Assembly: GCF_002929825.1 (NCBI RefSeq)
Contig: NZ_PJJN01000032.1
Location: 62,001 to 126,000, forward strand
Source of the DNA: Cryobacterium sp. Y29
Lineage (GTDB): Bacteria; Actinomycetota; Actinomycetes; Actinomycetales; Microbacteriaceae
Direction: 5' to 3'
DNA length: 64,000 nucleotides
Part shown: piece by piece, positions 1 to 64,000 of the stretch
Position numbering within the stretch: position 1 is the stretch's first letter
Layout of the letters: every line of letters begins with the position of its first letter
Made by a program: the position numbers and the translations under genes
Notes under the pieces: model-generated
What the model was told of the DNA's origin: nothing
Databases searched by the model: none
What the model saw: only the letters and a program-made list of their open reading frames with translations

Positions 1-24
1 TACCAGAGACTAAGTCGCGGCCGG

Positions 25-1368
25 TCAGCTGGGAATAATGGCCGCGAACGCGTCGTCTTCGAGGGCACCGACGGCGGAGATTGATACGGCGCCACTGACG
101 AGTTCGGCAGCGAGCCCCTGCACGTCGGCCGCGGTGACCAGCGCAAGGCGGCGCAGCACTTCGTCGAGATCGGCGAACTCGCCGAGGGTTATCTCAGAGC
201 GACCCAGCCGAGACATTCGGGTGTCTGAGTCTTCCAATGCGAGCGCCGACGCTCCACTCAACTGGCCAGACGCCCGCTTCATCTCGTCGTTGGTGACACC
301 GCCATCGGCGAGGCGATGTAGCTCGCTGAGCATGAGTTCGGCGACCTGGCCGGCTTTGGCCGGCGTGCATCCGGCATACATACCGAACAGGCCAGCATCC
401 GAGTAACCGGGCGCGAATGAATAGACCGAATAGGCCAGGCCGCGCTTCTCCCGCACTTCTTGAAAAAGCCGGCTCGACATTCCCCCGCCGAATATCGACG
501 TGAGCACGCTCATCGTGACGCGGCGGTCGTCGGTCGCCAGCAGGCCGGGCATTCCGAGCAGCAGGTTCGCCTGTTCCAGCGGACGTTTGACGATGGTCAG
601 GGCCTGGCCCTGGTGAATCTCGGCGGGCACGCCGTCCCGACGGCTGACCGGGGCCTGGGCAGTACTGAGGTCCCAGCCGGATCGTTCGAGGGCGCGGGTG
701 ACGCCGGCAACGAGTTGGTCGTGGTCGACGGCGCCGGCGACCGTGACGACGAGGTCTTGCGGGCGATAGTTGGCCTGGTAGTGCTCCCACACCGCCGTGC
801 GGGAGACACCACGAATGTCGTCGGCACTGCCGCCAATGGGACGGCCGAGCGGATGCTTCCCTAGCACCGCTTCGAAGAATCGCTCATTGGCGACGTCGGC
901 CGGGTCGTCGTCAGCCATGGCGAGTTCCTCGAGAATAACGCCGCGCTCGGTTTCAAATTCGCCGGCATCCAGTTGTGAGGAGGTCAGCATGTCGGTTAGA
1001 ACGTCAATGGCCATACCGAGGTCGCGGTCTTGCACCTTGGCGTAGTAGCAGGTGTATTCCTTTGCGGTCATGGCGTTGTGTTCGCCGCCAACCGCATCAA
1101 AAGAAATGGCAATGTCGAGAGCGGATCGCGTTGGCGTGCCTTTGAACAACAGGTGCTCGAGAAAATGAGTGGAGCCGAAGTGACCCGGTTGTTCGTCGCG
1201 GGAACCGACGGCGACCCAGTAGCCGACGGTGAGACTTCGGGCACCCGGCACCTGCTCACTCAGGATGCGCACACCGCTTGGCAGAACGGTTCGACGCACC
1301 AGGGCGTCACCGGCGGCCCGAAACGAGAGTTCGGCCTGGTCTAGGGGAAAATTGACTGCACCGTTCAT
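25..1368 (-). CDS. M16 family zinc metallopeptidase
   Basis: Predicted zinc-dependent processing peptidase of the M16 (insulinase/pitrilysin) family, 447 aa. The inverted zinc motif HFLEH is at residues 68-72 and the segment ERGVILEEL, which should carry the distal glutamate ligand, is at about 141-149. The C-terminal M16 half contains REKRGLAYSVYS. I chose the ATG at 1368, preceded by a G-rich Shine-Dalgarno (GGGGGAT); an in-frame GTG at 1380 would add four residues. In many actinobacteria this gene directly follows pnp; here pnp lies about 35 kb upstream on the same strand. Cytoplasmic, no signal peptide. Family assignment is firm; substrate is unknown. Confidence 0.93.
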   Translation of the reverse strand: MNGAVNFPLDQAELSFRAAGDALVRRTVLPSGVRILSEQVPGARSLTVGYWVAVGSRDEQPGHFGSTHFLEHLLFKGTPTRSALDIAISFDAVGGEHNAMTAKEYTCYYAKVQDRDLGMAIDVLTDMLTSSQLDAGEFETERGVILEELAMADDDPADVANERFFEAVLGKHPLGRPIGGSADDIRGVSRTAVWEHYQANYRPQDLVVTVAGAVDHDQLVAGVTRALERSGWDLSTAQAPVSRRDGVPAEIHQGQALTIVKRPLEQANLLLGMPGLLATDDRRVTMSVLTSIFGGGMSSRLFQEVREKRGLAYSVYSFAPGYSDAGLFGMYAGCTPAKAGQVAELMLSELHRLADGGVTNDEMKRASGQLSGASALALEDSDTRMSRLGRSEITLGEFADLDEVLRRLALVTAADVQGLAAELVSGAVSISAVGALEDDAFAAIIPS

Positions 1369-1471
1369 ATCATCCCCCACCTTACAAGACGCGATCGGAG
1401 CTGCCGGCGCCCGTAAGCGAACTCGCCAAGCTACCCCCAGTTTGACCGTAACGGTCTGTTAGGTCGATTAC

Positions 1472-1487
1472 GACAGACTGGTCTGTC
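1472..1487. promoter_or_regulatory. Palindromic TetR-type operator
   Basis: GACAGAC-TG-GTCTGTC is a perfect 7-bp inverted repeat with a 2-bp spacer, about 90 bp upstream of the TetR start at 1580 and in the divergent region shared with the M16 gene. A degenerate half-site (GGTCTGTT) lies at 1453-1460. This size and symmetry are typical of TetR operators; autoregulation is inferred. Confidence 0.6.
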
Positions 1488-1579
1488 TAGGGTGTGTTAC
1501 AGTCTGGGAGCCAACCGGGAAAACACCGGATTTGCGCTCATGCGGGCTCGCTCGCTGGCCCTCAATCAAGGAGTGACGC

Positions 1580-2170
1580 ATGACCACGCTCACAGCTGAC
1601 GCCGTTCGGCCCGCGACCCACGCCAAGCTGCGTATCCTCGCCACTGCCGACCGCTTGTTCTACACCGAGGGTGTGCACACCGTAGGTGTGGACCGCATCA
1701 TCGGCGAGTCGAAGGTCACCAAAGCAACCTTCTACAAGTACTACCGCTCGAAGGACGCCCTCATCGTCGTGTACCTCGAGGGCCGGGACCGCTTGGCGCG
1801 CGATTTTCTCGCGAGCCTTGACTCGAATTGTGACACCCCGGAACAGCGGCTGCGTGGCGTCGTCAATGAGATCTCGGCTCAGGTCGTTCGCGGAGGTTTC
1901 CACGGCTGCCCGTTTATCAACGCGGCCGCACAGTTCACCGACCCGGCCCATCCGGTGCGCCAGGCCGTTTCTGCACATCGTGACTGGTACGGCCGGTCGA
2001 TCGAGAACATGTTCCGCGGGATGGGCCATGCCCGGCCCGGAGACGCCGCCGACGATTTTTTCCTCGCCCGCGATGGCGCCTTTGCCGGTGCCAACCTCGG
2101 CGATCCGATCGGTGCCCACACCGCCCTGCTGCGCGCTATCCAGCGTGTGCTCGACGAATCCGTCGCCTGA
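1580..2170 (+). CDS. TetR/AcrR family transcriptional regulator
   Basis: DNA-binding one-component repressor of 196 aa. The N-terminal TetR helix-turn-helix covers about residues 15-60, with the typical VDRIIGESKVTKATFYKYYRSKDAL recognition region in two pieces (VDRIIGESKVTKATF and YKYYRSKDAL). The C-terminal ligand domain resembles regulators of alcohol/aldehyde or xenobiotic genes (GFHGCPFINAAAQF). The start is fixed by a strong AAGGAG eight bases upstream. It is convergent with the aldo/keto reductase-like gene, only 7 bp apart, so its target may be itself or the M16 side. The ligand is unknown. Confidence 0.9.
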   Translation: MTTLTADAVRPATHAKLRILATADRLFYTEGVHTVGVDRIIGESKVTKATFYKYYRSKDALIVVYLEGRDRLARDFLASLDSNCDTPEQRLRGVVNEISAQVVRGGFHGCPFINAAAQFTDPAHPVRQAVSAHRDWYGRSIENMFRGMGHARPGDAADDFFLARDGAFAGANLGDPIGAHTALLRAIQRVLDESVA

Positions 2171-2177
2171 CCATCTC

Positions 2178-3197
2178 CTAGTCGGCCGACACCCGGTCGA
2201 GATCGAGCAGGTCACTGCGGCCGAGACGGATGCCCGCCGCCGCGACCAAGGACTGCACCTGATCGACCTCCCCGGCACCGGCGACCGGCGCCACTACGTC
2301 AGGACGGGCGAGCAGCCAGGCCAGGGCAATCGACGCCGGTGCCACACCTTGCGCTGCGGCGATACGGTCAACCACGGCCAGTACGCGCAGCGAGCGGCGA
2401 TTGAGGTAGACCTTGGCGAGTTGTCCGCGGGCGGTACCGGCGACATCCGCTTTGGTGCGAAAAGCGCCGGCCAGAAAACCGTGAGCCAGGGCAAAGCCGG
2501 GCATCAGCGCGAGATGCTGAGCGCGAGCGACGACCGCAACGTCTTTTTCGAGTTCGGCGCGATGCACGAGGTTGTACGGCGTTTCGGCGGCGACGAACTT
2601 GGGCAAGCCGAGGGCGGACAACACCCGGGCTTCCATGAGTCGTTCCGCCGAGAAATTGCTCGCACCGAGGTAGCGCACCTTGCCGGCGCGCATGAGGATG
2701 TCCACAGCAACGAGGCTCTCTTCGAGGGCGACGGTTTTGTCGTCGAAGTGAAAGTAGAGCAGGTCGAGGTAGTCGGTTCCGAGCCGCACGAGGCTGGCTT
2801 CGACGGCGGCGACGATGCTGCGCTGAGTCAGTCCGGGATTGTCGAGATTTCGGCCGATTTTGGTAGCCAGAACAGTCTCGGCCCGAGCACCCCGGGAGCG
2901 AAGCCACGAACCGATAATCACTTCGCTGCGCCCGGCAGCGAAGCTGTCGGCGGTGTCAAGAAAGTTGCCGCCGAAGTCGCGGTGCGCGTCGAGGATGGCC
3001 TTGGACGCTTCACCCGTCGCCGTCCAGCCGAAAGCATTGCAGCCGAGGGCGAGTGGATGCACGCGCAGATCGGTTCCCGCAATCTGCCGGCGAACCGGGC
3101 CAGCACCGACCGTGGTCTGCGCCTGCCCGGTGTCGGCCGGCCGCGAACGGCCAACGGACAGGGCATCGAGCGAAGACGAGACCACCTGTCGGGGCAT
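2178..3197 (-). CDS. Aldo/keto reductase family protein lacking the catalytic tyrosine
   Basis: A 339-aa (beta/alpha)8 NADPH-dependent oxidoreductase-type protein. Starting at the ATG at 3197 is supported by GGAGGAG just upstream; the open frame continues to 3296 but has no better start. The first catalytic residue is Asp81 (DTAD), the lysine is Lys113 (LATK) and the histidine His150 (YFHFDD). The tyrosine expected five residues after Asp81 is Phe86 (codon at 2940-2942). In characterised aldo/keto reductases that tyrosine is the proton donor, so normal reductase activity is doubtful. The N-terminal ~35 residues are a low-similarity extension. Confidence 0.88.
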   Translation of the reverse strand: MPRQVVSSSLDALSVGRSRPADTGQAQTTVGAGPVRRQIAGTDLRVHPLALGCNAFGWTATGEASKAILDAHRDFGGNFLDTADSFAAGRSEVIIGSWLRSRGARAETVLATKIGRNLDNPGLTQRSIVAAVEASLVRLGTDYLDLLYFHFDDKTVALEESLVAVDILMRAGKVRYLGASNFSAERLMEARVLSALGLPKFVAAETPYNLVHRAELEKDVAVVARAQHLALMPGFALAHGFLAGAFRTKADVAGTARGQLAKVYLNRRSLRVLAVVDRIAAAQGVAPASIALAWLLARPDVVAPVAGAGEVDQVQSLVAAAGIRLGRSDLLDLDRVSAD

Positions 3198-3524
3198 TGC
3201 GTTCTCCTCCAGGGTGCTCGCCCGACCATTCGTTTCTGCCGGGTTTTCTCTGCGTAAAATTGCTCTTGGCCCGACTCTAGGCGAGGCCACTGACATTTCC
3301 CGATGGCACGCTGAACCGTTACCAGATTGTACGTCGGTGGCGGCCGAATAGGGGCGTCAGCCGTCGGTTGCCAGTCGACACGTTCTTGATTTGTTAGACT
3401 GCCAGTTGCGCGAAAAATGGGCTGCCTGTGCAGGTGTACATCCGCCCTGGGCCGCCTGCCATCGAAGAGATCAATCGGTTGGTCGGCGAGGTACCCTGCC
3501 CGAATCAGCCGCAGGAAAGCAGCC
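3198..3524. other. Intergenic region, divergent promoters
   Basis: 327 bp between the divergent aldo/keto reductase-like gene and prfC. I see no convincing gene. A possible -10 hexamer (TAGACT) for prfC lies at 3395-3400 without a good -35 partner. An open frame continuous with prfC runs back to 3417, but the ATG at 3525 with AGGAAAG is the better start. Confidence 0.5.
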
Positions 3525-5138
3525 ATGACCACCGTCGCCGACGTACCCAATCCCCAGGTTCCCCGTGAGGCTCTGCGTCGCCGCACCTTCGCCGTGATCT
3601 CCCACCCCGACGCCGGCAAGTCCACTCTGACCGAAGCCCTGCTGCTGCACGCCCGCGCAATCACCTCGGCCGGCGCCACGCACGGCAAGGCCGGTCGCAG
3701 CGGCACTGTCTCGGACTGGATGGAGATGGAGAAGGCCCGTGGCATTTCGGTGACAAGCGCCGCGATCCAGTTCGAATACCACGATGCTGTGATCAACCTG
3801 GTTGACACCCCCGGCCACGCCGACTTCTCCGAGGACACGTTTCGGGTGCTCTCTGCAGTGGATGCCGCGGTCATGCTCGTCGACGCCGCCAAGGGTCTTG
3901 AGCCCCAGACCATGAAGCTGTTCGCCGTCTGCAAACAGCGCGGGCTACCTGTCATTACCGTCATCAACAAGTGGGATCGCCCGGGTGATACTCCCCTGGC
4001 CCTGATGGACGAGATCCAGACGCGCACCGGCCTGCTGCCGACCCCGCTGAACTGGCCAGTCGGCGAGGCCGGCGACCTGCGCGGTGTGCTCGATCGCCGC
4101 TCTGGTGATTTTCTGCGCTACACCCGCACCGCGGGCGGCGCAACCGTAGCCGAGTCGGTGCGGCTGGATGCGGTCGACGCGGCGATCGAGGAGGGCCCGG
4201 CCTGGGCATCCGCTGTCGAAGAATCTGAACTGCTCGACGCAGAATCCCAGAATCACGACTCCGAGCTGTTCCTCGACGGGCAGACCACCCCGGTGCTGTT
4301 CTGCGCCGCCGTAGCGAACTTTGGGGTACAGCAGCTGCTCGACACCCTGGTCGAGTTTGCACCACCCGCCGAAGCCCGCATCGACATCGACGGCAACCCG
4401 CGCAAGGTCACCTCGCCGTTCTCCGGTTTCGTCTTCAAAGTGCAGTCCGGCATGAACTCCGCGCACCGCGACCACGTGGCCTTCGTGCGCGTCTGCTCGG
4501 GCGAATTTCGACGCGGAATGGTCGTCACCCACGCGGCAACCGGTCGGCCCTTTGCCACCAAATATGCCCAACAGTTGTTCGGCAAGGAACGCACCGTCAC
4601 CGATCAGGCCTGGCCGGGCGACATCGTCGGGCTCGTCAACGCGTCGGCGCTGCGCGTGGGCGACTCGATCTTCGAAGATGAGCGGGTCGAATTTCCGCCG
4701 CTGCCGTTGTTCTCCCCCGAACACTTTCGAGCAATTCGTCCGGTCGACAGCAGCAAGCACAAGCAGTTTCGCCGTGGCATCGACCAGCTCGACCATGAGG
4801 GCATCATCCAGGTGATGCGCTCCGAGGTACGCGGCGAGCAGGCCCCCGTGCTCGGTGCGGTCGGACCGATGCAGTTCGAGGTCGTCGAAGACCGCATGGT
4901 GCACGATTTTCACGCTGATATTCGCATGGAAGCGCTCCCGTACCAGGTGGCCCGCAAGACCGACAAGGAGAGCGCGCTCGTGCTCGCCGGCACCCGTCAG
5001 GTGGAAGTCTTCACCCGCTCGGACGGCACGCTGCTCGCGCTGTTCAGCACCCCGTGGCGCCTGCAGGCGATTATCAAGGAGAACCCGAAGCTCGTGCTGA
5101 TCGACATTGCCAACGCCACGGCCGAGGACTTCATGTAA
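3525..5138 (+). CDS. prfC: Peptide chain release factor 3
   Basis: Translational GTPase that recycles RF1/RF2 from the ribosome after termination; 537 aa, normal length. The G1 P-loop is HPDAGKST at about residues 27-34, G3 is DTPGHADFSED and G4 is NKWD. The RF3-specific middle and C-terminal domains follow (QFRRGIDQLDHEGIIQV, FHADIRMEALPYQVARK). Start at 3525 is supported by AGGAAAG upstream; earlier in-frame codons give a sequence unlike RF3. It is monocistronic, with a strong terminator directly after the stop. Cytoplasmic. Confidence 0.97.
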   Translation: MTTVADVPNPQVPREALRRRTFAVISHPDAGKSTLTEALLLHARAITSAGATHGKAGRSGTVSDWMEMEKARGISVTSAAIQFEYHDAVINLVDTPGHADFSEDTFRVLSAVDAAVMLVDAAKGLEPQTMKLFAVCKQRGLPVITVINKWDRPGDTPLALMDEIQTRTGLLPTPLNWPVGEAGDLRGVLDRRSGDFLRYTRTAGGATVAESVRLDAVDAAIEEGPAWASAVEESELLDAESQNHDSELFLDGQTTPVLFCAAVANFGVQQLLDTLVEFAPPAEARIDIDGNPRKVTSPFSGFVFKVQSGMNSAHRDHVAFVRVCSGEFRRGMVVTHAATGRPFATKYAQQLFGKERTVTDQAWPGDIVGLVNASALRVGDSIFEDERVEFPPLPLFSPEHFRAIRPVDSSKHKQFRRGIDQLDHEGIIQVMRSEVRGEQAPVLGAVGPMQFEVVEDRMVHDFHADIRMEALPYQVARKTDKESALVLAGTRQVEVFTRSDGTLLALFSTPWRLQAIIKENPKLVLIDIANATAEDFM

Positions 5139-5154
5139 CTTCTTCGATGAACAA

Positions 5155-5189
5155 GAAAGGCCGCATCCTCGTGGAGGATGCGGCCTTTT
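5155..5189. terminator. Bidirectional intrinsic terminator between prfC and rnj
   Basis: Perfect inverted repeat AAAGGCCGCATCCTC / GAGGATGCGGCCTTT around a GTG loop, with A and T runs on the outer sides. It sits between two convergent genes and should end both transcripts. Confidence 0.9.
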
Positions 5190-5208
5190 GCGTGTCTGTC
5201 GGTGCTGG

Positions 5209-6894
5209 TTACGCGTCGACGACCACGGAGGTGATGACCGGGCTGCGACGGTACTTGCGGTTCATCCACCGGCTCACCGACTGCGTGAAGAGGTCTTCGA
5301 GCTCGGCGCCGTCGACGATCTTGATCCGGTTCGCGGCCTTCATAGCCTCATCGATGACCTTGGTTGCGCCCTTGACCCACTCGTCGTCGTGCACGAATCC
5401 GCGCGCCAGGAACTCGACGGGCTCGGAGAGCGTGCCGGTCTTGGCGTTGAGAATGCCGAGGATGGTTATGGTGCCGTCTTCGGCGAGCTTGCGACGGTCT
5501 TCCATCGCGGCAGTGGATGCGCCACCGACGGTCATACCGTCGACGAAGATGTAGTCGGCGACGACACGACCGGTGACCTTGGCGTGGCCGTCGATGAGGT
5601 CGACCACGACGCCGTCTTCGACGACGATGACGTTCTCTTCTGGAACACCGGTCGCGATGGCGAGGTCGGCGTTGGCCGTGAGGTGACGCCATTCACCGTG
5701 GATCGGCATGACGTTGACCGGCTTGACGATGTTGTAGCAGTAGACGAGCTCGCCGGCGCTGGCGTGGCCGGAGACGTGTACCTTGGCGTTGCCCTTGTGC
5801 ACAACGTTGGCGCCCCAACGAATCAGGCCGTTGATGACGCGGTAGATGGAGTTCTCGTTGCCGGGGATCAGCGAGCTCGCGAGCAGCACGGTGTCGCCCT
5901 CGCCGATCTTGATGACGTGCTCGCGGTTCGCCATGCGCGAGAGGGCAGCCATCGGCTCGCCTTGCGAACCGGTGCAGATGAGAACGACCTTGTCGTCCTT
6001 CATGCGCTCGAGCGCCTTCATGTCGACGAGCAGGCCCTTGGGAATATTCAGGTAGCCGAGCTCACTCGCGATTCCCATGTTGCGCACCATGGAACGGCCG
6101 ACGAAGGCCACCTTGCGGTTGTGCTTGACGGCAGCGTCGATGACCTGCTGGATGCGGTGCACGTGACTTGCGAAGCTCGACACGATGATGCGGCGCGGGG
6201 AGGTGCGGAACACGGTGTCGATCGCCGGTCCGATGTCCTTCTCGGCGGTGGTGAATCCGGGAACCTCGGCGTTGGTCGAGTCCGTCATGAACAGGTCGAC
6301 GCCCTCTTCGGCCAGGCGTGCGAAGGCGCCGAGGTCGGTGAGGCGCTTGTCGAGCGGAAACTGGTCCATCTTGAAGTCACCGGTGGCGAGCACGAGGCCG
6401 GCTTCGGTGCGGATGGCGACGGCCAGGCCGTCGGGGATGGAGTGGTTGACGGCGATGAATTCGAGGTCGAACTGGCCAATGGTGCGACGCTCGCCCTCCT
6501 TCACCTCGATGAAGTTCTGGCTGAGGCGGTGCTCCTGCAGCTTGGCGGCGAGGAAGGCCAGGGTGAGCTTGGAGCCGACGACGGGAATGTCGCCGCGTTC
6601 CTTGAGCAGGTACGGGACGGCGCCGATGTGGTCTTCGTGGCCGTGGGTGAGCACGATGGCCTCGATGTCCTGCAGGCGGTCTCGGATGGCCGTGAAGTCG
6701 GGCAGGATCACATTGATGCCGGGCTGGTTGTCTTCGGGGAAGAGAACGCCGCAGTCAATGATGAGCAGCTTTCCCTTGTGCTCGAAGACGGTCATGTTGC
6801 GGCCGATCTCGCCGAGACCTCCGAGCGGGATGATGCGCATGCCGCGAGCCGGTAGCGCCGGCGGAGTGCTCAAGTCGAGGTAGTGGTTATTCAT
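5209..6894 (-). CDS. rnj: Ribonuclease J
   Basis: Metallo-beta-lactamase/beta-CASP ribonuclease with 5'-3' exonuclease and endonuclease activity in mRNA decay and rRNA processing; 561 aa from the ATG at 6894. The metal-binding motif HGHEDH is at residues 84-89, after the N-terminal RIIPLGGLGEIGRNM. The beta-CASP region has SGHASAGE and the C-terminal RNase J domain follows. An alternative ATG three codons upstream (6903) has no better ribosome-binding site. It is convergent with prfC. In related actinobacteria rnj usually follows dapA, which is absent here. Confidence 0.96.
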   Translation of the reverse strand: MNNHYLDLSTPPALPARGMRIIPLGGLGEIGRNMTVFEHKGKLLIIDCGVLFPEDNQPGINVILPDFTAIRDRLQDIEAIVLTHGHEDHIGAVPYLLKERGDIPVVGSKLTLAFLAAKLQEHRLSQNFIEVKEGERRTIGQFDLEFIAVNHSIPDGLAVAIRTEAGLVLATGDFKMDQFPLDKRLTDLGAFARLAEEGVDLFMTDSTNAEVPGFTTAEKDIGPAIDTVFRTSPRRIIVSSFASHVHRIQQVIDAAVKHNRKVAFVGRSMVRNMGIASELGYLNIPKGLLVDMKALERMKDDKVVLICTGSQGEPMAALSRMANREHVIKIGEGDTVLLASSLIPGNENSIYRVINGLIRWGANVVHKGNAKVHVSGHASAGELVYCYNIVKPVNVMPIHGEWRHLTANADLAIATGVPEENVIVVEDGVVVDLIDGHAKVTGRVVADYIFVDGMTVGGASTAAMEDRRKLAEDGTITILGILNAKTGTLSEPVEFLARGFVHDDEWVKGATKVIDEAMKAANRIKIVDGAELEDLFTQSVSRWMNRKYRRSPVITSVVVDA

Positions 6895-7102
6895 GAATCC
6901 CATTTCGTTGTCTGCGGTACTGCATGTCGAGGTGTGTGGGGACCGAGCTCGGGCATGCGGAAAGCCGGAATTGAGGGGCTCTTGCGCATACGCATACCTC
7001 GTGTCGTGCCCAGCGGGCGAGTAAAATACCGGCCAGGCACGTCTGTAGTCTACCGGCGCGTCGACGATCGGCATTTCGGTGCCACCCCTGCGGTTGTCGA
7101 AT

Positions 7103-7148
7103 ACGACAAAAGAGGGACTCCACGTTGCGGAGTCCCTCTTGTCGTTTT
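7103..7148. terminator. Stem-loop terminator downstream of the YVS-repeat gene
   Basis: A long hairpin: ACGACAAAAGAGGGACTCC paired with GGAGTCCCTCTTGTCGT across ACGTTGC, followed by TTTT on the plus strand and containing a T run in the arm on the minus strand. It begins 25 bases after the stop of the small minus-strand gene at 7173 and separates it from the rnj promoter region. Confidence 0.8.
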
Positions 7149-7172
7149 CAGCGGCAGCCGAACCGCAGCGCG

Positions 7173-7391
7173 CTATGCTGCTGCGGCCAAGTGCCTGCTA
7201 TCAGCCATCTGCGGCTGTACGGCGCGAACCGGTGAGGTGACCGCGGGGTGCGACACGTACTCGCCGGCGTCACGGTGCTGCGCGGTGCCGCTAACGTAGC
7301 CGCTTCCCATGACCATGCGACTCCTGGTCTGAGAAATGTACTCGTTGGGAAAAATGCTGCTTTCGCTGATGTGCGATACGTAAGAATTCAT
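7173..7391 (-). CDS. Small protein with four YVS-type repeats, function unknown
   Basis: A 72-aa protein I do not recognise. It holds four copies of a short motif: SYVSHI (3-8), EYISQT (17-22), GYVSGT (31-36) and EYVSHP (44-49), at roughly 14-residue spacing. There is no signal peptide, membrane segment or cysteine, and the C-terminus ends in alanines. Coding status is supported by an AGGAG Shine-Dalgarno six bases before the ATG at 7391, a terminator soon after the stop, and the repeat pattern. The open frame extends upstream to 7463 but that part has no ribosome-binding site. It is divergent from glutathione peroxidase. Confidence 0.65.
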   Translation of the reverse strand: MNSYVSHISESSIFPNEYISQTRSRMVMGSGYVSGTAQHRDAGEYVSHPAVTSPVRAVQPQMADSRHLAAAA

Positions 7392-7690
7392 GATGCTCCT
7401 GGTGCGATCTCTTGATACGGATGCCGACTGGGATCCAGAGCAATGACTATTCACAGATATCACCCAAATTTGTTCTGGGGGAACTGATTCGAGTGAAGCT
7501 GGGGTGTTGGCCCGTTCGGCGGGAAGAATGCGCTACGCCGCGCGAGCTGGGAAGTCCGGGTCCGATAGTGGACCGCCATGACTTCTCAGGTTCTTCTAGA
7601 CTACGCGACCGTGTCCTTCGTTGGGGAAAACGCACGATCTACACAGCGACTGTGCAGGCAGCTAGGATTCAGCATCGATACTGTTTCTCA
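7392..7690. other. Intergenic region between divergent small protein and gpx genes
   Basis: 299 bp with no further gene that I can support. It should carry promoters for both neighbours. A short inverted repeat CACAG-CGA-CTGTG lies at 7642-7654, just upstream of the peroxidase start, and could be a regulator site; evidence is weak. Confidence 0.4.
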
Positions 7691-8194
7691 ATGACTTCTT
7701 CTGCGTTGTACGACATACCCCTCACGCTCATCGATGGAACGCCCACCTCCTTCGGCGCGTTTAGAGGTAGAACGGTTCTCGTCGTCAACGTCGCATCAAA
7801 GTGCGGCTTCACCCCGCAATACGCCGGTTTGGAAGCCCTGTACCAGCGTTACGCGGACGACGGGCTGGTCGTGCTGGGATTACCGAGCAATCAGTTCATG
7901 GGCCAGGAACCCGGCACTGAAACAGACATCGCCCAGTTCTGCGGCATGACCTATGGGGTGACCTTTCCGATGACGACCAAGGTCGATGTGCGGGGCAAGC
8001 AGCAGCATCCGCTTTATGCGGAGCTGACGAAATTCAAGCGGGGCCTGCTGCCCGGCCTGATCAAGTGGAACTTCGAGAAGTTTCTGGTGACACCCACCGG
8101 CAAGATCGTGGATCGCTTTGCGTCGTCGGTGGAGCCGGAGTCAACCGAAATCGTGCACGCAATCGAGAAGGTTCTGGCTGAAAAAGCCGCCTAG
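7691..8194 (+). CDS. Glutathione peroxidase family (thioredoxin-dependent) peroxidase
   Basis: Reduces hydrogen and lipid peroxides; 167 aa. The peroxidatic cysteine is in VNVASKCGFTPQY (about residue 38), the glutamine in LPSNQFMGQEPG and the tryptophan in KWNFEKFLV, completing the family's catalytic set. Actinobacteria lack glutathione, so thioredoxin or mycoredoxin is the likely reductant (inference). I start at ATG 7691, where homology begins; the ribosome-binding site is poor. The upstream extension of the frame to 7412 is unlikely to be translated. Cytoplasmic. Confidence 0.93.
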   Translation: MTSSALYDIPLTLIDGTPTSFGAFRGRTVLVVNVASKCGFTPQYAGLEALYQRYADDGLVVLGLPSNQFMGQEPGTETDIAQFCGMTYGVTFPMTTKVDVRGKQQHPLYAELTKFKRGLLPGLIKWNFEKFLVTPTGKIVDRFASSVEPESTEIVHAIEKVLAEKAA

Positions 8195-8234
8195 CCCCGG
8201 TTTCCTGGGCCCGGCAGCACACCAGTGGGACAGG

Positions 8235-9098
8235 CTATTCGTCGCTGAGGTTGTCACTCAGGATGCCGAGCACGGTTGATCGCGTTGACCGCGACGCCTC
8301 CCCTAATCGCCCGGACACGATTTCGACGAGCGACTCGATCAAGATTGCATGTGGAACCCGGGACGTGTACTCCAGTTCGTGACGGAAGGATCCGTGTGCC
8401 GGCGCGACTACGAGTGCGATGTCGGCGAGCGAAACCAACGGGGAACTCGCAAACGACGTCACCACGACCAGCACGGCATTCGCTGCGCGTGCCGACCGGG
8501 CAGCCTTGATGCTCGACTCATTGGCACCGCTCCCGCTGATGACGACGCAGGCATCTGCGGGTCGCAACTGGCGTGCTGAAATCTGCTGGCCGATCGGATC
8601 GGAGACGAATTCTGTGGGGCGCCCGATGGCGGTCAATCTCATCGCCAGGTCAGACGCCAAGGGCGCCGACAGCCCGTTGGCAAGCGCCAGCACCCGGTTT
8701 GCCGTCGTGATGCGCTGTACGGCCTCTTCGACCGCGCTTTCGGTGAGTACATCGGTAATCTGCGGCAGGGCCATCGATAACGCGAAGATATCGGCTCGAA
8801 TTCGTCCGAGCGCAGACGAACCGTAGTCTGCTACCGCGCTGGTCGATTGGGCCAGTTCTCGCGCCAGGGCAACGCGCAGTTGCGGATATCCCCGATAGCC
8901 GAGAGTTTGACAGGTGCGGATGACCGTGGAGCGGGCGACGCCGGCGCGTTCGGCGAGCTCCTGCGCTGTAAGTTCGACGATCAAATCCATATCGGCGAGT
9001 ATGCATTCGGCCACTCGACGTTCTGTGCGTTGCAGGGAATTGACCACCGTGGCCATGCGTGTACTCGGGGTTGCCTCGTCACTTCCAGTCCAGCCCAC
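8235..9098 (-). CDS. RpiR/MurR family transcriptional regulator (SIS domain)
   Basis: A 287-aa regulator: N-terminal RpiR helix-turn-helix (LTAQELAERAGVARSTVIR at about 43-61) and a C-terminal SIS sugar-phosphate-binding domain (about 125-260; VLALANGLSAPLA, DACVVISGSGANESS). It starts at a GTG at 9098, four bases after the stop of the permease gene, with AAGGGA inside that gene's end; an in-frame ATG at 9056 is the alternative. It is the last gene of the phn-like operon and is probably its regulator, sensing a phosphorylated ligand. The palindrome at 13268-13284 is a candidate target. Confidence 0.9.
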   Translation of the reverse strand: MGWTGSDEATPSTRMATVVNSLQRTERRVAECILADMDLIVELTAQELAERAGVARSTVIRTCQTLGYRGYPQLRVALARELAQSTSAVADYGSSALGRIRADIFALSMALPQITDVLTESAVEEAVQRITTANRVLALANGLSAPLASDLAMRLTAIGRPTEFVSDPIGQQISARQLRPADACVVISGSGANESSIKAARSARAANAVLVVVTSFASSPLVSLADIALVVAPAHGSFRHELEYTSRVPHAILIESLVEIVSGRLGEASRSTRSTVLGILSDNLSDE

Positions 9099-9102
9099 AG
9101 GC

Positions 9103-9894
9103 TTATGTCCCTTCTACAATCCGACGCCGAATGGCGCCGGAGATCGCGTCGATGCCCATCGTCACGATGACCACGACGATGATGAGCACCCCGACGGTCG
9201 ACCACTCCCGAAATTGAGTGTACGAGGTGAGCATGTCCCCGATGCCACCCACGCCAATGAGGCCGAGTACAGCGGAGGAACGAACGTTGATTTCGAATCG
9301 ATAGAGCCAAAACGATATGAAGTCCGGCGTTGCCGACGGCCATACTCCCCACCGTAAGATCTGAGCGATGTTTCCCCCGGATGCCCGAGTCGCTTCGATG
9401 GGACCGGGGTCGACACCTTCGATGGCCTCGTACCCCCATTTTCCTAGTGTGCCCACGCTTCCAATCGCCAGTGCCAGGGCTCCTGTGAGTGGTGTCAGTC
9501 CGGTTACTGACAGGATCGCGATCGCAATGATGATTTCCGGAACGGCGCGAATGATCGCGAACCCCACTCTCATGCTCCAACGCACGGGGGCTGGTGAAAA
9601 GCCGCGGGCCGCGAGGAAGCCCAGCGGGAACGACAGCAAGATTCCGATGACCGTACCTACCCACGCCATCGCCACCGACTTCCAGGTCTGCCCGAGGGCC
9701 TCGGGGACTTTGGACCAATTCGGATCGGAAAACATGAGCCACAGATAGTGCATTACCTGTGCGGGTAGATCCGCGAGCCGCGCCCAGTTGACGTCGACAG
9801 ACCAGAACGCCCCGATCACGACCGCACCCACAATTATCATGGCGGTGCTGCGCCCCCAGGCGCGTCGCCTACTCGGTATTGTCAACACGGTCAT
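9103..9894 (-). CDS. phnE: PhnE-like ABC transporter permease (second)
   Basis: Inner-membrane permease of the phosphonate/phosphite-type ABC family, 263 aa with several hydrophobic segments. The EAA-type cytoplasmic loop is visible as EATRASGGNIAQILRWGVWP, followed by the family's RSSAVLGLIGVGGIGDML. Its start overlaps the end of the first permease gene by four bases (ATGA-type coupling). Two different PhnE subunits probably form a heterodimer served by the adjacent ATPase. Confidence 0.92.
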   Translation of the reverse strand: MTVLTIPSRRRAWGRSTAMIIVGAVVIGAFWSVDVNWARLADLPAQVMHYLWLMFSDPNWSKVPEALGQTWKSVAMAWVGTVIGILLSFPLGFLAARGFSPAPVRWSMRVGFAIIRAVPEIIIAIAILSVTGLTPLTGALALAIGSVGTLGKWGYEAIEGVDPGPIEATRASGGNIAQILRWGVWPSATPDFISFWLYRFEINVRSSAVLGLIGVGGIGDMLTSYTQFREWSTVGVLIIVVVIVTMGIDAISGAIRRRIVEGT

Positions 9895-10718
9895 ACCAGC
9901 CTCCGCCGCACGGCATTACTGAGCAGATCGAGAGCCATTACGATTATCAAAATTTCCAGAATTATCAAGGAGAGTTGGTCATAGCGATAGAACGTGCGCA
10001 CCGCGTCGATGAGCAGACCCAGTCCGCCGGCACCGACGAGTCCCAGCACCGCCGATGCCCGCACGTTGAGCTCGAGTACGTAGAGAGTCTGGTTGATAAA
10101 ACTCGGCATGATGTCAGGCAGCGCGGAGGCACGATTGATCTGCACTTGGTTTCCGCCCGCAGCCCTGCCCGCTTCCAGCGCACCCGGATCGTTGGCCTCG
10201 ATGGATTCGGACACCATCTTCACGATTATCCCGACGTTGAAGAGCACGAGCGCGATGATGCCCGGCAGCGCCCCCACCCCGACCATGGCCACGAGAATCG
10301 CAGCGTAGAGAAGGTCCGGGATCGACCGAATCACATTGAGTACCGCGCGTACGAGGCGCCGGCTGTACCCGTTCGGGTTGGTCAGGCGGGCCGTAGCCAG
10401 ACTGAGGGGCAGGGACACGACCGCTGCGACCGCGGTAGCGATGACGGCCATCTGGAGCGTTTCCAGCAGCGCGGGAACCGTGCGTGGAAAAAAACTCCAG
10501 TCCGGGACCAACAGCTGCAGTATTTTCTCGGCGCCGTTCTGCCAATTGCGGGCAATGGCCTCGAGACTGAAGTCGATTCCCCATTGCGGGCTCAGCGTGA
10601 TGACCGTGATTATGGCCACGAGACCCACCGCACACCAGGGTTTCCACTGGCACCCTGGTCGAGGGGGAATGTCGAGGGTTGCGATCGTGCGTGCCACGGT
10701 GGCACCCCGAGCGCTCAT
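9891..10718 (-). CDS. phnE: PhnE-like ABC transporter permease (first)
   Basis: 275-aa inner-membrane permease paralogous to its downstream neighbour. It shows the loop [20 protein letters not shown] and [19 protein letters not shown], both typical of PhnE. It overlaps the ATPase gene by four bases upstream and the second permease by four bases downstream, so all are one transcript. Substrate specificity is set by the binding protein and is not evident from the permeases. Confidence 0.93.
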
Positions 10719-11527
10719 AGACCAAGCACGTCCGCCGACTCAACCGATCGACCGTAGATCTTTGCGAACACGGCGTCGCTGGCAGATTCGACCGGACCGT
10801 CAAACACCACTTCTCCGGCCCGGAGACCAATAATCCGTGTGCCGTAGCTGCGGGCGAGGTCGATGAGGTGCAGGTTGGTGATCACGGTGATTCCCAAGTC
10901 CTGATTGATACGCCGCAAATCATCCATCACCTCGTGCGCAGTTGGCGGGTCCAGGCTGGCTACCGGTTCGTCGGCCAGAACCAGACGAGGCTCCTGGCAT
11001 AGGGCGCGGGCGATGGCGACTCGTTGCTGCTGCCCCCCGGACAAGCTCGATGCGCGGTCCCAGACTTTCGAGAGGATGCCCACCCGATTCAGGGCTTCGA
11101 AGGCAATCTCTCGGTCGGACGCGCGATAGGCGCCCAGCAGCAGGGTACGCAGGGTTGTCGTGTGCGCCAGCCGCCCCACCAGCACGTTGTTGAGAACGCT
11201 CGTGCGTTTGGCCAGGTTGAATCCCTGAAAAATCATTCCGATTTCACCCCGCAGGCGCCTGAGCTCGCCGCCGCGGGCGCTTTCCAGGTGATAACCGCCC
11301 ACGCGCAGCGAACCGGACGTGATCGGGACCAGCCCGTTGATGGTGCGGATCAGGCTGCTCTTGCCGGATCCAGAGAGCCCCACCACGGAGACCATCTCCC
11401 CTGGCCGAATGTCGAGCGACACGTTCTTCAAGGCGACCACGCCACTGGCATAGCGCACTGTGACATCACGCATGCTCACCGACCACGGCGATGCTGCGCC
11501 CGTTGGAGACGTGTGCTCGACGACCAC
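10715..11527 (-). CDS. phnC: PhnC-like ABC transporter ATP-binding protein
   Basis: 270-aa ATPase energising the two PhnE-like permeases. Walker A is GLSGSGKSS (about residues 50-58), the ABC signature is [15 protein letters not shown] and Walker B is [14 protein letters not shown]. The start is a GTG at 11527, two bases after the binding-protein stop, implying translational coupling. About 20 extra N-terminal residues precede the conserved MRDVTVRY. It acts on the cytoplasmic face of the membrane. Confidence 0.94.
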
Positions 11528-11529
11528 GG

Positions 11530-12513
11530 TTACTGCAGCCCGAGTTGTGTGGCCGCGTCGGCCACAACGTCGAGGGAGGACGGATCTGCCAGGGCGAGTT
11601 TGCTGATGGAGTAGACGCTCATGAGCGCTGCAGAGCCGTCAACGGTATTGGAATATTCGGCAAGCGCGGTGGTGATTTTGTCCTGTAGCTCGTGCGACAG
11701 GCTCTTGCTGAGCGCGACTCCATCGTTGGGAATCTCGGTGGTCAGGGCAAAAACGACGACTTTCTGTCCAACATCGGGTACGTCCTTGGACACGATGTCG
11801 CGGGCGTCCCAGAAGCTGAACCCCACTTCAGCATCGCCGTTGTAGACGGCGAGAACGGATGCGTCGTTAGCCGTGACGGGAATCGTCTCGATATCCGTAT
11901 CGATGTTCAGACCAGCGTTCTTCAGCGCGAGCATGGGGTAGATGTAACCGGCAGGTGACCCCGGACCGAGCATAGCGACCGTTGCACCGGTCATTTTCTC
12001 GATGGCGTCCAGGCCGGCGGGGCCGACGAGGGCGTCCGCCCCATTGCAGAAGAGCTTGCCGTCGCGTTCGACCGGCGCATCGTTGCAATACTTGTCGGGA
12101 TTGTTGGTCATGAACTGGGCGGGGTAGCTGATGTTTCCGCCGCGCTCGGTCTGCAAGACCACGGATGCACCGTACATGTCGCTTGCCTGATACAGCTGGA
12201 GAGAAGGCAGAAACCCGATCTGCGCCTGTTCAGCACCCATCGCTTCAACGGCGGCCTGGTAATCCTTCGCCACCACCCCCTTGACGGGGATGCCGAGGGC
12301 TTTGGTGAGCATGTCGGTGAGCGGCTTGGCCGTGTCGACGAGACCGGCTTGGTCTTGTGAGGGGACGAGAGCAAGGGTGAGGGAGGTCGGATCGGTCTCG
12401 GGCGACGCTGTGGTTGTCGCCTCGGCGGAACATCCGGCCAGGGCGGCGGATGCCACCATCATGAGTCCGGCTAAGGAAAGGGTCTTCGTGGATAACACTG
12501 TGTCTGCCTTCAA
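11530..12513 (-). CDS. phnD: PhnD-like phosphonate/organophosphate-binding lipoprotein
   Basis: Extracytoplasmic substrate-binding protein of 327 aa. A lipoprotein signal with lipobox LAGC at about residues 25-28 anchors it to the membrane; the periplasmic-binding fold follows ([23 protein letters not shown]). The start is a TTG at 12513 overlapping the HAD stop (TTGA). It contains two cysteines about 14 residues apart (KYCNDAP, LFCNG), which might form a disulfide. The family binds phosphonates, phosphite or phosphate esters; which one here is unknown. No C-P lyase genes are nearby. Confidence 0.9.
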
Positions 12514-13238
12514 TTCTCAAGATGCGGGAGAGGAACAATCGCACCCGGCGTCTCATGGGAGAGCCAGGCCGTGATGACCGGGAAGAGCTCATCAAGACGC
12601 TCGGCCCGGTACGTGGGGGTGGCGCCGGGTGGCGCGGTGGAACCGATGAGAGCTGTCTGGAACCCCTGGAGGCTGGCTGGCTGGAGGTCGTTGACCCACA
12701 CGTCTCCGATGCTCAAAAGACGAAACATGTGGTCCGAAGGAACTGTGCGCAAGCGGTCGAGGACGACTCTGAGTCCGGATGGCTTCCCCACCGACGTGAT
12801 GACGTCGTCGAAGGCGTCGTGCAGGTCCAAGGCGTCGAGGGCCTCCAGGATGCGCATTGCCGGCGCGTTCGTCGCCAGGACGAGAAGTGCATCATCACGA
12901 ATCTCGCGAAGAAATGGCGCCAACCCCGGAACGGTTTCGATCGGCGCCCGGGCTCCGGCGAGATCCGCACGTGATCGCAGATAGGCGCGATTTAGGTCCT
13001 CACCGGGTATCGCGAAGAATGATGCGGCCAGACGAACAGCGTCGTAGTCGTCGATGGGTCGAATCGCTAACGCGTTCGTCTGAATTTTTTTCTGTTGCTG
13101 GACGACGGCGAGGAAATCCGCCCGGTCATCAGGGTGGAGTGATTCGGCGACGCACTCGGCATAACGAGCGACCGGCCCGTCCCCGAGCGAGATGGTGCCA
13201 TCAAAGTCAAAGAGCAGCACTCGACTATTGCGGTGCAT
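12510..13238 (-). CDS. HAD-superfamily hydrolase, phosphonatase/phosphatase type
   Basis: 242-aa haloacid-dehalogenase phosphohydrolase. Motif I is FDFDGT (nucleophile Asp11, acid/base Asp13), motif II is VLATNAP and motif IV is GDVWVND. It opens the phn-like operon and overlaps the binding-protein gene by four bases, so it is likely to dephosphorylate whatever the transporter brings in. It lacks the context (an AEP transaminase) expected for a phosphonoacetaldehyde hydrolase, so I favour a phosphatase acting on an imported ester. Cytoplasmic. Confidence 0.85.
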   Translation of the reverse strand: MHRNSRVLLFDFDGTISLGDGPVARYAECVAESLHPDDRADFLAVVQQQKKIQTNALAIRPIDDYDAVRLAASFFAIPGEDLNRAYLRSRADLAGARAPIETVPGLAPFLREIRDDALLVLATNAPAMRILEALDALDLHDAFDDVITSVGKPSGLRVVLDRLRTVPSDHMFRLLSIGDVWVNDLQPASLQGFQTALIGSTAPPGATPTYRAERLDELFPVITAWLSHETPGAIVPLPHLEN

Positions 13239-13267
13239 ATCGCCTTCCCGTCAATCCCTCCGCCCGA

Positions 13268-13284
13268 TTGGACGTTGCGTCCAA
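13268..13284. promoter_or_regulatory. Palindromic operator in the divergent phn-like promoter region
   Basis: TTGGACG-TTG-CGTCCAA is a perfect 7-bp inverted repeat in the 93-bp gap between the divergent HAD gene and the unknown gene at 13332. A further half-site TGGACG lies at 13300-13305. It is a candidate site for the operon's RpiR regulator; binding is inferred. Confidence 0.55.
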
Positions 13285-13331
13285 ACTAAAAGCTTTATGT
13301 GGACGTAGTGTCGTTATTGTGGAAACAACAG

Positions 13332-14087
13332 ATGAACGATCACAGCAGTAGCGCCGTTTACGCTGGGCAGATGGAGACCGAACGTCTCGCAGGCCGACTG
13401 CACGACCTTGTGGCAGCATCCGCTCTGATTGGGCGCGGTGCGCCGGTCAAGGCGACCCTGGCAGAATGGGCACCGTACCTCCTGCCCCAAATCGTCGCCG
13501 ATCGGGCAACGGGCGAATTCGAGCGGTGGGCACACTCCACGGTCCTCGATGAAAACACCGAGACACCAGTGGTTTCTCGAGAACTGTTTGAAACGCTCCA
13601 TTCCGAGGCTGGCCTCCCGTCGTCGTGGCCGGTTGGAAACGCCGGGCTACTGCATGTCTATGGATACCTGCTGTCGAACGTTCCCACTCCCTACGGCTAC
13701 AAGCGGGATCGCTGGATAGACGGACGGATGGCCGCTGTTCTGGGTATGAACCCGACCTACTTTCTTCCCTGGGCGACCGAACCCGGCACTCTGCTCAAAC
13801 GGGTCACCGATGCGGTATTTCCTATCCTCACCGAGCATCATCCACGCCCGATAACGGTGGCGCGCTTCGACGATGTCGTCGACCAGGAAAGTGGCCGGTT
13901 TTTTCGCACCGCAATTGTCAACGACCGCAATAACGAGCAGTCGGCGTTGATCTACGGCGTCGGCCACGGTGCTGCTCTGAAGGTCGTGACGGTGTTTCCA
14001 GTCTCTGAACCAACGACCGTGTGGTTGGAGGCTCTGCGCAGTGAACCGCCACGACCGCGCTACAACGTGTCGTCTGGGGCAGAGTAG
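13332..14087 (+). CDS. Uncharacterised protein divergent from the phn-like operon
   Basis: A 251-aa soluble protein I cannot assign. It has no signal peptide, membrane segment or recognised motif. Notable segments are LLHVYGYLLSNV, TPYGYKRDRWIDGRMAAVLG and a C-terminal beta-rich stretch (ALIYGVGHGAALKVVTVFPV). Start at ATG 13332 has GGAAAC upstream; a GTG at 13299 is possible. It shares a divergent promoter with the HAD-phnDCEE-rpiR operon and may act on the imported compound. It is convergent with the CoA lyase gene, with only 7 bp between stops. Confidence 0.75.
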   Translation: MNDHSSSAVYAGQMETERLAGRLHDLVAASALIGRGAPVKATLAEWAPYLLPQIVADRATGEFERWAHSTVLDENTETPVVSRELFETLHSEAGLPSSWPVGNAGLLHVYGYLLSNVPTPYGYKRDRWIDGRMAAVLGMNPTYFLPWATEPGTLLKRVTDAVFPILTEHHPRPITVARFDDVVDQESGRFFRTAIVNDRNNEQSALIYGVGHGAALKVVTVFPVSEPTTVWLEALRSEPPRPRYNVSSGAE

Positions 14088-14094
14088 TCGCGGC

Positions 14095-15018
14095 TCAGCG
14101 GGCGGCCCGGCGCAGTACGGCCTCGGCGTGGCGCAGCACGGGGCCGTCGATCATGCGGCCCCCGTGCTGAAAAACACCGCGCGCACTCGCGGCGGCTTCG
14201 AGCAGCCCGAGGGCATAGTCCACCTCGGCGACGGTCGGCTGATAGGCGGCCCGAATGACCTCCACCTGGCTGGGGTGGATGCAGGCCGTCGCGGTGAAGC
14301 CGCTCGCGACGGCATCCGCTGCCTCGTGTTCGAGGCCGGCCGTGTCGGTGATGTCGAGATGTACGGCATCGATCGCGGCCTTGTCGTGGGCCCGAGCGGC
14401 CAGTAATACCTGGGAGCGTGCATAGCGGGCGACGTCGCGGTAGCTACTGTCGGTGAACCGGCTCGAGGTACCACCGAGCGAGGCGAGGAGATCTTCGGCC
14501 CCCCACATGAGCGCGACGACGTTACGTGCTGCGGCAATCTCCGTCGCTGAGATGACGCCGGCGGCGGTTTCGCACAGGGCGATCACCCGGTACTCGGCCA
14601 GGCGTTCGACCTGGCCGGCGCTGACAGTTTTGGCGAGCATGACGTCGCGGTATTCTGTGCGCTCGAGCGCGGCCAGGTCGAGCGCAAAATCGGTCGTGTC
14701 GGCCGGATTGATGCGCACGATCGTGCGGGCAGCCTCAAGCGGCTTCTCGATCAGCGCGCGCCGCGCAGCGGCCCGGTCCTCGGGCGCGACGGCGTCCTCC
14801 AGGTCGAGGATGACGGCGTCGGCACGCTCGGCCGCCTTCGCATAGCGCTCGGGCCGATCGGCCGGGCAGAACAGCAGAGCCGGGCCCAGCGTGAACGGCG
14901 CCGGGGTGAAGGGGCTGAGCCCGGCAGGACTGTCATCGAAGGGATCGGGGCCGGTCGGGTCGAAGTCCGGGTCGAACTCTTCCCCACCGAACAGGTCGCC
15001 GTCGAACGCGCCGCTCAT
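14095..15018 (-). CDS. HpcH/HpaI-family CoA ester lyase (HMG-CoA lyase-like, CitE type)
   Basis: 307-aa TIM-barrel acyl-CoA lyase of the CitE/malyl-CoA lyase family. Family features are ALLFCPADRPERYAKA, ILDLEDAVAPEDR (metal-binding), VRINPADT and EVIRAAYQPT. In Mycobacterium the protein in the equivalent position (Rv2498c) is reported as a beta-hydroxyacyl-CoA lyase in leucine catabolism, cleaving (S)-HMG-CoA; the same gene order here supports that role. The start at 15018 overlaps the MaoC stop (ATGA). The acidic first ~45 residues are unusual and may be unstructured. Confidence 0.88.
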   Translation of the reverse strand: MSGAFDGDLFGGEEFDPDFDPTGPDPFDDSPAGLSPFTPAPFTLGPALLFCPADRPERYAKAAERADAVILDLEDAVAPEDRAAARRALIEKPLEAARTIVRINPADTTDFALDLAALERTEYRDVMLAKTVSAGQVERLAEYRVIALCETAAGVISATEIAAARNVVALMWGAEDLLASLGGTSSRFTDSSYRDVARYARSQVLLAARAHDKAAIDAVHLDITDTAGLEHEAADAVASGFTATACIHPSQVEVIRAAYQPTVAEVDYALGLLEAAASARGVFQHGGRMIDGPVLRHAEAVLRRAAR

Positions 15019-15512
15019 TGGGCGGCGTCCCGGCACCAGACCAGCACAGTGCGCACGGCCGTGCCCACGACAACGTCGTCCTGGTTACGCCCGGTGTGTT
15101 CGAGCGTGATGATCCCCTGTCCCTGGCGGCTCGCGGAGAGGCGTTTGTCGGTGACGATGCTCTCTGAGTAGAGGGTGTCTCCGTGGTGCAGCGGATGGGG
15201 AAACGTCACGGCCGAAAATCCCAGGTTCGCCACGATCGTGCCCTGGGTCAATTGCGCCACCGAGCTGCCGACCATGGTCGAGAGGGTGAACATGGAATTG
15301 ACCAGGCGTTCGCCGAACGGCTGGGTGGCCGACCAGGCTGCGTCGAGATGCAACGCCTGCGTGTTCATGGTCATCGTCGTGAACAGCACGTTGTCGGCCT
15401 CGGTCACGGTGCGGCCGGGGCGGTGCTGATACAGCGCATCGAGGTCGAACTCCTCGAAGTAGAGACCGCGCTGGCGCACCGGGTGGCGCTCGGGCGTATC
15501 GGGATCGGACAT
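15015..15512 (-). CDS. MaoC-like enoyl-CoA hydratase
   Basis: 165-aa hot-dog-fold hydratase. Conserved features are YFEEFDLDALYQHRPGRTVTEADNVLFT at the N-terminus (seen in two parts: YFEEFDLDALYQHRPGRT and VTEADNVLFT) and HPLHHGDTLYSES centrally. In the syntenic mycobacterial cluster the equivalent (Rv2499c) hydrates an unsaturated branched dicarboxylyl-CoA, which would place it between methylcrotonyl-CoA carboxylase and the lyase (methylglutaconyl-CoA to HMG-CoA). A strong AGGAGAAG precedes the start. Translationally coupled to the lyase gene downstream. Confidence 0.88.
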   Translation of the reverse strand: MSDPDTPERHPVRQRGLYFEEFDLDALYQHRPGRTVTEADNVLFTTMTMNTQALHLDAAWSATQPFGERLVNSMFTLSTMVGSSVAQLTQGTIVANLGFSAVTFPHPLHHGDTLYSESIVTDKRLSASRQGQGIITLEHTGRNQDDVVVGTAVRTVLVWCRDAAQ

Positions 15513-15532
15513 CTGCTTCTCCTAAATCTGGG

Positions 15533-16699
15533 TCAGCTGGCGAATCCCAGGGCCCGCGAGATGACCATGAGCTGCACCTCGGTCGTGCCCTCGCCCAGCT
15601 CGAGCACCTTGGAATCACGATAGTGCCGCGCGACCGGATTCTCGTTCAGAAAGCCGTATCCGCCGAAGATCTGCGTGGCATCGCGGGCGTTGTCCATAGC
15701 CGCCTCGCTGCCGACCATCTTGGCGATCGAAGCCTCCATCTTGAAGGGTTTGCCGTTGATCATTTTCAGCGCAGCGTCGTAGTAGGCGAGGCGCGCGGTG
15801 TGAACGCGCGCCTGCATCCGTGCAATCTTGAACGCGATGTGCTGATTGGAGCCGATGGAGCGGCCGAAGACATTACGGCTGTTTGCATAGCGGATCGACT
15901 CTTCGAGGCAGCCCTGCGCCGCACCGGTGCACAGCGCGGCGAAGGCGACGCGGCCCTCGTCGAGAGTCTGCACGAAGTTGGCGAAGCCGCGGCCACGCTC
16001 CCCGAGCAGGTTCGCCTCCGGCACGCGCACGTTGTCGAACACAAGCGGGTGGGTGTCTGAAGTGTGCCAGCCGACCTTGTCGTACGGCGGGAGCGCCGTG
16101 AAACCGGGGGTCGGTGTCGGCACCAGGATGGCGGTCAGTTCTTTCTTGATGGAACCGTCGGCGCGAGTAGCCTCCCCCGTGACCGCGGTCACCGTCACCA
16201 GGCGGGTAATGTCCGACCCGGAGTTGGTGATGAACTGCTTCGTGCCGTTGATCACCCATTCGCCGCCCGTGAGCTCGGCGGTGGTCTTGGTTCCCGCGGC
16301 GTCTGAGCCGGCATCCGCTTCGGTGAGGCCGAACGCGGCGAGCGCTGAGCCACTTGCCAGGCGCGGAACCCACTCGTGCTTCTGCGCCTCGGTGCCGCTG
16401 CGGAACACCGGCATGATGCCCAGGCCCACTCCGGCCTCGAGGGTGACGGCGATGCTCTGGTCGACGCGGGCGAGCTGCTCCACCGCGAGGCAGAGCGCGA
16501 AGTAGTCATTGCCCTGGCCGCCGTACTCCGCGGGGAACGGCAGTCCGAACAAGCCCATCTGCCCCATTTCGGCGATGATGCCGTAGGGCAGGCGGCGCAG
16601 GGTGTCGTACTCGTAGGCGGCCGGCGCGACAACGGTATCGGCGAAGTCTCGAACCTGGTCGCTCAGGGCTTGGTATTCGGGGGTGAGTTCGTAGGTCAT
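15533..16699 (-). CDS. Acyl-CoA dehydrogenase, isovaleryl-CoA dehydrogenase-like
   Basis: 388-aa FAD enzyme introducing the alpha-beta double bond into a short branched acyl-CoA. The family signatures are [36 protein letters not shown] and the C-terminal [11 protein letters not shown] / [26 protein letters not shown] glutamate in LELGEGTTE near the C-terminus is the usual catalytic-base region. It overlaps the carboxylase alpha gene by four bases (ATGA). Position after accD1-accA1 matches mycobacterial fadE19, pointing to isovaleryl-CoA to 3-methylcrotonyl-CoA. Confidence 0.92.
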
Positions 16700-18741
16700 T
16701 CTGCATTTTCCTTGTCTGCGATGGTTTCGGGGGTGCTGATCGTCGCGACGATCTGGTCCAGTGCCACCAGGTCACCCGTCTTGAGATTCACCGTGACCTG
16801 GCCGAACGTGGCGGCCACGAGTTTGTGCTCCATCTTCATCGCCTCGACCACGAGGATGGTTTGGCCCACCTGCACGGTGTCACCAGTGGTGGCATGCACG
16901 GCTATGACGGTGCCGGGCATCGGCGAGCGCACGTCTGGACTGACCGCCCCTGGCACGCGGTCGCGGCCCGCGAGATGCTCCGCGAGCTGCTCGGCCCGTG
17001 ATCGGTGCCGCAGGTCAACCGAGAATCCGTCGGCACCGATATACACCCGCGCTCCGGACTGCTCGATGGCGAACACGCGGGTCTCACCGTCGTAATCGAT
17101 GCGAAATGTGCCCGGGCGACCTTCGATTAGCGTGAGTCCGGCTTCCACGGCCGGTCCGTCACCGATCGAAACGGATGCCGCCCCCGGCGCCCCGACAACC
17201 CGCACCTCCACGGCGTCGGTCGCGCTGACTCCCAGCGAGTACCGCACCGGACGCGGCGAGCCCAGCCGCCACCCGCTCGGCCTCGTCCACACAGCGTTCG
17301 CGCCGGTCAGATCGGACCCAGCCGGCGCTCGCCCGTGCAGGAACAGCGCCGCGGCGGCGAGGACGCGCCCGTCGGCTGTGCGAAAGGTGAGGTCGGGAAG
17401 CTTGCGTTCGATCAAACCGGTGTCGAGGCGGCCGGCGCGCACGTCGGCATCCGCTAGCAGCAGCCGAAGGTATTCAGTGTTGGTGTGCACGCCGAGCACG
17501 ACGGTGTCGGCGAGCGCCCGGTCGAGACGGTTCAACGCCTCAAGCCGGGTGGGTGCCCAGGCGATCACCTTGGCGAGCATCGGGTCGTAGTGCGAGGCGA
17601 TCGACAGGCCCGGAGTCAGCGAGCTGTCAACGCGCACGCCCTCACCCCTGGCCTCGTGCAGCTGCAGCACGGTGCCGGTGGTCGGCAAAAAGCCGCGCTC
17701 GGGGTTCTCCGCATAGACCCGCGCCTCGATCGCATGCCCCGTGAGGCATATATCGGACTGGGTGACCGTGAGTGGCTCCCCCGCCGCAATGCGCAACTGC
17801 CAGTCCACCAGATCGAGGCCGGTGACCAGCTCGGTGACCGGGTGTTCAACCTGCAGGCGGGTGTTCATCTCCATGAAGAAGAATTCGTCAGGAGCGGCCG
17901 CCGACACCAAGAATTCCACGGTTCCCGCGCCGCTGTAGCCCACGCTGCGGGCAGCGGCACAGGCGGCCTCGCCGATGCGCGCCCGAATCGCCTCGTCGAG
18001 CAGGGGGGAGGGCGCCTCCTCGATGACCTTCTGGTGCCGACGCTGCAGTGAGCATTCGCGCTCGCCCAGGTGAATGACGGCGCCGTGGTTGTCGGCGAGC
18101 ACCTGCACCTCAATGTGCCGCGGGGTGGCAACGAGCCGTTCGAGCAGCAGGGTGTCGTCGCCGAAGGCGCTCTGCGCCACGCGCCGTGCGGTTTCGAGGG
18201 TGGAGGGCAGGTCTTCAGCCCGTTCCACCACGTGCATGCCCTTGCCGCCGCCACCGGCGGAGGGCTTGATCAGCATCGGATACCCCACGTCGACGGCCGC
18301 CGCGATGAGCTGCTCGTTGCTGAGGCCCGGCTGGGCCACCCCGGGGATGATCGGCACCCCGTAACCGGCCACGTGGTTCTTCGAGCGGATCTTGTCGCCC
18401 ATCGTATTGAGCGCGTGCACGCTGGGCCCGATGAACACGATTCCGGCGTCGGCGCAGGCCTGTGCGAACACCTGGTTCTCGCTGAGAAATCCGTAGCCGG
18501 GGTGAATCGCCTGGGCCCTGGTTCGGGCAGCAGCGGCCAGAACGGCCGCTATGTTCAGGTAGCTGTCAGCGGGCGCGGCGCCACCGAGGCGCACCGCGGT
18601 ATCCGCTAGCGACACGTGCCGAGCGTCACGGTCTACGTCGCTGTACACGGCGACAGAGCGGATGCCCCGCTCGCGCAGCGTGCGGATGATACGGCAGGCG
18701 ATTTCGCCGCGATTGGCGACCAGAACGGTGTCAAATGTCAT
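16696..18741 (-). CDS. accA1: Acyl-CoA carboxylase alpha subunit (biotin carboxylase-BCCP), methylcrotonyl-CoA type
   Basis: 681-aa fusion of ATP-grasp biotin carboxylase (about 1-450: [13 protein letters not shown], glycine loop [24 protein letters not shown]) with a C-terminal biotin carboxyl carrier domain carrying [11 protein letters not shown], biotinyl lysine about residue 636. It starts at ATG 18741 after GAGGCGA; the longer open frame to 19092 is spurious. With the carboxyltransferase just upstream (14-bp gap) it forms an acyl-CoA carboxylase. The neighbouring dehydrogenase, MaoC and lyase genes argue for 3-methylcrotonyl-CoA as substrate. Confidence 0.94.
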
Positions 18742-18755
18742 GGAAATCGCCTCAC

Positions 18756-20369
18756 TCACATTCGGAACAAGCCGAAGGCGGACTCGCCGAGCGGCGCGGC
18801 GGCGCACACAGCGAGGGCGAGGCCGAGCACCGTGCGGGTGTCGGCCGGGTCGATAACGCCGTCGTCCCACAGGCGGGCGGTCGAATAGTACGGGCTGCCC
18901 TGCTGCTCGTACTTTTCGAGGATCGGATCGGTGAAGGCGGTCTCGGCCTCGGCCGACCAGGTGTCTCCGCCACGCTCGATCTGCTCGCGCTTGACGGTGG
19001 CGAGCACGGACGACGCCTGCGCGCCGCCCATCACGGAGATGCGGCTTCCCGGCCACATCCACAGGAAGCGGGGCGAGTAGGCGCGGCCGCACATGGAGTA
19101 GTTGCCAGCGCCGAAGGAGCCGCCGATCACCACCGTGAGTTTGGGCACGCGAGCGGTCGCGACGGCGGTGACCATTTTGGCACCGTGCTTGGCGATGCCG
19201 CCGGCCTCAGCCGCCTGGCCCACCATGAAACCGGAGATGTTCTGCAGAAAGACGAGTGGGATTGCGCGCTGGTCACAGAGTTCAATGAAGTGGGCGCCTT
19301 TCTGAGCAGATTCGGCGAACAGGATGCCGTTGTTGGCGACGACTCCCACCGGGTGGCCGTGGATGTGCGCGAAACCGGTCACGAGGGTGGTGGCGTATTC
19401 GCGCTTGAATTCGTGGAATTCACTGCCGTCGACGATGCGCGCGATCACTTCGTGCACGTCGTACTGGTCCTGCACATCGGCGGGGACGGCTCCGTAGAGT
19501 TCGCTTTCGTCGGCGACCGGGTCGACAGTAGGGATCACACTCCACGCCGGAGCCTCGGCCCGAGGAAGGGTCGAGACGATGTCGCGCACGATCTGCAGGG
19601 CATGCTCATCGTTTTCGGCGAGGTGGTCGGTGACGCCGGAGACGCGGGCGTGCAGGTCACCGCCGCCGAGCTCTTCGGCGGTGACGATTTCACCGATCGC
19701 GGCCTTCACCAGGGGCGGTCCGCCGAGGAAGATGGTGCCCTGGCCCCGCACGATCACGGTCTCGTCGCTCATGGCGGGAACGTAGGCACCGCCGGCGGTG
19801 CACGATCCCATCACCGCGGCGATCTGCGGGATCTTGGCCGCGGACATCCGGGCCTGGTTGTAAAAGATGCGGCCGAAGTGGTCACGGTCGGGAAAAACCT
19901 CGTCCTGTAGGGGCAGGAAGGCGCCCCCGGAGTCAACGAGGTACACGCAGGGCAAGCGGTTCTCGAAGGCGATCTCCTGGGCCCGCAAATGCTTTTTCAC
20001 CGTCATCGGGTAATAGGTGCCGCCCTTGACGGTGGCGTCGTTGGAGATCACGAGCACATAGCGCCCGTGCACGAGGCCGATCCCGGCGATGACGCCCGCT
20101 CCCGGGCTGTCGTCATTGTAGAGACCGGTCGCGGCCAGCGCCGCGATCTCGAGGAACGGACTGCCGTCGTCGAGCAATTGGTCGATGCGCTCGCGGGGCA
20201 GCAATTTGCCGCGGGCGAGGTGGCGCTGCCGGGACTTCTCCGGCCCGCCGCGGGCGGCCATGGCGAGGCGTTGCTTCAGGTCGGCGACGAGCTGTCGCTG
20301 GGCAGCGTCATTGCTGCGGAACGTCTCGGCAGAGGAGTTGAGCTGACTCGCGAGCGTCTCCATCGCCAT
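18756..20369 (-). CDS. accD1: Acyl-CoA carboxylase beta subunit (carboxyltransferase), methylcrotonyl-CoA type
   Basis: 537-aa carboxyltransferase of the crotonase fold that moves the carboxyl from biotin to the acyl-CoA. Conserved stretches are [20 protein letters not shown], the first oxyanion-hole region around [23 protein letters not shown] (in part: [16 protein letters not shown]) and [19 protein letters not shown] near 410-430. It leads the accD1-accA1-dehydrogenase-MaoC-lyase operon; the start has AGAGGGAAG upstream. It is divergent from the TetR gene at 20476 across a 20-bp palindrome, which probably controls this operon. Confidence 0.94.
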
Positions 20370-20407
20370 CTTCCCTCTGGCGATGCCGGGCGAGCCGGCA
20401 TCAAGTA

Positions 20408-20452
20408 CAGTTAGTGTTCACTAACTGAAGTTCAGGTTAGTCAGGATTAACC
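20408..20452. promoter_or_regulatory. TetR operator pair upstream of the leucine-catabolic operon
   Basis: CAGTTAGTG-TT-CACTAACTG (20408-20427) is a perfect 20-bp palindrome centred between the divergent accD1 and TetR genes. A second, imperfect site with half-sites GGTTA and TAACC spans 20435-20452. The tandem arrangement suggests cooperative repression of both directions by the TetR product; binding is inferred. Confidence 0.75.
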
Positions 20453-20475
20453 GAAATGTCCAGTGGGAGGCCCGC

Positions 20476-21075
20476 ATGAACGCACCGATCGAAACCACGT
20501 CGCGGAGTCGGGCCAAGGCTGACCGACGGTCGGCCCTGCTCAGAGCCGCAGCCACGCTCTTCGCCCAGTCCGGATTCAACGGGGTCTCGATCGAAGACCT
20601 CGGCGCGGCGGTCGGGGTGAGCGGGCCGGCCGTCTACCGACATTTCAGCGGCAAACAGGCCGTACTGGCCGCGCTGCTCATCGATGTGAGCGAGGATCTC
20701 GTGGCCGGTGGTCGAACCGTTGTGACCGTGACAACGGATGCTGCTGCCGCCCTGGGCGACCTCGTGCGCTTTCACGTTGACTTCGCGCTGTCGAACCCCG
20801 AGGTGATCCGGGTGCAAGACCGCGACCTCGACAGCCTCGTGGAGTCGGACCGGCATCGGGTGCGGCTGCTGCAGCGCGAGTACGTGGAACTGTGGGTTGG
20901 GGTTTTGCACCGGGTGCACCCTGCGGTCGACGAGGCGCTGCTGCGCATTCGGGCCCACGCGACATTCGGGCTGCTCAACTCAACGCCGCACAGCGCCCGC
21001 GTATCCTCGCGGGCCGCCGAGCGTGCCCTGCTCGAGGAGATGGCCCTCGCCGCCCTCGGCCTGCCGGGCGCGTAA
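20476..21075 (+). CDS. TetR family regulator of the leucine-catabolic operon
   Basis: 199-aa repressor. The N-terminal HTH is RSALLRAAATLFAQSGF ... DLGAAVGVSGPAVYRHFSGKQAVL (about 18-62), and the C-terminal domain resembles the fatty-acid/acyl-CoA-linked TetR group (SNPEVIRVQDRDL, LLRIRAHATFGLLNST). It is divergent from accD1 with two palindromes in the 106-bp gap. By location I infer repression of the methylcrotonyl-CoA carboxylase operon with an acyl-CoA or acid intermediate as inducer. Confidence 0.9.
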   Translation: MNAPIETTSRSRAKADRRSALLRAAATLFAQSGFNGVSIEDLGAAVGVSGPAVYRHFSGKQAVLAALLIDVSEDLVAGGRTVVTVTTDAAAALGDLVRFHVDFALSNPEVIRVQDRDLDSLVESDRHRVRLLQREYVELWVGVLHRVHPAVDEALLRIRAHATFGLLNSTPHSARVSSRAAERALLEEMALAALGLPGA

Positions 21076-21092
21076 CAGCCCAGACAAGTCGG

Positions 21093-21755
21093 TCAGAACG
21101 CGGCGGTGCAGACGCAGAGCTCGTTGCCCTCGACGTCGACGAGTACCCACCAGTCGGGAGCGTGCTCGTCGCTGAGTAGCGCGCCGCCCACTTCGAGCAC
21201 GGCCGCGACTCGGTCTTCGGCGTCATCGCTCGGCACGTAGACGTCCACGTGAATGCGGTTGCGCTCGGTGCGGGCGATTTCCATGTGCTGGAACCACACC
21301 TTGGGGGCGAGGCCGCGCGGGTCGACGAGTTCCACGCCATCGTCGCCGGTGACCTCGGTGTAGCCGAGACCGACCCGCCAGAATGGACGCACGGCATCCG
21401 CGTCGGTGCAGTCGATCGCAATGTCGTAGCGCGTCGGCTGCGCCGGACGCGCCTCGGCCCCGAGAACGTCGGCGATCTGCTGCACCCGGGCCGCGAGCTC
21501 GACATCGCGCGCCGTGACTCCCCCGGCATCGTGCGAGGTCAGCACAAGCGACACCGCCCCGTAGCCAAGACGCACGTCGGGATGGTGATTCAGCGCCTCG
21601 GCGGCCTCGCCGATGCGATTGACCAGTTCGAGGGCGGATGCGAAGTCCTTGGTGCTAAACGTGGCGTGCAGGCATCCGTCGAGATGCACGAAAGCGGTGC
21701 CCACGAGTTGTTTCTTCGTCACAAAGGGGGCCAGGAGTGCAGCTTCTGCGTTCAT
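21093..21755 (-). CDS. Pterin dehydratase-like / VOC (glyoxalase-fold) fusion protein
   Basis: 220-aa two-domain protein. Residues about 10-95 resemble 4a-hydroxytetrahydrobiopterin dehydratase: VNRIGEAAEALNHHPDVRLGY has the family's His-His-Pro (57-59). Residues about 105-220 are a VOC/glyoxalase-like domain (YDIAIDCTDADAVRPFW, RIHVDVYVPSDDAEDRV). The second histidine usually seen in the dehydratase (HDAGG, about 94) is present. No aromatic amino-acid hydroxylase is nearby, so the role is unclear. It sits between the TetR gene (convergent, 17 bp) and bkdC without obvious co-function. Confidence 0.85.
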   Translation of the reverse strand: MNAEAALLAPFVTKKQLVGTAFVHLDGCLHATFSTKDFASALELVNRIGEAAEALNHHPDVRLGYGAVSLVLTSHDAGGVTARDVELAARVQQIADVLGAEARPAQPTRYDIAIDCTDADAVRPFWRVGLGYTEVTGDDGVELVDPRGLAPKVWFQHMEIARTERNRIHVDVYVPSDDAEDRVAAVLEVGGALLSDEHAPDWWVLVDVEGNELCVCTAAF

Positions 21756-21807
21756 GCCTCCACTCTGCTACGCCCCCGCACCCCGGTCAACCGCCCGTCC
21801 GGTGCAC

Positions 21808-21891
21808 AACTCCTGCAATCTGCAGCGTCGAAACCTGACTGCTCCGTAATTCCGCGGAACTTTTTGGTCGGTCGTACAGATTGCAGGAGTT
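21808..21891. repeat. Intergenic inverted-repeat element with 15-bp perfect termini
   Basis: An 84-bp element bounded by AACTCCTGCAATCTG (21808-21822) and its exact reverse complement CAGATTGCAGGAGTT (21877-21891). Inside is a small palindrome TTCCGCGGAA (21850-21859). It lies between the divergent ends of the dehydratase/VOC gene start and the bkdC stop. The structure resembles a MITE or REP-like repeat; copy number cannot be judged from one window. Confidence 0.65.
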
Positions 21892-21965
21892 ATGCGCCAG
21901 CGAGGGGCTGGAGCGACTGGTGCTGACCTGGTGGCGGACCGTGATGGTGACGAGAGCGGAAGGGG

Positions 21966-23471
21966 CTAGATCATGGTCAGCACCCGGGCCGGGTCGGCGA
22001 GGATGGCGCCGATGTCGGCCAGAAAGCGCGAACCCTGCTCGCCGTCGACCAGTCGGTGGTCGAACGACACGCTGAGGGTGAGCACTTGGCGCAGGGCGAC
22101 CTGCCCGCGATACTCCCACGGCCGCGAGCGGATGGCGCCTATCGCGAGGATCGCCGCCTCCCCCGGATTGAGGATAGGGGTGCCGGCGTCGATACCGAAC
22201 ACTCCGATATTGGTGATGGTGATCGTGCCGCCGGCAAGCGCCGCCGGGGTGGTGGTACCGGCCCGGGCGGACATCGTGAGCTCGGCGAGCGCCGCAGCGA
22301 GGCCGCGGAGGTCGAGCCGTTCAGCGTCGACGATGTTCGGCACGAGTAGTCCGCGCGGGGTTGCGGCAGCGACGCCGAGGTTCACGTGGTGGAACTGCAC
22401 GATTTCGCCGGCGGGCTCATCCCACCGCGTGTTCACCGACGGCGTGCGGCCCACGGCCAGGCAGAGCGCCTTGGCCACCACAGCGAGAATACCGATGCCC
22501 GCGTCGGCGAACTGCCGATCGGCGCGGAGCGAAGCGAGCAGTTCGACAGTCGGCGTGACGTCGATGGTGAGAAACTCGGTGACATGTGGCGCGGTGAACG
22601 CGCTCTGCACCATGGCGGCCGCCGTGAGTTTGCGCAGGCTCCTGATCGGAGAACGGGTCTCGCCCAGGTGGTCACCGCTTCTGGCCGGCCGGGCAGCCGT
22701 CGCAGCGGGTGGCACGGCCCCGGGCAGGTCGGGGGTCGGCACTGACTCGGTGGTACGGGCGCGAACGTCATCACGCGTGATCAGGCCGTCCTTTCCGGTG
22801 CCAGTGACCATAGTGAGGTCAATCCCGAGGTCACGAGCCAGGGCGCGCACCGGCGGCGTCGAGCGCGGTCTGTCCTCGGCGGACGCTGCGGCGTGCGGTT
22901 CGACGGGTACCGCGGTGGGTGCTGCCGTGGGCGCTGCGGCGCGCGCTGCGACGGGCGGTGCGACGGGCGCTGCGACGGGCGCTGCGGCGCGCGCTGCGAC
23001 GGATGCTGCGGGCACCGACGCACCGGCTCCCGTGCGGGCACGACGCTGGGGGTGTCCGCCGCGCTCGATGGCGGGGCCGTAGCCGACCAGATTGGCCTCG
23101 CGCTGCTCGGCCGGAGACGCAGCCGGAGCCGCAGACACAGATGCAGCCGGGGACGCAACCGCAGCCGCAGCCGCAGACACAGCCGGGGCCGCAGCATCCG
23201 TTTTTGGCGACGAATCTGTGGGCTCATCGGCGGCGCCGATCTGGAAGGAGACGATGGGTTCGCCGACGTGCACGACTACCCCGGCCGGCTGGTGCAGCTC
23301 GCGCACGACTCCGGCGAACGGGCTGGGCAGTTCGACCACGGCTTTGGCCGTTTCAACGTCGGCGATGTGCTGGTTGAGCGTGACCTCATCGCCCGGCGCC
23401 ACGAGCCAGGCGACGATCTCTGATTCGGTGAGCCCCTCACCGAGGTCGGGCAGCTTGAAGACCTTGATCAT
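21966..23471 (-). CDS. bkdC: Branched-chain 2-oxoacid dehydrogenase E2 (dihydrolipoamide acyltransferase)
   Basis: 501-aa core subunit. Domains in order: lipoyl domain (1-80; VETAKAVVE with lipoyl Lys43), a long Ala/Pro linker (about 85-200), the E1/E3-binding domain (PPVRALARDLGIDLTMVTGTGKDGL in part, about 208-240) and the acyltransferase domain with the catalytic SFDHRLVDG near the C-terminus. Its start overlaps the bkdB stop by four bases. The linker DNA is internally repetitive. Only one lipoyl domain is present. E3 is not encoded in the window. The complex decarboxylates ketoacids from Leu, Ile and Val. Confidence 0.94.
   Translation of the reverse strand: MIKVFKLPDLGEGLTESEIVAWLVAPGDEVTLNQHIADVETAKAVVELPSPFAGVVRELHQPAGVVVHVGEPIVSFQIGAADEPTDSSPKTDAAAPAVSAAAAAVASPAASVSAAPAASPAEQREANLVGYGPAIERGGHPQRRARTGAGASVPAASVAARAAAPVAAPVAPPVAARAAAPTAAPTAVPVEPHAAASAEDRPRSTPPVRALARDLGIDLTMVTGTGKDGLITRDDVRARTTESVPTPDLPGAVPPAATAARPARSGDHLGETRSPIRSLRKLTAAAMVQSAFTAPHVTEFLTIDVTPTVELLASLRADRQFADAGIGILAVVAKALCLAVGRTPSVNTRWDEPAGEIVQFHHVNLGVAAATPRGLLVPNIVDAERLDLRGLAAALAELTMSARAGTTTPAALAGGTITITNIGVFGIDAGTPILNPGEAAILAIGAIRSRPWEYRGQVALRQVLTLSVSFDHRLVDGEQGSRFLADIGAILADPARVLTMI
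22918..23195 (-). repeat. Repetitive Ala/Pro-linker DNA inside bkdC
   Basis: Degenerate GC-rich repeats, about 15 bp around GCTGCGACGGGC (22930-23005) and GCAGCCG-type repeats (23100-23195), encode the flexible interdomain linker of E2. Length variation between strains is likely. Confidence 0.6.
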
Positions 23472-24520
23472 CGTCGCCCCATGACCCGGTCGACACCGTC
23501 GAGAATGCGGTCGAGATCGGGCAGGTGGTGGCTTTCCAGCTTGGCCGGCGGGTACGGCACGTCGAAGCCGGTGACCCGCACCGGCGCGGATTCCAGAAAG
23601 CTGAAGCAGCGTTCGGTGATGGTCGCGATGATCTCTCCGCCGAGACCGCCCGACTGCGCCGCCTCGTGGGTCACAACCAGTCGCCCGGTTTTACGAACGG
23701 ATGCCTCCACCACCGCATAATCCACCGGTGACAGTGAGCGCAGGTCGATGACCTCGATCGACACGCCCTCGTCGGCGGCGGCGAGCGCCGCGTCCCGTGC
23801 GGTCGCTACGAGCGCCCCGTAGGTGAGGAGTGTGACATCCGTTCCGGGGCGCACGATGACGGCCCGCTCCATCGGAAGCCCGAGCTCTGGCACGACCTCG
23901 CCCTTCACGTGGTAGCGGCGCTTGGGCTCGAAGTAGAGCACCGGGTCGTCGCTCGCGATGGCCTGCCGAATAAGACTGTAGGCATCCTGAGCGTTGGAAA
24001 CGGCGATCACTCGCAGGCCGGAGGTGTGGGTGAAGTACGCCTCCGGTGATTCGGAGTGGTGTTCGGCCGCTCCGATTCCGCCGCCGAACGGTACCCGGAT
24101 AGTGATCGGCATGCGCACGGCGCCCTGGGTGCGGTAGTGGAATTTGGCCACCTGGCTGACGATCTGGTCGAAGCCGGGAAAGATGAAGCCGTCGAACTGA
24201 ATCTCACAGACGGGGCGGTAGCCGCGATAGGCCAAGCCAACGGCGGTGCCGATGATCGCGGATTCGGCGAGCGGGGTGTCGATGACCCGGCGAGCTCCGA
24301 ACTGGGCGAGCAGGTCGCTCGTCACCCGAAAGACTCCGCCGAGGGCTCCGATATCCTCGCCGAGCAGCACCACCTTGGGGTCATCGAGCATGGCTTGGCG
24401 CAGGCCCTCGTTGATGGCCTTGCCCATGGTGAGGGTCTTGGTCTCGCTGAGCGGCGTGGGTTGCGGCGCATTGAGGCCGGGAACCGTCGACACGATTGCC
24501 GGGGTCATCAGGGTAGTCAT
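23468..24520 (-). CDS. bkdB: Branched-chain 2-oxoacid dehydrogenase E1 beta subunit
   Basis: 350-aa transketolase-like beta subunit that pairs with BkdA. Conserved features are MGKAINEGLRQAMLDDPKVVLLGEDIG in outline, GVFRVTSDLL, DTPLAESAIIGTAVGLA, EIQFDGFIFPGFDQIVSQ and the C-terminal PYPPAKLESHHLPD. The start has AAAGG upstream and lies 5 bp after the bkdA stop. It follows bkdA and overlaps bkdC, so the three form one operon. The HHSESPEAYF region is characteristic of branched-chain and pyruvate E1 beta proteins. Confidence 0.94.
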   Translation of the reverse strand: MTTLMTPAIVSTVPGLNAPQPTPLSETKTLTMGKAINEGLRQAMLDDPKVVLLGEDIGALGGVFRVTSDLLAQFGARRVIDTPLAESAIIGTAVGLAYRGYRPVCEIQFDGFIFPGFDQIVSQVAKFHYRTQGAVRMPITIRVPFGGGIGAAEHHSESPEAYFTHTSGLRVIAVSNAQDAYSLIRQAIASDDPVLYFEPKRRYHVKGEVVPELGLPMERAVIVRPGTDVTLLTYGALVATARDAALAAADEGVSIEVIDLRSLSPVDYAVVEASVRKTGRLVVTHEAAQSGGLGGEIIATITERCFSFLESAPVRVTGFDVPYPPAKLESHHLPDLDRILDGVDRVMGRR

Positions 24521-24525
24521 GGTCG

Positions 24526-25638
24526 TCAGGCCTTTCGGTTCTGTTCGGCACTATCGTGTTCCGTGCCGAAGCTTCTGAGATACCCGGCGTAGTCGGCGCG
24601 CTGGCGCTCGAGGGTGGCGTTGGGGGTGGCGTAGACGTGATCGAACACGCTCAGCGGTTCGGGGTCTGGCATGCCGATGCAGCCCGCGCGTAGTTCGGCG
24701 GCTGCGGCATCGGCCAGCGCCGCAGTGGCCGCCTCGACCTCGGGCGTGATTTGACCGAGGCTGTTCAGCAGCCGGTGCAGACGCAGCACGGGGTCGCGCG
24801 TCTTCCACTCGGCCAATTCCGCCGGGTCTCGGTAGCGGGTGGGGTCATCCGCTGTGGTGTGCGGTCCCATGCGGTAGGTGACCGCTTCGATGAAGGTGGG
24901 GCCGCCGCCGGTGCGGGCCCGGTCGAGGGCCATGCGGGTTGCTGCCATGACTGCGATCACGTCGTTTCCATCGATGCGCAGGCTGGGGATGCCGAACCCC
25001 GGCGCACGATCGGCGATATTGCGGTGCGCCTGCACGCCGACCGGCTCGGAAATAGCCCACTGGTTGTTCTGGCAGAAGAAAACCACCGGGGCCTGGAAGC
25101 TCGCCGCGAAAACCATGGCCTCGTTCACGTCGCCCTGGCTCGTGGCACCATCGCCGAAGTAGGTGATGGCGACGGAATCGACGTCGTCGCGCTGGGCACC
25201 GAGCGCCCAGCCGGTGGCGTGCAGGGTTTGCGCGCCGATAATGATGGCCGGTGTAGCCATGTTGACCGCGTACGGGTCCCAGCCGGACTGGGCGTTGCCG
25301 CGCCAGACCTTGACGATGTCGGTGAGGTTCACGCCACGGCAGTAGGCGACAGCGTTCTCTCGGTAGCTGGGAAAGATGAAGTCGTCGTGGCGCAGGGCGC
25401 GGGCCGAGCCGACCTGGGCGGCTTCCTGGCCGAGCAGCGGAGGCCACAGGCCGAGTTCGCCCTGGCGTTGAAGGGCGGTTGCTTCGGTGTCGATACGACG
25501 CACCACGACCATGTCCCGGTACAGCGCCAGGAGGGCCGTTCCATCGAGGTCTTCAACCCACGGGTCGAAGTCGCCGCGGGGTTTCCGCTCGCCGTCAATC
25601 GCGAGAAGCTGCACGAGCTGGGGTGAGAAATCAATCAT
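24526..25638 (-). CDS. bkdA: Branched-chain 2-oxoacid dehydrogenase E1 alpha subunit
   Basis: 370-aa thiamine-diphosphate subunit. The TPP motif is GDGATSQGDVNEAMVFAASF followed by CQNNQWAIS; the N-terminal RDMVVVRRIDTEATALQRQGEL and PSYRENAVAY are typical of E1 alpha. PHTTADDPTRYR matches the phosphorylation-loop region that orders the active site in homologues. It leads bkdABC and is divergent from an Lrp-family gene 131 bp away, the usual control arrangement for bkd operons. Confidence 0.95.
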   Translation of the reverse strand: MIDFSPQLVQLLAIDGERKPRGDFDPWVEDLDGTALLALYRDMVVVRRIDTEATALQRQGELGLWPPLLGQEAAQVGSARALRHDDFIFPSYRENAVAYCRGVNLTDIVKVWRGNAQSGWDPYAVNMATPAIIIGAQTLHATGWALGAQRDDVDSVAITYFGDGATSQGDVNEAMVFAASFQAPVVFFCQNNQWAISEPVGVQAHRNIADRAPGFGIPSLRIDGNDVIAVMAATRMALDRARTGGGPTFIEAVTYRMGPHTTADDPTRYRDPAELAEWKTRDPVLRLHRLLNSLGQITPEVEAATAALADAAAAELRAGCIGMPDPEPLSVFDHVYATPNATLERQRADYAGYLRSFGTEHDSAEQNRKA

Positions 25639-25769
25639 GGGGCGCTCCGAGCGTCATTGCTAAAGTTGACGTGAGCCTATGTCGACCCGACAGAGAGCAC
25701 AACCACTGTCAAAAAAAGTGTGCAGAGTGCCCTATTCAGGCGCGCCAGAGCGTGTTAATGTCTTGCACT

Positions 25770-26234
25770 ATGTACAGCCTTGACAAGACCGACACCAAGC
25801 TCCTCCAAGCGCTCTCCGCCGACCCGCGTAGTACCTTCGTTGCGCTCGCCGACACGCTGGGACTCTCCCGCAATACCGTGCAGGCCCGCATGAAGCGATT
25901 AGAAGACTCTGGCGCCTTTCTCGGCTTCGATCGCCGCATCAATCCAGCCGCCCTCGGCTACCCGCTGACCGCGTTCATCGAGGTGCACGTGCAGCAGAAA
26001 CGGCTTGCGCAGATCGTGATCGACCTTGCGCTGATCCCTGAAATCGTGCAGGCTCACGGCATGAGCGGACCGGCCGACCTCCTCGTTCGGGTGGTCTGCA
26101 CGGATGCCGCCGACCTGTTTCGCATCGACGGAACGATCCTCGCCTGCGACGGCGTGGAGCGCACGGAGACATCGCTCGCGATGGGAGAGGTTATCCCGTA
26201 TCGCCTGACACCGTTGCTCGACCGCCGGGGATAG
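25770..26234 (+). CDS. Lrp/AsnC family transcriptional regulator
   Basis: 154-aa leucine-responsive-type regulator. The winged HTH at about 1-60 begins SLDKTDTKLLQALSADPR, with recognition region LADTLGLSRNTVQARMKRLE; the C-terminal RAM ligand domain follows (ALGYPLTAFIEVHVQ, VQAHGMSGPADLLVRVV). ATG 25770 is chosen where homology begins; the frame extends back to 25479 over bkdA but that part is antisense noise. Divergence from bkdA suggests it regulates branched-chain ketoacid dehydrogenase in response to a branched-chain amino acid. Confidence 0.92.
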   Translation: MYSLDKTDTKLLQALSADPRSTFVALADTLGLSRNTVQARMKRLEDSGAFLGFDRRINPAALGYPLTAFIEVHVQQKRLAQIVIDLALIPEIVQAHGMSGPADLLVRVVCTDAADLFRIDGTILACDGVERTETSLAMGEVIPYRLTPLLDRRG

Positions 26235-26263
26235 GCAGTGCCTGCCACGATCTATTTGCTAAA

Positions 26264-26287
26264 TTCTTTATATAGTTATATAAAGAA
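26264..26287. promoter_or_regulatory. 24-bp AT-rich perfect palindrome upstream of the Ehr-like operon
   Basis: TTCTTTATATA-GT-TATATAAAGAA: two exact 11-bp arms with a 2-bp centre, 141 bp before the first gene of the complex. It stands out sharply in a GC-rich genome and contains TATATA-like -10 sequence, so it may be operator and promoter together. The downstream ArsR protein is a candidate binder. Confidence 0.7.
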
Positions 26288-26427
26288 GTAATGAAGTTAA
26301 CTGCCTTGGTAGGCTTGCAGACAACCAGACGCACTGTAGAACCCGTCGCCTGCCCTTCACCCTTCGACTTCGCGTTCCCCAGAGAAGGCACCAGTTTCGT
26401 GAACATGCATGCACATCAAAGACTCGG

Positions 26428-26913
26428 ATGAGTTTCCTGCGATTGGCCACTCTTATTCGGCACGGCGCACGCATTGCCGAACCGGCACCGACTACCCCAC
26501 CGCTGTTTGCCGGGGCTGAAGCCTTTGGTGGCAGCGTGCAGGTGCGTTTCATCAATGCTGGTGGCTGCAACGATTGTGCTCTTGAAGTGGCCGCCGCGTT
26601 CGGCCCCGTCTACGACGTGGAACGCTACGGCGTTCGACTGGTGCCCTCGCCGCGGCACGCCGACGTGCTGCTCATCGTCGGCAGCGTGACTCGCAATATG
26701 GCCCAGCCCCTGCTGCGCACCATCGAGGCCACCCCCACGCCCCGGTTCGTGATCGCGGTCGGTGACTGCGCCCTACACGGCGGCGCCTTCCGCGACGGTT
26801 ACGGCATCATCGGGCCCGTTTCCGATTTCGTACACGTGGATATCGAGGTGCCCGGCAGCCCGCCAGAACCGACCGATATTGTGCGAGCCTTGCGCCGAAT
26901 GACCGGCCGATGA
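26428..26913 (+). CDS. NuoB/hydrogenase small subunit-like protein of an Ehr-type complex
   Basis: 161-aa protein of the NuoB/HycG family that should hold the [4Fe-4S] cluster nearest the large subunit. The cysteines Cys47 and Cys50 (GGCNDCALE) and Cys113 (GDCALHGG) align with three cluster ligands. The fourth, normally in a GCPP motif, is Ser144 (VPGSPPEP, codon 26857-26859). The cluster may be absent, three-ligated, or coordinated by serine. It is first of six overlapping genes and matches mycobacterial Rv0082 by position. The ribosome-binding site is weak. Confidence 0.88.
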   Translation: MSFLRLATLIRHGARIAEPAPTTPPLFAGAEAFGGSVQVRFINAGGCNDCALEVAAAFGPVYDVERYGVRLVPSPRHADVLLIVGSVTRNMAQPLLRTIEATPTPRFVIAVGDCALHGGAFRDGYGIIGPVSDFVHVDIEVPGSPPEPTDIVRALRRMTGR

Positions 26914-28922
26914 GCGGCATCGGTGCAGGATTGCTCCTGCAACTTGGCCTCGGCGCGCTGGCCGTGCTGACCGCCCTGACGGCAGCACCGTCTCTGCGGT
27001 CGCGAGCGGTCGGCACGCTCTGCACCCTCATCGCGGTGACCGGCTTTCTGACCGGCCTTGGGGCCATGCTCGGCGCCACCGGCGGCCTGCGCATTTTCAT
27101 TGTCCTGCCCATAGACCCGCTGTTACTGGCCCCCGATCGTCTCGGCGGCCTGTTCATGCTCATCGTCTCGGGTGTAGGCGTTCTCGTATCGCTCTACTCG
27201 ATGAGTTCCACCCGTGGACCCGACGCGAGCCGCACAGCGTGGGTCGCCATGCCGATGTTCCTGGTGGGCATGCAACTGGTGCCCGCCGCGACGGATTCGG
27301 TCTCGTTTCTGCTGGCCTTGGAAATCATGACCCTCGGCTCCACCGTGCTATTGCTGGCCGACCATGCCGGCCGGGCAACGGTCGCTTCGGCCGGTATCTG
27401 GTATTCGGCGATGTCGCAGCTGAGCTTCTTCTTCATCCTCGCCGGCTTCGCCGTGCTCGCCGCCGCCTCGGGCGGAACGAGCTTCACCAACCTGCAGGCG
27501 ATTGAACCTGTGCCCGCGAACGTAGCCTTCGTGCTGCTTCTGCTCGGCTTCGGCGGCAAGGCCGAACTGGTGCCGCTGCACGTGTGGGTGCCCCGGGTGC
27601 TCCCCGAAGCGCCCAGCCACGTTTCGGCCGCGATGAGCGGTGCCATGGTCAAAATCGGCGTTTACGGCGGCCTGCTGGTCTCTGTGCGACTCCTGCCCGA
27701 CGGCCCCGCCTGGTGGGGTATCGCGATCATGGTGGTCGGCGGCGCATCCGCTCTCTACGGTATTCTGCAGGCCTCCGTGTCAAGCGACCTCAAAGTACTG
27801 CTGGCCTACTCGACAACGGAAAACATGGGTCTGGTCTTTCTCGCACTCGGCGCGAGCATGCTGCTGCGCGGTTACGACGCGCAAGCGGCAGCGGATGCCG
27901 CGCTCGTGGCCGCCCTGCTCCTCGCCGTCAGCCATGCCGCGTTCAAATCGACGTTGTTCCTCGGCGCCGGCGCCATCATCCACGCTACCGGCGAACGCAA
28001 CCTCGACCGGCTCGGCGGGCTTGGCGCCCGCATGCCCGTCACTGCCGCCGCGTTCGGCATCGCCAGCCTCGGCGCTGCTGCGATTCCCATCACGAGCGGT
28101 TTCGTCGCCGAGTGGATGCTGCTGCAGTCGCTCATTCACGGCGGTCGCCTTGACGGAGCGGTCGTCTCGGTCGCGGCATCCGTTGCCATGCCCCTCGCTG
28201 TCGCTGTGATTGCCCTCACCGCAGGCCTCGCCCTGCTGACCTTCGTCAAGGCCTACGGCATCGCCTTCCTGGCCCGACCGCGCAGCGCTGAAGCAGCGGA
28301 GGCCCACGAGGTACCGCCGCTCATGCGACTCTCCCTTGTCCTCGGCGCCCTCTTCGTACTCGCCCTGGGGCTTCTCCCCGGCCCGATTGCCGCGCTCGTC
28401 GCGCACTCCGTCAGTGCAAACCCGAGCGCCGCCGTGCAGTCCGTCGGTCTCGGCGGCGTCTCGCTGCCGGGTATCGGGGCGGTGCTCGACCCGATCATGC
28501 TGGTCGTGCTCTCGGTCCCGGTGGCCATTCCGGTGATCGTCTCGATCATCGTGTCGGCCCGTCGGTATCCACATCGCACGGTCGCGCTGCCCTGGGGCGG
28601 CGGCGGCTCCCGGGCGAGGCCGCGCATGCAGTACACCGCGACCTCCTACGCCGAGCCGCTCGTGCGAGTCTTCGACGACGTGCTCAAACCGTCGCGCGAC
28701 GTGCAGGTCACCCACGTGGCCGAGTCTCGATATTTGGTGGAACGGGTACGGGTGGAACAACGAGTATCGGATGTCTTTGAAACCCGGCTGTATCGACCGG
28801 TACTCACCCTGTTCCAACGCTACGGAATCGTCGTGCGCCACATCGCCAACGGCAGCATCCACCGCTACCTGTCCTATTCTTTCGTTGCTCTTTTGATCGT
28901 GCTGATCGTGGTCTCGCTATGA
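26910..28922 (+). CDS. HyfB/HycC-like antiporter-type membrane subunit
   Basis: 670-aa multi-spanning protein of the NuoL/M/N, Mrp antiporter and HycC family. Key charged membrane residues are visible: Glu in FLLALEIMTLGS, Lys in GFGGKAELVPLHVWVP and Lys in HAAFKSTLFLGAG, as needed for ion translocation in relatives. A long hydrophilic C-terminal segment (about 560-640) precedes a last membrane helix. It overlaps the gene before and the gene after by four bases each. Position equals mycobacterial Rv0083. Pumped ion unknown. Confidence 0.92.
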   Translation: MSGIGAGLLLQLGLGALAVLTALTAAPSLRSRAVGTLCTLIAVTGFLTGLGAMLGATGGLRIFIVLPIDPLLLAPDRLGGLFMLIVSGVGVLVSLYSMSSTRGPDASRTAWVAMPMFLVGMQLVPAATDSVSFLLALEIMTLGSTVLLLADHAGRATVASAGIWYSAMSQLSFFFILAGFAVLAAASGGTSFTNLQAIEPVPANVAFVLLLLGFGGKAELVPLHVWVPRVLPEAPSHVSAAMSGAMVKIGVYGGLLVSVRLLPDGPAWWGIAIMVVGGASALYGILQASVSSDLKVLLAYSTTENMGLVFLALGASMLLRGYDAQAAADAALVAALLLAVSHAAFKSTLFLGAGAIIHATGERNLDRLGGLGARMPVTAAAFGIASLGAAAIPITSGFVAEWMLLQSLIHGGRLDGAVVSVAASVAMPLAVAVIALTAGLALLTFVKAYGIAFLARPRSAEAAEAHEVPPLMRLSLVLGALFVLALGLLPGPIAALVAHSVSANPSAAVQSVGLGGVSLPGIGAVLDPIMLVVLSVPVAIPVIVSIIVSARRYPHRTVALPWGGGGSRARPRMQYTATSYAEPLVRVFDDVLKPSRDVQVTHVAESRYLVERVRVEQRVSDVFETRLYRPVLTLFQRYGIVVRHIANGSIHRYLSYSFVALLIVLIVVSL

Positions 28923-29860
28923 ACGCCATCATCATCGCCTTCGTGCAGGTCGTCCTGTTCATCTTCCTCGCCCCGGTACTGATCGGGGTGATCCGCCAGG
29001 TGCGGGCCACGATCGAAGGCCGAGCCGGAGCCGGAATCTGGCAGCCGTGGCGCGACGTGCGCAAACTACTGGCAAAGAACCCGGTGCGAGCCACCGACAG
29101 CAGCTGGATGCTGAGGGCAGGCCCGGTCGCGCTGGTCGTGTCCAGCCTGCTGCTGTGCGTGCTGCTGCCGCTGGTGGGCACCATTCCCTTCGCCCTGGTT
29201 CCCAGCGACCTGTTCGTCATCGTTTCCGTCATGTTGATCGGCGTCGTGGCCCTCGCGCTCGTCGGCCTGGACGGCGGAACAGCCTTCGGCGGCATGGGCT
29301 CCAGTCGGCACATGACAGTCGCGGCGCTCGTGGAGCCAACCTTGCTGCTCTCCATCTACGCATTTTCGATCCCAGCCGGAACCAGCACCCTGTCGGTCAT
29401 CGTTGAAACCCGACTGCTCTCCCCCGAGGTGATCATCTCGCCGGTCAGCGTGCTGGCCCTCGTCGCCCTGTCGATCGCCATCATGGCCGAGACCGCCCGA
29501 CTTCCCATTGACAATCCGGGCACCCACCTTGAGGTGACCATGCTGCACGAGGCGATGATCCTGGAAGCGAGCGGGCGCGACCTGGCCTGGCTCGAAGTCG
29601 GCTCCTGGCTGAAGCTGGCCGCCCTGCTCGGTCTGGTCAGCAACCTGGCCGTGCCGTGGGGCGTCCTGACCGATTTCAGCGCTCTCGGCCTGCTCATCGG
29701 TGTCGTGAGCATCACCGTGAAGGTACTCGTGCTCGGTGTGGTGCTGAGTGTCGGCGAGATCTTCCTGGCCAAGGTGCGTCTGTTCCAGGTGCCGGAGCTG
29801 CTCGCCGGCTCGTTCGCCCTCGCTTTCCTCGCCGTGACCGCCTCCTACCTGGTCGCCTGA
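28919..29860 (+). CDS. HycD/NuoH-like membrane anchor subunit
   Basis: 313-aa membrane protein of the NuoH/HyfC/HycD family, which links the soluble arm to the antiporter subunits. The characteristic loop is ETARLPIDNPGTHLEVTMLHEAMILEASG (recognised in pieces ETARLPIDNPGTHLE and TMLHEAM), with its conserved acidic residues intact. N-terminal residues 20-40 carry the cytoplasmic basic loop (RQVRATIEGRAGAG). Overlaps the upstream gene by four bases. Equivalent to mycobacterial Rv0084 by order. Confidence 0.93.
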   Translation: MNAIIIAFVQVVLFIFLAPVLIGVIRQVRATIEGRAGAGIWQPWRDVRKLLAKNPVRATDSSWMLRAGPVALVVSSLLLCVLLPLVGTIPFALVPSDLFVIVSVMLIGVVALALVGLDGGTAFGGMGSSRHMTVAALVEPTLLLSIYAFSIPAGTSTLSVIVETRLLSPEVIISPVSVLALVALSIAIMAETARLPIDNPGTHLEVTMLHEAMILEASGRDLAWLEVGSWLKLAALLGLVSNLAVPWGVLTDFSALGLLIGVVSITVKVLVLGVVLSVGEIFLAKVRLFQVPELLAGSFALAFLAVTASYLVA

Positions 29861-29869
29861 GGAGCATCC

Positions 29870-30529
29870 GTGTTTGAGAACATCTACCCCCAACTGATCG
29901 GCCTGTGCGCCGGCGCCCTGCTGCTGACGAGCGCGCTCATGGTTTGGCGACACTCCTTGCTCGCATCGATTCGACTACTCGCCCTGCAAGGCATCGCTCT
30001 CGCCGCTCTCGTGGCGGTGATTGGGATCGCCGAGGGCGAGCCTGAGCTGGTGCTCGTGTCGCTCCTCATCCTCTCGGTCAAGGGCATCGGCCTTCCGTGG
30101 GTGCTCGCCTACCAATCCAAGGCATCAATAAAACAAATTCAGGAATCGCCCCGGCTCAACCCGACCGCTGCGCTCTTGACGGTCACCCTGTTGACCATCC
30201 TCAGCTATATCGTCGTCAGTCGTGTCTTCGGTCTCGGCGACAGCAGCACCGGTCATGCCGCCCCGATCGGCCTCGCCATGGTGCTCATCGGATTTCTGTT
30301 GCTGATCAGCCGGCGCCGTGCTCGATCGCAGCTCATCGGTTTTCTCCTGCTCGACAACGGCATCGCCACGATTACGTTTCTCACCAGCGGCGGCGTGCCG
30401 ATTCTGCTCGAATTCGCGTTCTCCCTCGACGTTTTGCTGGTGGTGCTTATTCTGCATGTATTCGCGAGCCGCATGCGCACCAAGTTCGGCGGCACGGCCG
30501 TCGATCAGCTCAGGGAGTTGCACGATTGA
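29870..30529 (+). CDS. HyfE/HycP-like membrane subunit
   Basis: 219-aa hydrophobic protein of the HyfE family (NuoK-related), with about six or seven predicted membrane spans. Segments such as ELVLVSLLILSVKGIGLPW and IGFLLLDNGIATITFLTSGGVP fit HyfE/HycP. It starts with GTG at 29870 after GAGGAG, nine bases from the previous stop. It corresponds to Rv0085 in mycobacteria. Its role in relatives is structural, between the NuoH-like and antiporter-like subunits. Confidence 0.88.
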   Translation: MFENIYPQLIGLCAGALLLTSALMVWRHSLLASIRLLALQGIALAALVAVIGIAEGEPELVLVSLLILSVKGIGLPWVLAYQSKASIKQIQESPRLNPTAALLTVTLLTILSYIVVSRVFGLGDSSTGHAAPIGLAMVLIGFLLLISRRRARSQLIGFLLLDNGIATITFLTSGGVPILLEFAFSLDVLLVVLILHVFASRMRTKFGGTAVDQLRELHD

Positions 30530-31977
30530 TATCTTTTATACTGTGGATTCCCCTGGTCGGACCGCTCGCCCTTGCCGGGTTCAGCCTGCTGCCGGGCACC
30601 TTCGCGCTCCGCCGTTTCGTCGGCGTCGCCGCGTCGAGCGCTGTCCTGATCGCCGGCCTGCTGCTGGTTAGCGCTGTGCTGAACGGTGCCGTGCCCGAAA
30701 CCGGCGGCGGCATGCTGCGCGCCGACGCCCTCTCGGCCTACATGATCAGCGTCGTCGGAGCGGTTGGCCTCATTGCAACCTGGGGCGGGCTCAGCAGCGC
30801 CGCATCCAGCCGCACGAAAGTTGCTGCCAGCTACGAGGCCCTCATCGCCCTGTTCCTGGCGGCTATGTCCCTCGCCGTTCTCGCCGACAGCATCGGCCTG
30901 ATGTGGGCCGCCGTCGAGGCGACTACCATCGCCACCGCCTTCCTCGTCGGTCATCACCGAACCGGTCGCTCCCTCGAGGCGGCCTGGAAGTACGTCATCC
31001 TCGGTTCGGTCGGCGTGGCCATCGCGCTGTTGGGCATCGGCTTCATCTACGCCGCGTCCGTCGGCACCGACACCCCGACGCTGTCCTGGCTGCTGCTCAG
31101 CCAGTCAAACCTCGGCCTCGACCCGGCACTCATCACCGCCGGCGGCGCTCTCGCGGTGCTGGGTTTCGCGACCAAGGCCGGCCTTGCTCCGATGCACAGC
31201 TGGCTGCCGGATGCCCACAGCCAGGCGCCGGCGCCGGTCTCCGGCCTCATGTCTGGAGTGCTACTCTCGGTCGCTCTCTACGCCATCCTGCGCATCCAGT
31301 CGATCACCAATCTCGTGATCGGCCCGGAGTTTCTGCGCATCATGCTCAGCGTCGGCGGCCTGCTCTCGCTCCTCGTAGCCGCGTCGCTGCTCATCCGCCA
31401 ACGCGACTACAAGCGGATGCTCGCCTACTCCAGCATCGAACACATGGGTCTCATGGCGATAGGTGTCGCCATCGGACCGGCCGCGCTGCCCTCGGTACTG
31501 CTGTACATTCTGGGCCACGGCCTGATCAAGGCGACCCTGTTCGTGATCTCCGGGCGCATCCTCCAAGTCGAGGGCACCCCGGTGATCTCGGACGTACGCG
31601 CCCTGCTGGTGCGACGGCCCGGCCTCGCCATACCGTGGCTCATCGCCATGGCCGCCATCGTCGGTTTTCCGCCGTTCAGCATCTTCTTCTCCGAAATCGG
31701 CATCATCATGGCCGGCTGGTCGGTGGGCCTCGGCGGCGTCGTCGCAGCCGCCCTCGTACTGCTGCTCGTGATCTTCGCCGCGTTCACCCGACTGACCGTT
31801 CAGATGACCATCGGCGCTCCCCCGGATGGTGTTGCGTTCACTCCCGACTACTCGGCCCACGGGCCACGCCTGCCGATCATTCTGGCCCTGGCGACGACGG
31901 CCACGGTCGCGTTCGTCGCCGAACCGGTCGGCACTCTTCTGTTGCAGGCCACAGCCGTTCTGGGAGGTACCAACTGA
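30526..31977 (+). CDS. HyfF/HycQ-like antiporter-type membrane subunit
   Basis: 483-aa second antiporter-like subunit. Conserved features: Glu in MWAAVEATTIATA, Lys in LGFATKAGLAPMHSWLPDAH, Lys in YKRMLAYSSIEHMGL and GHGLIKATLFVISG. I place the start at a TTG at 30526, overlapping the preceding TGA (TTGA) and eight bases after AGGGAG; the longer open frame back to 30097 is antisense-like noise. It corresponds to Rv0086. Together with the 670-aa subunit it gives the complex two potential ion channels. Confidence 0.9.
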   Translation: MISFILWIPLVGPLALAGFSLLPGTFALRRFVGVAASSAVLIAGLLLVSAVLNGAVPETGGGMLRADALSAYMISVVGAVGLIATWGGLSSAASSRTKVAASYEALIALFLAAMSLAVLADSIGLMWAAVEATTIATAFLVGHHRTGRSLEAAWKYVILGSVGVAIALLGIGFIYAASVGTDTPTLSWLLLSQSNLGLDPALITAGGALAVLGFATKAGLAPMHSWLPDAHSQAPAPVSGLMSGVLLSVALYAILRIQSITNLVIGPEFLRIMLSVGGLLSLLVAASLLIRQRDYKRMLAYSSIEHMGLMAIGVAIGPAALPSVLLYILGHGLIKATLFVISGRILQVEGTPVISDVRALLVRRPGLAIPWLIAMAAIVGFPPFSIFFSEIGIIMAGWSVGLGGVVAAALVLLLVIFAAFTRLTVQMTIGAPPDGVAFTPDYSAHGPRLPIILALATTATVAFVAEPVGTLLLQATAVLGGTN

Positions 31978-33506
31978 TGCGCGATGAGCGAACGCCGCAA
32001 GACCTGGCCGCCGATGACCTGGCTGCTGGTGGAACTGAACTGCGATACCTTAACCGTTCCCAACTGCCGAGCGCTGCCAGCGCACTGCTGGATGCCGGTA
32101 GCCGGCTGGCGCTCGTCGCCTGCCAGGAGGACGACGACGACTTTCGCATCGTGTATTCCTTCGTCGGAGTCACCCCGTCGCTGCGCGCAGACCTCTCGGT
32201 CAGTGTGCCGCAAAACGACGCCTGGATTCCCAGCCTCGCCGAAATATCCTTGTCAGCGGGCAACTTCGAACGCGAAATACGCGACCTGTACGGTATCGTT
32301 CCCCGCAACCACCCGCAGCCCCACCGTCTGGTGCGCCACGGCCACTGGCCGCGCGGCTGGTACCCGATGCTGCGCGCCAATGCCGTCGTACCGGAGTTCG
32401 AGCCCGACGTTGAGTCGTTTCCGTTCGTGCCGGTGGAAGGCCCCGGCGTCTACGAAATCGCGGTCGGCCCGATCCACGCCGGCATCATCGAGCCCGGTCA
32501 CTTTCGGTTCTCGGTCGTGGGTGAAACCATCGTGCGTATGGAAGCCCGCCAGTGGTACCTGCATCGCGGTGTCGAGAAAGTGTTCGAGGGCAAGACCGCT
32601 GCCGAGGGCGTGCTTTTGGCCGAACAGATCAGCGGTGACACCGCCGTCGGTCACTCCCTCGCTTTTGTCATGGCTGTCGAGCAGGCAGGCGGTATCGAGG
32701 TCTCGGAGCCGGACCGGCTACTGCGTGCCCTGCTACTGGAGCTCGAACGCCTCTACAACCATGTGACCGACCTCGGCTCGCTCGCCAACGACGTGGGCTT
32801 CGGCATCATCGACGCGCACGCGCAGGGCCTGCGTGAGCAACTGATGCGCATCAACAAGTCGGTCACCGGGCATCGTCTGCTGCGCGGCGCTCTCAGCGTC
32901 GGCGGCACGCGCGTGACCGCTCTCCCCGCTGCCGCCGAGCTCGCCCAAGTGAGCGCGGCCGTGGCCGAACTGGTCGGCATCACTCTCGGCCATGCCATCG
33001 TGCGTGGTCGCTTCACCGGAACAGCCCGGTTGTCCCGGGCACAGGCCCTCACGATTGGAACGCTCGGCTACGTCGCTCGCGCGTCGGGTATCGCTTCCGA
33101 TGCGCGCTTGGAGCATCCGTTCGTCAACCTCGGCGAAGTCTTCCACGTCGTCACCGAGGAGGGTGGCGATGTCCTCGCGCGGTACAACGTGCGCGCCCGT
33201 GAGGTGGAGGTCTCCACCGCCCTCGCCGTGGATCTGCTGCGGCGATTGCACGGCCACACCGGAACAACGTCGATCGTGAATCCGACGTCGGCCGGCACCG
33301 GGATGGGCCTGATCGAGGCGTGGCGCGGAACCGCCACCCATCGGGTCGAACTCGCCGCAAACGGCACTCTCGCCCGGGTGAAAATCGTCGACCCGTCGTT
33401 CTTCAACTGGCCCGCCGTACCGGACGCCCTGTCGGAGACGATCGTTCCTGACTTTCCGCTGGCCAACAAGAGCTTCAACCTCTCCTACGCCGGAAACGAC
33501 CTGTAG
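31977..33506 (+). CDS. HycE-like large subunit (NuoC-NuoD fusion) without Ni-binding cysteines
   Basis: 509-aa fusion. Residues about 1-135 are NuoC-like (NFEREIRDLYGIVPRNHPQPHR) and about 145-509 NuoD/hydrogenase-large-subunit-like. In [NiFe] enzymes the first ligand motif is ICGIC; here it is ISGDT, with Ser219 and Thr222 in place of the cysteines. The C-terminal DPCxxC is DPSFFN, with Ser474 and Asn477. It cannot bind a NiFe centre in the known way. It starts one base inside the previous stop, after GGGAGGT. Equivalent to Rv0087 by order. The substrate is unknown; quinone or a redox partner is possible. Confidence 0.93.
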   Translation: MRDERTPQDLAADDLAAGGTELRYLNRSQLPSAASALLDAGSRLALVACQEDDDDFRIVYSFVGVTPSLRADLSVSVPQNDAWIPSLAEISLSAGNFEREIRDLYGIVPRNHPQPHRLVRHGHWPRGWYPMLRANAVVPEFEPDVESFPFVPVEGPGVYEIAVGPIHAGIIEPGHFRFSVVGETIVRMEARQWYLHRGVEKVFEGKTAAEGVLLAEQISGDTAVGHSLAFVMAVEQAGGIEVSEPDRLLRALLLELERLYNHVTDLGSLANDVGFGIIDAHAQGLREQLMRINKSVTGHRLLRGALSVGGTRVTALPAAAELAQVSAAVAELVGITLGHAIVRGRFTGTARLSRAQALTIGTLGYVARASGIASDARLEHPFVNLGEVFHVVTEEGGDVLARYNVRAREVEVSTALAVDLLRRLHGHTGTTSIVNPTSAGTGMGLIEAWRGTATHRVELAANGTLARVKIVDPSFFNWPAVPDALSETIVPDFPLANKSFNLSYAGNDL

Positions 33507-33579
33507 GCCGGCCCTACGTGATGCTCCTCTAGTTGTCAATTGGTGTTTTGGGTTTCTTTTTGCTCATGGAGCCAGTCCC

Positions 33580-33933
33580 TCAGAGTAAGCCCGGCCCCAA
33601 CAGGATGATCGCCACGAGAAGTGTCGCGAGGGCCGCCATTATCGCGATTATCCGCTGACCCGATTGCAGGAGGAAGAAACAGGCTGCGGCCGGTACCAGG
33701 ATTCCTGCTACAGCTCCGATGACAAAAAGGGCGATGTAGTCCGCTCGCGGATAATCCGGATCACTGGATGACCCAAAGTCGATGAACTCCAGCCGAATGG
33801 ACACAAGACATCCGATGGTGACCAAGATGCCCACCACAGTGACAATGACGCAGGCGACCACGACCACAGTCGCTATCAAGGGCGACCGCGGCTTCTTGTC
33901 GGCAGAAGTCACCGTTTGGTTATCGAGTCGCAT
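33580..33933 (-). CDS. Small hypothetical membrane protein
   Basis: 117 aa from the ATG at 33933 (an earlier ATG at 33975 is possible). A charged N-terminus is followed by two or three hydrophobic segments: LIATVVVVACVIVTVVGILV, ALFVIGAVAGILVPAAACFF and IIAIMAALATLLVAIILLGPG. It resembles generic actinobacterial small membrane proteins and I do not recognise a family. It overlaps the end of the PKD-like gene by 25 bases in another frame. No clear ribosome-binding site; codon use is less GC-biased than neighbouring genes. Confidence 0.55.
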   Translation of the reverse strand: MRLDNQTVTSADKKPRSPLIATVVVVACVIVTVVGILVTIGCLVSIRLEFIDFGSSSDPDYPRADYIALFVIGAVAGILVPAAACFFLLQSGQRIIAIMAALATLLVAIILLGPGLL

Positions 33934-34470
33934 GCAGAAATCGGACGTCCACCGCTGAGCTTCCCCGTCATACACAACTGGGTAGCGCCACGCATCAGAC
34001 CTAGATCACTCGACTTCACATGTATTACTTGATCGAGGAGGCCATCGCCATTGACGTCTTCTTCACGCGCACTAGTCTCCCTCGCCGGGGCACCGCTTGG
34101 GCCCAGCCGAAGCGTCGACGGAGCCACATCCGTTGCGTCAAAAGTGGCGGACGACAGCAAAGCGACCGGGGTGATCGTCCTCTCAGAACTGGTCAGAGGC
34201 ACAGTGATGCTGGAGCCCTGCAGAGCCGGATCTGTATCGGCGGTCGAAATGTACCAGTCATAACTGACGATGCTCCCATCGGCGTCCGTCGACGCAGAAG
34301 CGTCAAGAATGAGGGTGTCACCCTCGACTTTGGGATTAATGATGGCCGTCGGCACCAGGTTCGGCAGGCACAGCTTCCACACGGAAGCTCCCGGAACCAA
34401 CGGGCACAACGGGCACAACGCTGATGCTCGTTGCGACACTCACAAAAAGTCGCCATCGACTAATATTCAT
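33909..34470 (-). pseudogene. Secreted PKD-like protein with apparent frameshift
   Basis: A frame starting at ATG 34470, preceded by GGAAGGGG, encodes a signal-peptide-like start (MNISRWRLFVSVATS). The rest of the homologous-looking protein continues in a different frame (stop 33909): PTAIINPKVEGDTLILDASAS, a PKD-type segment DADGSIVSYDWY, and DVNGDGLLDQV, which looks like a calcium-binding repeat. The shift must lie between about 34380 and 34440, where GGGCACAAC is repeated in tandem. It could be a real frameshift, phase variation or a sequencing error. Stated as pseudogene with that caution. Confidence 0.5.
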
Positions 34471-34472
34471 GT

Positions 34473-34760
34473 CTATCCCCTTCCACCGACATGGGTAAGC
34501 GCATCATCTTCACTTACCGCGAACCATTGGGAGGGTAACGGCTCTGAGAACTCGGCGACAAGCGTTCCGGCCCAATTGGGGGCATCGCAGGAGCAAGAGG
34601 GTATTGGGGCCATCAACGCGTTCGGCGGCGTGAAGCAGTCCTGCTCCGGTCGTGAGATGCGTCCGATCGGTTCGCCAACAGCTTCACGCTCCTGCGACTT
34701 TAGTCGAGACATGCTCCCGCTGACCCATGTTCCAGATGGAGGGATCGAGCAACAAACCAT
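34473..34760 (-). CDS. Hypothetical small protein, weakly supported
   Basis: 95 aa from ATG 34760, with AGAGGA about ten bases upstream; its stop overlaps the ribosome-binding site of the PKD-like gene. It has five cysteines, three of them clustered (PSCSCDAPNWAGTL and QDCFTPP) and the segment EPLPSQWFAVSEDD. No family recognised. Support is only the ribosome-binding site and tight spacing to the next gene; it could be non-coding. Confidence 0.3.
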   Translation of the reverse strand: MVCCSIPPSGTWVSGSMSRLKSQEREAVGEPIGRISRPEQDCFTPPNALMAPIPSCSCDAPNWAGTLVAEFSEPLPSQWFAVSEDDALTHVGGRG

Positions 34761-35050
34761 CAGCCGGTCCTCTGCTCGTCTATAGCCCGGGCGCTGAGTG
34801 TCACCTCGCACATTCGCAGTCCCTCGTCGGGGACGCGACACCCAAGAAGCCATGGACGCGACGGCTAGACTTGATCTGTCTCAGGCTCACGAGTTTGGGT
34901 CAACTGGCCGAGGGTGCCGAGGGCGTGCTTGGCGGCAAGGAACGTCTGCGCGTCGACGGTCCTAGACTGCAATTCGATCTGCAACGTCGTTGGCCGCCAT
35001 ACAGGGCTCCAGTTCGGGCCCGCGTGAGGGGGCTGGACCGCGGCGACGCG
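34761..35050. other. Region without a supportable gene
   Basis: 290 bp downstream of the ArsR gene. Open frames on both strands look like noise: no ribosome-binding sites, arginine/serine-rich translations. I see no clear hairpin or repeat. It may contain eroded sequence. Confidence 0.4.
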
Positions 35051-35386
35051 CTATTCCGTTTCGAGGTGGCGGAGCAGAGCGTGCGAGTCCGCCAGGTTGG
35101 CCAGCACCATGCGCTTGGCCGCAGCCAGCAACTCAATCGCACTCGCATCTTTCAGGGCATAGAAAATGGAGTTTCCCTCGCGGCGCGTTGCGACCACGCC
35201 GGCACGACGCAAAACGCCGAGCTGCTGCGACAGGTTGGATAGCTCGCAACCGAGCGTCTCGGCTAGACTACCCACTGAGCGTTCACCGGCAACGAGCTGT
35301 TCCAGAACCTGCACGCGCAATGGATGTCCCAGCGACTTGAACAAGTCGGACTTTAATTGGGCGACGGTTAGACCAGAACTCAGCAC
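35051..35386 (-). CDS. ArsR-family winged-helix regulator (Rv0081-like)
   Basis: 111-aa repressor. The winged HTH is LGHPLRVQVLEQLVAGERSVGSLAETLGC followed by ELSNLSQQLGVLRRAGVVATRREGNSIFYALKD (read in segments). Cys56 (LGCELSNLSQ) sits at the start of the recognition helix, where some ArsR proteins place metal-binding cysteines, but no second cysteine is present, so a CxC metal site is absent. Mycobacterial Rv0081, the ArsR regulator next to the hycDPQE-like locus, has the same context, so control of the upstream Ehr-like operon is likely (inference). Confidence 0.9.
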   Translation of the reverse strand: MLSSGLTVAQLKSDLFKSLGHPLRVQVLEQLVAGERSVGSLAETLGCELSNLSQQLGVLRRAGVVATRREGNSIFYALKDASAIELLAAAKRMVLANLADSHALLRHLETE

Positions 35387-35446
35387 GATCTGAGTATATC
35401 GCTACCTTGTGATTCTTTCAACTAGATTGTGAGTCGTGCGTCGTGC

Positions 35447-36301
35447 CTAGCGGCGCAGCAGCCCATCGTTGACGAGGGCACGCGCGTAGCCGAGACTGTT
35501 ACCGAACGCGTTGGGGTGAAAATTGGCCGGCGCAAACAGGTTCAGCGCGTCGAACGCAAAATACGGCACGCGTGACCCGATGCCGTGCCCGGCGAATTCC
35601 TGCGACGCATCGACAAAGCGGATACGGGCCGTGCCCGTTGCTCCGACGGAGCCCTTGATAACGAGGTTCAGCGCGTCGGTTGCACCATTGAGTACGTCAC
35701 CCAGCGTGGAGAATCCCGGCTTGAACTGCCGCGGATAGCTCAAAACCGCGATCTTCGCCTGCGGCAACGTCGCCGCCACGAGCCCGTAAGTCTCCACGAG
35801 CTTGGGAGCCAGAAGGCGCAGCTGAGTCACGCTATGGCTGATGGCGCCAGCACAGACCGGGCTGGCGGGGTCGGGGGCGCACGCAGCCAAGACCACGTTG
35901 GAGCCGGCGTCGATGCCGCCAACGGTCAATGTGACCAGCGCGGTCCTGGCGCTGACCCCGAGGAGCTGGCCGGGGACATCCGTGGTAGCGGCACCGGAAC
36001 AGGCGTTGTTTGACGAAAGCTTGTAGGAGCTGACCAGGGCGGAGAAAATCGGGTAACTGGCCCGTTTGGAGCGCAGACACGCAGTACCGTCGAAAACGTA
36101 CGGCGGGGCACCCTGGCCGGAAGTGAACGAGTCGCCGAGGGCGACGTATCCGACAGCGGATGCGGAAGCCGGGCCTGAGCGAGCGGTGTCGTTCTGCGCG
36201 ACTGCCGGAGCACTTACTGCGCCAGCCAGCAGGGCAGAAGTGACCAGGGCGACCGCGCCAATGCGTGGCAGGAATCCTGAAACTAACCGTGTATTTGTCA
36301 T
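35447..36301 (-). CDS. Secreted SGNH/GDSL-family hydrolase
   Basis: 284-aa predicted esterase/lipase. The signal peptide is at about 1-36 (MTNTRLVSGFLPRIG..., ending APAVAQ). The nucleophile motif is YVALGDSFTSGQG, the conserved glycine/asparagine blocks follow (NNACSGAATTD, LTVGGID), and the catalytic histidine is in NFHPNAFG near the C-terminus. Four or more cysteines fit disulfides in an exported enzyme, like Streptomyces-type extracellular lipases. ATG 36301 is chosen for the signal peptide; the open frame extends to 36355. It lies downstream of pnp behind a terminator. Confidence 0.9.
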   Translation of the reverse strand: MTNTRLVSGFLPRIGAVALVTSALLAGAVSAPAVAQNDTARSGPASASAVGYVALGDSFTSGQGAPPYVFDGTACLRSKRASYPIFSALVSSYKLSSNNACSGAATTDVPGQLLGVSARTALVTLTVGGIDAGSNVVLAACAPDPASPVCAGAISHSVTQLRLLAPKLVETYGLVAATLPQAKIAVLSYPRQFKPGFSTLGDVLNGATDALNLVIKGSVGATGTARIRFVDASQEFAGHGIGSRVPYFAFDALNLFAPANFHPNAFGNSLGYARALVNDGLLRR

Positions 36302-36371
36302 GCTGCGAACGTAGTCCCGGAGATCAGGCACGACAAGGCATGCACACGCTGCCATTCGGGCAACGGACGCG

Positions 36372-36404
36372 AAAAGGCCCGCACTGCGAGCAGTGCGGGC
36401 CTTC
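36372..36404 (-). terminator. Intrinsic terminator after pnp
   Basis: Inverted repeat AAGGCCCGCACTGC / CAGTGCGGGCCTT with a GAG-containing loop, followed on the minus strand by TTTTCGC. It lies about 53 bases after the pnp stop. Confidence 0.85.
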
Positions 36405-36456
36405 CGTCAACCCGACCGACCTGGCGAGAGGTGATCGGGAGATCTATTGGGGCAGC

Positions 36457-38745
36457 TTAGACCTCGGTCGACGCGTCTGCGCTGTCGGAAGCCGCGGCGC
36501 GACCTTCGGTGTCAGCAGCCTCGTCGAGTACCGGAGCGAGCGACAGCTTGCCACGGTCATCGATCTTCGTGATTTCCACGAGAACCTTCTGGCCGACGCC
36601 GAGCACGTCTTCGACGTTCTCGACGCGCTTGCCACCTGCAAGCTTACGCACCTCAGAGATGTGCAGCAGACCATCCTTGCCCGGGAGCAGCGAGACGAAG
36701 GCACCGAACGCGGCAATCTTGACGACGGTTCCGAGGAACTGCTCGCCGACCTCGGGGTTGGTCGGGTTTGCGATCGCGTTGACCTGGGCCCGTGCGGCTT
36801 CGGCCGACGGTCCGTCGACGGCGCCGATGTACACGGTGCCGTCTTCCTCGATCGAGATGTCGGCACCGGTGGTGTCCTGGATCGAGTTGATGGTCTTGCC
36901 CTTCGGGCCGATCAGCTCGCCGATCTTGTCGACGGGGATCTGCACGCTGATGACGCGGGGCGCGGTGGGCGCCATCTCGTCGGGAGCGTCGATCGCCGCG
37001 TTGAGCACGGAGAGGATCGTGGTGCGGGCGTCTTTCGCCTGGGTCAGCGCGCCAGCCAGGACCGAGGCGGGGATGCCGTCGAGCTTGGTGTCGAGCTGAA
37101 TCGCGGTGATGAATTCGCTCGTGCCGGCCACCTTGAAGTCCATGTCGCCGAGGGCGTCTTCGGCGCCGAGGATGTCGGTGAGGGCCGCGTAGCGGGTCTG
37201 GCCGTCGACGGTGTCGCTGATCAGGCCCATGGCGATTCCGGCGACCGGGGCGCGCAGCGGCACTCCGGCGTTCAGCAGCGACAGGGTGGAGGCGCAGACG
37301 GAACCCATCGAGGTGGATCCGTTGGAGCTGAGCGCCTCGGAGACCTGACGGATGGCGTACGGGAACTCCTCACGCGTCGGCAGCACGGGAACCAGGGCGC
37401 GCTCAGCGAGCGCTCCGTGGCCGATTTCGCGGCGCTTCGGCGTTCCGACGCGACCGGTTTCACCGGTCGAGTAGGGCGGGAAGTTGTAGTTGTGCATGTA
37501 GCGCTTTTTGGTGACCGGGTTCAGCGAGTCGATCGACTGCTCGAGCTTGAGCATGTTCAGGGTGGTGACGCCCAGAATCTGGGTTTCGCCGCGCTGGAAG
37601 ATGGCCGAGCCGTGAACGCGCGGGATGACCGCAACCTCGGCGTCGAGCGGACGGATGTCGGCCAGCCCGCGACCGTCGATACGGATGCCTTCGTCGAGCA
37701 CTCGGGAGCGCACGACGAGCTTGGTGACCGACTTGTATGCCGCGTTGACCTGGTTGTTGGCGCTCGCGTCGAGCTCACCGGCGTCGACCTTGGCCGCGAT
37801 GGCGGTCTTGACGGATGCCTTGAGCGCGTCGTCCGCGTTCTGACGTTCGACCTTGTCGGCGATCGTGTAGACCGTCTTCAGCTGGTCGTAGGACAGGGCG
37901 GCGACAGCGTCGTAGGTCACCGGCTGGTACGGAGGGAACAGGGCGAAGTCGGCGGTCGGCTTGGCGGCCGCGTCGGCTACCTGCTGCTGCGCGAAAACGA
38001 GCTGCTTGATGAACGGCTTCGAGGCCTCGATGCCCTGGGCCACAACGGCTTCGTTCGGCGCAATGGCGCCACCCTTGATCAGGTTCCAGGCGGCGTCGGT
38101 GGCTTCGGCCTCGATCATCATGATCGCGACGTCCTGCGTGCCGGCGGCATCCGTGACAACGCGGCCGGCGACGACCATGCTGAACACAGCGTCGTCCAGC
38201 TGCGAGTGCTTCGGGAAGGCGACCCACTGGCCGCCACCGTTCTCGTCGGGGATGAGGGCGACGCGAACGCCACCGATCGGTCCGGAGAACGGAAGCCCGG
38301 CAAGCTGGGTCGACATCGAGGCCGCGTTGATGGCGAGCACGTCGTAGAGTTCGTCGGGCTCGATGGCCAGGACGGTGATGACAACCTGGATCTCGTTGCG
38401 GAGACCGTCGACGAACGACGGGCGCAGGGGCCGGTCGATCAAGCGGCAGGTGAGGATCGCGTCGGTCGAGGGACGACCTTCGCGACGGAAGAAGCTGCCC
38501 GGAATGCGACCGGCAGCGTACATGCGCTCTTCGACGTCAATGGTGAGCGGGAAGAAGTCGAAGTTGTCCTTCGGCTGCTTGCTGACGCTCGTGGCGGAGA
38601 GCAACATTGTCTCTTCGTCAATGTACGCGGCGGCAGACCCCTGCGCCTGCTGGGCGAGACGCCCGGTTTCAAAACGGATGGTGCGCTTGCCGTACTTGCC
38701 GTTATCGATAACGGTCTCGGCGAACGTGATTTCTGGACCCTCCAT
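36457..38745 (-). CDS. pnp: Polyribonucleotide nucleotidyltransferase (PNPase)
   Basis: 762-aa 3'-5' exoribonuclease that phosphorolyses RNA and joins mRNA decay. Two RNase PH domains, the KH domain ([20 protein letters not shown] in outline) and an S1 domain ([20 protein letters not shown] in outline) are in the canonical order; [17 protein letters not shown]-type sequence marks the second RNase PH core. I start at [10 protein letters not shown] (ATG 38745), with AAAGGAG upstream, as in relatives; ATG 38781 would add 12 residues. rpsO, normally adjacent, is separated from it by two other genes. Confidence 0.97.
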
Positions 38746-38927
38746 GTGGGGGTTTTCTCCTTTAAGTTTGCTTCTCGCCATTCTGGCGACGAAGGCTCGC
38801 GTGCCCGTATGACAGGCGAGTTGGACGAGTCGATTCCATAAAATCGGCCCCGTTCAGCGTAACAGACCCGCTCGAAGCCACCGGCGTCCGCATTGCCAGA
38901 GTGGCGGTCCGCGAGTATTTTGTCACC

Positions 38928-40661
38928 ATGAAAACCGTCCTCGCCTTGCTCATGACTGTTATCGTCGTTGTCCTGCCGACCGCGCAGACCTCGCAGTCCG
39001 CGCAGGCCGCTACCGCAGCACTGCCCTCTCGTTCGTCGATCGTGCAGGCCGCGCGGTCCGCAACGGACTATTTCTATGCGCACAATGGCGGAGCGAGCTC
39101 CGACGCCGGCTGGAAATGGGCCCCCTATTTCATGGGGGTAGAGGCCCTCGTTCAGGAAACCAACGATCCGATCTACCGGCAGTGGCTGCAGTCCTGGGGC
39201 ACACGAAACAACTGGACCGCCAACGCACCGTCAAGCCCCACATCGAACCCCGACAGCCGTGCGGCCATCCAGGTCTGGCAGGACTCCGCCAATGTCGGGG
39301 TGAATGCAAACCTTGCGTCATCAGACAAGTTCATGGCCGAGGACCTCAGCCTCGCTCCCAATCGGTATTGGTGGATCGACTCGATGTTCATGGGCCTACC
39401 CCTGTGGCCGCGCTGGGCTACCCGAACCGGCACGTCCACTTATCAAGCAAAGCATTCGCAGTTCTACAATTTTCTCAAGAACGACGGCACGACGCCGGTG
39501 CGGCCCGGCTGCACCGCCGACGGGCTGTTTGATGTTAGCGAACAGCTGTGGTGGCGGGATTGCAAGTACGTCGGACAGCGAGATTCGCTCGGCCACAAGG
39601 TCATGTGGGCGCGAGGTAACGGCTGGGTGATCGGGGCGATGACGCGCACGCTGATGGTATTGCCGCCGGCAGACCCGCAGTACACCGAGTACAAAACCAT
39701 GCTCCAGACGATGGCCGCCCGGCTGGCCCAGCTCCAGGGATCTGACGGGATGTGGCGCAGCAGCCTGCTCAGCCCGTCACTCTTTCCAGCGCCCGAAACC
39801 AGCGCTACGGCGCTCTTCGTCTACGCGATGGCGTACGGCGTCCGCACCGGACTGCTCGACTCGGCGACCTACCTTCCGGTCATCACGCGCGCTTGGGCCG
39901 GACTCAGCACGCTTTCGCTGAAAAGTTCGGGCTTCTTGTCAAACTGCCAAGGCGTTGGGGAGGCCCCGGCGAAACCCAGCACGACAACGTCCATTGCCTA
40001 CTGCGTTGGCGCGTTCACATTGGCCGCGTCCGAGGTCGCCCGACTTAGCGGCGTCCTGGCCTCCGACACCTTCGGTCGAACCGTCACCGGCGCCCTGGGA
40101 ACAGCCGAGCTGGGAGGTTCGTGGACCGCAGCCACCGGCTTCTCCGTGGCACGCGGAGTTGCGCGGCTGACCACGACGCCGGGAACCACCCGGGGTACTT
40201 ACCTGAATGGAGTGTCCAGTCAAGACACCGAGGTGCGCACGAGCCTCAACCTCGTGCGACCGACTACCGGGTCCGCGTATATCGCGGTCATCGGTCGGCG
40301 TATTGGCAGCGCGTCCTACGGAGCCAGGGTCGTCGTGGCGCCGAGCGGAAGCGTCAAGCTGCAGATTCGGCGCACGAATTCGACCGTGGTGGATCTGATC
40401 GTTCCCGGGCTCACCTACGCACCCGGAAATCGACTGCAACTTCGATTGCAGGTCACGGGGGCCTCGCCCACGGCGATTCGAGCCAAGGTATGGAAGATTG
40501 GCACGGCCGAACCCAGCACCTGGCAGGTCAGCAAGAGCGACTCGACGGCCGGCCTGCAATCGGTTGGTTCCATCGGTCTGGTGCTGTACTCCGGCAGTAA
40601 CGCCGTTCCGTCGCCCCTCGTCGTGTCGGTCGAGGAGCTCTGGGCCGGCTCCACCCGATAG
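38928..40661 (+). CDS. Secreted GH105-like glycoside hydrolase with C-terminal beta domain
   Basis: 577 aa with a signal peptide (MKTVLALLMTVIVVVLPTAQ). Residues about 45-370 match GH105/YteR-type unsaturated glycuronyl hydrolases: RYWWIDSMFMGLPLW, WARGNGWVIGAMTRTL and PETSATALFVYAMAYGV, consistent with cleaving a pectin- or polysaccharide-derived unsaturated uronide. Residues about 385-577 (DTFGRTVTGALGTAELGGSW) form a jelly-roll-like module seen in other secreted actinobacterial proteins, possibly carbohydrate-binding. A GTG at 38901 is an alternative start. It lies alone, opposite to pnp and the permease, between rpsO and pnp. Confidence 0.85.
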   Translation: MKTVLALLMTVIVVVLPTAQTSQSAQAATAALPSRSSIVQAARSATDYFYAHNGGASSDAGWKWAPYFMGVEALVQETNDPIYRQWLQSWGTRNNWTANAPSSPTSNPDSRAAIQVWQDSANVGVNANLASSDKFMAEDLSLAPNRYWWIDSMFMGLPLWPRWATRTGTSTYQAKHSQFYNFLKNDGTTPVRPGCTADGLFDVSEQLWWRDCKYVGQRDSLGHKVMWARGNGWVIGAMTRTLMVLPPADPQYTEYKTMLQTMAARLAQLQGSDGMWRSSLLSPSLFPAPETSATALFVYAMAYGVRTGLLDSATYLPVITRAWAGLSTLSLKSSGFLSNCQGVGEAPAKPSTTTSIAYCVGAFTLAASEVARLSGVLASDTFGRTVTGALGTAELGGSWTAATGFSVARGVARLTTTPGTTRGTYLNGVSSQDTEVRTSLNLVRPTTGSAYIAVIGRRIGSASYGARVVVAPSGSVKLQIRRTNSTVVDLIVPGLTYAPGNRLQLRLQVTGASPTAIRAKVWKIGTAEPSTWQVSKSDSTAGLQSVGSIGLVLYSGSNAVPSPLVVSVEELWAGSTR

Positions 40662-40706
40662 CCGAGGTTCGCGTGATCGCCCGGATCACTCCGGAACCGT
40701 TGCCCC

Positions 40707-40773
40707 GATCTGCCCGGTCAACGCCGATCTGCCCGGTCAACGCCGATCTGCCCGGTCAACGCCGATCTGCCCG
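40707..40773. repeat. 19-bp tandem repeat downstream of the GH105-like gene
   Basis: GATCTGCCCGGTCAACGCC repeats at 40707-40725, 40726-40744 and 40745-40763, plus a partial copy to 40773. It lies between convergent gene ends and is non-coding; it may vary in length between strains. Confidence 0.9.
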
Positions 40774-40813
40774 CCAGCTCGCGCTCGAGCGGAGAACTTG
40801 GGAGCAATGATCG

Positions 40814-42340
40814 TCAGTCGACGCGTGTCGCCTCGCCTGCATTGACCCTGGCTGCTTCGGCGGCAGCGGCACGCTGCTTGATGCCGAGTACGGAGTGTCG
40901 GCGTCCATAGGCAAAGTAGACGATGAAGCCCACGACCAGCCAGACCGCGAAGCGCACCCAGGTGAGGGTCGTGAGGTTCAGCATTAGCCAGATGCACAGC
41001 ACAGCCGAGAGAATCGGCAGCACCGGGGAGAACGGCACCTTGAAAGCGCGCGGCAGGTCGGGGCGTTTCTTACGCAGCACAACCACGGCGATGCTGACGA
41101 GTACGAACGCCGACAGGGTGCCGATGTTGATCATTTCTTCGAGCACCCCAACGTCGGTGAGGCCGGCAAGCAATGCGACGGCGGCACCGGAGATGATCTG
41201 GATCCGTGCCGGAGTACGGCGCTTCTCGGTCGTGACGCTCAGCCAGCGCGGTAGCAGGCCGTCGCGACTCATCGCGAACAGCACGCGGGAGAGGCCGAGC
41301 AGCAGCACCATGATGACCGTCGTGAGACCGACCAGGATTCCGATCGAAATGATCTGGGCAGCCCAGCCGGCGCCGACAGCGACGAAAGCGGTGGCGAGTG
41401 ACGCGTTCGGATCGTCGGCAAGCACCGTGTACGGCACCATCCCGGTCAGTACCAGGCTCACGCCGAGGTAGAGCACCGTGACGATGGCCAGTCCGGCGAA
41501 GATGCCTCTCGGCAGGGTCTTCTGCGGATTCTTGACCTCTTCGGCGCTCGTAGCGACGACGTCGAAACCGATGAACGCGAAGAACACCAGGGATGCGCCG
41601 GCGAGTAGGCCGAACAGGCCGTACTGTGCGGGGGCCGCACCGGTCATGAAGGAGAACAGCGACTGCATCCAGACGTCACCGTCTCCGCCCTCAGTGGGCA
41701 CCTCGGCGGGGATGAACGGGGTGTAGTTCTTCGGGCTGATGAAGAAGGCTCCGACGATGATGACGAAGACGACGATGGCGACCTTGATGATCGTGAAGAC
41801 GCTGGCCACGCGGGCGGAGAGCTGAGTGCCCAGCACGAGTAGAGCGGTGAAGATGGCGACGATGACGAAGGCGCCCCAGCTCACGTCCAGGCCAAGCACC
41901 GTGATGGTGGCGGGAACGTTCCAGCCGGCCAGATCGAAGACTGTGCTGAGGTAGATGCCCCAGTATTTGGCGATCACGGCGGCAGCGGTGAGCATCTCGA
42001 GGATAAGGTCCCAGCCGATGATCCAGGCCAACAGCTCGCCGAGGGTGGCGTAGGTGAAGGTGTAGGCGGAGCCGGCGACCGGCACAGCGGAGGCGAACTC
42101 GGCATAACACATGATGGCGAGGGCGCAGGTGACGGCAGCTAGCAGAAAAGCAAGCGTGACCGACGGTCCGGCATAACTGCCGGCGGCCTTGGCCCCTACC
42201 GAGAAGATCCCCGCACCGACAGCCACGGCGACACCCATGATCATGAGGTCCCAGGTACCGAGGGTGCGTTTAAGGCTGTGGCCCTTCTCCAGCGAGTCTG
42301 CTATCGAATCTTCAATACTCTTGGTGCGCCAGAGACTCAT
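40814..42340 (-). CDS. APC-superfamily amino acid permease
   Basis: 508-aa, about twelve-spanning transporter of the cationic-amino-acid (CAT) type. The N-terminal LGTWDLMIMGVAVAVGAGIFSVG holds the substrate-backbone-binding glycine motif of APC proteins (split helix 1), and GFDVVATSAEEVKNPQKTLPRGI is the conserved loop of this branch. Basic N-terminal 30 residues are cytoplasmic. Specificity cannot be told from sequence. It is between rpsO and the GH105-like gene; monocistronic or a read-through from rpsO past a hairpin. Confidence 0.92.
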   Translation of the reverse strand: MSLWRTKSIEDSIADSLEKGHSLKRTLGTWDLMIMGVAVAVGAGIFSVGAKAAGSYAGPSVTLAFLLAAVTCALAIMCYAEFASAVPVAGSAYTFTYATLGELLAWIIGWDLILEMLTAAAVIAKYWGIYLSTVFDLAGWNVPATITVLGLDVSWGAFVIVAIFTALLVLGTQLSARVASVFTIIKVAIVVFVIIVGAFFISPKNYTPFIPAEVPTEGGDGDVWMQSLFSFMTGAAPAQYGLFGLLAGASLVFFAFIGFDVVATSAEEVKNPQKTLPRGIFAGLAIVTVLYLGVSLVLTGMVPYTVLADDPNASLATAFVAVGAGWAAQIISIGILVGLTTVIMVLLLGLSRVLFAMSRDGLLPRWLSVTTEKRRTPARIQIISGAAVALLAGLTDVGVLEEMINIGTLSAFVLVSIAVVVLRKKRPDLPRAFKVPFSPVLPILSAVLCIWLMLNLTTLTWVRFAVWLVVGFIVYFAYGRRHSVLGIKQRAAAAEAARVNAGEATRVD

Positions 42341-42432
42341 GCGTGGTGGTGTCCGTTCGTTATTGCCAACCCCTTATGCTAGCAACCCCGTTCTCACCTG
42401 TTCAGTACCTGCCCCGAGATGACTCGGTACGC

Positions 42433-42470
42433 ACAACGGGCCGCCACCAAAAAAGGTGACGGCCCGTTGT
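42433..42470 (-). terminator. Hairpin downstream of rpsO
   Basis: ACAACGGGCCGCCACC and GGTGACGGCCCGTTGT pair with one mismatch around an A6 loop (T6 on the minus strand). It lies 43 bases after the rpsO stop and also upstream of the permease gene; there is no U tract after the stem, so termination may be partial. Confidence 0.65.
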
Positions 42471-42512
42471 GAAGAAGTTCGCGTTATCAACGCTGCCTTC
42501 GCTACGAATAAA

Positions 42513-42782
42513 TTAGCGACGCAGGCCGAGGCTGCCGATCAGTGTGCGGTATCGAGTGATGTCGATGTCCGACAGGTAACCGAGCAGACGGCGACGCTGA
42601 CCAACCATGAGAAGCAGGCCACGACGTGAGTGGTGGTCATGCTTGTGCTCTTTCAGGTGCTCCGTGAGGTCGAGGATGCGCTGCGTGAGCATTGCAATCT
42701 GAACTTCCGGGGACCCGGTGTCGCCTGGGTGGGTAGCGTACTTTTCGATGATCGCCTTCTTAGCATCTGGTTCGAGTGCCAT
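42513..42782 (-). CDS. rpsO: 30S ribosomal protein S15
   Basis: 89-aa primary 16S rRNA-binding protein of the small subunit. Typical features: [47 protein letters not shown] (read in parts) and the C-terminal [13 protein letters not shown]. Start at ATG 42782 (MALEPDAKK) agrees with family length; the frame extends upstream to 42872 without homology. It is usually followed by pnp, whereas here a permease and a glycosidase gene intervene. Confidence 0.98.
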
Positions 42783-42987
42783 AAAGTGGGATCCCCTTTC
42801 TCTCACTGCGCGGTGCCCTTGGCCAAATGCCTGAGCTCTCTTTATCCGCGGCCGTTGAACGGCAACCTTCATACTTTAGCAGAGTGGATGACCACCGCGG
42901 TCACTCGGTGGAAATTGGCGGAGACGAACCGGTCTGTCCTCACCCCGGCTACCGCTACAGTGGTGGAACAATCGAGGAGGTGCACGT

Positions 42988-43320
42988 TTGGGTACATTGC
43001 TTTACGGCAATCCGGGCATCGTGATCACCTTCGATGATCGCGCCCTGATGCACTTGCAGATCGTGATCAGCACCAAGCTGCGTCGACGCGAAAGTTTCGT
43101 CTTCACCTGGACCGATTCTGTCGGCGAGGGCAGCGGCCGCAGTGCCATCTGGCTCGACCCGACGAGCACGCTCTACTACCGGTATTTCGGTAGCCGAACC
43201 CCGTCTATCAATCGTGACTGGATCGAAGCGCTCATGCTTTCGGCCAATAGCGCCGGCGGCCTGGTCTTCATCGTCGAACCCGAGCCGAGCGCGCTCCCCT
43301 CCGCGAAGACGCGTCGCTAA
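42988..43320 (+). CDS. DUF7882-type small protein of Microbacteriaceae
   Basis: 110-aa soluble protein of a family found in Microbacteriaceae and often misannotated as ATP-dependent DNA ligase. Characteristic segments are LLYGNPGIVITFDDRALMHL, TKLRRRESFVFTW and SINRDWIEALMLSANSAGGL. It starts at TTG 42988, with GAGGAGGT ideally placed upstream, a clear case where the ribosome-binding site decides an unusual start. No ligase motif is present. Function unknown. Its stop abuts that of the convergent fusion gene (1-bp gap). Confidence 0.82.
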   Translation: MGTLLYGNPGIVITFDDRALMHLQIVISTKLRRRESFVFTWTDSVGEGSGRSAIWLDPTSTLYYRYFGSRTPSINRDWIEALMLSANSAGGLVFIVEPEPSALPSAKTRR

Positions 43321-43321
43321 C

Positions 43322-46207
43322 TCACCCGGTGAGCTCGCCGAGCACCTCGTCGAGAGCGTGCAGAAAATGGTCGGCGCTGGCGACAGTGAGGCAGAGCGGC
43401 GGCTTGATCTTGAGTACGTTTTTGAAGTCGCCGGTGGGCTGCACGATGATGCCGCGCAGAAGCAGTTCGTCACAGAGTCGGGCAGCCGCCGCGGTTGCCG
43501 GAGTGAACTTCGCCCGGTCGCTGACCAGTTCGACGCCGAGATAGAGCCCCAAACCGTAGACCGCACCGATCAGGTCGAACCGTTCGCCGAGCCGTTCAAG
43601 CCCCTGCTTGAGGTGCCGCCCGACGGCGTCGGCATTGCCTTGCAGGCCCTCGTCACGCATGATGTCGAGCACCGTCAGGCCGATGCGGCAGCTAAGCGGA
43701 CTGCCACCGGCCGAGGAGAAGAACGGTCCATCGTCGGCAAATCGTTCGGCCACGTCGCGGCGAGTGATCACCGCGCCAAGCGGATGCCCGTTGCCCATCG
43801 CCTTGGCGATCGTGATGATGTCGGGAACCACGTTCTGCTGCTCTGCACCCCAGAAGTGCCGGCCGAGGCGCCCGTAGCTCACCTGCACCTCGTCAGCGAT
43901 GCAGAGCCCACCGCGGGCGCGCACCCTGTCGTAGGCGCCGGTCAGGTAACCGTCGGGCAGCAGCACGCCGCCGGCATTGCCGAACACCGGTTCGGCGATG
44001 AAAGCGGCGACCGTGCGCCCGTCGTCCTCGAGAGCGTGCAGGTCGCCATCGAAATCATTGAGGTATTGCGGCGCAGAATCCATGCCCCGGTATTTGCCGC
44101 GCACGGCGTTCGGAGCCTCGACCAGGTGCACCCAGTCCGGCCGGGTATCAAGCGCTCGTGGGTTGTCGGCGACCGAGGAGGAGACGGCATCCGCTGCCAT
44201 CGACCAGCCGTGATAGGCCTCCCGCACGGACAGGATGGTGTCATGGCCGGTGTAGCTGAACGCAAGGCGCACGGCGAGGTCGACGGCTTCGGTGCCGCTA
44301 TTGACCAGAAAGACCGTGTCGAGCGGGTCGGGCGCGAGTTCGGCGAGGCGTTCGGTGAACCGCACGAGCTCTTCGTAGTGAAAACGGGAATTGGTGTTCA
44401 GCAGCGACCATTGGCTGCGGGCGGCCTCGGCAATGCGCGGATGTCCGTGTCCGACGGTGGTGACGTTGTTGACCATATCGACGTAGCTCTGCCCGTAGGT
44501 ATCGATCAAGTGGTGTTTCCAGCCGCGTTCGATCTGCGGCGGGGACTCGTAGTAGTGCTCCTGCACGCGGGCGAACGACGCATCACGACGCTGCAGCAGG
44601 GCGGCCGGATCGACGAGAGGGCGGGCAGTGTCGAGCCCGATCAGGGCGGAGGGGTCGGGGCAGACCCGCTGCCACAGCATCGCACCAGAGGGCGCCACGA
44701 AAAACGGGGGGCGGATGCCGCGCAGTCGGCTGGTCTGTACGGTCAGACGTGCAGTCGCCGTGCCGAGAGCGGTACCGGCCCGCAGGAACTGGCCGTCGGC
44801 GGCAGCCAGGTGAACCCCGGTCAGCCACAGGTCGAAGTGGTCCCCCTCGAGCCGCACCGTGTCGGCATTGATCCCCATCACGGTACCGTCCATCGGCGCC
44901 GTGATCACGGTCCCGGTGGGCAGGTACAGCTCCACGCCGAGGGCCAGGGTGAGCGATTCCTCGGCCGTATCGATTTCGGTCTGCGACAGGCGGTACTCGC
45001 CGTAGCGGGTGACGGCGTGGCCGAGGCGGGCGGCGACATCCGCTGCCACCCGTTCGTCAATGCCGAGCTTCTGCCAGCTGCCGGCGTCGAACGCGGCGCT
45101 CGTGACCGACAGGTCAAGAAGGGCTGCTGGGTCGAGCGGGCCGGCCAGAGGGTGCTCGGTGGAGACGATGGGCGTCTTCTCACCGGTCGCGGCGAAGCGG
45201 ATCAGTGCTTCGAGTTCGGCACTGTCCTGGTCTGCCGCCGTGTCGAAGGCGAGCCACTCGCGGGCACGGTTGCCGTCGGCGTAGTCGTTATCACCGTCGA
45301 GGTGCACTTGCTGTTCCCCGCTCACGACGAGCACCGCCGTACGCAGCACGATCAGCGGCCAGAGGGCGGTGAGTTCGGCGTCGGTGAGCGGCACCTGCGC
45401 GGCGAAGGCCTCGATCGTGTCGAGGACGGCGAGCGGATTCCGGGGGCTGCGGTAGAGCACGCAGGCGCAGGTCGCAGCGAGCTCGGCGATGAGCCAGCCC
45501 TGGGCCACATCGCCGAAGTCGATCACTCCGGTGATCGTCTCGGTCGAGTCAGCACGACTCACCACGTTGTCGTCGGTCAAGTCACCGTGGATCGTCTGCA
45601 CCCGCAGGTCGGACGCGACGCGGTCGAGTCGCTGCCGGGCGGCGTCGGTGACGATCCGCAGCCGCTCCCGGCGCGCCTCGTCGTCGAGGTACAGCAGTAG
45701 GGCGTCGATGACTTCGCCGCCTCGTCGCAGGTCCCACTGCAGAAAACGATCAGTTCCCGGGTGCTCGAAATCGACGAGGCCAAGAACAATGCGCCCGGCC
45801 ACATTTCCGAGCGCGCGAATCTGTTCGACCGACAGGCGCGCGGCGTCGGTCAGCGGATCCCCCTCAACGTATGTCAGCAGGCGCAGGTCGAGGTTCTGCC
45901 CGTCGATCGTGACGTGCTGTATCTGCGCACCGTCGATCCCGGCGATCGCCGCCGGCAGGTCGAGGCCCCGGTTGCGCAGGTGCGCCAGCGCAGCGTTCTG
46001 GGCCTCCAACTCCACAGCGGCGATGGCCGGGTTGGAGACCTTCAGCACGAGCGAGCCGGCAGCCGTTTCAAATCGAAAGTTACGGTCCTGGTTACTGCCG
46101 AGCTCGATGCCGGTGCCGGTGACGCCGAACCGGTCTCTGGCGAACTCGGACGCCTGCTCCCGGGTCAGCTGCGGGCGCGGCAGGTGAAATGGGCTCTGCT
46201 CGGTCAT
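43322..46207 (-). CDS. APH-like kinase / M23-like / class III aminotransferase (phospholyase) fusion
   Basis: 961-aa fusion. About 1-340 is an aminoglycoside-phosphotransferase-like kinase (IHGDLTDDN and VIDFGD as catalytic and metal-binding motifs). About 425-510 resembles a lysostaphin/M23 barrel (VITAPMDGTVMGINADT), with zinc ligands apparently degraded. About 540-961 is a class III PLP enzyme (IITIAKAMGNGHPLG, PLP lysine about 802) close to human AGXT2L1/AGXT2L2, phospholyases for phosphoethanolamine and phosphohydroxylysine. The kinase would phosphorylate and the lyase eliminate phosphate from one amino alcohol. ATG 46207 has GGAGG upstream; the 62-residue upstream extension is not used. 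Confidence 0.9.
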   Translation of the reverse strand: MTEQSPFHLPRPQLTREQASEFARDRFGVTGTGIELGSNQDRNFRFETAAGSLVLKVSNPAIAAVELEAQNAALAHLRNRGLDLPAAIAGIDGAQIQHVTIDGQNLDLRLLTYVEGDPLTDAARLSVEQIRALGNVAGRIVLGLVDFEHPGTDRFLQWDLRRGGEVIDALLLYLDDEARRERLRIVTDAARQRLDRVASDLRVQTIHGDLTDDNVVSRADSTETITGVIDFGDVAQGWLIAELAATCACVLYRSPRNPLAVLDTIEAFAAQVPLTDAELTALWPLIVLRTAVLVVSGEQQVHLDGDNDYADGNRAREWLAFDTAADQDSAELEALIRFAATGEKTPIVSTEHPLAGPLDPAALLDLSVTSAAFDAGSWQKLGIDERVAADVAARLGHAVTRYGEYRLSQTEIDTAEESLTLALGVELYLPTGTVITAPMDGTVMGINADTVRLEGDHFDLWLTGVHLAAADGQFLRAGTALGTATARLTVQTSRLRGIRPPFFVAPSGAMLWQRVCPDPSALIGLDTARPLVDPAALLQRRDASFARVQEHYYESPPQIERGWKHHLIDTYGQSYVDMVNNVTTVGHGHPRIAEAARSQWSLLNTNSRFHYEELVRFTERLAELAPDPLDTVFLVNSGTEAVDLAVRLAFSYTGHDTILSVREAYHGWSMAADAVSSSVADNPRALDTRPDWVHLVEAPNAVRGKYRGMDSAPQYLNDFDGDLHALEDDGRTVAAFIAEPVFGNAGGVLLPDGYLTGAYDRVRARGGLCIADEVQVSYGRLGRHFWGAEQQNVVPDIITIAKAMGNGHPLGAVITRRDVAERFADDGPFFSSAGGSPLSCRIGLTVLDIMRDEGLQGNADAVGRHLKQGLERLGERFDLIGAVYGLGLYLGVELVSDRAKFTPATAAAARLCDELLLRGIIVQPTGDFKNVLKIKPPLCLTVASADHFLHALDEVLGELTG

Positions 46208-46253
46208 GGTCCTCCAATCACTCGGGTAGCAGCGGTGGCGCGAGCAGATCGGT

Positions 46254-47375
46254 TCAGCGCTTGCGAACGCGACGCTTCGACGGGCTCCCCGCGGCAGTCG
46301 GACGCGGCGCATCCGCTGTGTTCCAGGCTTTGGCGATGGCCCAGGCGACGGCCGCGATCGGTACCGAGAGTACGGCACCGACGATACCGCCAAGGATGGT
46401 TCCGGCGGTCAGCCCGACCAGGATGACGAGCGGATGCAGCTTCAGCGACTGCGCCATGACGACGGGCTGCAGAAAGTTGCCCTCGAGTTGGTTGACCGCG
46501 ATCACGATGATGATGACGATGAGGGCGACGCCCGGCCCACTCGCGACGAGGGCGACCAAGGCTGCGAGCACGCCGGCCGCGGTCGCGCCGATTAGCGGAA
46601 TAAACGCACCGAGGAAAACGATGACCGAGAGTGGAAGGGCGAGCGGCACCTGCAAGATTGCGAGGCCGATGCCGATCGCGGTGGCGTCGACGGCTGCGAC
46701 GATCGCCGTGCCGCGCACGTAACCGCCGAGTACCCGCAGTGAGGTGTGGCCGATGCGGCGTCCGCGGGCGAGGCGCTCGCCCTTGAACGGCGTCAGGAAG
46801 AAGTTCCAGATCTGGCCGCCGTCTTTGAGAAAGAAGAACAATATGACTATGAGCAGCACGGTTCCGGTGATCAGTTCGAAGACAGCGGATGCCCCGGCAA
46901 GTGCCCCGGTTCCGAACTGGCTGCTGGTGAGAAAATCGACGATTGCCGTGCGGGCGTCGTCGATCTGCTTTTCGTCGACCTGGATCGGCCCGTCGATGAG
47001 GAACTGCTGAAGGCGGTCGATACCCTCGGACGCCGAGGAGAACAGCTCGTTCCACTGGTCGCGCACCGCGAGGACGATGAGCGTGATGATGCCACCGAAC
47101 ACGACGATGCCGCCGAGCAGGGTGATCCAGGTGGCCAGGATGGCGGCGACGCCCCGCTTCCGTAGGCCGTTGATCACCGGGCTCAACGCTGAGGCGAGGA
47201 TGATCGCTATCAGCACCGGGATGACGACGAGCTTGAGTTGCACCAAGCCGAAGATGATCACGGAGGCCAGCAGGATGACGAGCAGAATCTGGCCGCTGCG
47301 CAATCCGAGCCAGCCGAGCCGATCGGTCAGCGGGGTGCGAGGAACCAGGGGGGTGAGGTCGTCGTGTGCGCGCAT
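46254..47375 (-). CDS. AI-2E family transporter
   Basis: 373-aa membrane protein of the AI-2 exporter / YdiK-PerM superfamily. Conserved regions: VVIPVLIAIILASALSPVIN, FFLKDGGQIWNFFL, HTSLRVLGGYVRGTAIVA and LGAFIPLIGATAAGVLAALVAL, with NQLEGNFLQPVVMAQSLKLHP near the C-terminus. Basic C-terminus (SPSKRRVRKR). Some members export autoinducer-2, others Na+ in exchange for H+; function here is open. It ends 46 bp before the kinase-phospholyase gene, same strand. Confidence 0.9.
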   Translation of the reverse strand: MRAHDDLTPLVPRTPLTDRLGWLGLRSGQILLVILLASVIIFGLVQLKLVVIPVLIAIILASALSPVINGLRKRGVAAILATWITLLGGIVVFGGIITLIVLAVRDQWNELFSSASEGIDRLQQFLIDGPIQVDEKQIDDARTAIVDFLTSSQFGTGALAGASAVFELITGTVLLIVILFFFLKDGGQIWNFFLTPFKGERLARGRRIGHTSLRVLGGYVRGTAIVAAVDATAIGIGLAILQVPLALPLSVIVFLGAFIPLIGATAAGVLAALVALVASGPGVALIVIIIVIAVNQLEGNFLQPVVMAQSLKLHPLVILVGLTAGTILGGIVGAVLSVPIAAVAWAIAKAWNTADAPRPTAAGSPSKRRVRKR

Positions 47376-47545
47376 GCACCCAGCCTAGACATCCGCCGTG
47401 CAGAAACCCCGATCAACCGGTCTCTCTGGCTGATTCACGTGAAAACGGCCGCGACCGTGCCGAGGATCGACTCATCGCCCGGGTAGATTCCATTCTCGCG
47501 AAAACGCGTAGTTGCAATGTCGGCGGCCGGTGCCAGACTCTGCTC

Positions 47546-48700
47546 ATGGACAATTCCGCGCTCCACACAGTGTGCACGATCGTTCCGCCCTATCTGTTGG
47601 TCAGGCTGGCGAAACTTGACGAACCCCGATTCGCGCAGGCCGCAGCGGCCGCACGGGCGTCATTGCTGCGGGACTCGCAGATTCGGCAATTGCGCGACGG
47701 GGTGCATCCGTTTGCTTATTCCGGAGCTCGCACCCTGCCGGCGCGTACCCCGGGCGAGTCAGACCGCACCATTTCGGATGCCGGCGGCCAGGAACGACTG
47801 CCCGGTCGGCACGTGCGCGCCGAGGGGCAGCCTGCCGGCGACGACCCGGCCGTAAATGAGGCCTATGACAGTCTCGGCGCCACGCAGATGCTGTACTGGA
47901 CGCAGTTCGGGCGGGACAGCATCGACGGTAACGGACTTCCCATGGACGCGACCGTGCACTACGGCAAGCAATACGACAACGCCTTCTGGGACGGTGAACG
48001 CATGGTGTTCGGCGACGGTGACGGGCAGATCTTCAATCGCTTCACTATTTCGCCCAGTGTGATCGGTCACGAGCTCACGCACGGGGTCACCCAATTTACG
48101 GCCAATCTTGAGTACCGTGGCCAGCCGGGGGCCCTCAACGAGTCCATCTCCGACGTGTTCGGCGCCCTGGTCGAGCAGCATGCCACAAATCAATCAACGG
48201 CAGACGCCAGTTGGCTGATTGGCGAAGGCCTGTTCACGGACCAGGTCGAGGGCGTTGCCCTGCGCTCGATGAAAGCGCCCGGCACCGCGTACAACGATGA
48301 TGTGCTGGGTAAAGATCCGCAGCCCGGCGACATGACCGGGTATATCGAAACCGACGATGACAACGGCGGAGTGCATCTCAATTCCGGTATTCCCAACCGC
48401 GCGTTCTACCTGGTTGCCGACACTCTCGGCGGCAACGCCTGGGAGACCCCGGGCCGCATTTGGTACGACACGCTGACCGGTACCGGGCTGAACCGTCAGA
48501 GCGACTTTGCTGCTTTCGCTGCGGCGACGGCCGACACCGCCGCGCGACTGTACGGCAGTGGTGGTGCCGCCCACAACGCGGTACTGCAGGCCTGGGCGAC
48601 GGTGGGCGTTGTGGCGGCGATTTCCGCTCCTCTTCCCCCGGCCCGTCCGACACCACCCCCATCATCGAACGCGCCCACTGCACCGCTGCCACCGGAGTAG
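47546..48700 (+). CDS. Protealysin-like M4 metallopeptidase
   Basis: 384-aa thermolysin-family zinc protease. The zinc motif HELTH is at residues 175-179, and GALNESISDVFG supplies the third ligand region (about 30 residues on). The short N-terminal propeptide has the PPY motif (VPPYLL, 14-18) of protealysin-like precursors, and there is no signal peptide, so export (if any) is unconventional or the enzyme is intracellular. A Pro-rich tail follows the C-terminal domain. The next gene encodes the matching inhibitor. ATG 47546 is chosen from homology; earlier open frame is spurious. Confidence 0.92.
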   Translation: MDNSALHTVCTIVPPYLLVRLAKLDEPRFAQAAAAARASLLRDSQIRQLRDGVHPFAYSGARTLPARTPGESDRTISDAGGQERLPGRHVRAEGQPAGDDPAVNEAYDSLGATQMLYWTQFGRDSIDGNGLPMDATVHYGKQYDNAFWDGERMVFGDGDGQIFNRFTISPSVIGHELTHGVTQFTANLEYRGQPGALNESISDVFGALVEQHATNQSTADASWLIGEGLFTDQVEGVALRSMKAPGTAYNDDVLGKDPQPGDMTGYIETDDDNGGVHLNSGIPNRAFYLVADTLGGNAWETPGRIWYDTLTGTGLNRQSDFAAFAAATADTAARLYGSGGAAHNAVLQAWATVGVVAAISAPLPPARPTPPPSSNAPTAPLPPE

Positions 48701-48709
48701 CATCACGAT

Positions 48710-48976
48710 ATGAAAGTCATCGTCTCCCGCAGTGGCGGGATGGCGGGAATCCGCCTGACCTGGGAAGTTCGGGTCGAAGAACAGCCCGACCCGAGCACGT
48801 GGACAGAGTTCTTGAATTCTCTGCCCTGGGATGACGTCACCGACAGCGAGGCCACCCCCGACCGATTCGCCTACCGCATTCGGTGCGCTCCGCACGAAGT
48901 AGTGCTTGCCGAACCCCAGGTGAACGGGCCGTGGCGTGATCTGGTCAACCGGGTCAGGGCCGCCAACGGCATGTAA
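48710..48976 (+). CDS. Emfourin-like protealysin inhibitor
   Basis: 88-aa small protein 9 bp after the M4 protease gene. It resembles emfourin, an inhibitor encoded beside protealysin-like proteases: the N-terminal VIVSRSGGMAGIRLTW matches the family's signature (SRSGG-x-AGI). No signal peptide, so it would act inside the cell, keeping the protease inactive. Start ATG 48710. The pair behaves as an enzyme/inhibitor operon. Confidence 0.82.
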   Translation: MKVIVSRSGGMAGIRLTWEVRVEEQPDPSTWTEFLNSLPWDDVTDSEATPDRFAYRIRCAPHEVVLAEPQVNGPWRDLVNRVRAANGM

Positions 48977-48992
48977 CGACCCTGACCCGGTT
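48947..48992. terminator. Inverted repeat at the emfourin gene end
   Basis: AACCGGGTCAGGG (48947-48959) and CCCTGACCCGGTT (48980-48992) form a perfect 13-bp stem over a 20-base loop, spanning the stop codon and lying before the convergent BCCT gene. No U tract. Probably a shared terminator for both. Confidence 0.6.
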
Positions 48993-48998
48993 CAGGCG

Positions 48999-50750
48999 TT
49001 ACGCCTTCGGACGACGACCCCAGCGCGGGCGGCGCGTCGGATCATCGGTCAGTGCCGCCTCGATGTGTCCGTCGACCTGATCACCGAAGTGGTCGTCGAA
49101 GTTCTCTTCGAGGTGCGCGGTGACGGACTTGCCGATGCGGCGGGCCATCTCCTCACGACGCTGGCGGCGTTCGGCAGCCACCAAGACCTCGTGTTCGATG
49201 CGGAACGCCTTGTAGATGGCAATACACATGCCGATCATCACGATGCTCACCGGGATGGCGGTCAAGATCGCGCCGGTCTGCAGGGCCGCTAATCCGCCAG
49301 CTAGCAGCAGCGCGATGGCTACGAGCCCGCCGAGGGCGGCCCACATGATGCGGCTCCACTTGGGCGGATTGGTGTCACCGCCGGAAGCGAGCATGTCAAT
49401 TACGAGCGAACCCGAATCGGCTGAGGTGATGAAGAAGATCGCAATGATGATGACCGCGAGCACCGAGAGGATCACGCCGAACGGAAGGGTGCCGAGAAAG
49501 TTGAACAGCACATTCTCGGGGATGATGCCGACGTTCGGGTCGAAGAGCCCGCCGCCGTCACCCTCCCAGGCCTGACGGATAGCGCTGCCGCCCATGACAG
49601 CGAACCAGACGAACGTGACCAGGGTCGGAACGAGCAACACGCCGGCAATGAACTGTCGAACCGTGCGTCCGCGTGAAATGCGCGCGATGAACACGCCGAC
49701 GAACGGGGCCCACGAGATCCACCAGCCCCAGTAGAAGACCGTCCAGGAACCCTGAAAGTCCAGGCCGGCCTGGCCAGTGAACGCTCCGGTGTCAAAGGTG
49801 AGTCCGACCACGTTTCCGAAGTAGCCGCCGACCGACTGTACGAGCATACGCAGCAGATACATCGTGGGGCCGAGAAGTAGCACGGCCACGAGCAGGAGGC
49901 CGGCCATGCCGAGGTTGATGTTGGAGAGCCATTTGATGCCCTTGCCGACGCCGCTGACGACCGAAACCGTCGCGATGATGGTGATAACGATGATCAAAAT
50001 GATGAGCAGGGTATTGGTGACCTCGCCGACTACTCCGAGGTAGCTCAGTCCGGCGGCGATCTGCTTGACACCGAGTCCGAGGGAGGTCGCGACACCGAAT
50101 AGGGTACCGACGATGGCGATCACGTCGATCGCGTCACCGAGGCGCCCCTTGACCCGGCGAGTGCCGAGGAGCGGCTCGAGGGCCCAGCGAATGGAGACCG
50201 GCCGACCCTTCCGGTGGATCGAGTAGGCGAGGGCCAGGCCGACAACGGCGTAGATGGCCCAGGCGTGGAACCCCCAGTGCAGGAAGGTCTGCGTCATCGC
50301 TGCGGCGGCGAGATCCGCAGAATCACCGGTCACGCCCGGCTTTGGGGTCGTGAAGAAGGTGAGGGGTTCAGAGGCCCCCCAGAAGACCAGGCCGATGCCC
50401 ATGCCGGCAGCGAAGAGCATCGAGAACCAGCTCATCAGACCAAATTCGGGTTCGTCGTCGTCTTTACCCAGCTTGATGTCGCCGAAACGACTCAGCCCCA
50501 TCCAAATGGCGAACACGACGAAAGCCGCGACGATAACCACGTAGTACGGGCCAAGGCCGGCTACCACCCAGCCCTGCAACAGGGCGAGAACGCTGCCCGT
50601 GCGCACGGGAAATGCGATGGCGACGATGACGACGGCCAGAATGATGCCGAGTGCCGGGTAAAACACTCGAGGCGCCGCAACGACAAAAAGACGGGTTTTG
50701 GAAGGACTTCTGTGTGGCGTTTTCGCCGGTACTTCGGGTAGTGCACTCAC
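48999..50750 (-). CDS. BCCT-family betaine/choline/carnitine transporter
   Basis: 583-aa, about twelve-spanning transporter. The family signature is MGIGLVFWGASEPLTFF, with WAIYAVVGLALAYSIHRKG and the substrate-box GWWISWAPFVGVFIARISRGRT in outline. A hydrophilic C-terminal tail (about 525-583) rich in Arg/Glu/Asp may sense osmotic stress in relatives. It starts with GTG 50750 after AAAGGG. Likely imports a quaternary ammonium compatible solute by Na+ or H+ symport. Confidence 0.94.
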   Translation of the reverse strand: MSALPEVPAKTPHRSPSKTRLFVVAAPRVFYPALGIILAVVIVAIAFPVRTGSVLALLQGWVVAGLGPYYVVIVAAFVVFAIWMGLSRFGDIKLGKDDDEPEFGLMSWFSMLFAAGMGIGLVFWGASEPLTFFTTPKPGVTGDSADLAAAAMTQTFLHWGFHAWAIYAVVGLALAYSIHRKGRPVSIRWALEPLLGTRRVKGRLGDAIDVIAIVGTLFGVATSLGLGVKQIAAGLSYLGVVGEVTNTLLIILIIVITIIATVSVVSGVGKGIKWLSNINLGMAGLLLVAVLLLGPTMYLLRMLVQSVGGYFGNVVGLTFDTGAFTGQAGLDFQGSWTVFYWGWWISWAPFVGVFIARISRGRTVRQFIAGVLLVPTLVTFVWFAVMGGSAIRQAWEGDGGGLFDPNVGIIPENVLFNFLGTLPFGVILSVLAVIIIAIFFITSADSGSLVIDMLASGGDTNPPKWSRIMWAALGGLVAIALLLAGGLAALQTGAILTAIPVSIVMIGMCIAIYKAFRIEHEVLVAAERRQRREEMARRIGKSVTAHLEENFDDHFGDQVDGHIEAALTDDPTRRPRWGRRPKA

Positions 50751-50971
50751 TGTGGAACCCTTTCAGGAATAGATTGCGACGCGCGATAAAATCCCTCAGG
50801 ATGAGACCGCTTGTGCACCGCCAGGTGCCTGCCCCGCTGGGCAAAGTTCCAGCTTACAGGCATAGCACCCCAAGTAGGGGGATAAAGTTTTTTCGGCGTC
50901 AGTTTGCCTGTTGCGGTACAAAACACGCCGGCCCGGCTCGCCCTGTGGCTCGGGGCGTGTGACGATGGATC

Positions 50972-51415
50972 ATGACTTTCAACGACATGAACGCGGCCGC
51001 ATCGGCCGTGCAGAATCTCAGCGAAGAGGAATGCTGGAACGCCTTGCTCTCGGCCAGCCTCGGCCGCCTGGCCGTGGCCGTCGGTGGCCTCCCCGATATT
51101 TTTCCGGTCAATTTTGTCGCCGCCGACCGGCGTCTGCTGTTTCGTACTTCTCCGGGCACCAAACTGATCGAGCTCACGGTCAACAACCACGTCGCGTTCG
51201 AAACAGATGGCGTGGGCCGTGACGAAGCGTGGAGTGTCGTCGTGCATGGAACGGCCCGCGCGCTCGACACCCAGCGGGACATCGACGACGCCGCAGGGTT
51301 GCCGTTGCACCCGCTGATTCCCACGGTCAAGCCGGTTTTCGTTGAGATCGTGCCGGATTCGATCACCGGGCGGCGGTTTGTGCTTGGCCCGGAGCCGACT
51401 GCGGCCCTGACCTAA
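50972..51415 (+). CDS. Pyridoxamine 5'-phosphate oxidase-family flavin split-barrel protein
   Basis: 147-aa split-barrel protein of the PNPOx-like family. Sequence runs LSEEECWNALLSASLGRLAV ... PVNFVAADRRLLFRTSPGTK ... VAFETDGVGRDEAWSVVVHGTAR, the usual beta-barrel pattern of small FMN/F420-binding oxidoreductases. No PNPOx substrate motif is obvious, so the true cofactor is unknown. ATG 50972 or an internal ATG (MNAAAS, six codons in) may be used. It is convergent with the FKBP gene over a shared terminator. Confidence 0.82.
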   Translation: MTFNDMNAAASAVQNLSEEECWNALLSASLGRLAVAVGGLPDIFPVNFVAADRRLLFRTSPGTKLIELTVNNHVAFETDGVGRDEAWSVVVHGTARALDTQRDIDDAAGLPLHPLIPTVKPVFVEIVPDSITGRRFVLGPEPTAALT

Positions 51416-51445
51416 TCGTTGCTGTTCAGGCCAACGCGCAGACAA

Positions 51446-51478
51446 AACGGGATACAGCTTCAGCAGCCGTATCCCGTT
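51446..51478. terminator. Bidirectional terminator between flavin-protein and FKBP genes
   Basis: AACGGGATAC (51446-51455) and GTATCCCGTT (51469-51478) form a stem between two convergent genes, with A-rich sequence on the left and GTTTTT-like sequence further right. Confidence 0.75.
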
Positions 51479-51502
51479 CCGTGTGGTTTTTGGCGCCGCG
51501 GG

Positions 51503-51874
51503 TTAGCTCACGCCGAGCAGGTCGATCACGAAAATCAGGGTCTGGCCGGAGAGACGGTGGCCAGAGCCAGCCGGTCCGTAAGCGAGGTGCGGCGGCACAA
51601 CGAGCTTGCGGCGTCCGCCGACCTTCATGCCGGGGATGCCTTCCTGCCAGCCGGCGATGAGTGAGCGCAGCGGAAAGTTGATCGACTGGCCGCGGTTCCA
51701 GGACGAGTCGAACTCGTCGCCGGACGCGAACTCGACGCCCAGGTAGTGCACGTCGACGGTGGCTCCGGCCGTAGCTTCAGCGCCATCACCGACGACGACA
51801 TCGGTGATCTCGAGTTGTTCGGGCGCAGCGCCCTCGGGGAAATCAATTTCGGGCTTGGAATTCAAATCAGTCAT
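51503..51874 (-). CDS. FKBP-type peptidyl-prolyl cis-trans isomerase
   Basis: 123-aa folding helper. The FKBP domain is complete: VDVHYLGVEFASGDEFDSSW, INFPLRSLIAGWQEGIPGMKVGGRRKLVVPPHLAYG (in parts) and LIFVIDLLGVS, including the Trp and Tyr of the binding pocket. No signal peptide, so it is cytoplasmic. ATG 51874 is preceded by AGGGG; the open frame to 52333 is not used. Single gene. Confidence 0.95.
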   Translation of the reverse strand: MTDLNSKPEIDFPEGAAPEQLEITDVVVGDGAEATAGATVDVHYLGVEFASGDEFDSSWNRGQSINFPLRSLIAGWQEGIPGMKVGGRRKLVVPPHLAYGPAGSGHRLSGQTLIFVIDLLGVS

Positions 51875-52056
51875 ACCCCTATCCAAGCGGATTCCGCCCC
51901 GGATTGCATACCAGGGGCGCTGCGAAAATAATGCTTGCGTCTGGCGGGTTCCGGGTGCACTCTTGGTGTACACCAACTCGTCGCATCGGGAGAGTCGTCG
52001 GCACCGCCACACCACCGAAGCGGCGAGTTTCTGTTGTACCGCGTGACTCAACCTGA

Positions 52057-53304
52057 TCACGGTGCCGCTGGCGCCGAGCCCTGCCGCATCTGACCGAGCA
52101 CGTCGGCCCGATGATTCATCAGCAGTCCGAGCAGTTGCGCCTCGTGGGCGTGCAGGGCCGCGGTATTCTGGCCGCGAACAAGACGGTCGCGCACACTGGC
52201 AAGCCGCGTCGCATCCGCTATGAAACGGCGCATCGCGACTTTCTTGGGTCGTTGTTGGCGTCTGCCCCAGGCGAGCGCCTGACGTCGACCGGAACCGGTG
52301 CCCAGCATCGAGACCTCGGCCGCGGTGAACCATCCGGCCTGCGAATATTCGTGCAGACGGCGCAGGGTGGTGCGAGCCTCTCGTCGGCGCAAAAAGGCAA
52401 CTACGAGAATGGCGGCGATGAACAGCGGCACTTGCACGACTGCGTAATAGGCGAGCACGGAGGCGTCGCCGTCGAGGAAGAAGGTGCTGCCATTCCAGAG
52501 GGCGTGCAGAATGATCGCGGGTAGCAAACCGATCAGAAAATAACCGACCGCCCCGCCCCGGCTGGCGCTGCGCCTCGCAGCCAGGCCGAGGGCAAGCCCG
52601 GTGCAGATCGTGAAAGTGACGTGCGCGAACGGCGAAAAGACCCCGCGCAGCAATAACGTCGCGCCGAGTCTTTGCGCGTCGCCCTCGGTCAGAGCCAGAC
52701 CGAAGTACTGAATATTCTCCGAGAAGGCAAAGCCGGCCGCAATCGTCGCGGCGTAGACGACACCGTCGACTGGCCCGTCAAAGTGCCTGCGCACTGCCCA
52801 GAATAGCGCGAGCACACCGAAGCCCTTGGCGACTTCTTCCACAATCGGGGCCTGGACGACAGCGGATGCGAAATCACTCCCGGTCAGGGCCCCCGCGCTG
52901 GCCGCAATCGTGACCTGCACGCCAAGATCGAAGACCAAGGCGGTGACGACGGAGATTCCCGCGCCCCACAGCAGGGCGAAAATGAGGGCGGGTCGCGGCT
53001 CCGGATCCCAGCTGTCGATCCAGCGCACCGCCAGCAGCACCACCGTAAGTGGCAGTAGCGCCAGGATCAGCCCGACGAGCAGGGCATCGGCGCCGAGGAA
53101 TGTGGTCAGGTACCAAAACACGGCGAGCAGGGCCATCCCCGCGAACACGATGCCGATCACGGCCAGTACGATCGGGCCGGCGCGAGACGGGAGCACCGGC
53201 TGGCTCCAGACCGGTTGTACCGGAGCCTGACTCGCCTGCACTGGAAGGTGTTGGCCCGACCGCTGTTCGGTGGGATGCTGGCCTGGCGGCTGGTCGAGGC
53301 TCAT
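52057..53304 (-). CDS. PrsW-family intramembrane metalloprotease
   Basis: 415-aa membrane protein. The proposed catalytic glutamates are in PIVEEVAKGFGVLALF, with AAGFAFSENIQYF and HVTFTICTGLAL supplying the metal-binding histidine region of the PrsW family. A Pro/Gln-rich cytoplasmic N-terminus (about 1-45) precedes the first span, and a basic C-terminal tail follows the last. Bacillus PrsW cleaves an anti-sigma factor; the target here is unknown and no anti-sigma gene is nearby. CPBP-like abortive-infection proteins share the fold. Confidence 0.9.
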   Translation of the reverse strand: MSLDQPPGQHPTEQRSGQHLPVQASQAPVQPVWSQPVLPSRAGPIVLAVIGIVFAGMALLAVFWYLTTFLGADALLVGLILALLPLTVVLLAVRWIDSWDPEPRPALIFALLWGAGISVVTALVFDLGVQVTIAASAGALTGSDFASAVVQAPIVEEVAKGFGVLALFWAVRRHFDGPVDGVVYAATIAAGFAFSENIQYFGLALTEGDAQRLGATLLLRGVFSPFAHVTFTICTGLALGLAARRSASRGGAVGYFLIGLLPAIILHALWNGSTFFLDGDASVLAYYAVVQVPLFIAAILVVAFLRRREARTTLRRLHEYSQAGWFTAAEVSMLGTGSGRRQALAWGRRQQRPKKVAMRRFIADATRLASVRDRLVRGQNTAALHAHEAQLLGLLMNHRADVLGQMRQGSAPAAP

Positions 53305-53335
53305 TACTCGACAATACCGGCTGCGAATCAGCAGT

Positions 53336-54721
53336 TCAGGCGTCGAACATGGTGCCGGGGTTCAGCAGGCCCAGCGGGTCGAAGACCGCTTTGAGCTGGC
53401 GTTGCAAGACAAGGCTCGTGTCACCGATCTCATCACGCAGCCAGCGACGCTTCAGCACGCCGACACCGTGTTCGCCAGTGAGCGTACCGCCCAGGGCGAG
53501 CGCACCCTGAAACATCTCGTCGGCGGCGGCCCAGATCTCATCGGGCACCATCGCATCGTCTGCACCGCCACGCGGAATGACGAAGTTCGGGTGCAGGTTA
53601 CCGTCGCCGGCGTGGGCGACGGTGGGAATGGGGATGCCGGTGCGTGCGCTGATCTCCGCGATGACGGCGAACATCTCGGCCATGCGCGAACGCGGCACCG
53701 ACACGTCTTCGATGAGTACCCGACCGAACTGTTCGAGGGCCGGGTGCATGGCGCGACGAATGGCCAGCAGACGGTCCCCGGAAGCAGCATCCGTTGACAA
53801 ACTGGCTTGGCCGCCAGCTCTCCGCAGCACCTCCACGGCCGCCTCGGCTTCGGCGAGCGCCGCCGGTCCGTCAGTCTGCACGAGCAGAAACGCACCCTGG
53901 CTGAGTGGCAGGCCGGCCGAGCCGTCGGGCCCGAGGTACGCGGCCACCATGCCGAGCGCTACCGGGTCGATCAGTTCCATCACTGCGGGACGGATCCGTG
54001 CGGCAGCGATCGAAGCGCTGGCTGCGGCCGCCGCCATCACCGTGTCAAAAACCGCACCGATGGTGGCAACGGTGCCAGCGGTCAGCGCGCGCACCCGCAC
54101 CGTCGCGTCGACGATGACGCCGAGGGTACCCTCGGATCCGGTGAGCAGCGCGGTGAGATCGTAGCCGGTGACGCCCTTGACCGTGCGATGCCCGGTGCGC
54201 AGCAGGCTGCCGTCGGCGAGCACGACGGTCAGGCCGAGCACAGCTTCCCGGGTGACCCCATACTTCGCGCAGAGCAGCCCGCCGGCATTTGTGGCGATGT
54301 TACCGCCGACGGTGGAGATGCCCTTGCTGGCCGGGTCCGGGGCAAACCAGAGGTCCTGTTTCGCGAGGACGTCGTTGAAGTGCTGATTGATCACGCCGGC
54401 CTCGACGACAGCAAGTTCGTCGTCGGGGTTGATTTCGATGATGCGGGTCAGTCCGGCCACGCTCAGCACGATGGACCCGTCGGTACCGCAGGCTCCACCC
54501 GACAGTCCGGTTCCGGCGCCACGAGTGATGACCGGTACCCGAAATTCGGTTGCAATGCGCAGCGCCGCTTGAACGTGATCGACCGTCGTAGCGCGCACGA
54601 TGGCAAGCGGCGTACCGTCGGCCACCCAGCCGGATTTGTCGGCGCGGTTGGCCGCAAGGTCGAGGGGATCGACGCTGACGATTGCGCCGAGCTCGGACTG
54701 GAGGCGCAGCAGTGCGTTCAT
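53336..54721 (-). CDS. FAD-linked oxidase, GlcD/D-lactate dehydrogenase-like
   Basis: 461-aa flavoprotein. The FAD-binding PCMH domain holds VPVITRGAGTGLSGGACG and WFAPDPASKGISTVGGNIATNAGG, with the C-terminal substrate domain (IPIPTVAHAGDGNLHPNFVIP, GEHGVGVLKRRWL) containing the conserved HxGDGNxH-like motif of 2-hydroxyacid oxidases. It would oxidise glycolate, D-lactate or another D-2-hydroxyacid. ATG 54721 is used; a GTG at 54727 would add two residues. Divergent from the FAH gene. Confidence 0.92.
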   Translation of the reverse strand: MNALLRLQSELGAIVSVDPLDLAANRADKSGWVADGTPLAIVRATTVDHVQAALRIATEFRVPVITRGAGTGLSGGACGTDGSIVLSVAGLTRIIEINPDDELAVVEAGVINQHFNDVLAKQDLWFAPDPASKGISTVGGNIATNAGGLLCAKYGVTREAVLGLTVVLADGSLLRTGHRTVKGVTGYDLTALLTGSEGTLGVIVDATVRVRALTAGTVATIGAVFDTVMAAAAASASIAAARIRPAVMELIDPVALGMVAAYLGPDGSAGLPLSQGAFLLVQTDGPAALAEAEAAVEVLRRAGGQASLSTDAASGDRLLAIRRAMHPALEQFGRVLIEDVSVPRSRMAEMFAVIAEISARTGIPIPTVAHAGDGNLHPNFVIPRGGADDAMVPDEIWAAADEMFQGALALGGTLTGEHGVGVLKRRWLRDEIGDTSLVLQRQLKAVFDPLGLLNPGTMFDA

Positions 54722-54775
54722 CGCCACAGTCTATCGAGCCGCTCCGTGCCCGGTGGCGCAGATACGCCGGAGTGT

Positions 54776-54806
54776 ACCTGCACCTGCGCCTGCGCCTGCG
54801 CTTGCA
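54776..54806. repeat. Hexamer microsatellite (CACCTG/CGCCTG)
   Basis: About five copies of a six-base unit, CACCTG-CGCCTG-CGCCTG-CGCTTG type, in the 187-bp gap between divergent FAD oxidase and FAH genes. Slippage could alter promoter spacing. Confidence 0.75.
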
Positions 54807-54908
54807 CCGGGGCCACAGCAGCACTTCGCCCGTTTCCTCCAAGCAGACAAGCCGAGGGTTGGAGCCCCCCACAAGCCAACCCGGGTTCGCGCCCGTTAGC
54901 CTAATAGA

Positions 54909-55784
54909 GTGAAATTTGCGCATTTGAGAGTTGACGGCTCATCCGTTCCCCGATTGGCCGTGATCTTTGACGATGCGGCGCTGTTCCTGGACGACGTCAT
55001 TGACGACGCCCCGCGTGACCTGCAAGACCTGCTCGAACAGGGCGACGCCGAGTACGAACGCATCCGCGCGATCAGCCTCGACGCCGCCTCCAACGGCGCC
55101 GCACTCACCCCGGTAGACGAACTGCGACACTCTTCTGCGGTGCTCAGACCGCCGCAGATCATCGCGATCGGCGCCAATTACGCCGCTCACTCCTCCGAGC
55201 TGAGCCTGCGGCTCGAAACGTCGGCGACCGTGTTCTCGCTCTGGCCCAACTCGCTCACCGGGCACGGCTCGACCATCACCTGGCCGCGCGACCTCACCAC
55301 CCAGGTCGACTACGAAGCCGAATTGGGTGTCATCATCGGCCGCCCGGCCCGCAACGTGTCAGTCGCCGACGCCCTGGACTATGTCTTTGGGTACACGGTC
55401 GTGAACGACATCACCGCTCGCGACCTGCAGTTCTCAGAGGCACAGTGGTCTCGCTGCAAATCCTTTGATGGCTTCACCCCGACCGGCCCGCTCGTCGTCA
55501 CCGCCGATGAGATAGGTGACCCGCAGAATCTGTGGCTGACCACCCACGTCGACGGCCGTATTCTGCAGGACGCTTCGAGCGGCGACATGGTGCGCACCGT
55601 CGCGGAGATCATCTCTTACTTGTCCACAACCTCCACTCTTCTGCCGGGAACCCTGATCTCCACCGGCAGTCCAGGCGGCGCTGGCTACAGCCGTAAACCT
55701 TCGATTTTTTTACGTGACGGGTCGACCGTGACCATTTCGATCGACAAGATCGGCATGCTCACGACGCACTGTCGCGAGATTTAG
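54909..55784 (+). CDS. Fumarylacetoacetate hydrolase family protein
   Basis: 291-aa FAH-fold enzyme acting on C-C or C-O bonds of a dicarbonyl acid. The metal-binding residues are in DYEAELGVIIG and the catalytic/metal region in DYVFGYTVVNDITARDLQ, with GTLISTGSPGGAGYSR near the C-terminus. N-terminal ~90 residues are an FAH-type N-domain (FAHLRVDGSSVPRLAVI). It begins at GTG 54909. Candidates include acylpyruvate or 2-oxo-hept-3-ene-dioate hydrolases; context gives no pathway. Confidence 0.9.
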   Translation: MKFAHLRVDGSSVPRLAVIFDDAALFLDDVIDDAPRDLQDLLEQGDAEYERIRAISLDAASNGAALTPVDELRHSSAVLRPPQIIAIGANYAAHSSELSLRLETSATVFSLWPNSLTGHGSTITWPRDLTTQVDYEAELGVIIGRPARNVSVADALDYVFGYTVVNDITARDLQFSEAQWSRCKSFDGFTPTGPLVVTADEIGDPQNLWLTTHVDGRILQDASSGDMVRTVAEIISYLSTTSTLLPGTLISTGSPGGAGYSRKPSIFLRDGSTVTISIDKIGMLTTHCREI

Positions 55785-55807
55785 TCGCGAGATCAAGTCG
55801 CACTGCG

Positions 55808-55835
55808 CCGCGGCATCCGTTCGCGGCTGCCGCGG
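55808..55835. terminator. Hairpin between convergent FAH and NCS2 genes
   Basis: CCGCGGCA (55808-55815) and TGCCGCGG (55828-55835) form an 8-bp GC stem with a 12-base loop between gene ends. There is no T run. Just before it, GTCGCGAGAT occurs twice across the FAH stop. Confidence 0.4.
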
Positions 55836-55898
55836 GCCGAACCACGGCCTGTCGTCGTCGGGCACCTACGTTCCCGCCCCGACGATGTCTTCGAACAC

Positions 55899-57401
55899 TC
55901 AGCCGATCAGCGCCTCGACCGGACCACGTACGAAGAAGAGTATGAAACCGACGGCGACGACCCACAACAGCGGACTGATCTCACGTGCCTTGCCGGAGAG
56001 GCTGCGCACGAGCACCCAGCTGATGAACCCGGCACCGATACCGTTGGCGATTGAGTAGGTCAGCGGCATCACGATGATCGTCAGAAAGATCGGCAGCGTG
56101 CTGGAGAATTCGGTGAAGTCGAGGTGGCGAATCTGCGACACCATGAGCGCTCCGACGATGACGAGCGCCGCGGCAGCCACTTCGAGCGGCACGATTTGGG
56201 TGAGCGGGGTGAAGAACATGGCGGCCAGAAAGAGGATGCCGGTGACTATGTTGGCAACGCCCGTGCGGGCTCCTTCTCCGATGCCGGCCCCCGATTCAAT
56301 GAACACGGTGTTCGATGAGGCACTCGTCGCACCACCGGCAACGGCTCCGATACCCTCGACGATGAGCGCGGACTTCAGCCGCGGGAATTTTCCGTCCTTG
56401 TCGGCCAGTCCGGCCTCACTGGCCAGGCCGGTCATGGTTCCCATGGCGTCGAAGAAGTTCGTGAAGACGAGGGTGAACACGAGCATCACGGCGGCGAGCA
56501 TGCCGATGCGCTCGAACGCGCCGAAGGACACCTGGCCGATCAGTCCGAAGTCGGGCAGGGCGACCACACTCGTCGGCAGCACGGGCGCGTTCAGGTTCCA
56601 ACCGGCCGGGTTGATACCGAACGAGGGCCCCACCCTGAAGATTGCCTCGAGAATGACGGCGATGATGGTCGTCACGACGATGCCGATCAGCAGGGCGGCC
56701 TTCACCCTACGGGCCACAAGGACTCCCATGATGATGAGCCCGATCACGAAGATCGCCGTCGGCAACGTTGCGATCGAGCCAGCGTCGCCGAGCTGCACCG
56801 GCGGCGAGTTCGCACCACTGGCCCGCACGAAACCGGAGTCGACCAGGCCGATGAAGGCGATAAACAGGCCGATTCCTACCGTGATGGCGATTTTCAACGG
56901 CCGGGGAATGGCGTTGAAGATCAGTTCGCGCAGGCCGGTCGAGGCGAGCAGCACGATGATGAGCCCATTGATGACAACAAGGCCCATCGCTTCGGCCCAG
57001 GTGACCTGGCCGACGACGCTCACGGCGAGGAACGAGTTGATACCGAGCCCGGCGGCGAAACCGTAGGGCAGACGGGCGATGACGCCGAACAGAATAGTCA
57101 TGACTCCGGCGGTCAGCGCCGTGACGGCGGCTACCTGCTCGTTGGGAAGCCAGCCACCCTCGACGTCGACGGCGGCCTGGTCGGCGCTGAACCCGCCGAG
57201 AATGAGCGGGTTCAAGATAACGATGTAGGCCATCGTGACGAAGGTGACGACTCCGCCACGGAATTCTCTTGACCAGGTGGAGCCACGGCTGGAGATCTCG
57301 AAGTACGCGTCGACGCGGGCTTTCAGGCCACGCGACGCGGCAGTAGTGGGTGTTTCAGTGCTCGAAATGGTGTACTCCCGGTGCCGTGGCTCTAAACGCA
57401 A
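55899..57401 (-). CDS. NCS2-family purine permease (AzgA-like)
   Basis: 500-aa nucleobase transporter of the AzgA (guanine/hypoxanthine/adenine) branch. Typical segments are STWSREFRGGVVTFVTMAYIVILNP, DAMGTMTGLASEAGL and STVFIESGAGIGEGARTG. The first in-frame conventional start is TTG 57401, which has no good ribosome-binding site; GGGAG lies seven bases before an ATT codon at 57366-57368 (residue 12), where homologous sequence begins, so a non-standard start is possible. About 12-14 membrane spans. Cytoplasmic-membrane importer. Confidence 0.92.
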   Translation of the reverse strand: MRLEPRHREYTISSTETPTTAASRGLKARVDAYFEISSRGSTWSREFRGGVVTFVTMAYIVILNPLILGGFSADQAAVDVEGGWLPNEQVAAVTALTAGVMTILFGVIARLPYGFAAGLGINSFLAVSVVGQVTWAEAMGLVVINGLIIVLLASTGLRELIFNAIPRPLKIAITVGIGLFIAFIGLVDSGFVRASGANSPPVQLGDAGSIATLPTAIFVIGLIIMGVLVARRVKAALLIGIVVTTIIAVILEAIFRVGPSFGINPAGWNLNAPVLPTSVVALPDFGLIGQVSFGAFERIGMLAAVMLVFTLVFTNFFDAMGTMTGLASEAGLADKDGKFPRLKSALIVEGIGAVAGGATSASSNTVFIESGAGIGEGARTGVANIVTGILFLAAMFFTPLTQIVPLEVAAAALVIVGALMVSQIRHLDFTEFSSTLPIFLTIIVMPLTYSIANGIGAGFISWVLVRSLSGKAREISPLLWVVAVGFILFFVRGPVEALIG

Positions 57402-57434
57402 GGTCTAAGTCTACGACCAGGCCAGGCACACCAC

Positions 57435-59000
57435 TTAAACGTGTGGCACGAACCGTCCCCAGGCCAGGCGCCGTTCCCGGTGCGGGTCCGACTCGACCTG
57501 GTCGTCCTGATCGATGATGAGCGTCGCGCGCGTGGTTTCGTCGTAGAGCGGCCACTCGGCCGATGGCACCCCACCGTGCACGAAGCACAGCCACCAGCCC
57601 TGCATCCGTGTTGCGATGTCCTGAAACGTGCGACGCCCGCCGAGCGCCGTCATACCGCGGCCGAACCAGCCGTCGAGGCGATCGAACAACGGAAAGAGTT
57701 CGAGACCGTGCGTGGCATCAAGGCCCATCAGCCGCAGCAGCCGTGGAGCGGCATCGAAACGGTAGAAGTACACCGGTGCGTACCGGGAGTGTCGTTCGCC
57801 GACCTTCACGCTTGGATACCAGAATGAGTAATCACCGCCGAAATCCAGCGCGGCCCGCAGCGCCGGAATGCCTGGATACTGCGCTTTGAGGGCCTTCTTC
57901 GCCTTCTTCTTGGTCTTTTTGAAGATCGCACGGATGCGCGCGGGCGTCGTGGCGAGAATATCGATGCGGCCGCTGAACAGCGAGCCCTCCCGCGCGTTCG
58001 TGCCGATGATGAGCGGGATGCGCGCCGCACGGCCATCCCGAAAAGCGTCGAGCGGTCGCTCCGGCAGAAAATCACCGTCGATGACCGGGCAGAGCGGAAT
58101 CGTACCCGGGTCCTGATCGGGCGTACGCAGGGTCAGCGCGGTCGTGGCGGCGGCGAGCAGTGCCGGGTCGGCGGCCAGCAACAGACGTGCCGCGTCGGCG
58201 GTGCTGCAGGGACCCGGGGCTTCGCTCAGGCTGTCCACGTACTCGCCAGCCCAGCGCGCCGTGATGTCACTCGGGTAGACCGCGTTCGGCGGCGCACTCT
58301 GCGCGATCGCCCGCTGGAACAGGCCCGACGCGCTCGGCACGGTCATCAGTGTGGTGACCGCGTTGCCGCCGGCCGACTCGCCGAACAGGGTGACCGCATT
58401 CGGATCACCGCCGAAGGCGTGAATGTTCTTTCGCACCCACTGCAGGGCGGCGACCTGGTCTCGCAGCCCGAGGTTGCTCTCAAACGGATGCTCCGGCGAA
58501 CCAAATCGAGAAAAGTCCAGGTACCCGAGGGCACCCAGCCGGTAGTTCAGGCTGACGTAGACGATGCCGCCGCGCCGCACGAGCCCCTCCCCCTGTCGTG
58601 GCACCTCGCGGCTGGAACCCACACTGTAGGCGCCGCCGTGGATGAACACCATCACCGGCCGGAGGGCGTCTTGCAACTGCGCACCGGGGCGAATCCGTTC
58701 GTCGGGTGCGATCACGTTGAGGTTGAGACAGTCCTCCCCCTGCGGGACGCGTGGGTGGGCGCCGCGAAACTGGCCCTTGTGGCTCTGCGGGGCAATCAAT
58801 CCCCACACCCTCGCGTCACGCACACCGTGCCAGGTCGGGGCTGGCTGCGGGGCACGAAACCGTAGATCGCCCACTGGAGCGGCCGCGTAGGGGATGCCCC
58901 GCCAGGCCACGACGCCGCGTTCCCGAACTCCGCGGAGCAAACCGCCCGACACTCGCACTTCGAGACCCTGCTGGGTGGTCGGATCAGCGAGCTGGCTCAT
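57435..59000 (-). CDS. Type B carboxylesterase
   Basis: 521-aa alpha/beta-hydrolase. The nucleophile elbow is FGESAGGNAV with its Ser, the oxyanion loop is VFIHGGAYSVGSS and the N-terminal GIPYAAAPVGDLRFRAPQP and EDCLNLNV are classic type B carboxylesterase features. A His in DATHGLELFPLF-type context near residue 430 is the likely triad histidine, with the acid in the NAREG region. No signal peptide. ATG 59000 is favoured over the longer open frame. Lies between two NCS2 permeases, but their substrates do not suggest a link. Confidence 0.92.
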   Translation of the reverse strand: MSQLADPTTQQGLEVRVSGGLLRGVRERGVVAWRGIPYAAAPVGDLRFRAPQPAPTWHGVRDARVWGLIAPQSHKGQFRGAHPRVPQGEDCLNLNVIAPDERIRPGAQLQDALRPVMVFIHGGAYSVGSSREVPRQGEGLVRRGGIVYVSLNYRLGALGYLDFSRFGSPEHPFESNLGLRDQVAALQWVRKNIHAFGGDPNAVTLFGESAGGNAVTTLMTVPSASGLFQRAIAQSAPPNAVYPSDITARWAGEYVDSLSEAPGPCSTADAARLLLAADPALLAAATTALTLRTPDQDPGTIPLCPVIDGDFLPERPLDAFRDGRAARIPLIIGTNAREGSLFSGRIDILATTPARIRAIFKKTKKKAKKALKAQYPGIPALRAALDFGGDYSFWYPSVKVGERHSRYAPVYFYRFDAAPRLLRLMGLDATHGLELFPLFDRLDGWFGRGMTALGGRRTFQDIATRMQGWWLCFVHGGVPSAEWPLYDETTRATLIIDQDDQVESDPHRERRLAWGRFVPHV

Positions 59001-59081
59001 GGAATCGAGTCTATTCCGCGGTGCTGACCGGCTGCGACTACGCTCGACACAGATACCGCACCAGACGAAACGAGAACGCAA

Positions 59082-60359
59082 ATGGCACTGCCCTGGACAC
59101 TGCACGGTGACGGAAAAACCGTCGAGGCGCAGGCGGTCGTCAGCCCTGGCGAACGACTGAACTGGCCGTTGACGATCGGCATCGGCTCGCAGCATGTCGT
59201 CGCCATGTTCGGCGCTACCTTTCTGGTGCCCCTGCTCACCGGATTTCCGCCGAGCACGACCCTGCTGTTCTCCGGCATAGGCACCCTACTGTTTCTCCTG
59301 ATCACCGGTAATAAACTGCCCAGCTACCTCGGGTCGTCGTTTGCGTTCATCGCGCCGATCACCGCGGCAACGGCCTCGGTCGGCATGGGCAGCGCCCTGT
59401 TCGGCATCATGGCCGTCGGGGTGCTGCTCGCCCTGGTCGGCATCATCGTGCAGCTCACCGGCACCGGCTGGATCGACCGACTGATGCCGCCGATCGTGTC
59501 GGGTGCGATCGTGGCCCTCATCGGCTTCAACCTGGCCCCGGTGGCCAAGGCCAATTTCGACAAGGCACCTCTCACCGCGCTCATCACGCTCGTCGCGGTG
59601 ATTCTGTGCACAGTGCTGTTTCGCGGCATCCTCGGCAGGCTCTCAATCTTTCTCGGCGTGCTCGTGGGCTACGTCGCTGCGATCTTCTTCGGTGAGGTGG
59701 ACTTCAGCCGCGTTGCGGACGCGGCCTGGATCGGCCTGCCTCCGTTCACCGCGCCGGCCAACCCCTTCGAGAACCCGGCGGCCGTGTTCGGGGTGCTGCC
59801 CGCTTTTCTTCCCGTCGTGCTCGTGCTCATCGCTGAGAACGTCGGCCACATCAAAGGTGTGGCCCAGATGACGGATGCGAAGGTGAACCGACTCACCGGT
59901 CGGGCCCTGCTCGCCGACGGTCTGGCCACAATGCTCGCCGGTTTTGGCGGCGGCAGCGGAACCACCACCTACGGCGAAAACATCGGTGTCATGGCGGCGA
60001 CCCGCATCTACTCCACGGCGGCCTACTGGGTCGCCGGAATCGTCGCTATTCTGCTCGGCCTCTCCCCCAAGGTCGGTGCGATCATCTTCACAATTCCCGA
60101 TGGCGTGCTCGGCGGTGTCACCACCGCGCTCTACGGGCTGATCGGTGTCATCGGCGTCAAGATCTGGTTCGACAATAAGGTCGACTTCTCCAAGCCGGTG
60201 AACCAGTTCACCGCCGCGACCGCGCTCATTATCGGTATCGCCGACTTCACCATCAACGCCGGAACACTCAGCTTCAATGGCATCGCGCTCGGAACGGTAG
60301 CGGCCATCGTTATCTATCATCTGATGACCTGGCTCGGCCGAGTGCGCAAAACCGCCTGA
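59082..60359 (+). CDS. UraA/xanthine-type NCS2 nucleobase permease
   Basis: 425-aa permease of the uracil/xanthine branch, different from the AzgA-like one at 55899. Conserved: ATFLVPLLTGFPPSTTLLFSGIGT, SYLGSSFAFIAPI, LVLIAENVGHIKGVAQM and GGGSGTTTYGENIGVMAATRIYS, the latter two carrying the substrate-binding glutamates of UraA. About 14 membrane segments. H+ symport of uracil or a purine is likely. It is divergent from the esterase gene. Confidence 0.93.
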   Translation: MALPWTLHGDGKTVEAQAVVSPGERLNWPLTIGIGSQHVVAMFGATFLVPLLTGFPPSTTLLFSGIGTLLFLLITGNKLPSYLGSSFAFIAPITAATASVGMGSALFGIMAVGVLLALVGIIVQLTGTGWIDRLMPPIVSGAIVALIGFNLAPVAKANFDKAPLTALITLVAVILCTVLFRGILGRLSIFLGVLVGYVAAIFFGEVDFSRVADAAWIGLPPFTAPANPFENPAAVFGVLPAFLPVVLVLIAENVGHIKGVAQMTDAKVNRLTGRALLADGLATMLAGFGGGSGTTTYGENIGVMAATRIYSTAAYWVAGIVAILLGLSPKVGAIIFTIPDGVLGGVTTALYGLIGVIGVKIWFDNKVDFSKPVNQFTAATALIIGIADFTINAGTLSFNGIALGTVAAIVIYHLMTWLGRVRKTA

Positions 60360-60395
60360 CCCGCCCCGCGCGACGAGCGGATGAACGTGCCGGTC

Positions 60396-60482
60396 TGAGC
60401 TGTGGGCGCCGACGCTGATGATCGTGGCGCCAATCAGACCACCGAACAGCGCATGGCTCGGGCTCGACGGCAGGCCCACCAA
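60396..60482 (-). pseudogene. Fragment of a PiT-family inorganic phosphate transporter
   Basis: A 29-codon stretch reading VGLPSSPSHALFGGLIGAT matches the conserved second PiT signature (GLPSS-x-SHAL-GGL-GA). There is a stop just upstream and no similarity downstream, where the frame runs into the antisense of the permease gene. It is a remnant left by deletion; an 8-bp triplicate repeat lies at its boundary. Confidence 0.65.
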
Positions 60483-60505
60483 TCAGGTGATCAGGTGATC
60501 AGGTT
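60482..60505. repeat. Triplicate 8-bp direct repeat
   Basis: ATCAGGTG at 60482-60489 and 60490-60497, then ATCAGGTT at 60498-60505, directly next to the PiT remnant and before the Nudix stop. It may mark the deletion junction. Confidence 0.85.
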
Positions 60506-60515
60506 CCAGCTGAAT

Positions 60516-60989
60516 TCAGGCACGAGACACAACGGTTTTCAGATCAGCACCGAAGGTGAACGTGGCACGCACCGGAGTCCCGGCGAGCACTCCCGGCAGC
60601 CAATGCCGGGCATCATCCCACATCTCATCGACGGGCAGGCTCTCGATGTCGAACCAGACCGGGTTCAGCTCGTTCGATTCCCGCGGAGTTCCCGACCACT
60701 CATCGCAGACGAACACGGTCGACTCCTGGCTCCACTCTTCGCGGTGCGGGAACAGATACGTGAGAAACCCGCGTTCGGTCAGGGCGGATGCCGCCACCAC
60801 GAGTCCGGATTCCTCCTCGATTTCGCGAACGGCCGCATCCACTGCGCTTTCACCGATTTCGAGCTTGCCGCCGACGCCGACTATATTGCCCACGCCGAGG
60901 CCTTTCTTCTTGCGCCCCAGCAGTACCTGCCGGTCACCTTCGGGAGATAGTCGAGTGAGATAGCACACGCACACCTGGGGCAAAGTCAT
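60516..60989 (-). CDS. Nudix hydrolase, MutT/8-oxo-dGTP diphosphatase-like
   Basis: 157-aa pyrophosphohydrolase. The Nudix box is intact: GGKLEIGESAVDAAVREIEEESGL (read in parts GKLEIGES and REIEEESGL), with the metal-binding glutamates. N-terminal LLGRKKKGLGVGNIVGVGG fits oxidised-nucleotide hydrolases such as MTH1-type MutT. Start at ATG 60989. Cytoplasmic; single gene divergent from the mycoredoxin-like gene. May clear oxidised nucleotides. Confidence 0.92.
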   Translation of the reverse strand: MTLPQVCVCYLTRLSPEGDRQVLLGRKKKGLGVGNIVGVGGKLEIGESAVDAAVREIEEESGLVVAASALTERGFLTYLFPHREEWSQESTVFVCDEWSGTPRESNELNPVWFDIESLPVDEMWDDARHWLPGVLAGTPVRATFTFGADLKTVVSRA

Positions 60990-61062
60990 TGATGTATCTT
61001 AATGCTCGTTCAAAGCCGTGCGCACGGAGTGCACTCTAAGGCAGTGCGGATAAGCTGCCTGT

Positions 61063-61317
61063 ATGGACTTTGTACCCGCTACCGGAACCATCACCATGTT
61101 CACGACCGATTGGTGCGGTTACTGCAAACGATTGAAGAAGCAACTCGACAGCGCCGGGATCGGCTACACCGAGGTGAACATCGAGCGGGTTGACGGTACG
61201 CCGGAACTTGTGATGAGCCTCAACAACGGCAACCAGACGGTGCCGACCATTTTGTACCCCGACGGATCGGCTGCGACCAACCCCTCGCTGGCCCAGGTGC
61301 AGGCCAAACTGGCCTGA
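61063..61317 (+). CDS. Mycoredoxin/glutaredoxin-like protein
   Basis: 84-aa thioredoxin-fold reductase. The active site is WCGYC (Cys18, Cys21), with TVPTI as the cis-proline loop and GTP in NIERVDGTPELV. This CGYC type is typical of actinobacterial mycoredoxin-1, which uses mycothiol. Start is ATG 61063. Cytoplasmic. It is convergent with pfkA over a repetitive spacer. It could reduce mixed disulfides or serve the peroxidase at 7691, but that is inference. Confidence 0.9.
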   Translation: MDFVPATGTITMFTTDWCGYCKRLKKQLDSAGIGYTEVNIERVDGTPELVMSLNNGNQTVPTILYPDGSAATNPSLAQVQAKLA

Positions 61318-61336
61318 CCGGATCGCCCCGCTCGAC

Positions 61337-61444
61337 CCGGCCTAGCCGGCCTAGCCGGCCTAGCCGGCCTAGCCGGCCTAGCCGAACAGTACGCCGGCCT
61401 AGCCGAACAGTACGCCGGCCTAGCCGAACAGTACGCCGGCCTAG
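61337..61444. repeat. Tandem repeats derived from the pfkA 3' end
   Basis: Five 9-bp units CCGGCCTAG (61337-61381) are followed by three exact 21-bp units CCGAACAGTACGCCGGCCTAG (61382-61402, 61403-61423, 61424-61444); the next 11 bases, inside pfkA, begin a fourth copy. On the minus strand each unit reads GTACTGTTCGGCTAG plus six bases, that is the last codons and stop of pfkA repeated. Each unit pair can form a hairpin. Confidence 0.95.
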
Positions 61445-62469
61445 CCGAACAGTACAGACGCCTCGTCGTAGCGGGCCGGTGGGACCCGCTTGAGGCCGAT
61501 GGTGGCCGAGGCAATGCTTACGACATCGATCTCGGTGCCGCGCAGGGACACCATGGAACCCCACTGCTCGTTGTGGATCGCGTCGACCGCTGCCATTCCG
61601 AGCCTGGTGGCGAGCACTCGGTCGTAGGCCGATGGCGCCCCGCCACGCTGGGTGTGGCCCAGCACCGTTGCCCGGCTTTCAATGCCGGTATGTTCCTCAA
61701 TGAGCGGGGCGATGATCTCGCTGATTCCGCCGAGACGGGGCCGGTGAAAAGCGTCGAGCCCTTTGGTCGAGTGCGCCTCCTCCATGCCGGCGAGCAAAAA
61801 GCCCTCCGAAACGACGATGACCGGGGCTCGGCCACGGTCACGCACACGCTCCACCCACTCGCAGATCTGCGCGATCGACTTGGGCTGCTCGGGAATGAGA
61901 ATGGCGTGGGCGCCACCGGCCATCCCGGAGTGCAGCGCGATCCAGCCGACGTGGCGTCCCATGACTTCAACAACCATGCAGCGGCCGTGGGACTCGGCAG
62001 TGGTGCGCAGACGGTCGATCGCCTCGGTGGCGATTTCGACAGCGGTGTTGAAACCGAAAGAATAATCGGTAGCCTCGAGGTCGTTGTCGATTGTTTTCGG
62101 AACCCCGACAATGTTGAGGCCGGCTTCGGTGAGGCGGTGCGCGGCGGTCAGTGTGCCCTCACCGCCGATGGCGATCACGGCATCGATACCCTGTGCATCG
62201 AGAGTGCGCTGGATATTCTCCGGACCGCCATTCTCGCCCTCAAACGGGTTGGTGCGGGAACTGCCGAGGATGGTTCCACCCTGGCGGGACAGGCCGCGCA
62301 CACTGTGGCGGTCGAGGGGCATGAACTCGTTCTGCACGAGTCCGCGCCAACCATTGCGAATTCCGACGAACTCAAAATCGTGCGTGCGCACACCCTTGAG
62401 CACGGCACCGCGTATAACCGCGTTGAGTCCGGGGCAATCGCCGCCGCTGGTGAGAATACCGATCTTCAT
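61441..62469 (-). CDS. pfkA: 6-phosphofructokinase, ATP-dependent type
   Basis: 342-aa glycolytic enzyme converting fructose 6-phosphate to the 1,6-bisphosphate. The N-terminal GILTSGGDCPGLNAVIRG holds the phosphate loop; GGEGT (102-106) with Gly105 suggests ATP rather than pyrophosphate, and PKTIDNDL (124-131) has the catalytic Asp128. Actinobacterial ATP enzymes of the mixed group also carry the lysine in PKT. ATG 62469 is preceded by GGAAAG. The stop lies in a repeated element, so its C-terminus may have varied by slippage. Confidence 0.95.
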   Translation of the reverse strand: MKIGILTSGGDCPGLNAVIRGAVLKGVRTHDFEFVGIRNGWRGLVQNEFMPLDRHSVRGLSRQGGTILGSSRTNPFEGENGGPENIQRTLDAQGIDAVIAIGGEGTLTAAHRLTEAGLNIVGVPKTIDNDLEATDYSFGFNTAVEIATEAIDRLRTTAESHGRCMVVEVMGRHVGWIALHSGMAGGAHAILIPEQPKSIAQICEWVERVRDRGRAPVIVVSEGFLLAGMEEAHSTKGLDAFHRPRLGGISEIIAPLIEEHTGIESRATVLGHTQRGGAPSAYDRVLATRLGMAAVDAIHNEQWGSMVSLRGTEIDVVSIASATIGLKRVPPARYDEASVLFG

Positions 62470-62474
62470 ACGAT

Positions 62475-63995
62475 CTACAGCTTTCCGTCGAGGGCTTGGG
62501 TGAGCAGGTAGATAAGAGCACTCGCCTGTACCGATTCGGTGGTCGAGTACTCCGCTTGGGAACCATCGAGGGCGCGAGCTGCAAGACCCTCTTTGCTGCC
62601 GATCAGGTCGGCAATGCGTGCGTCGATGGTGTGCGCTGCGATGATGCGCCAGGCGGTGACCGGTTCGTCCTGACCGATGCGGTGCACCCGGTCGATAGCC
62701 TGAGTCTGCTCGGCGGCGGTCCAGCTCAGTTCGGCCAGCACCACGTTCGACGCGGCCTGCAGGTTGACGCCAACCCCGGCCGCGGTCAGCGAGCACACCG
62801 CGATGGCGACATCGGGATCGTTGTTGAAGGAGTCGATCGCAGCCTGGCGGGCCACTGCACTCTGATCCCCGCGCAACGACACCGTTTTCAGGTCGCGCTT
62901 GGCGAAGATCTCCTCTGCCGTGTCCATGACGTCGATGTGCTTGGCGAAGAACACCACCTTGCCCACCGAGCGCGCCAGTTGCGCGGCGTAGTCCGCCGCA
63001 AGCCCGGCCTTGGCCTGGCCGATCTTGCGCACCATCGTGAACACGTTTTCCCCGGTGGTCTGGCCTTTGGAATCTTCGAGTTCGGCGTGGGCGATGGCGC
63101 GAACGTAAGCATCCCGCTGGTCTTCGTCGGGAACGGCCGGGCCGCCGGAGCCGGCATGCCTGGCGGCCACGAGCGCGTGGTACCGGGTGACCAGTCGGGC
63201 CCCCAGTTCGCGTTCGGCCTGGCGGATCGATCGGCCGAGGTCGTCATCAAGTTCCACCGGCAGGTCGGCGATGCGCTTGGCCGGCAGATCGGCAGCTACG
63301 TCGACCTTACGGCGACGCACGATGCCCATGTCGATGACGGCAGCACGGGCTTCCTTGTAGAAGCCCATGTCGGCCGGGGTCAGGCCGGTCTCTTCCAGGC
63401 GTTTCAGCAGCGCAGGGGCCGGTTTGTCGCCATCGATCCAACCGAGGAACTGCCAGATGGCACGAAAATCATCGACGTCGTTGATGAGTGGGGTTCCGGT
63501 GAGTGCCATCAGCAGCGGGTTACCGCCCGGGGTTCTGCGACGAATCTGGTCCGCGAGCGAGAGCACGTGCTTGGACCGCTGGGACGACAGATTCTTGATG
63601 AAGTGCGCCTCGTCGACAACCATTCCCTTGAACCCGAGCGTGCCGAGCCAGGCCAGGTGCCGGTCGAGAACGTCGTAGTTCACCACCACCACATCGGCGA
63701 AAGCGTCGAGGCTGTCGCCGTCGCCGTGAATGACCGTTGCCCGCCGGTGCGGCGTCCACAGTTCCACTTCACGCGCCCAGTTCATCTTCACCACGTTGGG
63801 CACGATGGCCAATAACGGGTAGGCGTTGGCAACGGATGCCGCCAGCAGGCTCTGCGCGGTCTTGCCGAGGCCCGGCTCGTCGGCGAGCAGGTAACTACGG
63901 TGCCCGAGCCGGGCGCTCTCGATGAAGCGGGCTTGGTGCCGCATGAGTTCCATGCCGCCCGGCGAGAGCCGGTCACGGCCAGGTGCCTCCGGCAT
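62475..63995 (-). CDS. SNF2-family DEAD/DEAH helicase, 5'-truncated by the window
   Basis: At least 506 aa of a SWI/SNF-type ATPase; the gene probably starts beyond position 64000, as the ATG at 63993-63995 leaves an unusually short N-terminus. Walker A is DEPGLGKTAQS, the DEAH-type box is VVDEAHFIKN, motif III is ALTGTPLIND and motif VI is QAIDRVHRIGQ; the C-terminal helicase half is complete. It resembles SMARCAL1/HARP-like annealing helicases. Only 5 bp separate it from pfkA. I see no defence partner in the window. Confidence 0.9.
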   Translation of the reverse strand: MPEAPGRDRLSPGGMELMRHQARFIESARLGHRSYLLADEPGLGKTAQSLLAASVANAYPLLAIVPNVVKMNWAREVELWTPHRRATVIHGDGDSLDAFADVVVVNYDVLDRHLAWLGTLGFKGMVVDEAHFIKNLSSQRSKHVLSLADQIRRRTPGGNPLLMALTGTPLINDVDDFRAIWQFLGWIDGDKPAPALLKRLEETGLTPADMGFYKEARAAVIDMGIVRRRKVDVAADLPAKRIADLPVELDDDLGRSIRQAERELGARLVTRYHALVAARHAGSGGPAVPDEDQRDAYVRAIAHAELEDSKGQTTGENVFTMVRKIGQAKAGLAADYAAQLARSVGKVVFFAKHIDVMDTAEEIFAKRDLKTVSLRGDQSAVARQAAIDSFNNDPDVAIAVCSLTAAGVGVNLQAASNVVLAELSWTAAEQTQAIDRVHRIGQDEPVTAWRIIAAHTIDARIADLIGSKEGLAARALDGSQAEYSTTESVQASALIYLLTQALDGKL

Positions 63996-64000
63996 GTCCA

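Follow-up and report, generated by a model that had tools for sequence, protein, structure and literature searches.

Genes and assignment of the operon

Within the window, the whole stretch of 64,000 nucleotides of DNA from the cold-loving Cryobacterium sp. Y29 that was analysed, six genes occupy positions 26428-33506, all on the + strand and all intact by their reading frames:

26428..26913, + strand: small subunit, NuoB/HycG-like and EhrS-type (161 aa; PF01058; best fold match 7z0s_G)
26910..28922, + strand: HyfB-like antiporter-type membrane subunit (670 aa; PF00361)
28919..29860, + strand: NuoH/HycD/HyfC-like membrane anchor (313 aa; PF00146)
29870..30529, + strand: HyfE-like membrane subunit (219 aa; without a Pfam match)
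30526..31977, + strand: HyfF-like antiporter-type membrane subunit (483 aa; TTG start; PF00361)
31977..33506, + strand: large subunit, a NuoC-NuoD fusion, EhrL-type (509 aa; PF00329 and PF00346)

The junctions measure, in order, -4, -4, +9, -4 and -1 bases, and coordinates and family profiles together bear out the original prediction of six tightly packed NuoB-, HyfB-, NuoH-, HyfE-, HyfF- and NuoC-D-like genes; the HyfE-like subunit scores under the cut-off of its NCBIfam match, 'hydrogenase 4 membrane subunit'. The one PF00346 match in the genome is the operon's own large subunit. Its sequence places the operon among the energy-converting-hydrogenase-related (Ehr) complexes, in the hydrogenase-4/formate-hydrogenlyase branch, and this assignment, also made at the outset, is supported by the presence of NuoB-, NuoC/D-, NuoH- and antiporter-like subunits together in one operon without NiFe ligands.

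The former NiFe site

Three parts of the large subunit bear on the old metal site:

32628..32642, + strand: ISGDT, residues 218-222, in the place of the first NiFe CxxC, with ligand positions S219 and T222 (alignment with HycE/HyfG VCGIC)
33390..33407, + strand: DPSFFN, residues 472-477, a conserved block that faces HycE AATYAN and is not DPCxxC (alignment, profile)
33465..33503, + strand: C-terminal NKSFNLSYAGNDL, residues 497-509, the true place of DPCxxC, with ligand positions S503 and G506 (alignment, profile)

The reading of ISGDT (Ser219, Thr222) in place of ICGIC stands, whereas that of DPSFFN (Ser474, Asn477) as DPCxxC was wrong. In alignments with HycE, HyfG and NuoCD, and likewise by profile against 7z0s_E, the FHL large subunit of known structure, DPSFFNWP falls on RAATYANWP, upstream, and the counterpart of DPCYSC is the C-terminal NLSYAG (Ser503, Gly506), so that the true site is the SYAG of FNLSYAGNDL. 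The prediction that the NiFe ligands are gone is thus confirmed, with different residues at the second site; the suspicion that ligands might be shifted elsewhere in the chain was true of one motif, the misplaced second CxxC, and the relocated site is likewise without Cys. The subunit ends directly after it, without a maturation tail.

None of 81 large subunits (the window's and those of the best 80 of 314 loci) shows Cys at any of positions 219, 222, 503 and 506, the last two being covered in frame by 79 of them; a check for intact NiFe motifs in close relatives was thereby answered in the negative. HypD was found in 0/57 genomes of the genus, 54 of which are at least 90% complete, in a search whose control was positive in 4/14 named genomes including E. 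coli. A hydrogenase is very unlikely because none of the four NiFe ligand positions carries Cys and HypD is missing from these 57 genomes, and the complex encoded in the window, judged from sequence, very probably no longer handles hydrogen. With the missing C-terminal tail, these absences tell strongly against a [NiFe] group 4 hydrogenase.

The surroundings of the old metal site are nonetheless among the most conserved residues of the large subunit. H167, H175, R177, G220, D221 and H226 are present in 81/81 rows and T222 in 80/81, while S503, Y504, G506, N507 and D508 are present in 79/81, the other two being one gap and one frame-broken row. E172, aligned with MBH E21, is Glu in 62, Asp in 12 and Gly in 7 of the 81 rows, and the glycines count against the explanation favoured below. 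So do the columns of the complex I quinone-headgroup residues (His and Tyr in NuoD, as named in the available text of PMC7684303), which, matched by motif, are I171 and G220 here. Part of the pocket lies in residues 160-196 and 484-509, both below pLDDT 50 in the AlphaFold model, and the pocket was not interpreted from the model.

The predicted proximal cluster and its ligands

The small subunit carries the candidate ligands of the proximal cluster:

26566..26577, + strand: codons of C47-N48-D49-C50, the hydrogenase-type CxxC of the proximal cluster (aligned with HyfI/HycG)
26767..26769, + strand: codon of C114, third cluster ligand (alignment)
26857..26859, + strand: codon of S144, where the fourth cluster Cys is replaced (GCPP to GSPP, residues 143-146; alignment with HycG/HyfI GCPP)

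Alignment with HycG/HyfI upholds the claim that Ser144 replaces the fourth cluster cysteine. Whether close relatives keep that cysteine has a divided answer: its loss is family-wide in Microbacteriaceae (Cys in 0/33 rows, one of them frame-shifted), and small subunits from outside the family retain it in 45/45. C47, C50 and C114 are kept in 31/33 Microbacteriaceae rows, the exceptions being that of a Lacisediminihabitans (L060) and the frame-shifted row of C. breve (L052), and 21/33 show the state Cys-Cys-Cys-Ser. In the genus position 144 can also be Asn (8 rows) or Thr (2 rows); since Ser, Asn and Thr alternate there, 144 need not be a ligand. No compensating Cys has been gained in the small subunit (columns with at least 5 Cys), and C118 was lost together with C144 (0/33 versus 45/45). 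Cysteines are enriched in the C144-less clade at HyfB-like 38 and 258, NuoH-like 80, HyfE-like 13 and large-subunit 49 and 454, positions at which clade and state are inseparable. Similarly, large-subunit position 219 is Ser throughout the rows that keep C144 and varies only in those without it (non-Ser in 0/45 versus 14/33); because this pattern is confined to one clade, its Fisher p-value cannot count as independent support.

The loss proceeds further in relatives. A single cluster cysteine of four is left in L060 and in L114, and a distant actinobacterial clade with another operon type has arrived independently at Thr-Cys-Asp-Asp in 5/5 readable small subunits; on the tree, position 144 has changed at least 4 times and position 114 at least 2 times. 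The original prediction of one lost FeS ligand is right as to S144, which is only the first step, further ligands having been lost twice independently. Placed on one frame, the series runs from both NiFe CxxC sites (intact in 9 more distant operons read, L135-L139 and L147-L150), to neither site with full cluster cysteines, to three cluster cysteines, to one. A search for further copies of the Lacisediminihabitans type met the operon in 1/13 and 2/3 genomes of two genera, with no new copy among those 13 and 3 genomes. We found no earlier report of proximal-cluster ligand loss in Ehr complexes in a literature search that excluded most subscription journals.

Membrane arm and selection

The membrane Glu and Lys residues for ion pumping had been described as retained, and row counts agree. 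The HyfB-like subunit keeps E138, K217, K295, H342, K346 and E401 and the HyfF-like subunit E131, K217, K296, H331 and K335, the pumping residues being present in at least 78/80 and at least 79/81 rows, respectively (best 80 of 314 loci and the window). In both subunits the window's residues recur unaltered in all 10 other genomes checked along the ligand-loss series, and in 6/6 checked with heavy cluster-ligand loss.

Across nine pairs and six genes dN/dS is 0.035-0.242. For the small subunit it is 0.142 in the L060/L114 pair and 0.065-0.202 in four pairs of the Thr-Cys-Asp-Asp clade, values that are rough for divergent pairs because synonymous distances are near or above 1. These ratios indicate that the operon is under purifying selection.

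Neighbouring genes and electron partners

One further gene belongs, by its conserved position, to the operon's system:

35051..35386, - strand: ArsR-family regulator, operon-linked across Actinomycetota (gene-neighbour clustering)

It adjoins the operon in 62/80 loci and in Cryobacterium lies downstream, inverted. The clustering, which set aside the operon's own genes and apparent antisense frames, yielded no gene for an electron donor, the ArsR cluster being the only one common to many Cryobacterium and many other loci. The window's operon contains no HyfA/HyfH-type ferredoxin gene; HyfH-like genes lie inside three other operons (L131-L133), and one lies on the other strand near L140.

Comparison with known systems

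Ehr complexes were reportedly studied by Marreiros et al. in 2013. The window operon resembles them in joining a group-4-like large subunit without NiFe ligands to NuoH-, HyfE- and HyfB/NuoL-like membrane subunits, and differs in that a proximal-cluster ligand is lost in its clade and most ligands in two other lineages. The four-Cys cluster usual in the 45/45 closest rows outside Microbacteriaceae is broken here by S144, but the Ehr literature, in its available parts, does not make that cluster a defining feature. Ehr complexes are treated in PMC6349859, PMC10284858 and PMC4378227, as far as the accessible text goes, and a Sulfobacillus Ehr report names, in the portion available, homologues of nuoH, nuoL, HyfE and HyfB. 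Coupling of a cytoplasmic redox reaction to ion translocation is suspected (PMC6349859, available text), and the earlier remark that the Ehr redox substrate is undefined agrees with published accounts to the same extent.

The closest solved relatives by profile and fold are E. coli Hyf/Hyc (7z0s), with counterparts here of HyfB, C, E, F, G and I; the window operon, by comparison, lacks the NiFe ligands, counterparts of HyfA, HyfD, HyfH and HyfJ, and the C-terminal tail. MBS, the membrane-bound sulfane sulfur reductase found in Pyrococcus (6u8y), has a NuoI-like subunit and a Mrp-type membrane arm, and the window operon, unlike MBS, is without a NuoI-like ferredoxin subunit. MBS has also lost its NiFe site and is a precedent for a catalytic proximal cluster on three cysteines, such as is predicted in the window, although the missing cysteine is a different one and MBS keeps two of the four NiFe-site cysteines (PMC7684303, available text).

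Complex I shares NuoB-, NuoC/D-, NuoH- and NuoL/M/N-like parts and likewise has neither NiFe ligands nor a C-terminal tail. A complex I remnant was rejected. Within the six-gene operon there is no N-module (NuoE/F/G), NuoI, NuoA, NuoJ or NuoK, the genome holds one NuoD-type gene, the window has CxxC where complex I has a tandem CC, and the quinone His/Tyr columns are changed. A Mrp antiporter operon would be without NuoB/NuoD-like subunits, whereas this one carries NuoB- and NuoC/D-like genes.

The M. tuberculosis genes rv0081-rv0087 presumably match the window's subunits one by one; the likeness, drawn from annotation and not residues, lies in an ArsR regulator beside putative hydrogenase/formate hydrogenlyase genes. 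That locus is Rv0081-regulated, is called a putative [NiFe]-hydrogenase and is annotated as oxidoreductase, HycD, HycP, HycQ and HycE (PMC6901956, available parts); regulator expression data for it are given in the accessible text of one tuberculosis paper.

Possible modes of action

The explanation that we favour, at about an even chance, is that the Cryobacterium operons encode an ion-translocating Ehr complex with a three-cysteine proximal cluster. The cluster would be of the [3Fe-4S] type or, like that of MBS, a [4Fe-4S] cluster with one iron left open, and would adjoin a polar pocket, the former seat of NiFe. As the complex has no ferredoxin subunits of its own, the cluster's direct reductant is probably a soluble electron carrier. 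The pocket may support proton-coupled chemistry of a small oxidant or ligand, or merely bind one, and the event would be relayed through the NuoH-like subunit to the HyfF- and HyfB-like channels, moving H+ or Na+. In relatives the electron-transfer part would be losing importance, most cluster ligands being gone. Counting against this explanation, besides the quinone columns and the Gly rows, are the alternation at 144, the differing cysteine and the NuoI-like subunit of MBS, the low modelling confidence around the pocket and the ligand-poor relatives taken up next.

The most serious alternative, possible if rather unlikely, is a complex that transfers no electrons, in which the NuoB/NuoCD-like arm serves as a lid, structural or ligand-sensing, over a gated channel or a Mrp-like H+/cation antiporter. 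The ligand-poor small subunits speak for it: the cluster cannot be needed for whatever keeps the L060, L114 and Thr-Cys-Asp-Asp complexes, because their ligands cannot hold one in the usual way. The repeated changes at 144 and 114, the continued constraint on these subunits, the unchanged pumping residues in the six ligand-poor genomes and the lack of an electron-input subunit point the same way, as does the freedom of position 219 where C144 is lost. However, the window's genus keeps three cysteines, as for a bound cluster, the old metal-site residues remain highly conserved, the pattern at 219 belongs to one clade, and the dN/dS values of the divergent pairs are rough.

An ordinary Ehr complex, with a Ser-ligated [4Fe-4S] cluster from which electrons pass to quinone or some other acceptor within the former NiFe pocket, is improbable. 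Elsewhere in proteins serine can take the place of Cys in binding a cluster, and Cys-Cys-Cys-Ser is frequent in Microbacteriaceae; yet the Asn and Thr found in the genus speak against a required serine, and the changed His/Tyr columns against quinone.

A formate-linked complex, to which a soluble molybdenum formate dehydrogenase would dock in the manner of formate hydrogenlyase, with the large subunit feeding a non-proton acceptor, seems more improbable still. FDH-Ehr complexes have been proposed in other lineages (PMC6349859) and Ehr subunits are more abundant in Geobacter on formate (PMC7894505), both according to the available text, and the genome has 5 PF00384 matches, some of formate-dehydrogenase size judged by frame length. 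PF00384 is, however, uninformative on a formate partner because it occurs in 55/57 genomes of the genus, more than carry the operon; no formate dehydrogenase gene was noticed adjoining the operon, and no HyfA/HyfH subunit could serve as connector. Finally, a decaying or misassembled hydrogenase copy is scarcely credible: C. breve (L052) has frame breaks in S, B, H and F, and the L gene of L056 is disrupted close to its end, but the window's genes are intact, dN/dS is well under 1 in all pairs and the motifs are conserved across families, so that a pseudogene is already contradicted for the window.

Implications

The coupling of electron transfer to ion pumping in complex I is a central question, and a natural ligand-loss series makes it possible to ask what role the membrane arm plays once redox drive is gone. 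By sequence, what is new here is the existence of one-Cys small subunits (L060, L114) and of an independent Thr-Cys-Asp-Asp clade, in both of which the subunits are still constrained. Operons of the window's kind, with the linked ArsR gene, are spread through Actinomycetota, and the name putative [NiFe]-hydrogenase, as used in M. tuberculosis, would misfit the operons examined here. Ligand loss in the window and its relatives raises the question of the machine's driving force. It may be, as a tentative proposal short of even likelihood, that complex-I-like machines can outlive their redox chemistry: Ehr complexes, after NiFe loss, would shed cluster ligands stepwise, on at least two independent occasions until a single cysteine was left, while selection still maintains the subunits and the pumping residues persist; the arm would then be a lid or a ligand sensor without redox function, driving or gating the flow of ions, with Cryobacterium and its three cysteines representing a halfway state.

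Identity of the operon

The best-supported picture of the six-gene operon at 26428-33506 is that of an ion-translocating energy-converting-hydrogenase-related (Ehr) complex. The operon lies in a 3.66 Mb genome, its six plus-strand genes are all intact and overlap or almost abut, and among the best 80 of 314 loci with related operons its nearest public relatives are Cryobacterium strains. Pfam and NCBIfam name the products NuoB-like, hydrogenase-4 subunit B-like, NuoH-like, hydrogenase-4 membrane subunit (HyfE)-like, hydrogenase-4 subunit F-like and NuoC-NuoD-like; the NCBIfam matches fall below the model cut-offs, and the proteins are therefore relatives of the E. coli subunits rather than those subunits themselves. 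Among solved proteins, profile and fold matching both place the two subunits, large and small, of E. coli formate hydrogenlyase (7z0s) closest. Unlike the E. coli hyf operon, the window operon has no counterparts of HyfA, HyfD, HyfH and HyfJ; HyfA and HyfH are ferredoxin-like subunits for electron transfer.

The old NiFe site and the redox identity of the complex

Alignment bears out the original prediction that ISGDT (218-222) of the large subunit stands where hydrogenases have VCGIC. The second site had been misplaced: DPSFFN (472-477), taken as the counterpart of DPCxxC, aligns with RAATYAN / RTPSFAH when HycE, HyfG and NuoCD are compared, and it is the C-terminal FNLSYAGNDL that covers LDPCYSCTDR. 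The register of this C-terminal site is identical in the profile alignment to 7z0s_E, and in distant actinobacterial operons this place is taken by CYACxDR or CYSCxDR; the NiFe ligand positions are therefore S219, T222, S503 and G506. HycE and HyfG continue for 32 residues past the DPCxxC site, whereas the window protein ends there. The structure model is of too low confidence around the old NiFe pocket to define it.

Across 81 rows (the window and the best 80 of 314 loci, a choice biased towards close relatives), G220, D221 and H226 occur in all 81 and T222 in 80, while S503, Y504, G506, N507 and D508 occur in 79, the remaining two being one gap and one frame-broken row. At position 219, 67 rows carry Ser, 10 Thr and 4 Ala; it departs from Ser only where the small-subunit cysteine C144 is lost (14/33 vs 0/45), a pattern in the aligned residues that fits a weakening redox site, yet mirrors one clade.

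Two familiar identities were rejected. For a hydrogenase, HypD was found in 0/57 genomes of the genus, by a search whose control was positive in 4/14 named genomes, E. coli included. For complex I, the window large-subunit gene is the sole 49 kDa-type match in its own genome, and the columns of the quinone-binding His and Tyr, residues named in PMC7684303, hold I171 and G220 when matched by motif.

Proximal-cluster ligands

In the small subunit the cluster ligands align to C47, C50, C114 and position 144. Of the 78 rows with this subunit, 45 have Cys at 144, 22 have Ser, 8 Asn and 3 Thr. All 45 rows outside Microbacteriaceae have Cys. Of the 33 Microbacteriaceae rows, 21 have Cys-Cys-Cys-Ser, 8 have Asn and 2 have Thr at 144, and the Lacisediminihabitans row L060 reads Gly-Cys-Ala-Ser; in the last, L052 (C. 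breve), a frame break produced residues 114 and 144, which are not to be counted. The 33 include L061, titled an Acidobacteria MAG, probably a mislabelled genome of the window's family. Another genome of this family, L114, has Ala-Cys-Ala-Ser; the L115 sequence stops before the small subunit. C118 is present in all 45 rows with C144 and missing from the 33 Microbacteriaceae rows, and C50 is retained in every small subunit read. Because three cysteines are retained in the window's genus, a cluster is probably still bound there, by these three, as in the membrane-bound sulfane sulfur reductase (MBS) of Pyrococcus, for which PMC7684303 describes a three-cysteine cluster.

Membrane arm and selection

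In the membrane arm, HyfB-like E138, K217, K295, H342, K346 and E401 are retained in at least 78/80 rows and HyfF-like E131, K217, K296, H331 and K335 in at least 79/81; the NuoH-like subunit retains its acidic set. These eleven HyfB/HyfF-like residues are identical in 10/10 further genomes, including L060, L114, four with Thr-Cys-Asp-Asp at the cluster-ligand positions and three that have CxxC at both NiFe sites. In the NuoH-like subunit six acids were compared, and some of the ten genomes differ at two of them, D46 and E139.

Over nine genome pairs and six genes, dN/dS was 0.035-0.242, with 0.142 for the small subunit of L060/L114 (one cluster cysteine each). Four separate pairs from the Thr-Cys-Asp-Asp clade gave 0.065-0.212 over six genes and 0.065-0.202 for the small subunit, values that are rough with synonymous distances of about 1 or above in these divergent pairs. 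All six genes pass an open-frame length test in 76/80 loci; L065, L075 and L083 (contig ends) and L086 (one short frame) fail. The test wrongly let through L052 (the C. breve chromosome), four of whose operon genes carry frame breaks, and L056, with one near the large-subunit end; these breaks are sequencing error or local decay.

Independent ligand loss and distant operons

A phylum sample gave matches in 20/396 genomes, the own genome included, and 18 of the other 19 were taken in; a class sample around one of these genomes gave 13/249, with 14 places, 11 newly added and 3 already in the set. In family f43, one operon type has Thr-Cys-Asp-Asp in 5/5 readable small subunits (L129, L130, L140, L142, L143), the sixth operon, L141, stopping before this subunit. 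Large subunits of this type read SGDS or SGDT at the first site and, wherever the end is present, SYSGNDL. The Thr-Cys-Asp-Asp set is conserved in all five and might bind a metal ion where a cluster would otherwise sit. A second type in f43 (L144-L146) has Asn, Cys and Asn at 144, and L131-L133 have Ser there, with an uncertain third-ligand alignment. L134 retains 3/4 NiFe-site cysteines, and nine operons (L135-L139, L147-L150) have CxxC at both sites. The large subunits of these nine are group-4-like with no C-terminal tail, and an ArsR-like gene is found in 9/9 loci; they are possibly tail-less hydrogenases or intermediates.

A large-subunit tree (63 rows after thinning, by a quick method whose program flagged long branches) needs at least four changes at position 144 and at least two at 114, with SH-aLRT of 100 for L060 + L114 and 100 for the Thr-Cys-Asp-Asp clade.

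Regulator, neighbourhood and spread

The operon occurs in 24/36 other genomes of the genus and, the own genome included, in 12/398 genomes and 4/85 genera of the family. Of the 80 loci, 70 have a homologue of the window ArsR gene (minus strand, 35051-35386). In 32 it precedes the operon in the same orientation, at most 1.1 kb upstream; in 30 Cryobacterium loci it follows the operon in inverted orientation, at most 2.2 kb downstream. A script placed 29 of these 30, the other being L056, where the large-subunit frame break conceals the gene end. In the remaining 8 the best match is elsewhere or on the other strand. It also adjoins many distant operons. For M. tuberculosis, PMC6901956 describes rv0082-rv0087 as under Rv0081 regulation and as coding for a putative [NiFe]-hydrogenase.

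Two neighbouring features were noted:

21966-26234, dehydrogenase genes on the minus strand: 2-oxoacid dehydrogenase genes and an Lrp/AsnC-like regulator (E2 by Pfam; E1 beta, E1 alpha and regulator by eye)
33580-33975, minus strand: small membrane-protein-like ORF inside the gap between the large-subunit and ArsR genes

The first set lies directly upstream of the operon, a neighbourhood seen among the 81 loci only in the Cryobacterium group. The gap, 33507-35050, spans 1,544 bases in the window; across 29 Cryobacterium loci it measures 7-163 in 24 and 436-2,123 in five. The ORF has no Pfam match and no counterpart in the 80 loci.

Implications

The window operon is real and conserved. It belongs to the Ehr group, its cluster site is modified, and its complex stands at one place in a series along which ligands disappear. 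Since two other lineages have lost nearly all ligands, electron transfer via the proximal cluster is arguably not what selection keeps everywhere. The series offers a natural test of how the complex I frame acts once its redox parts go.
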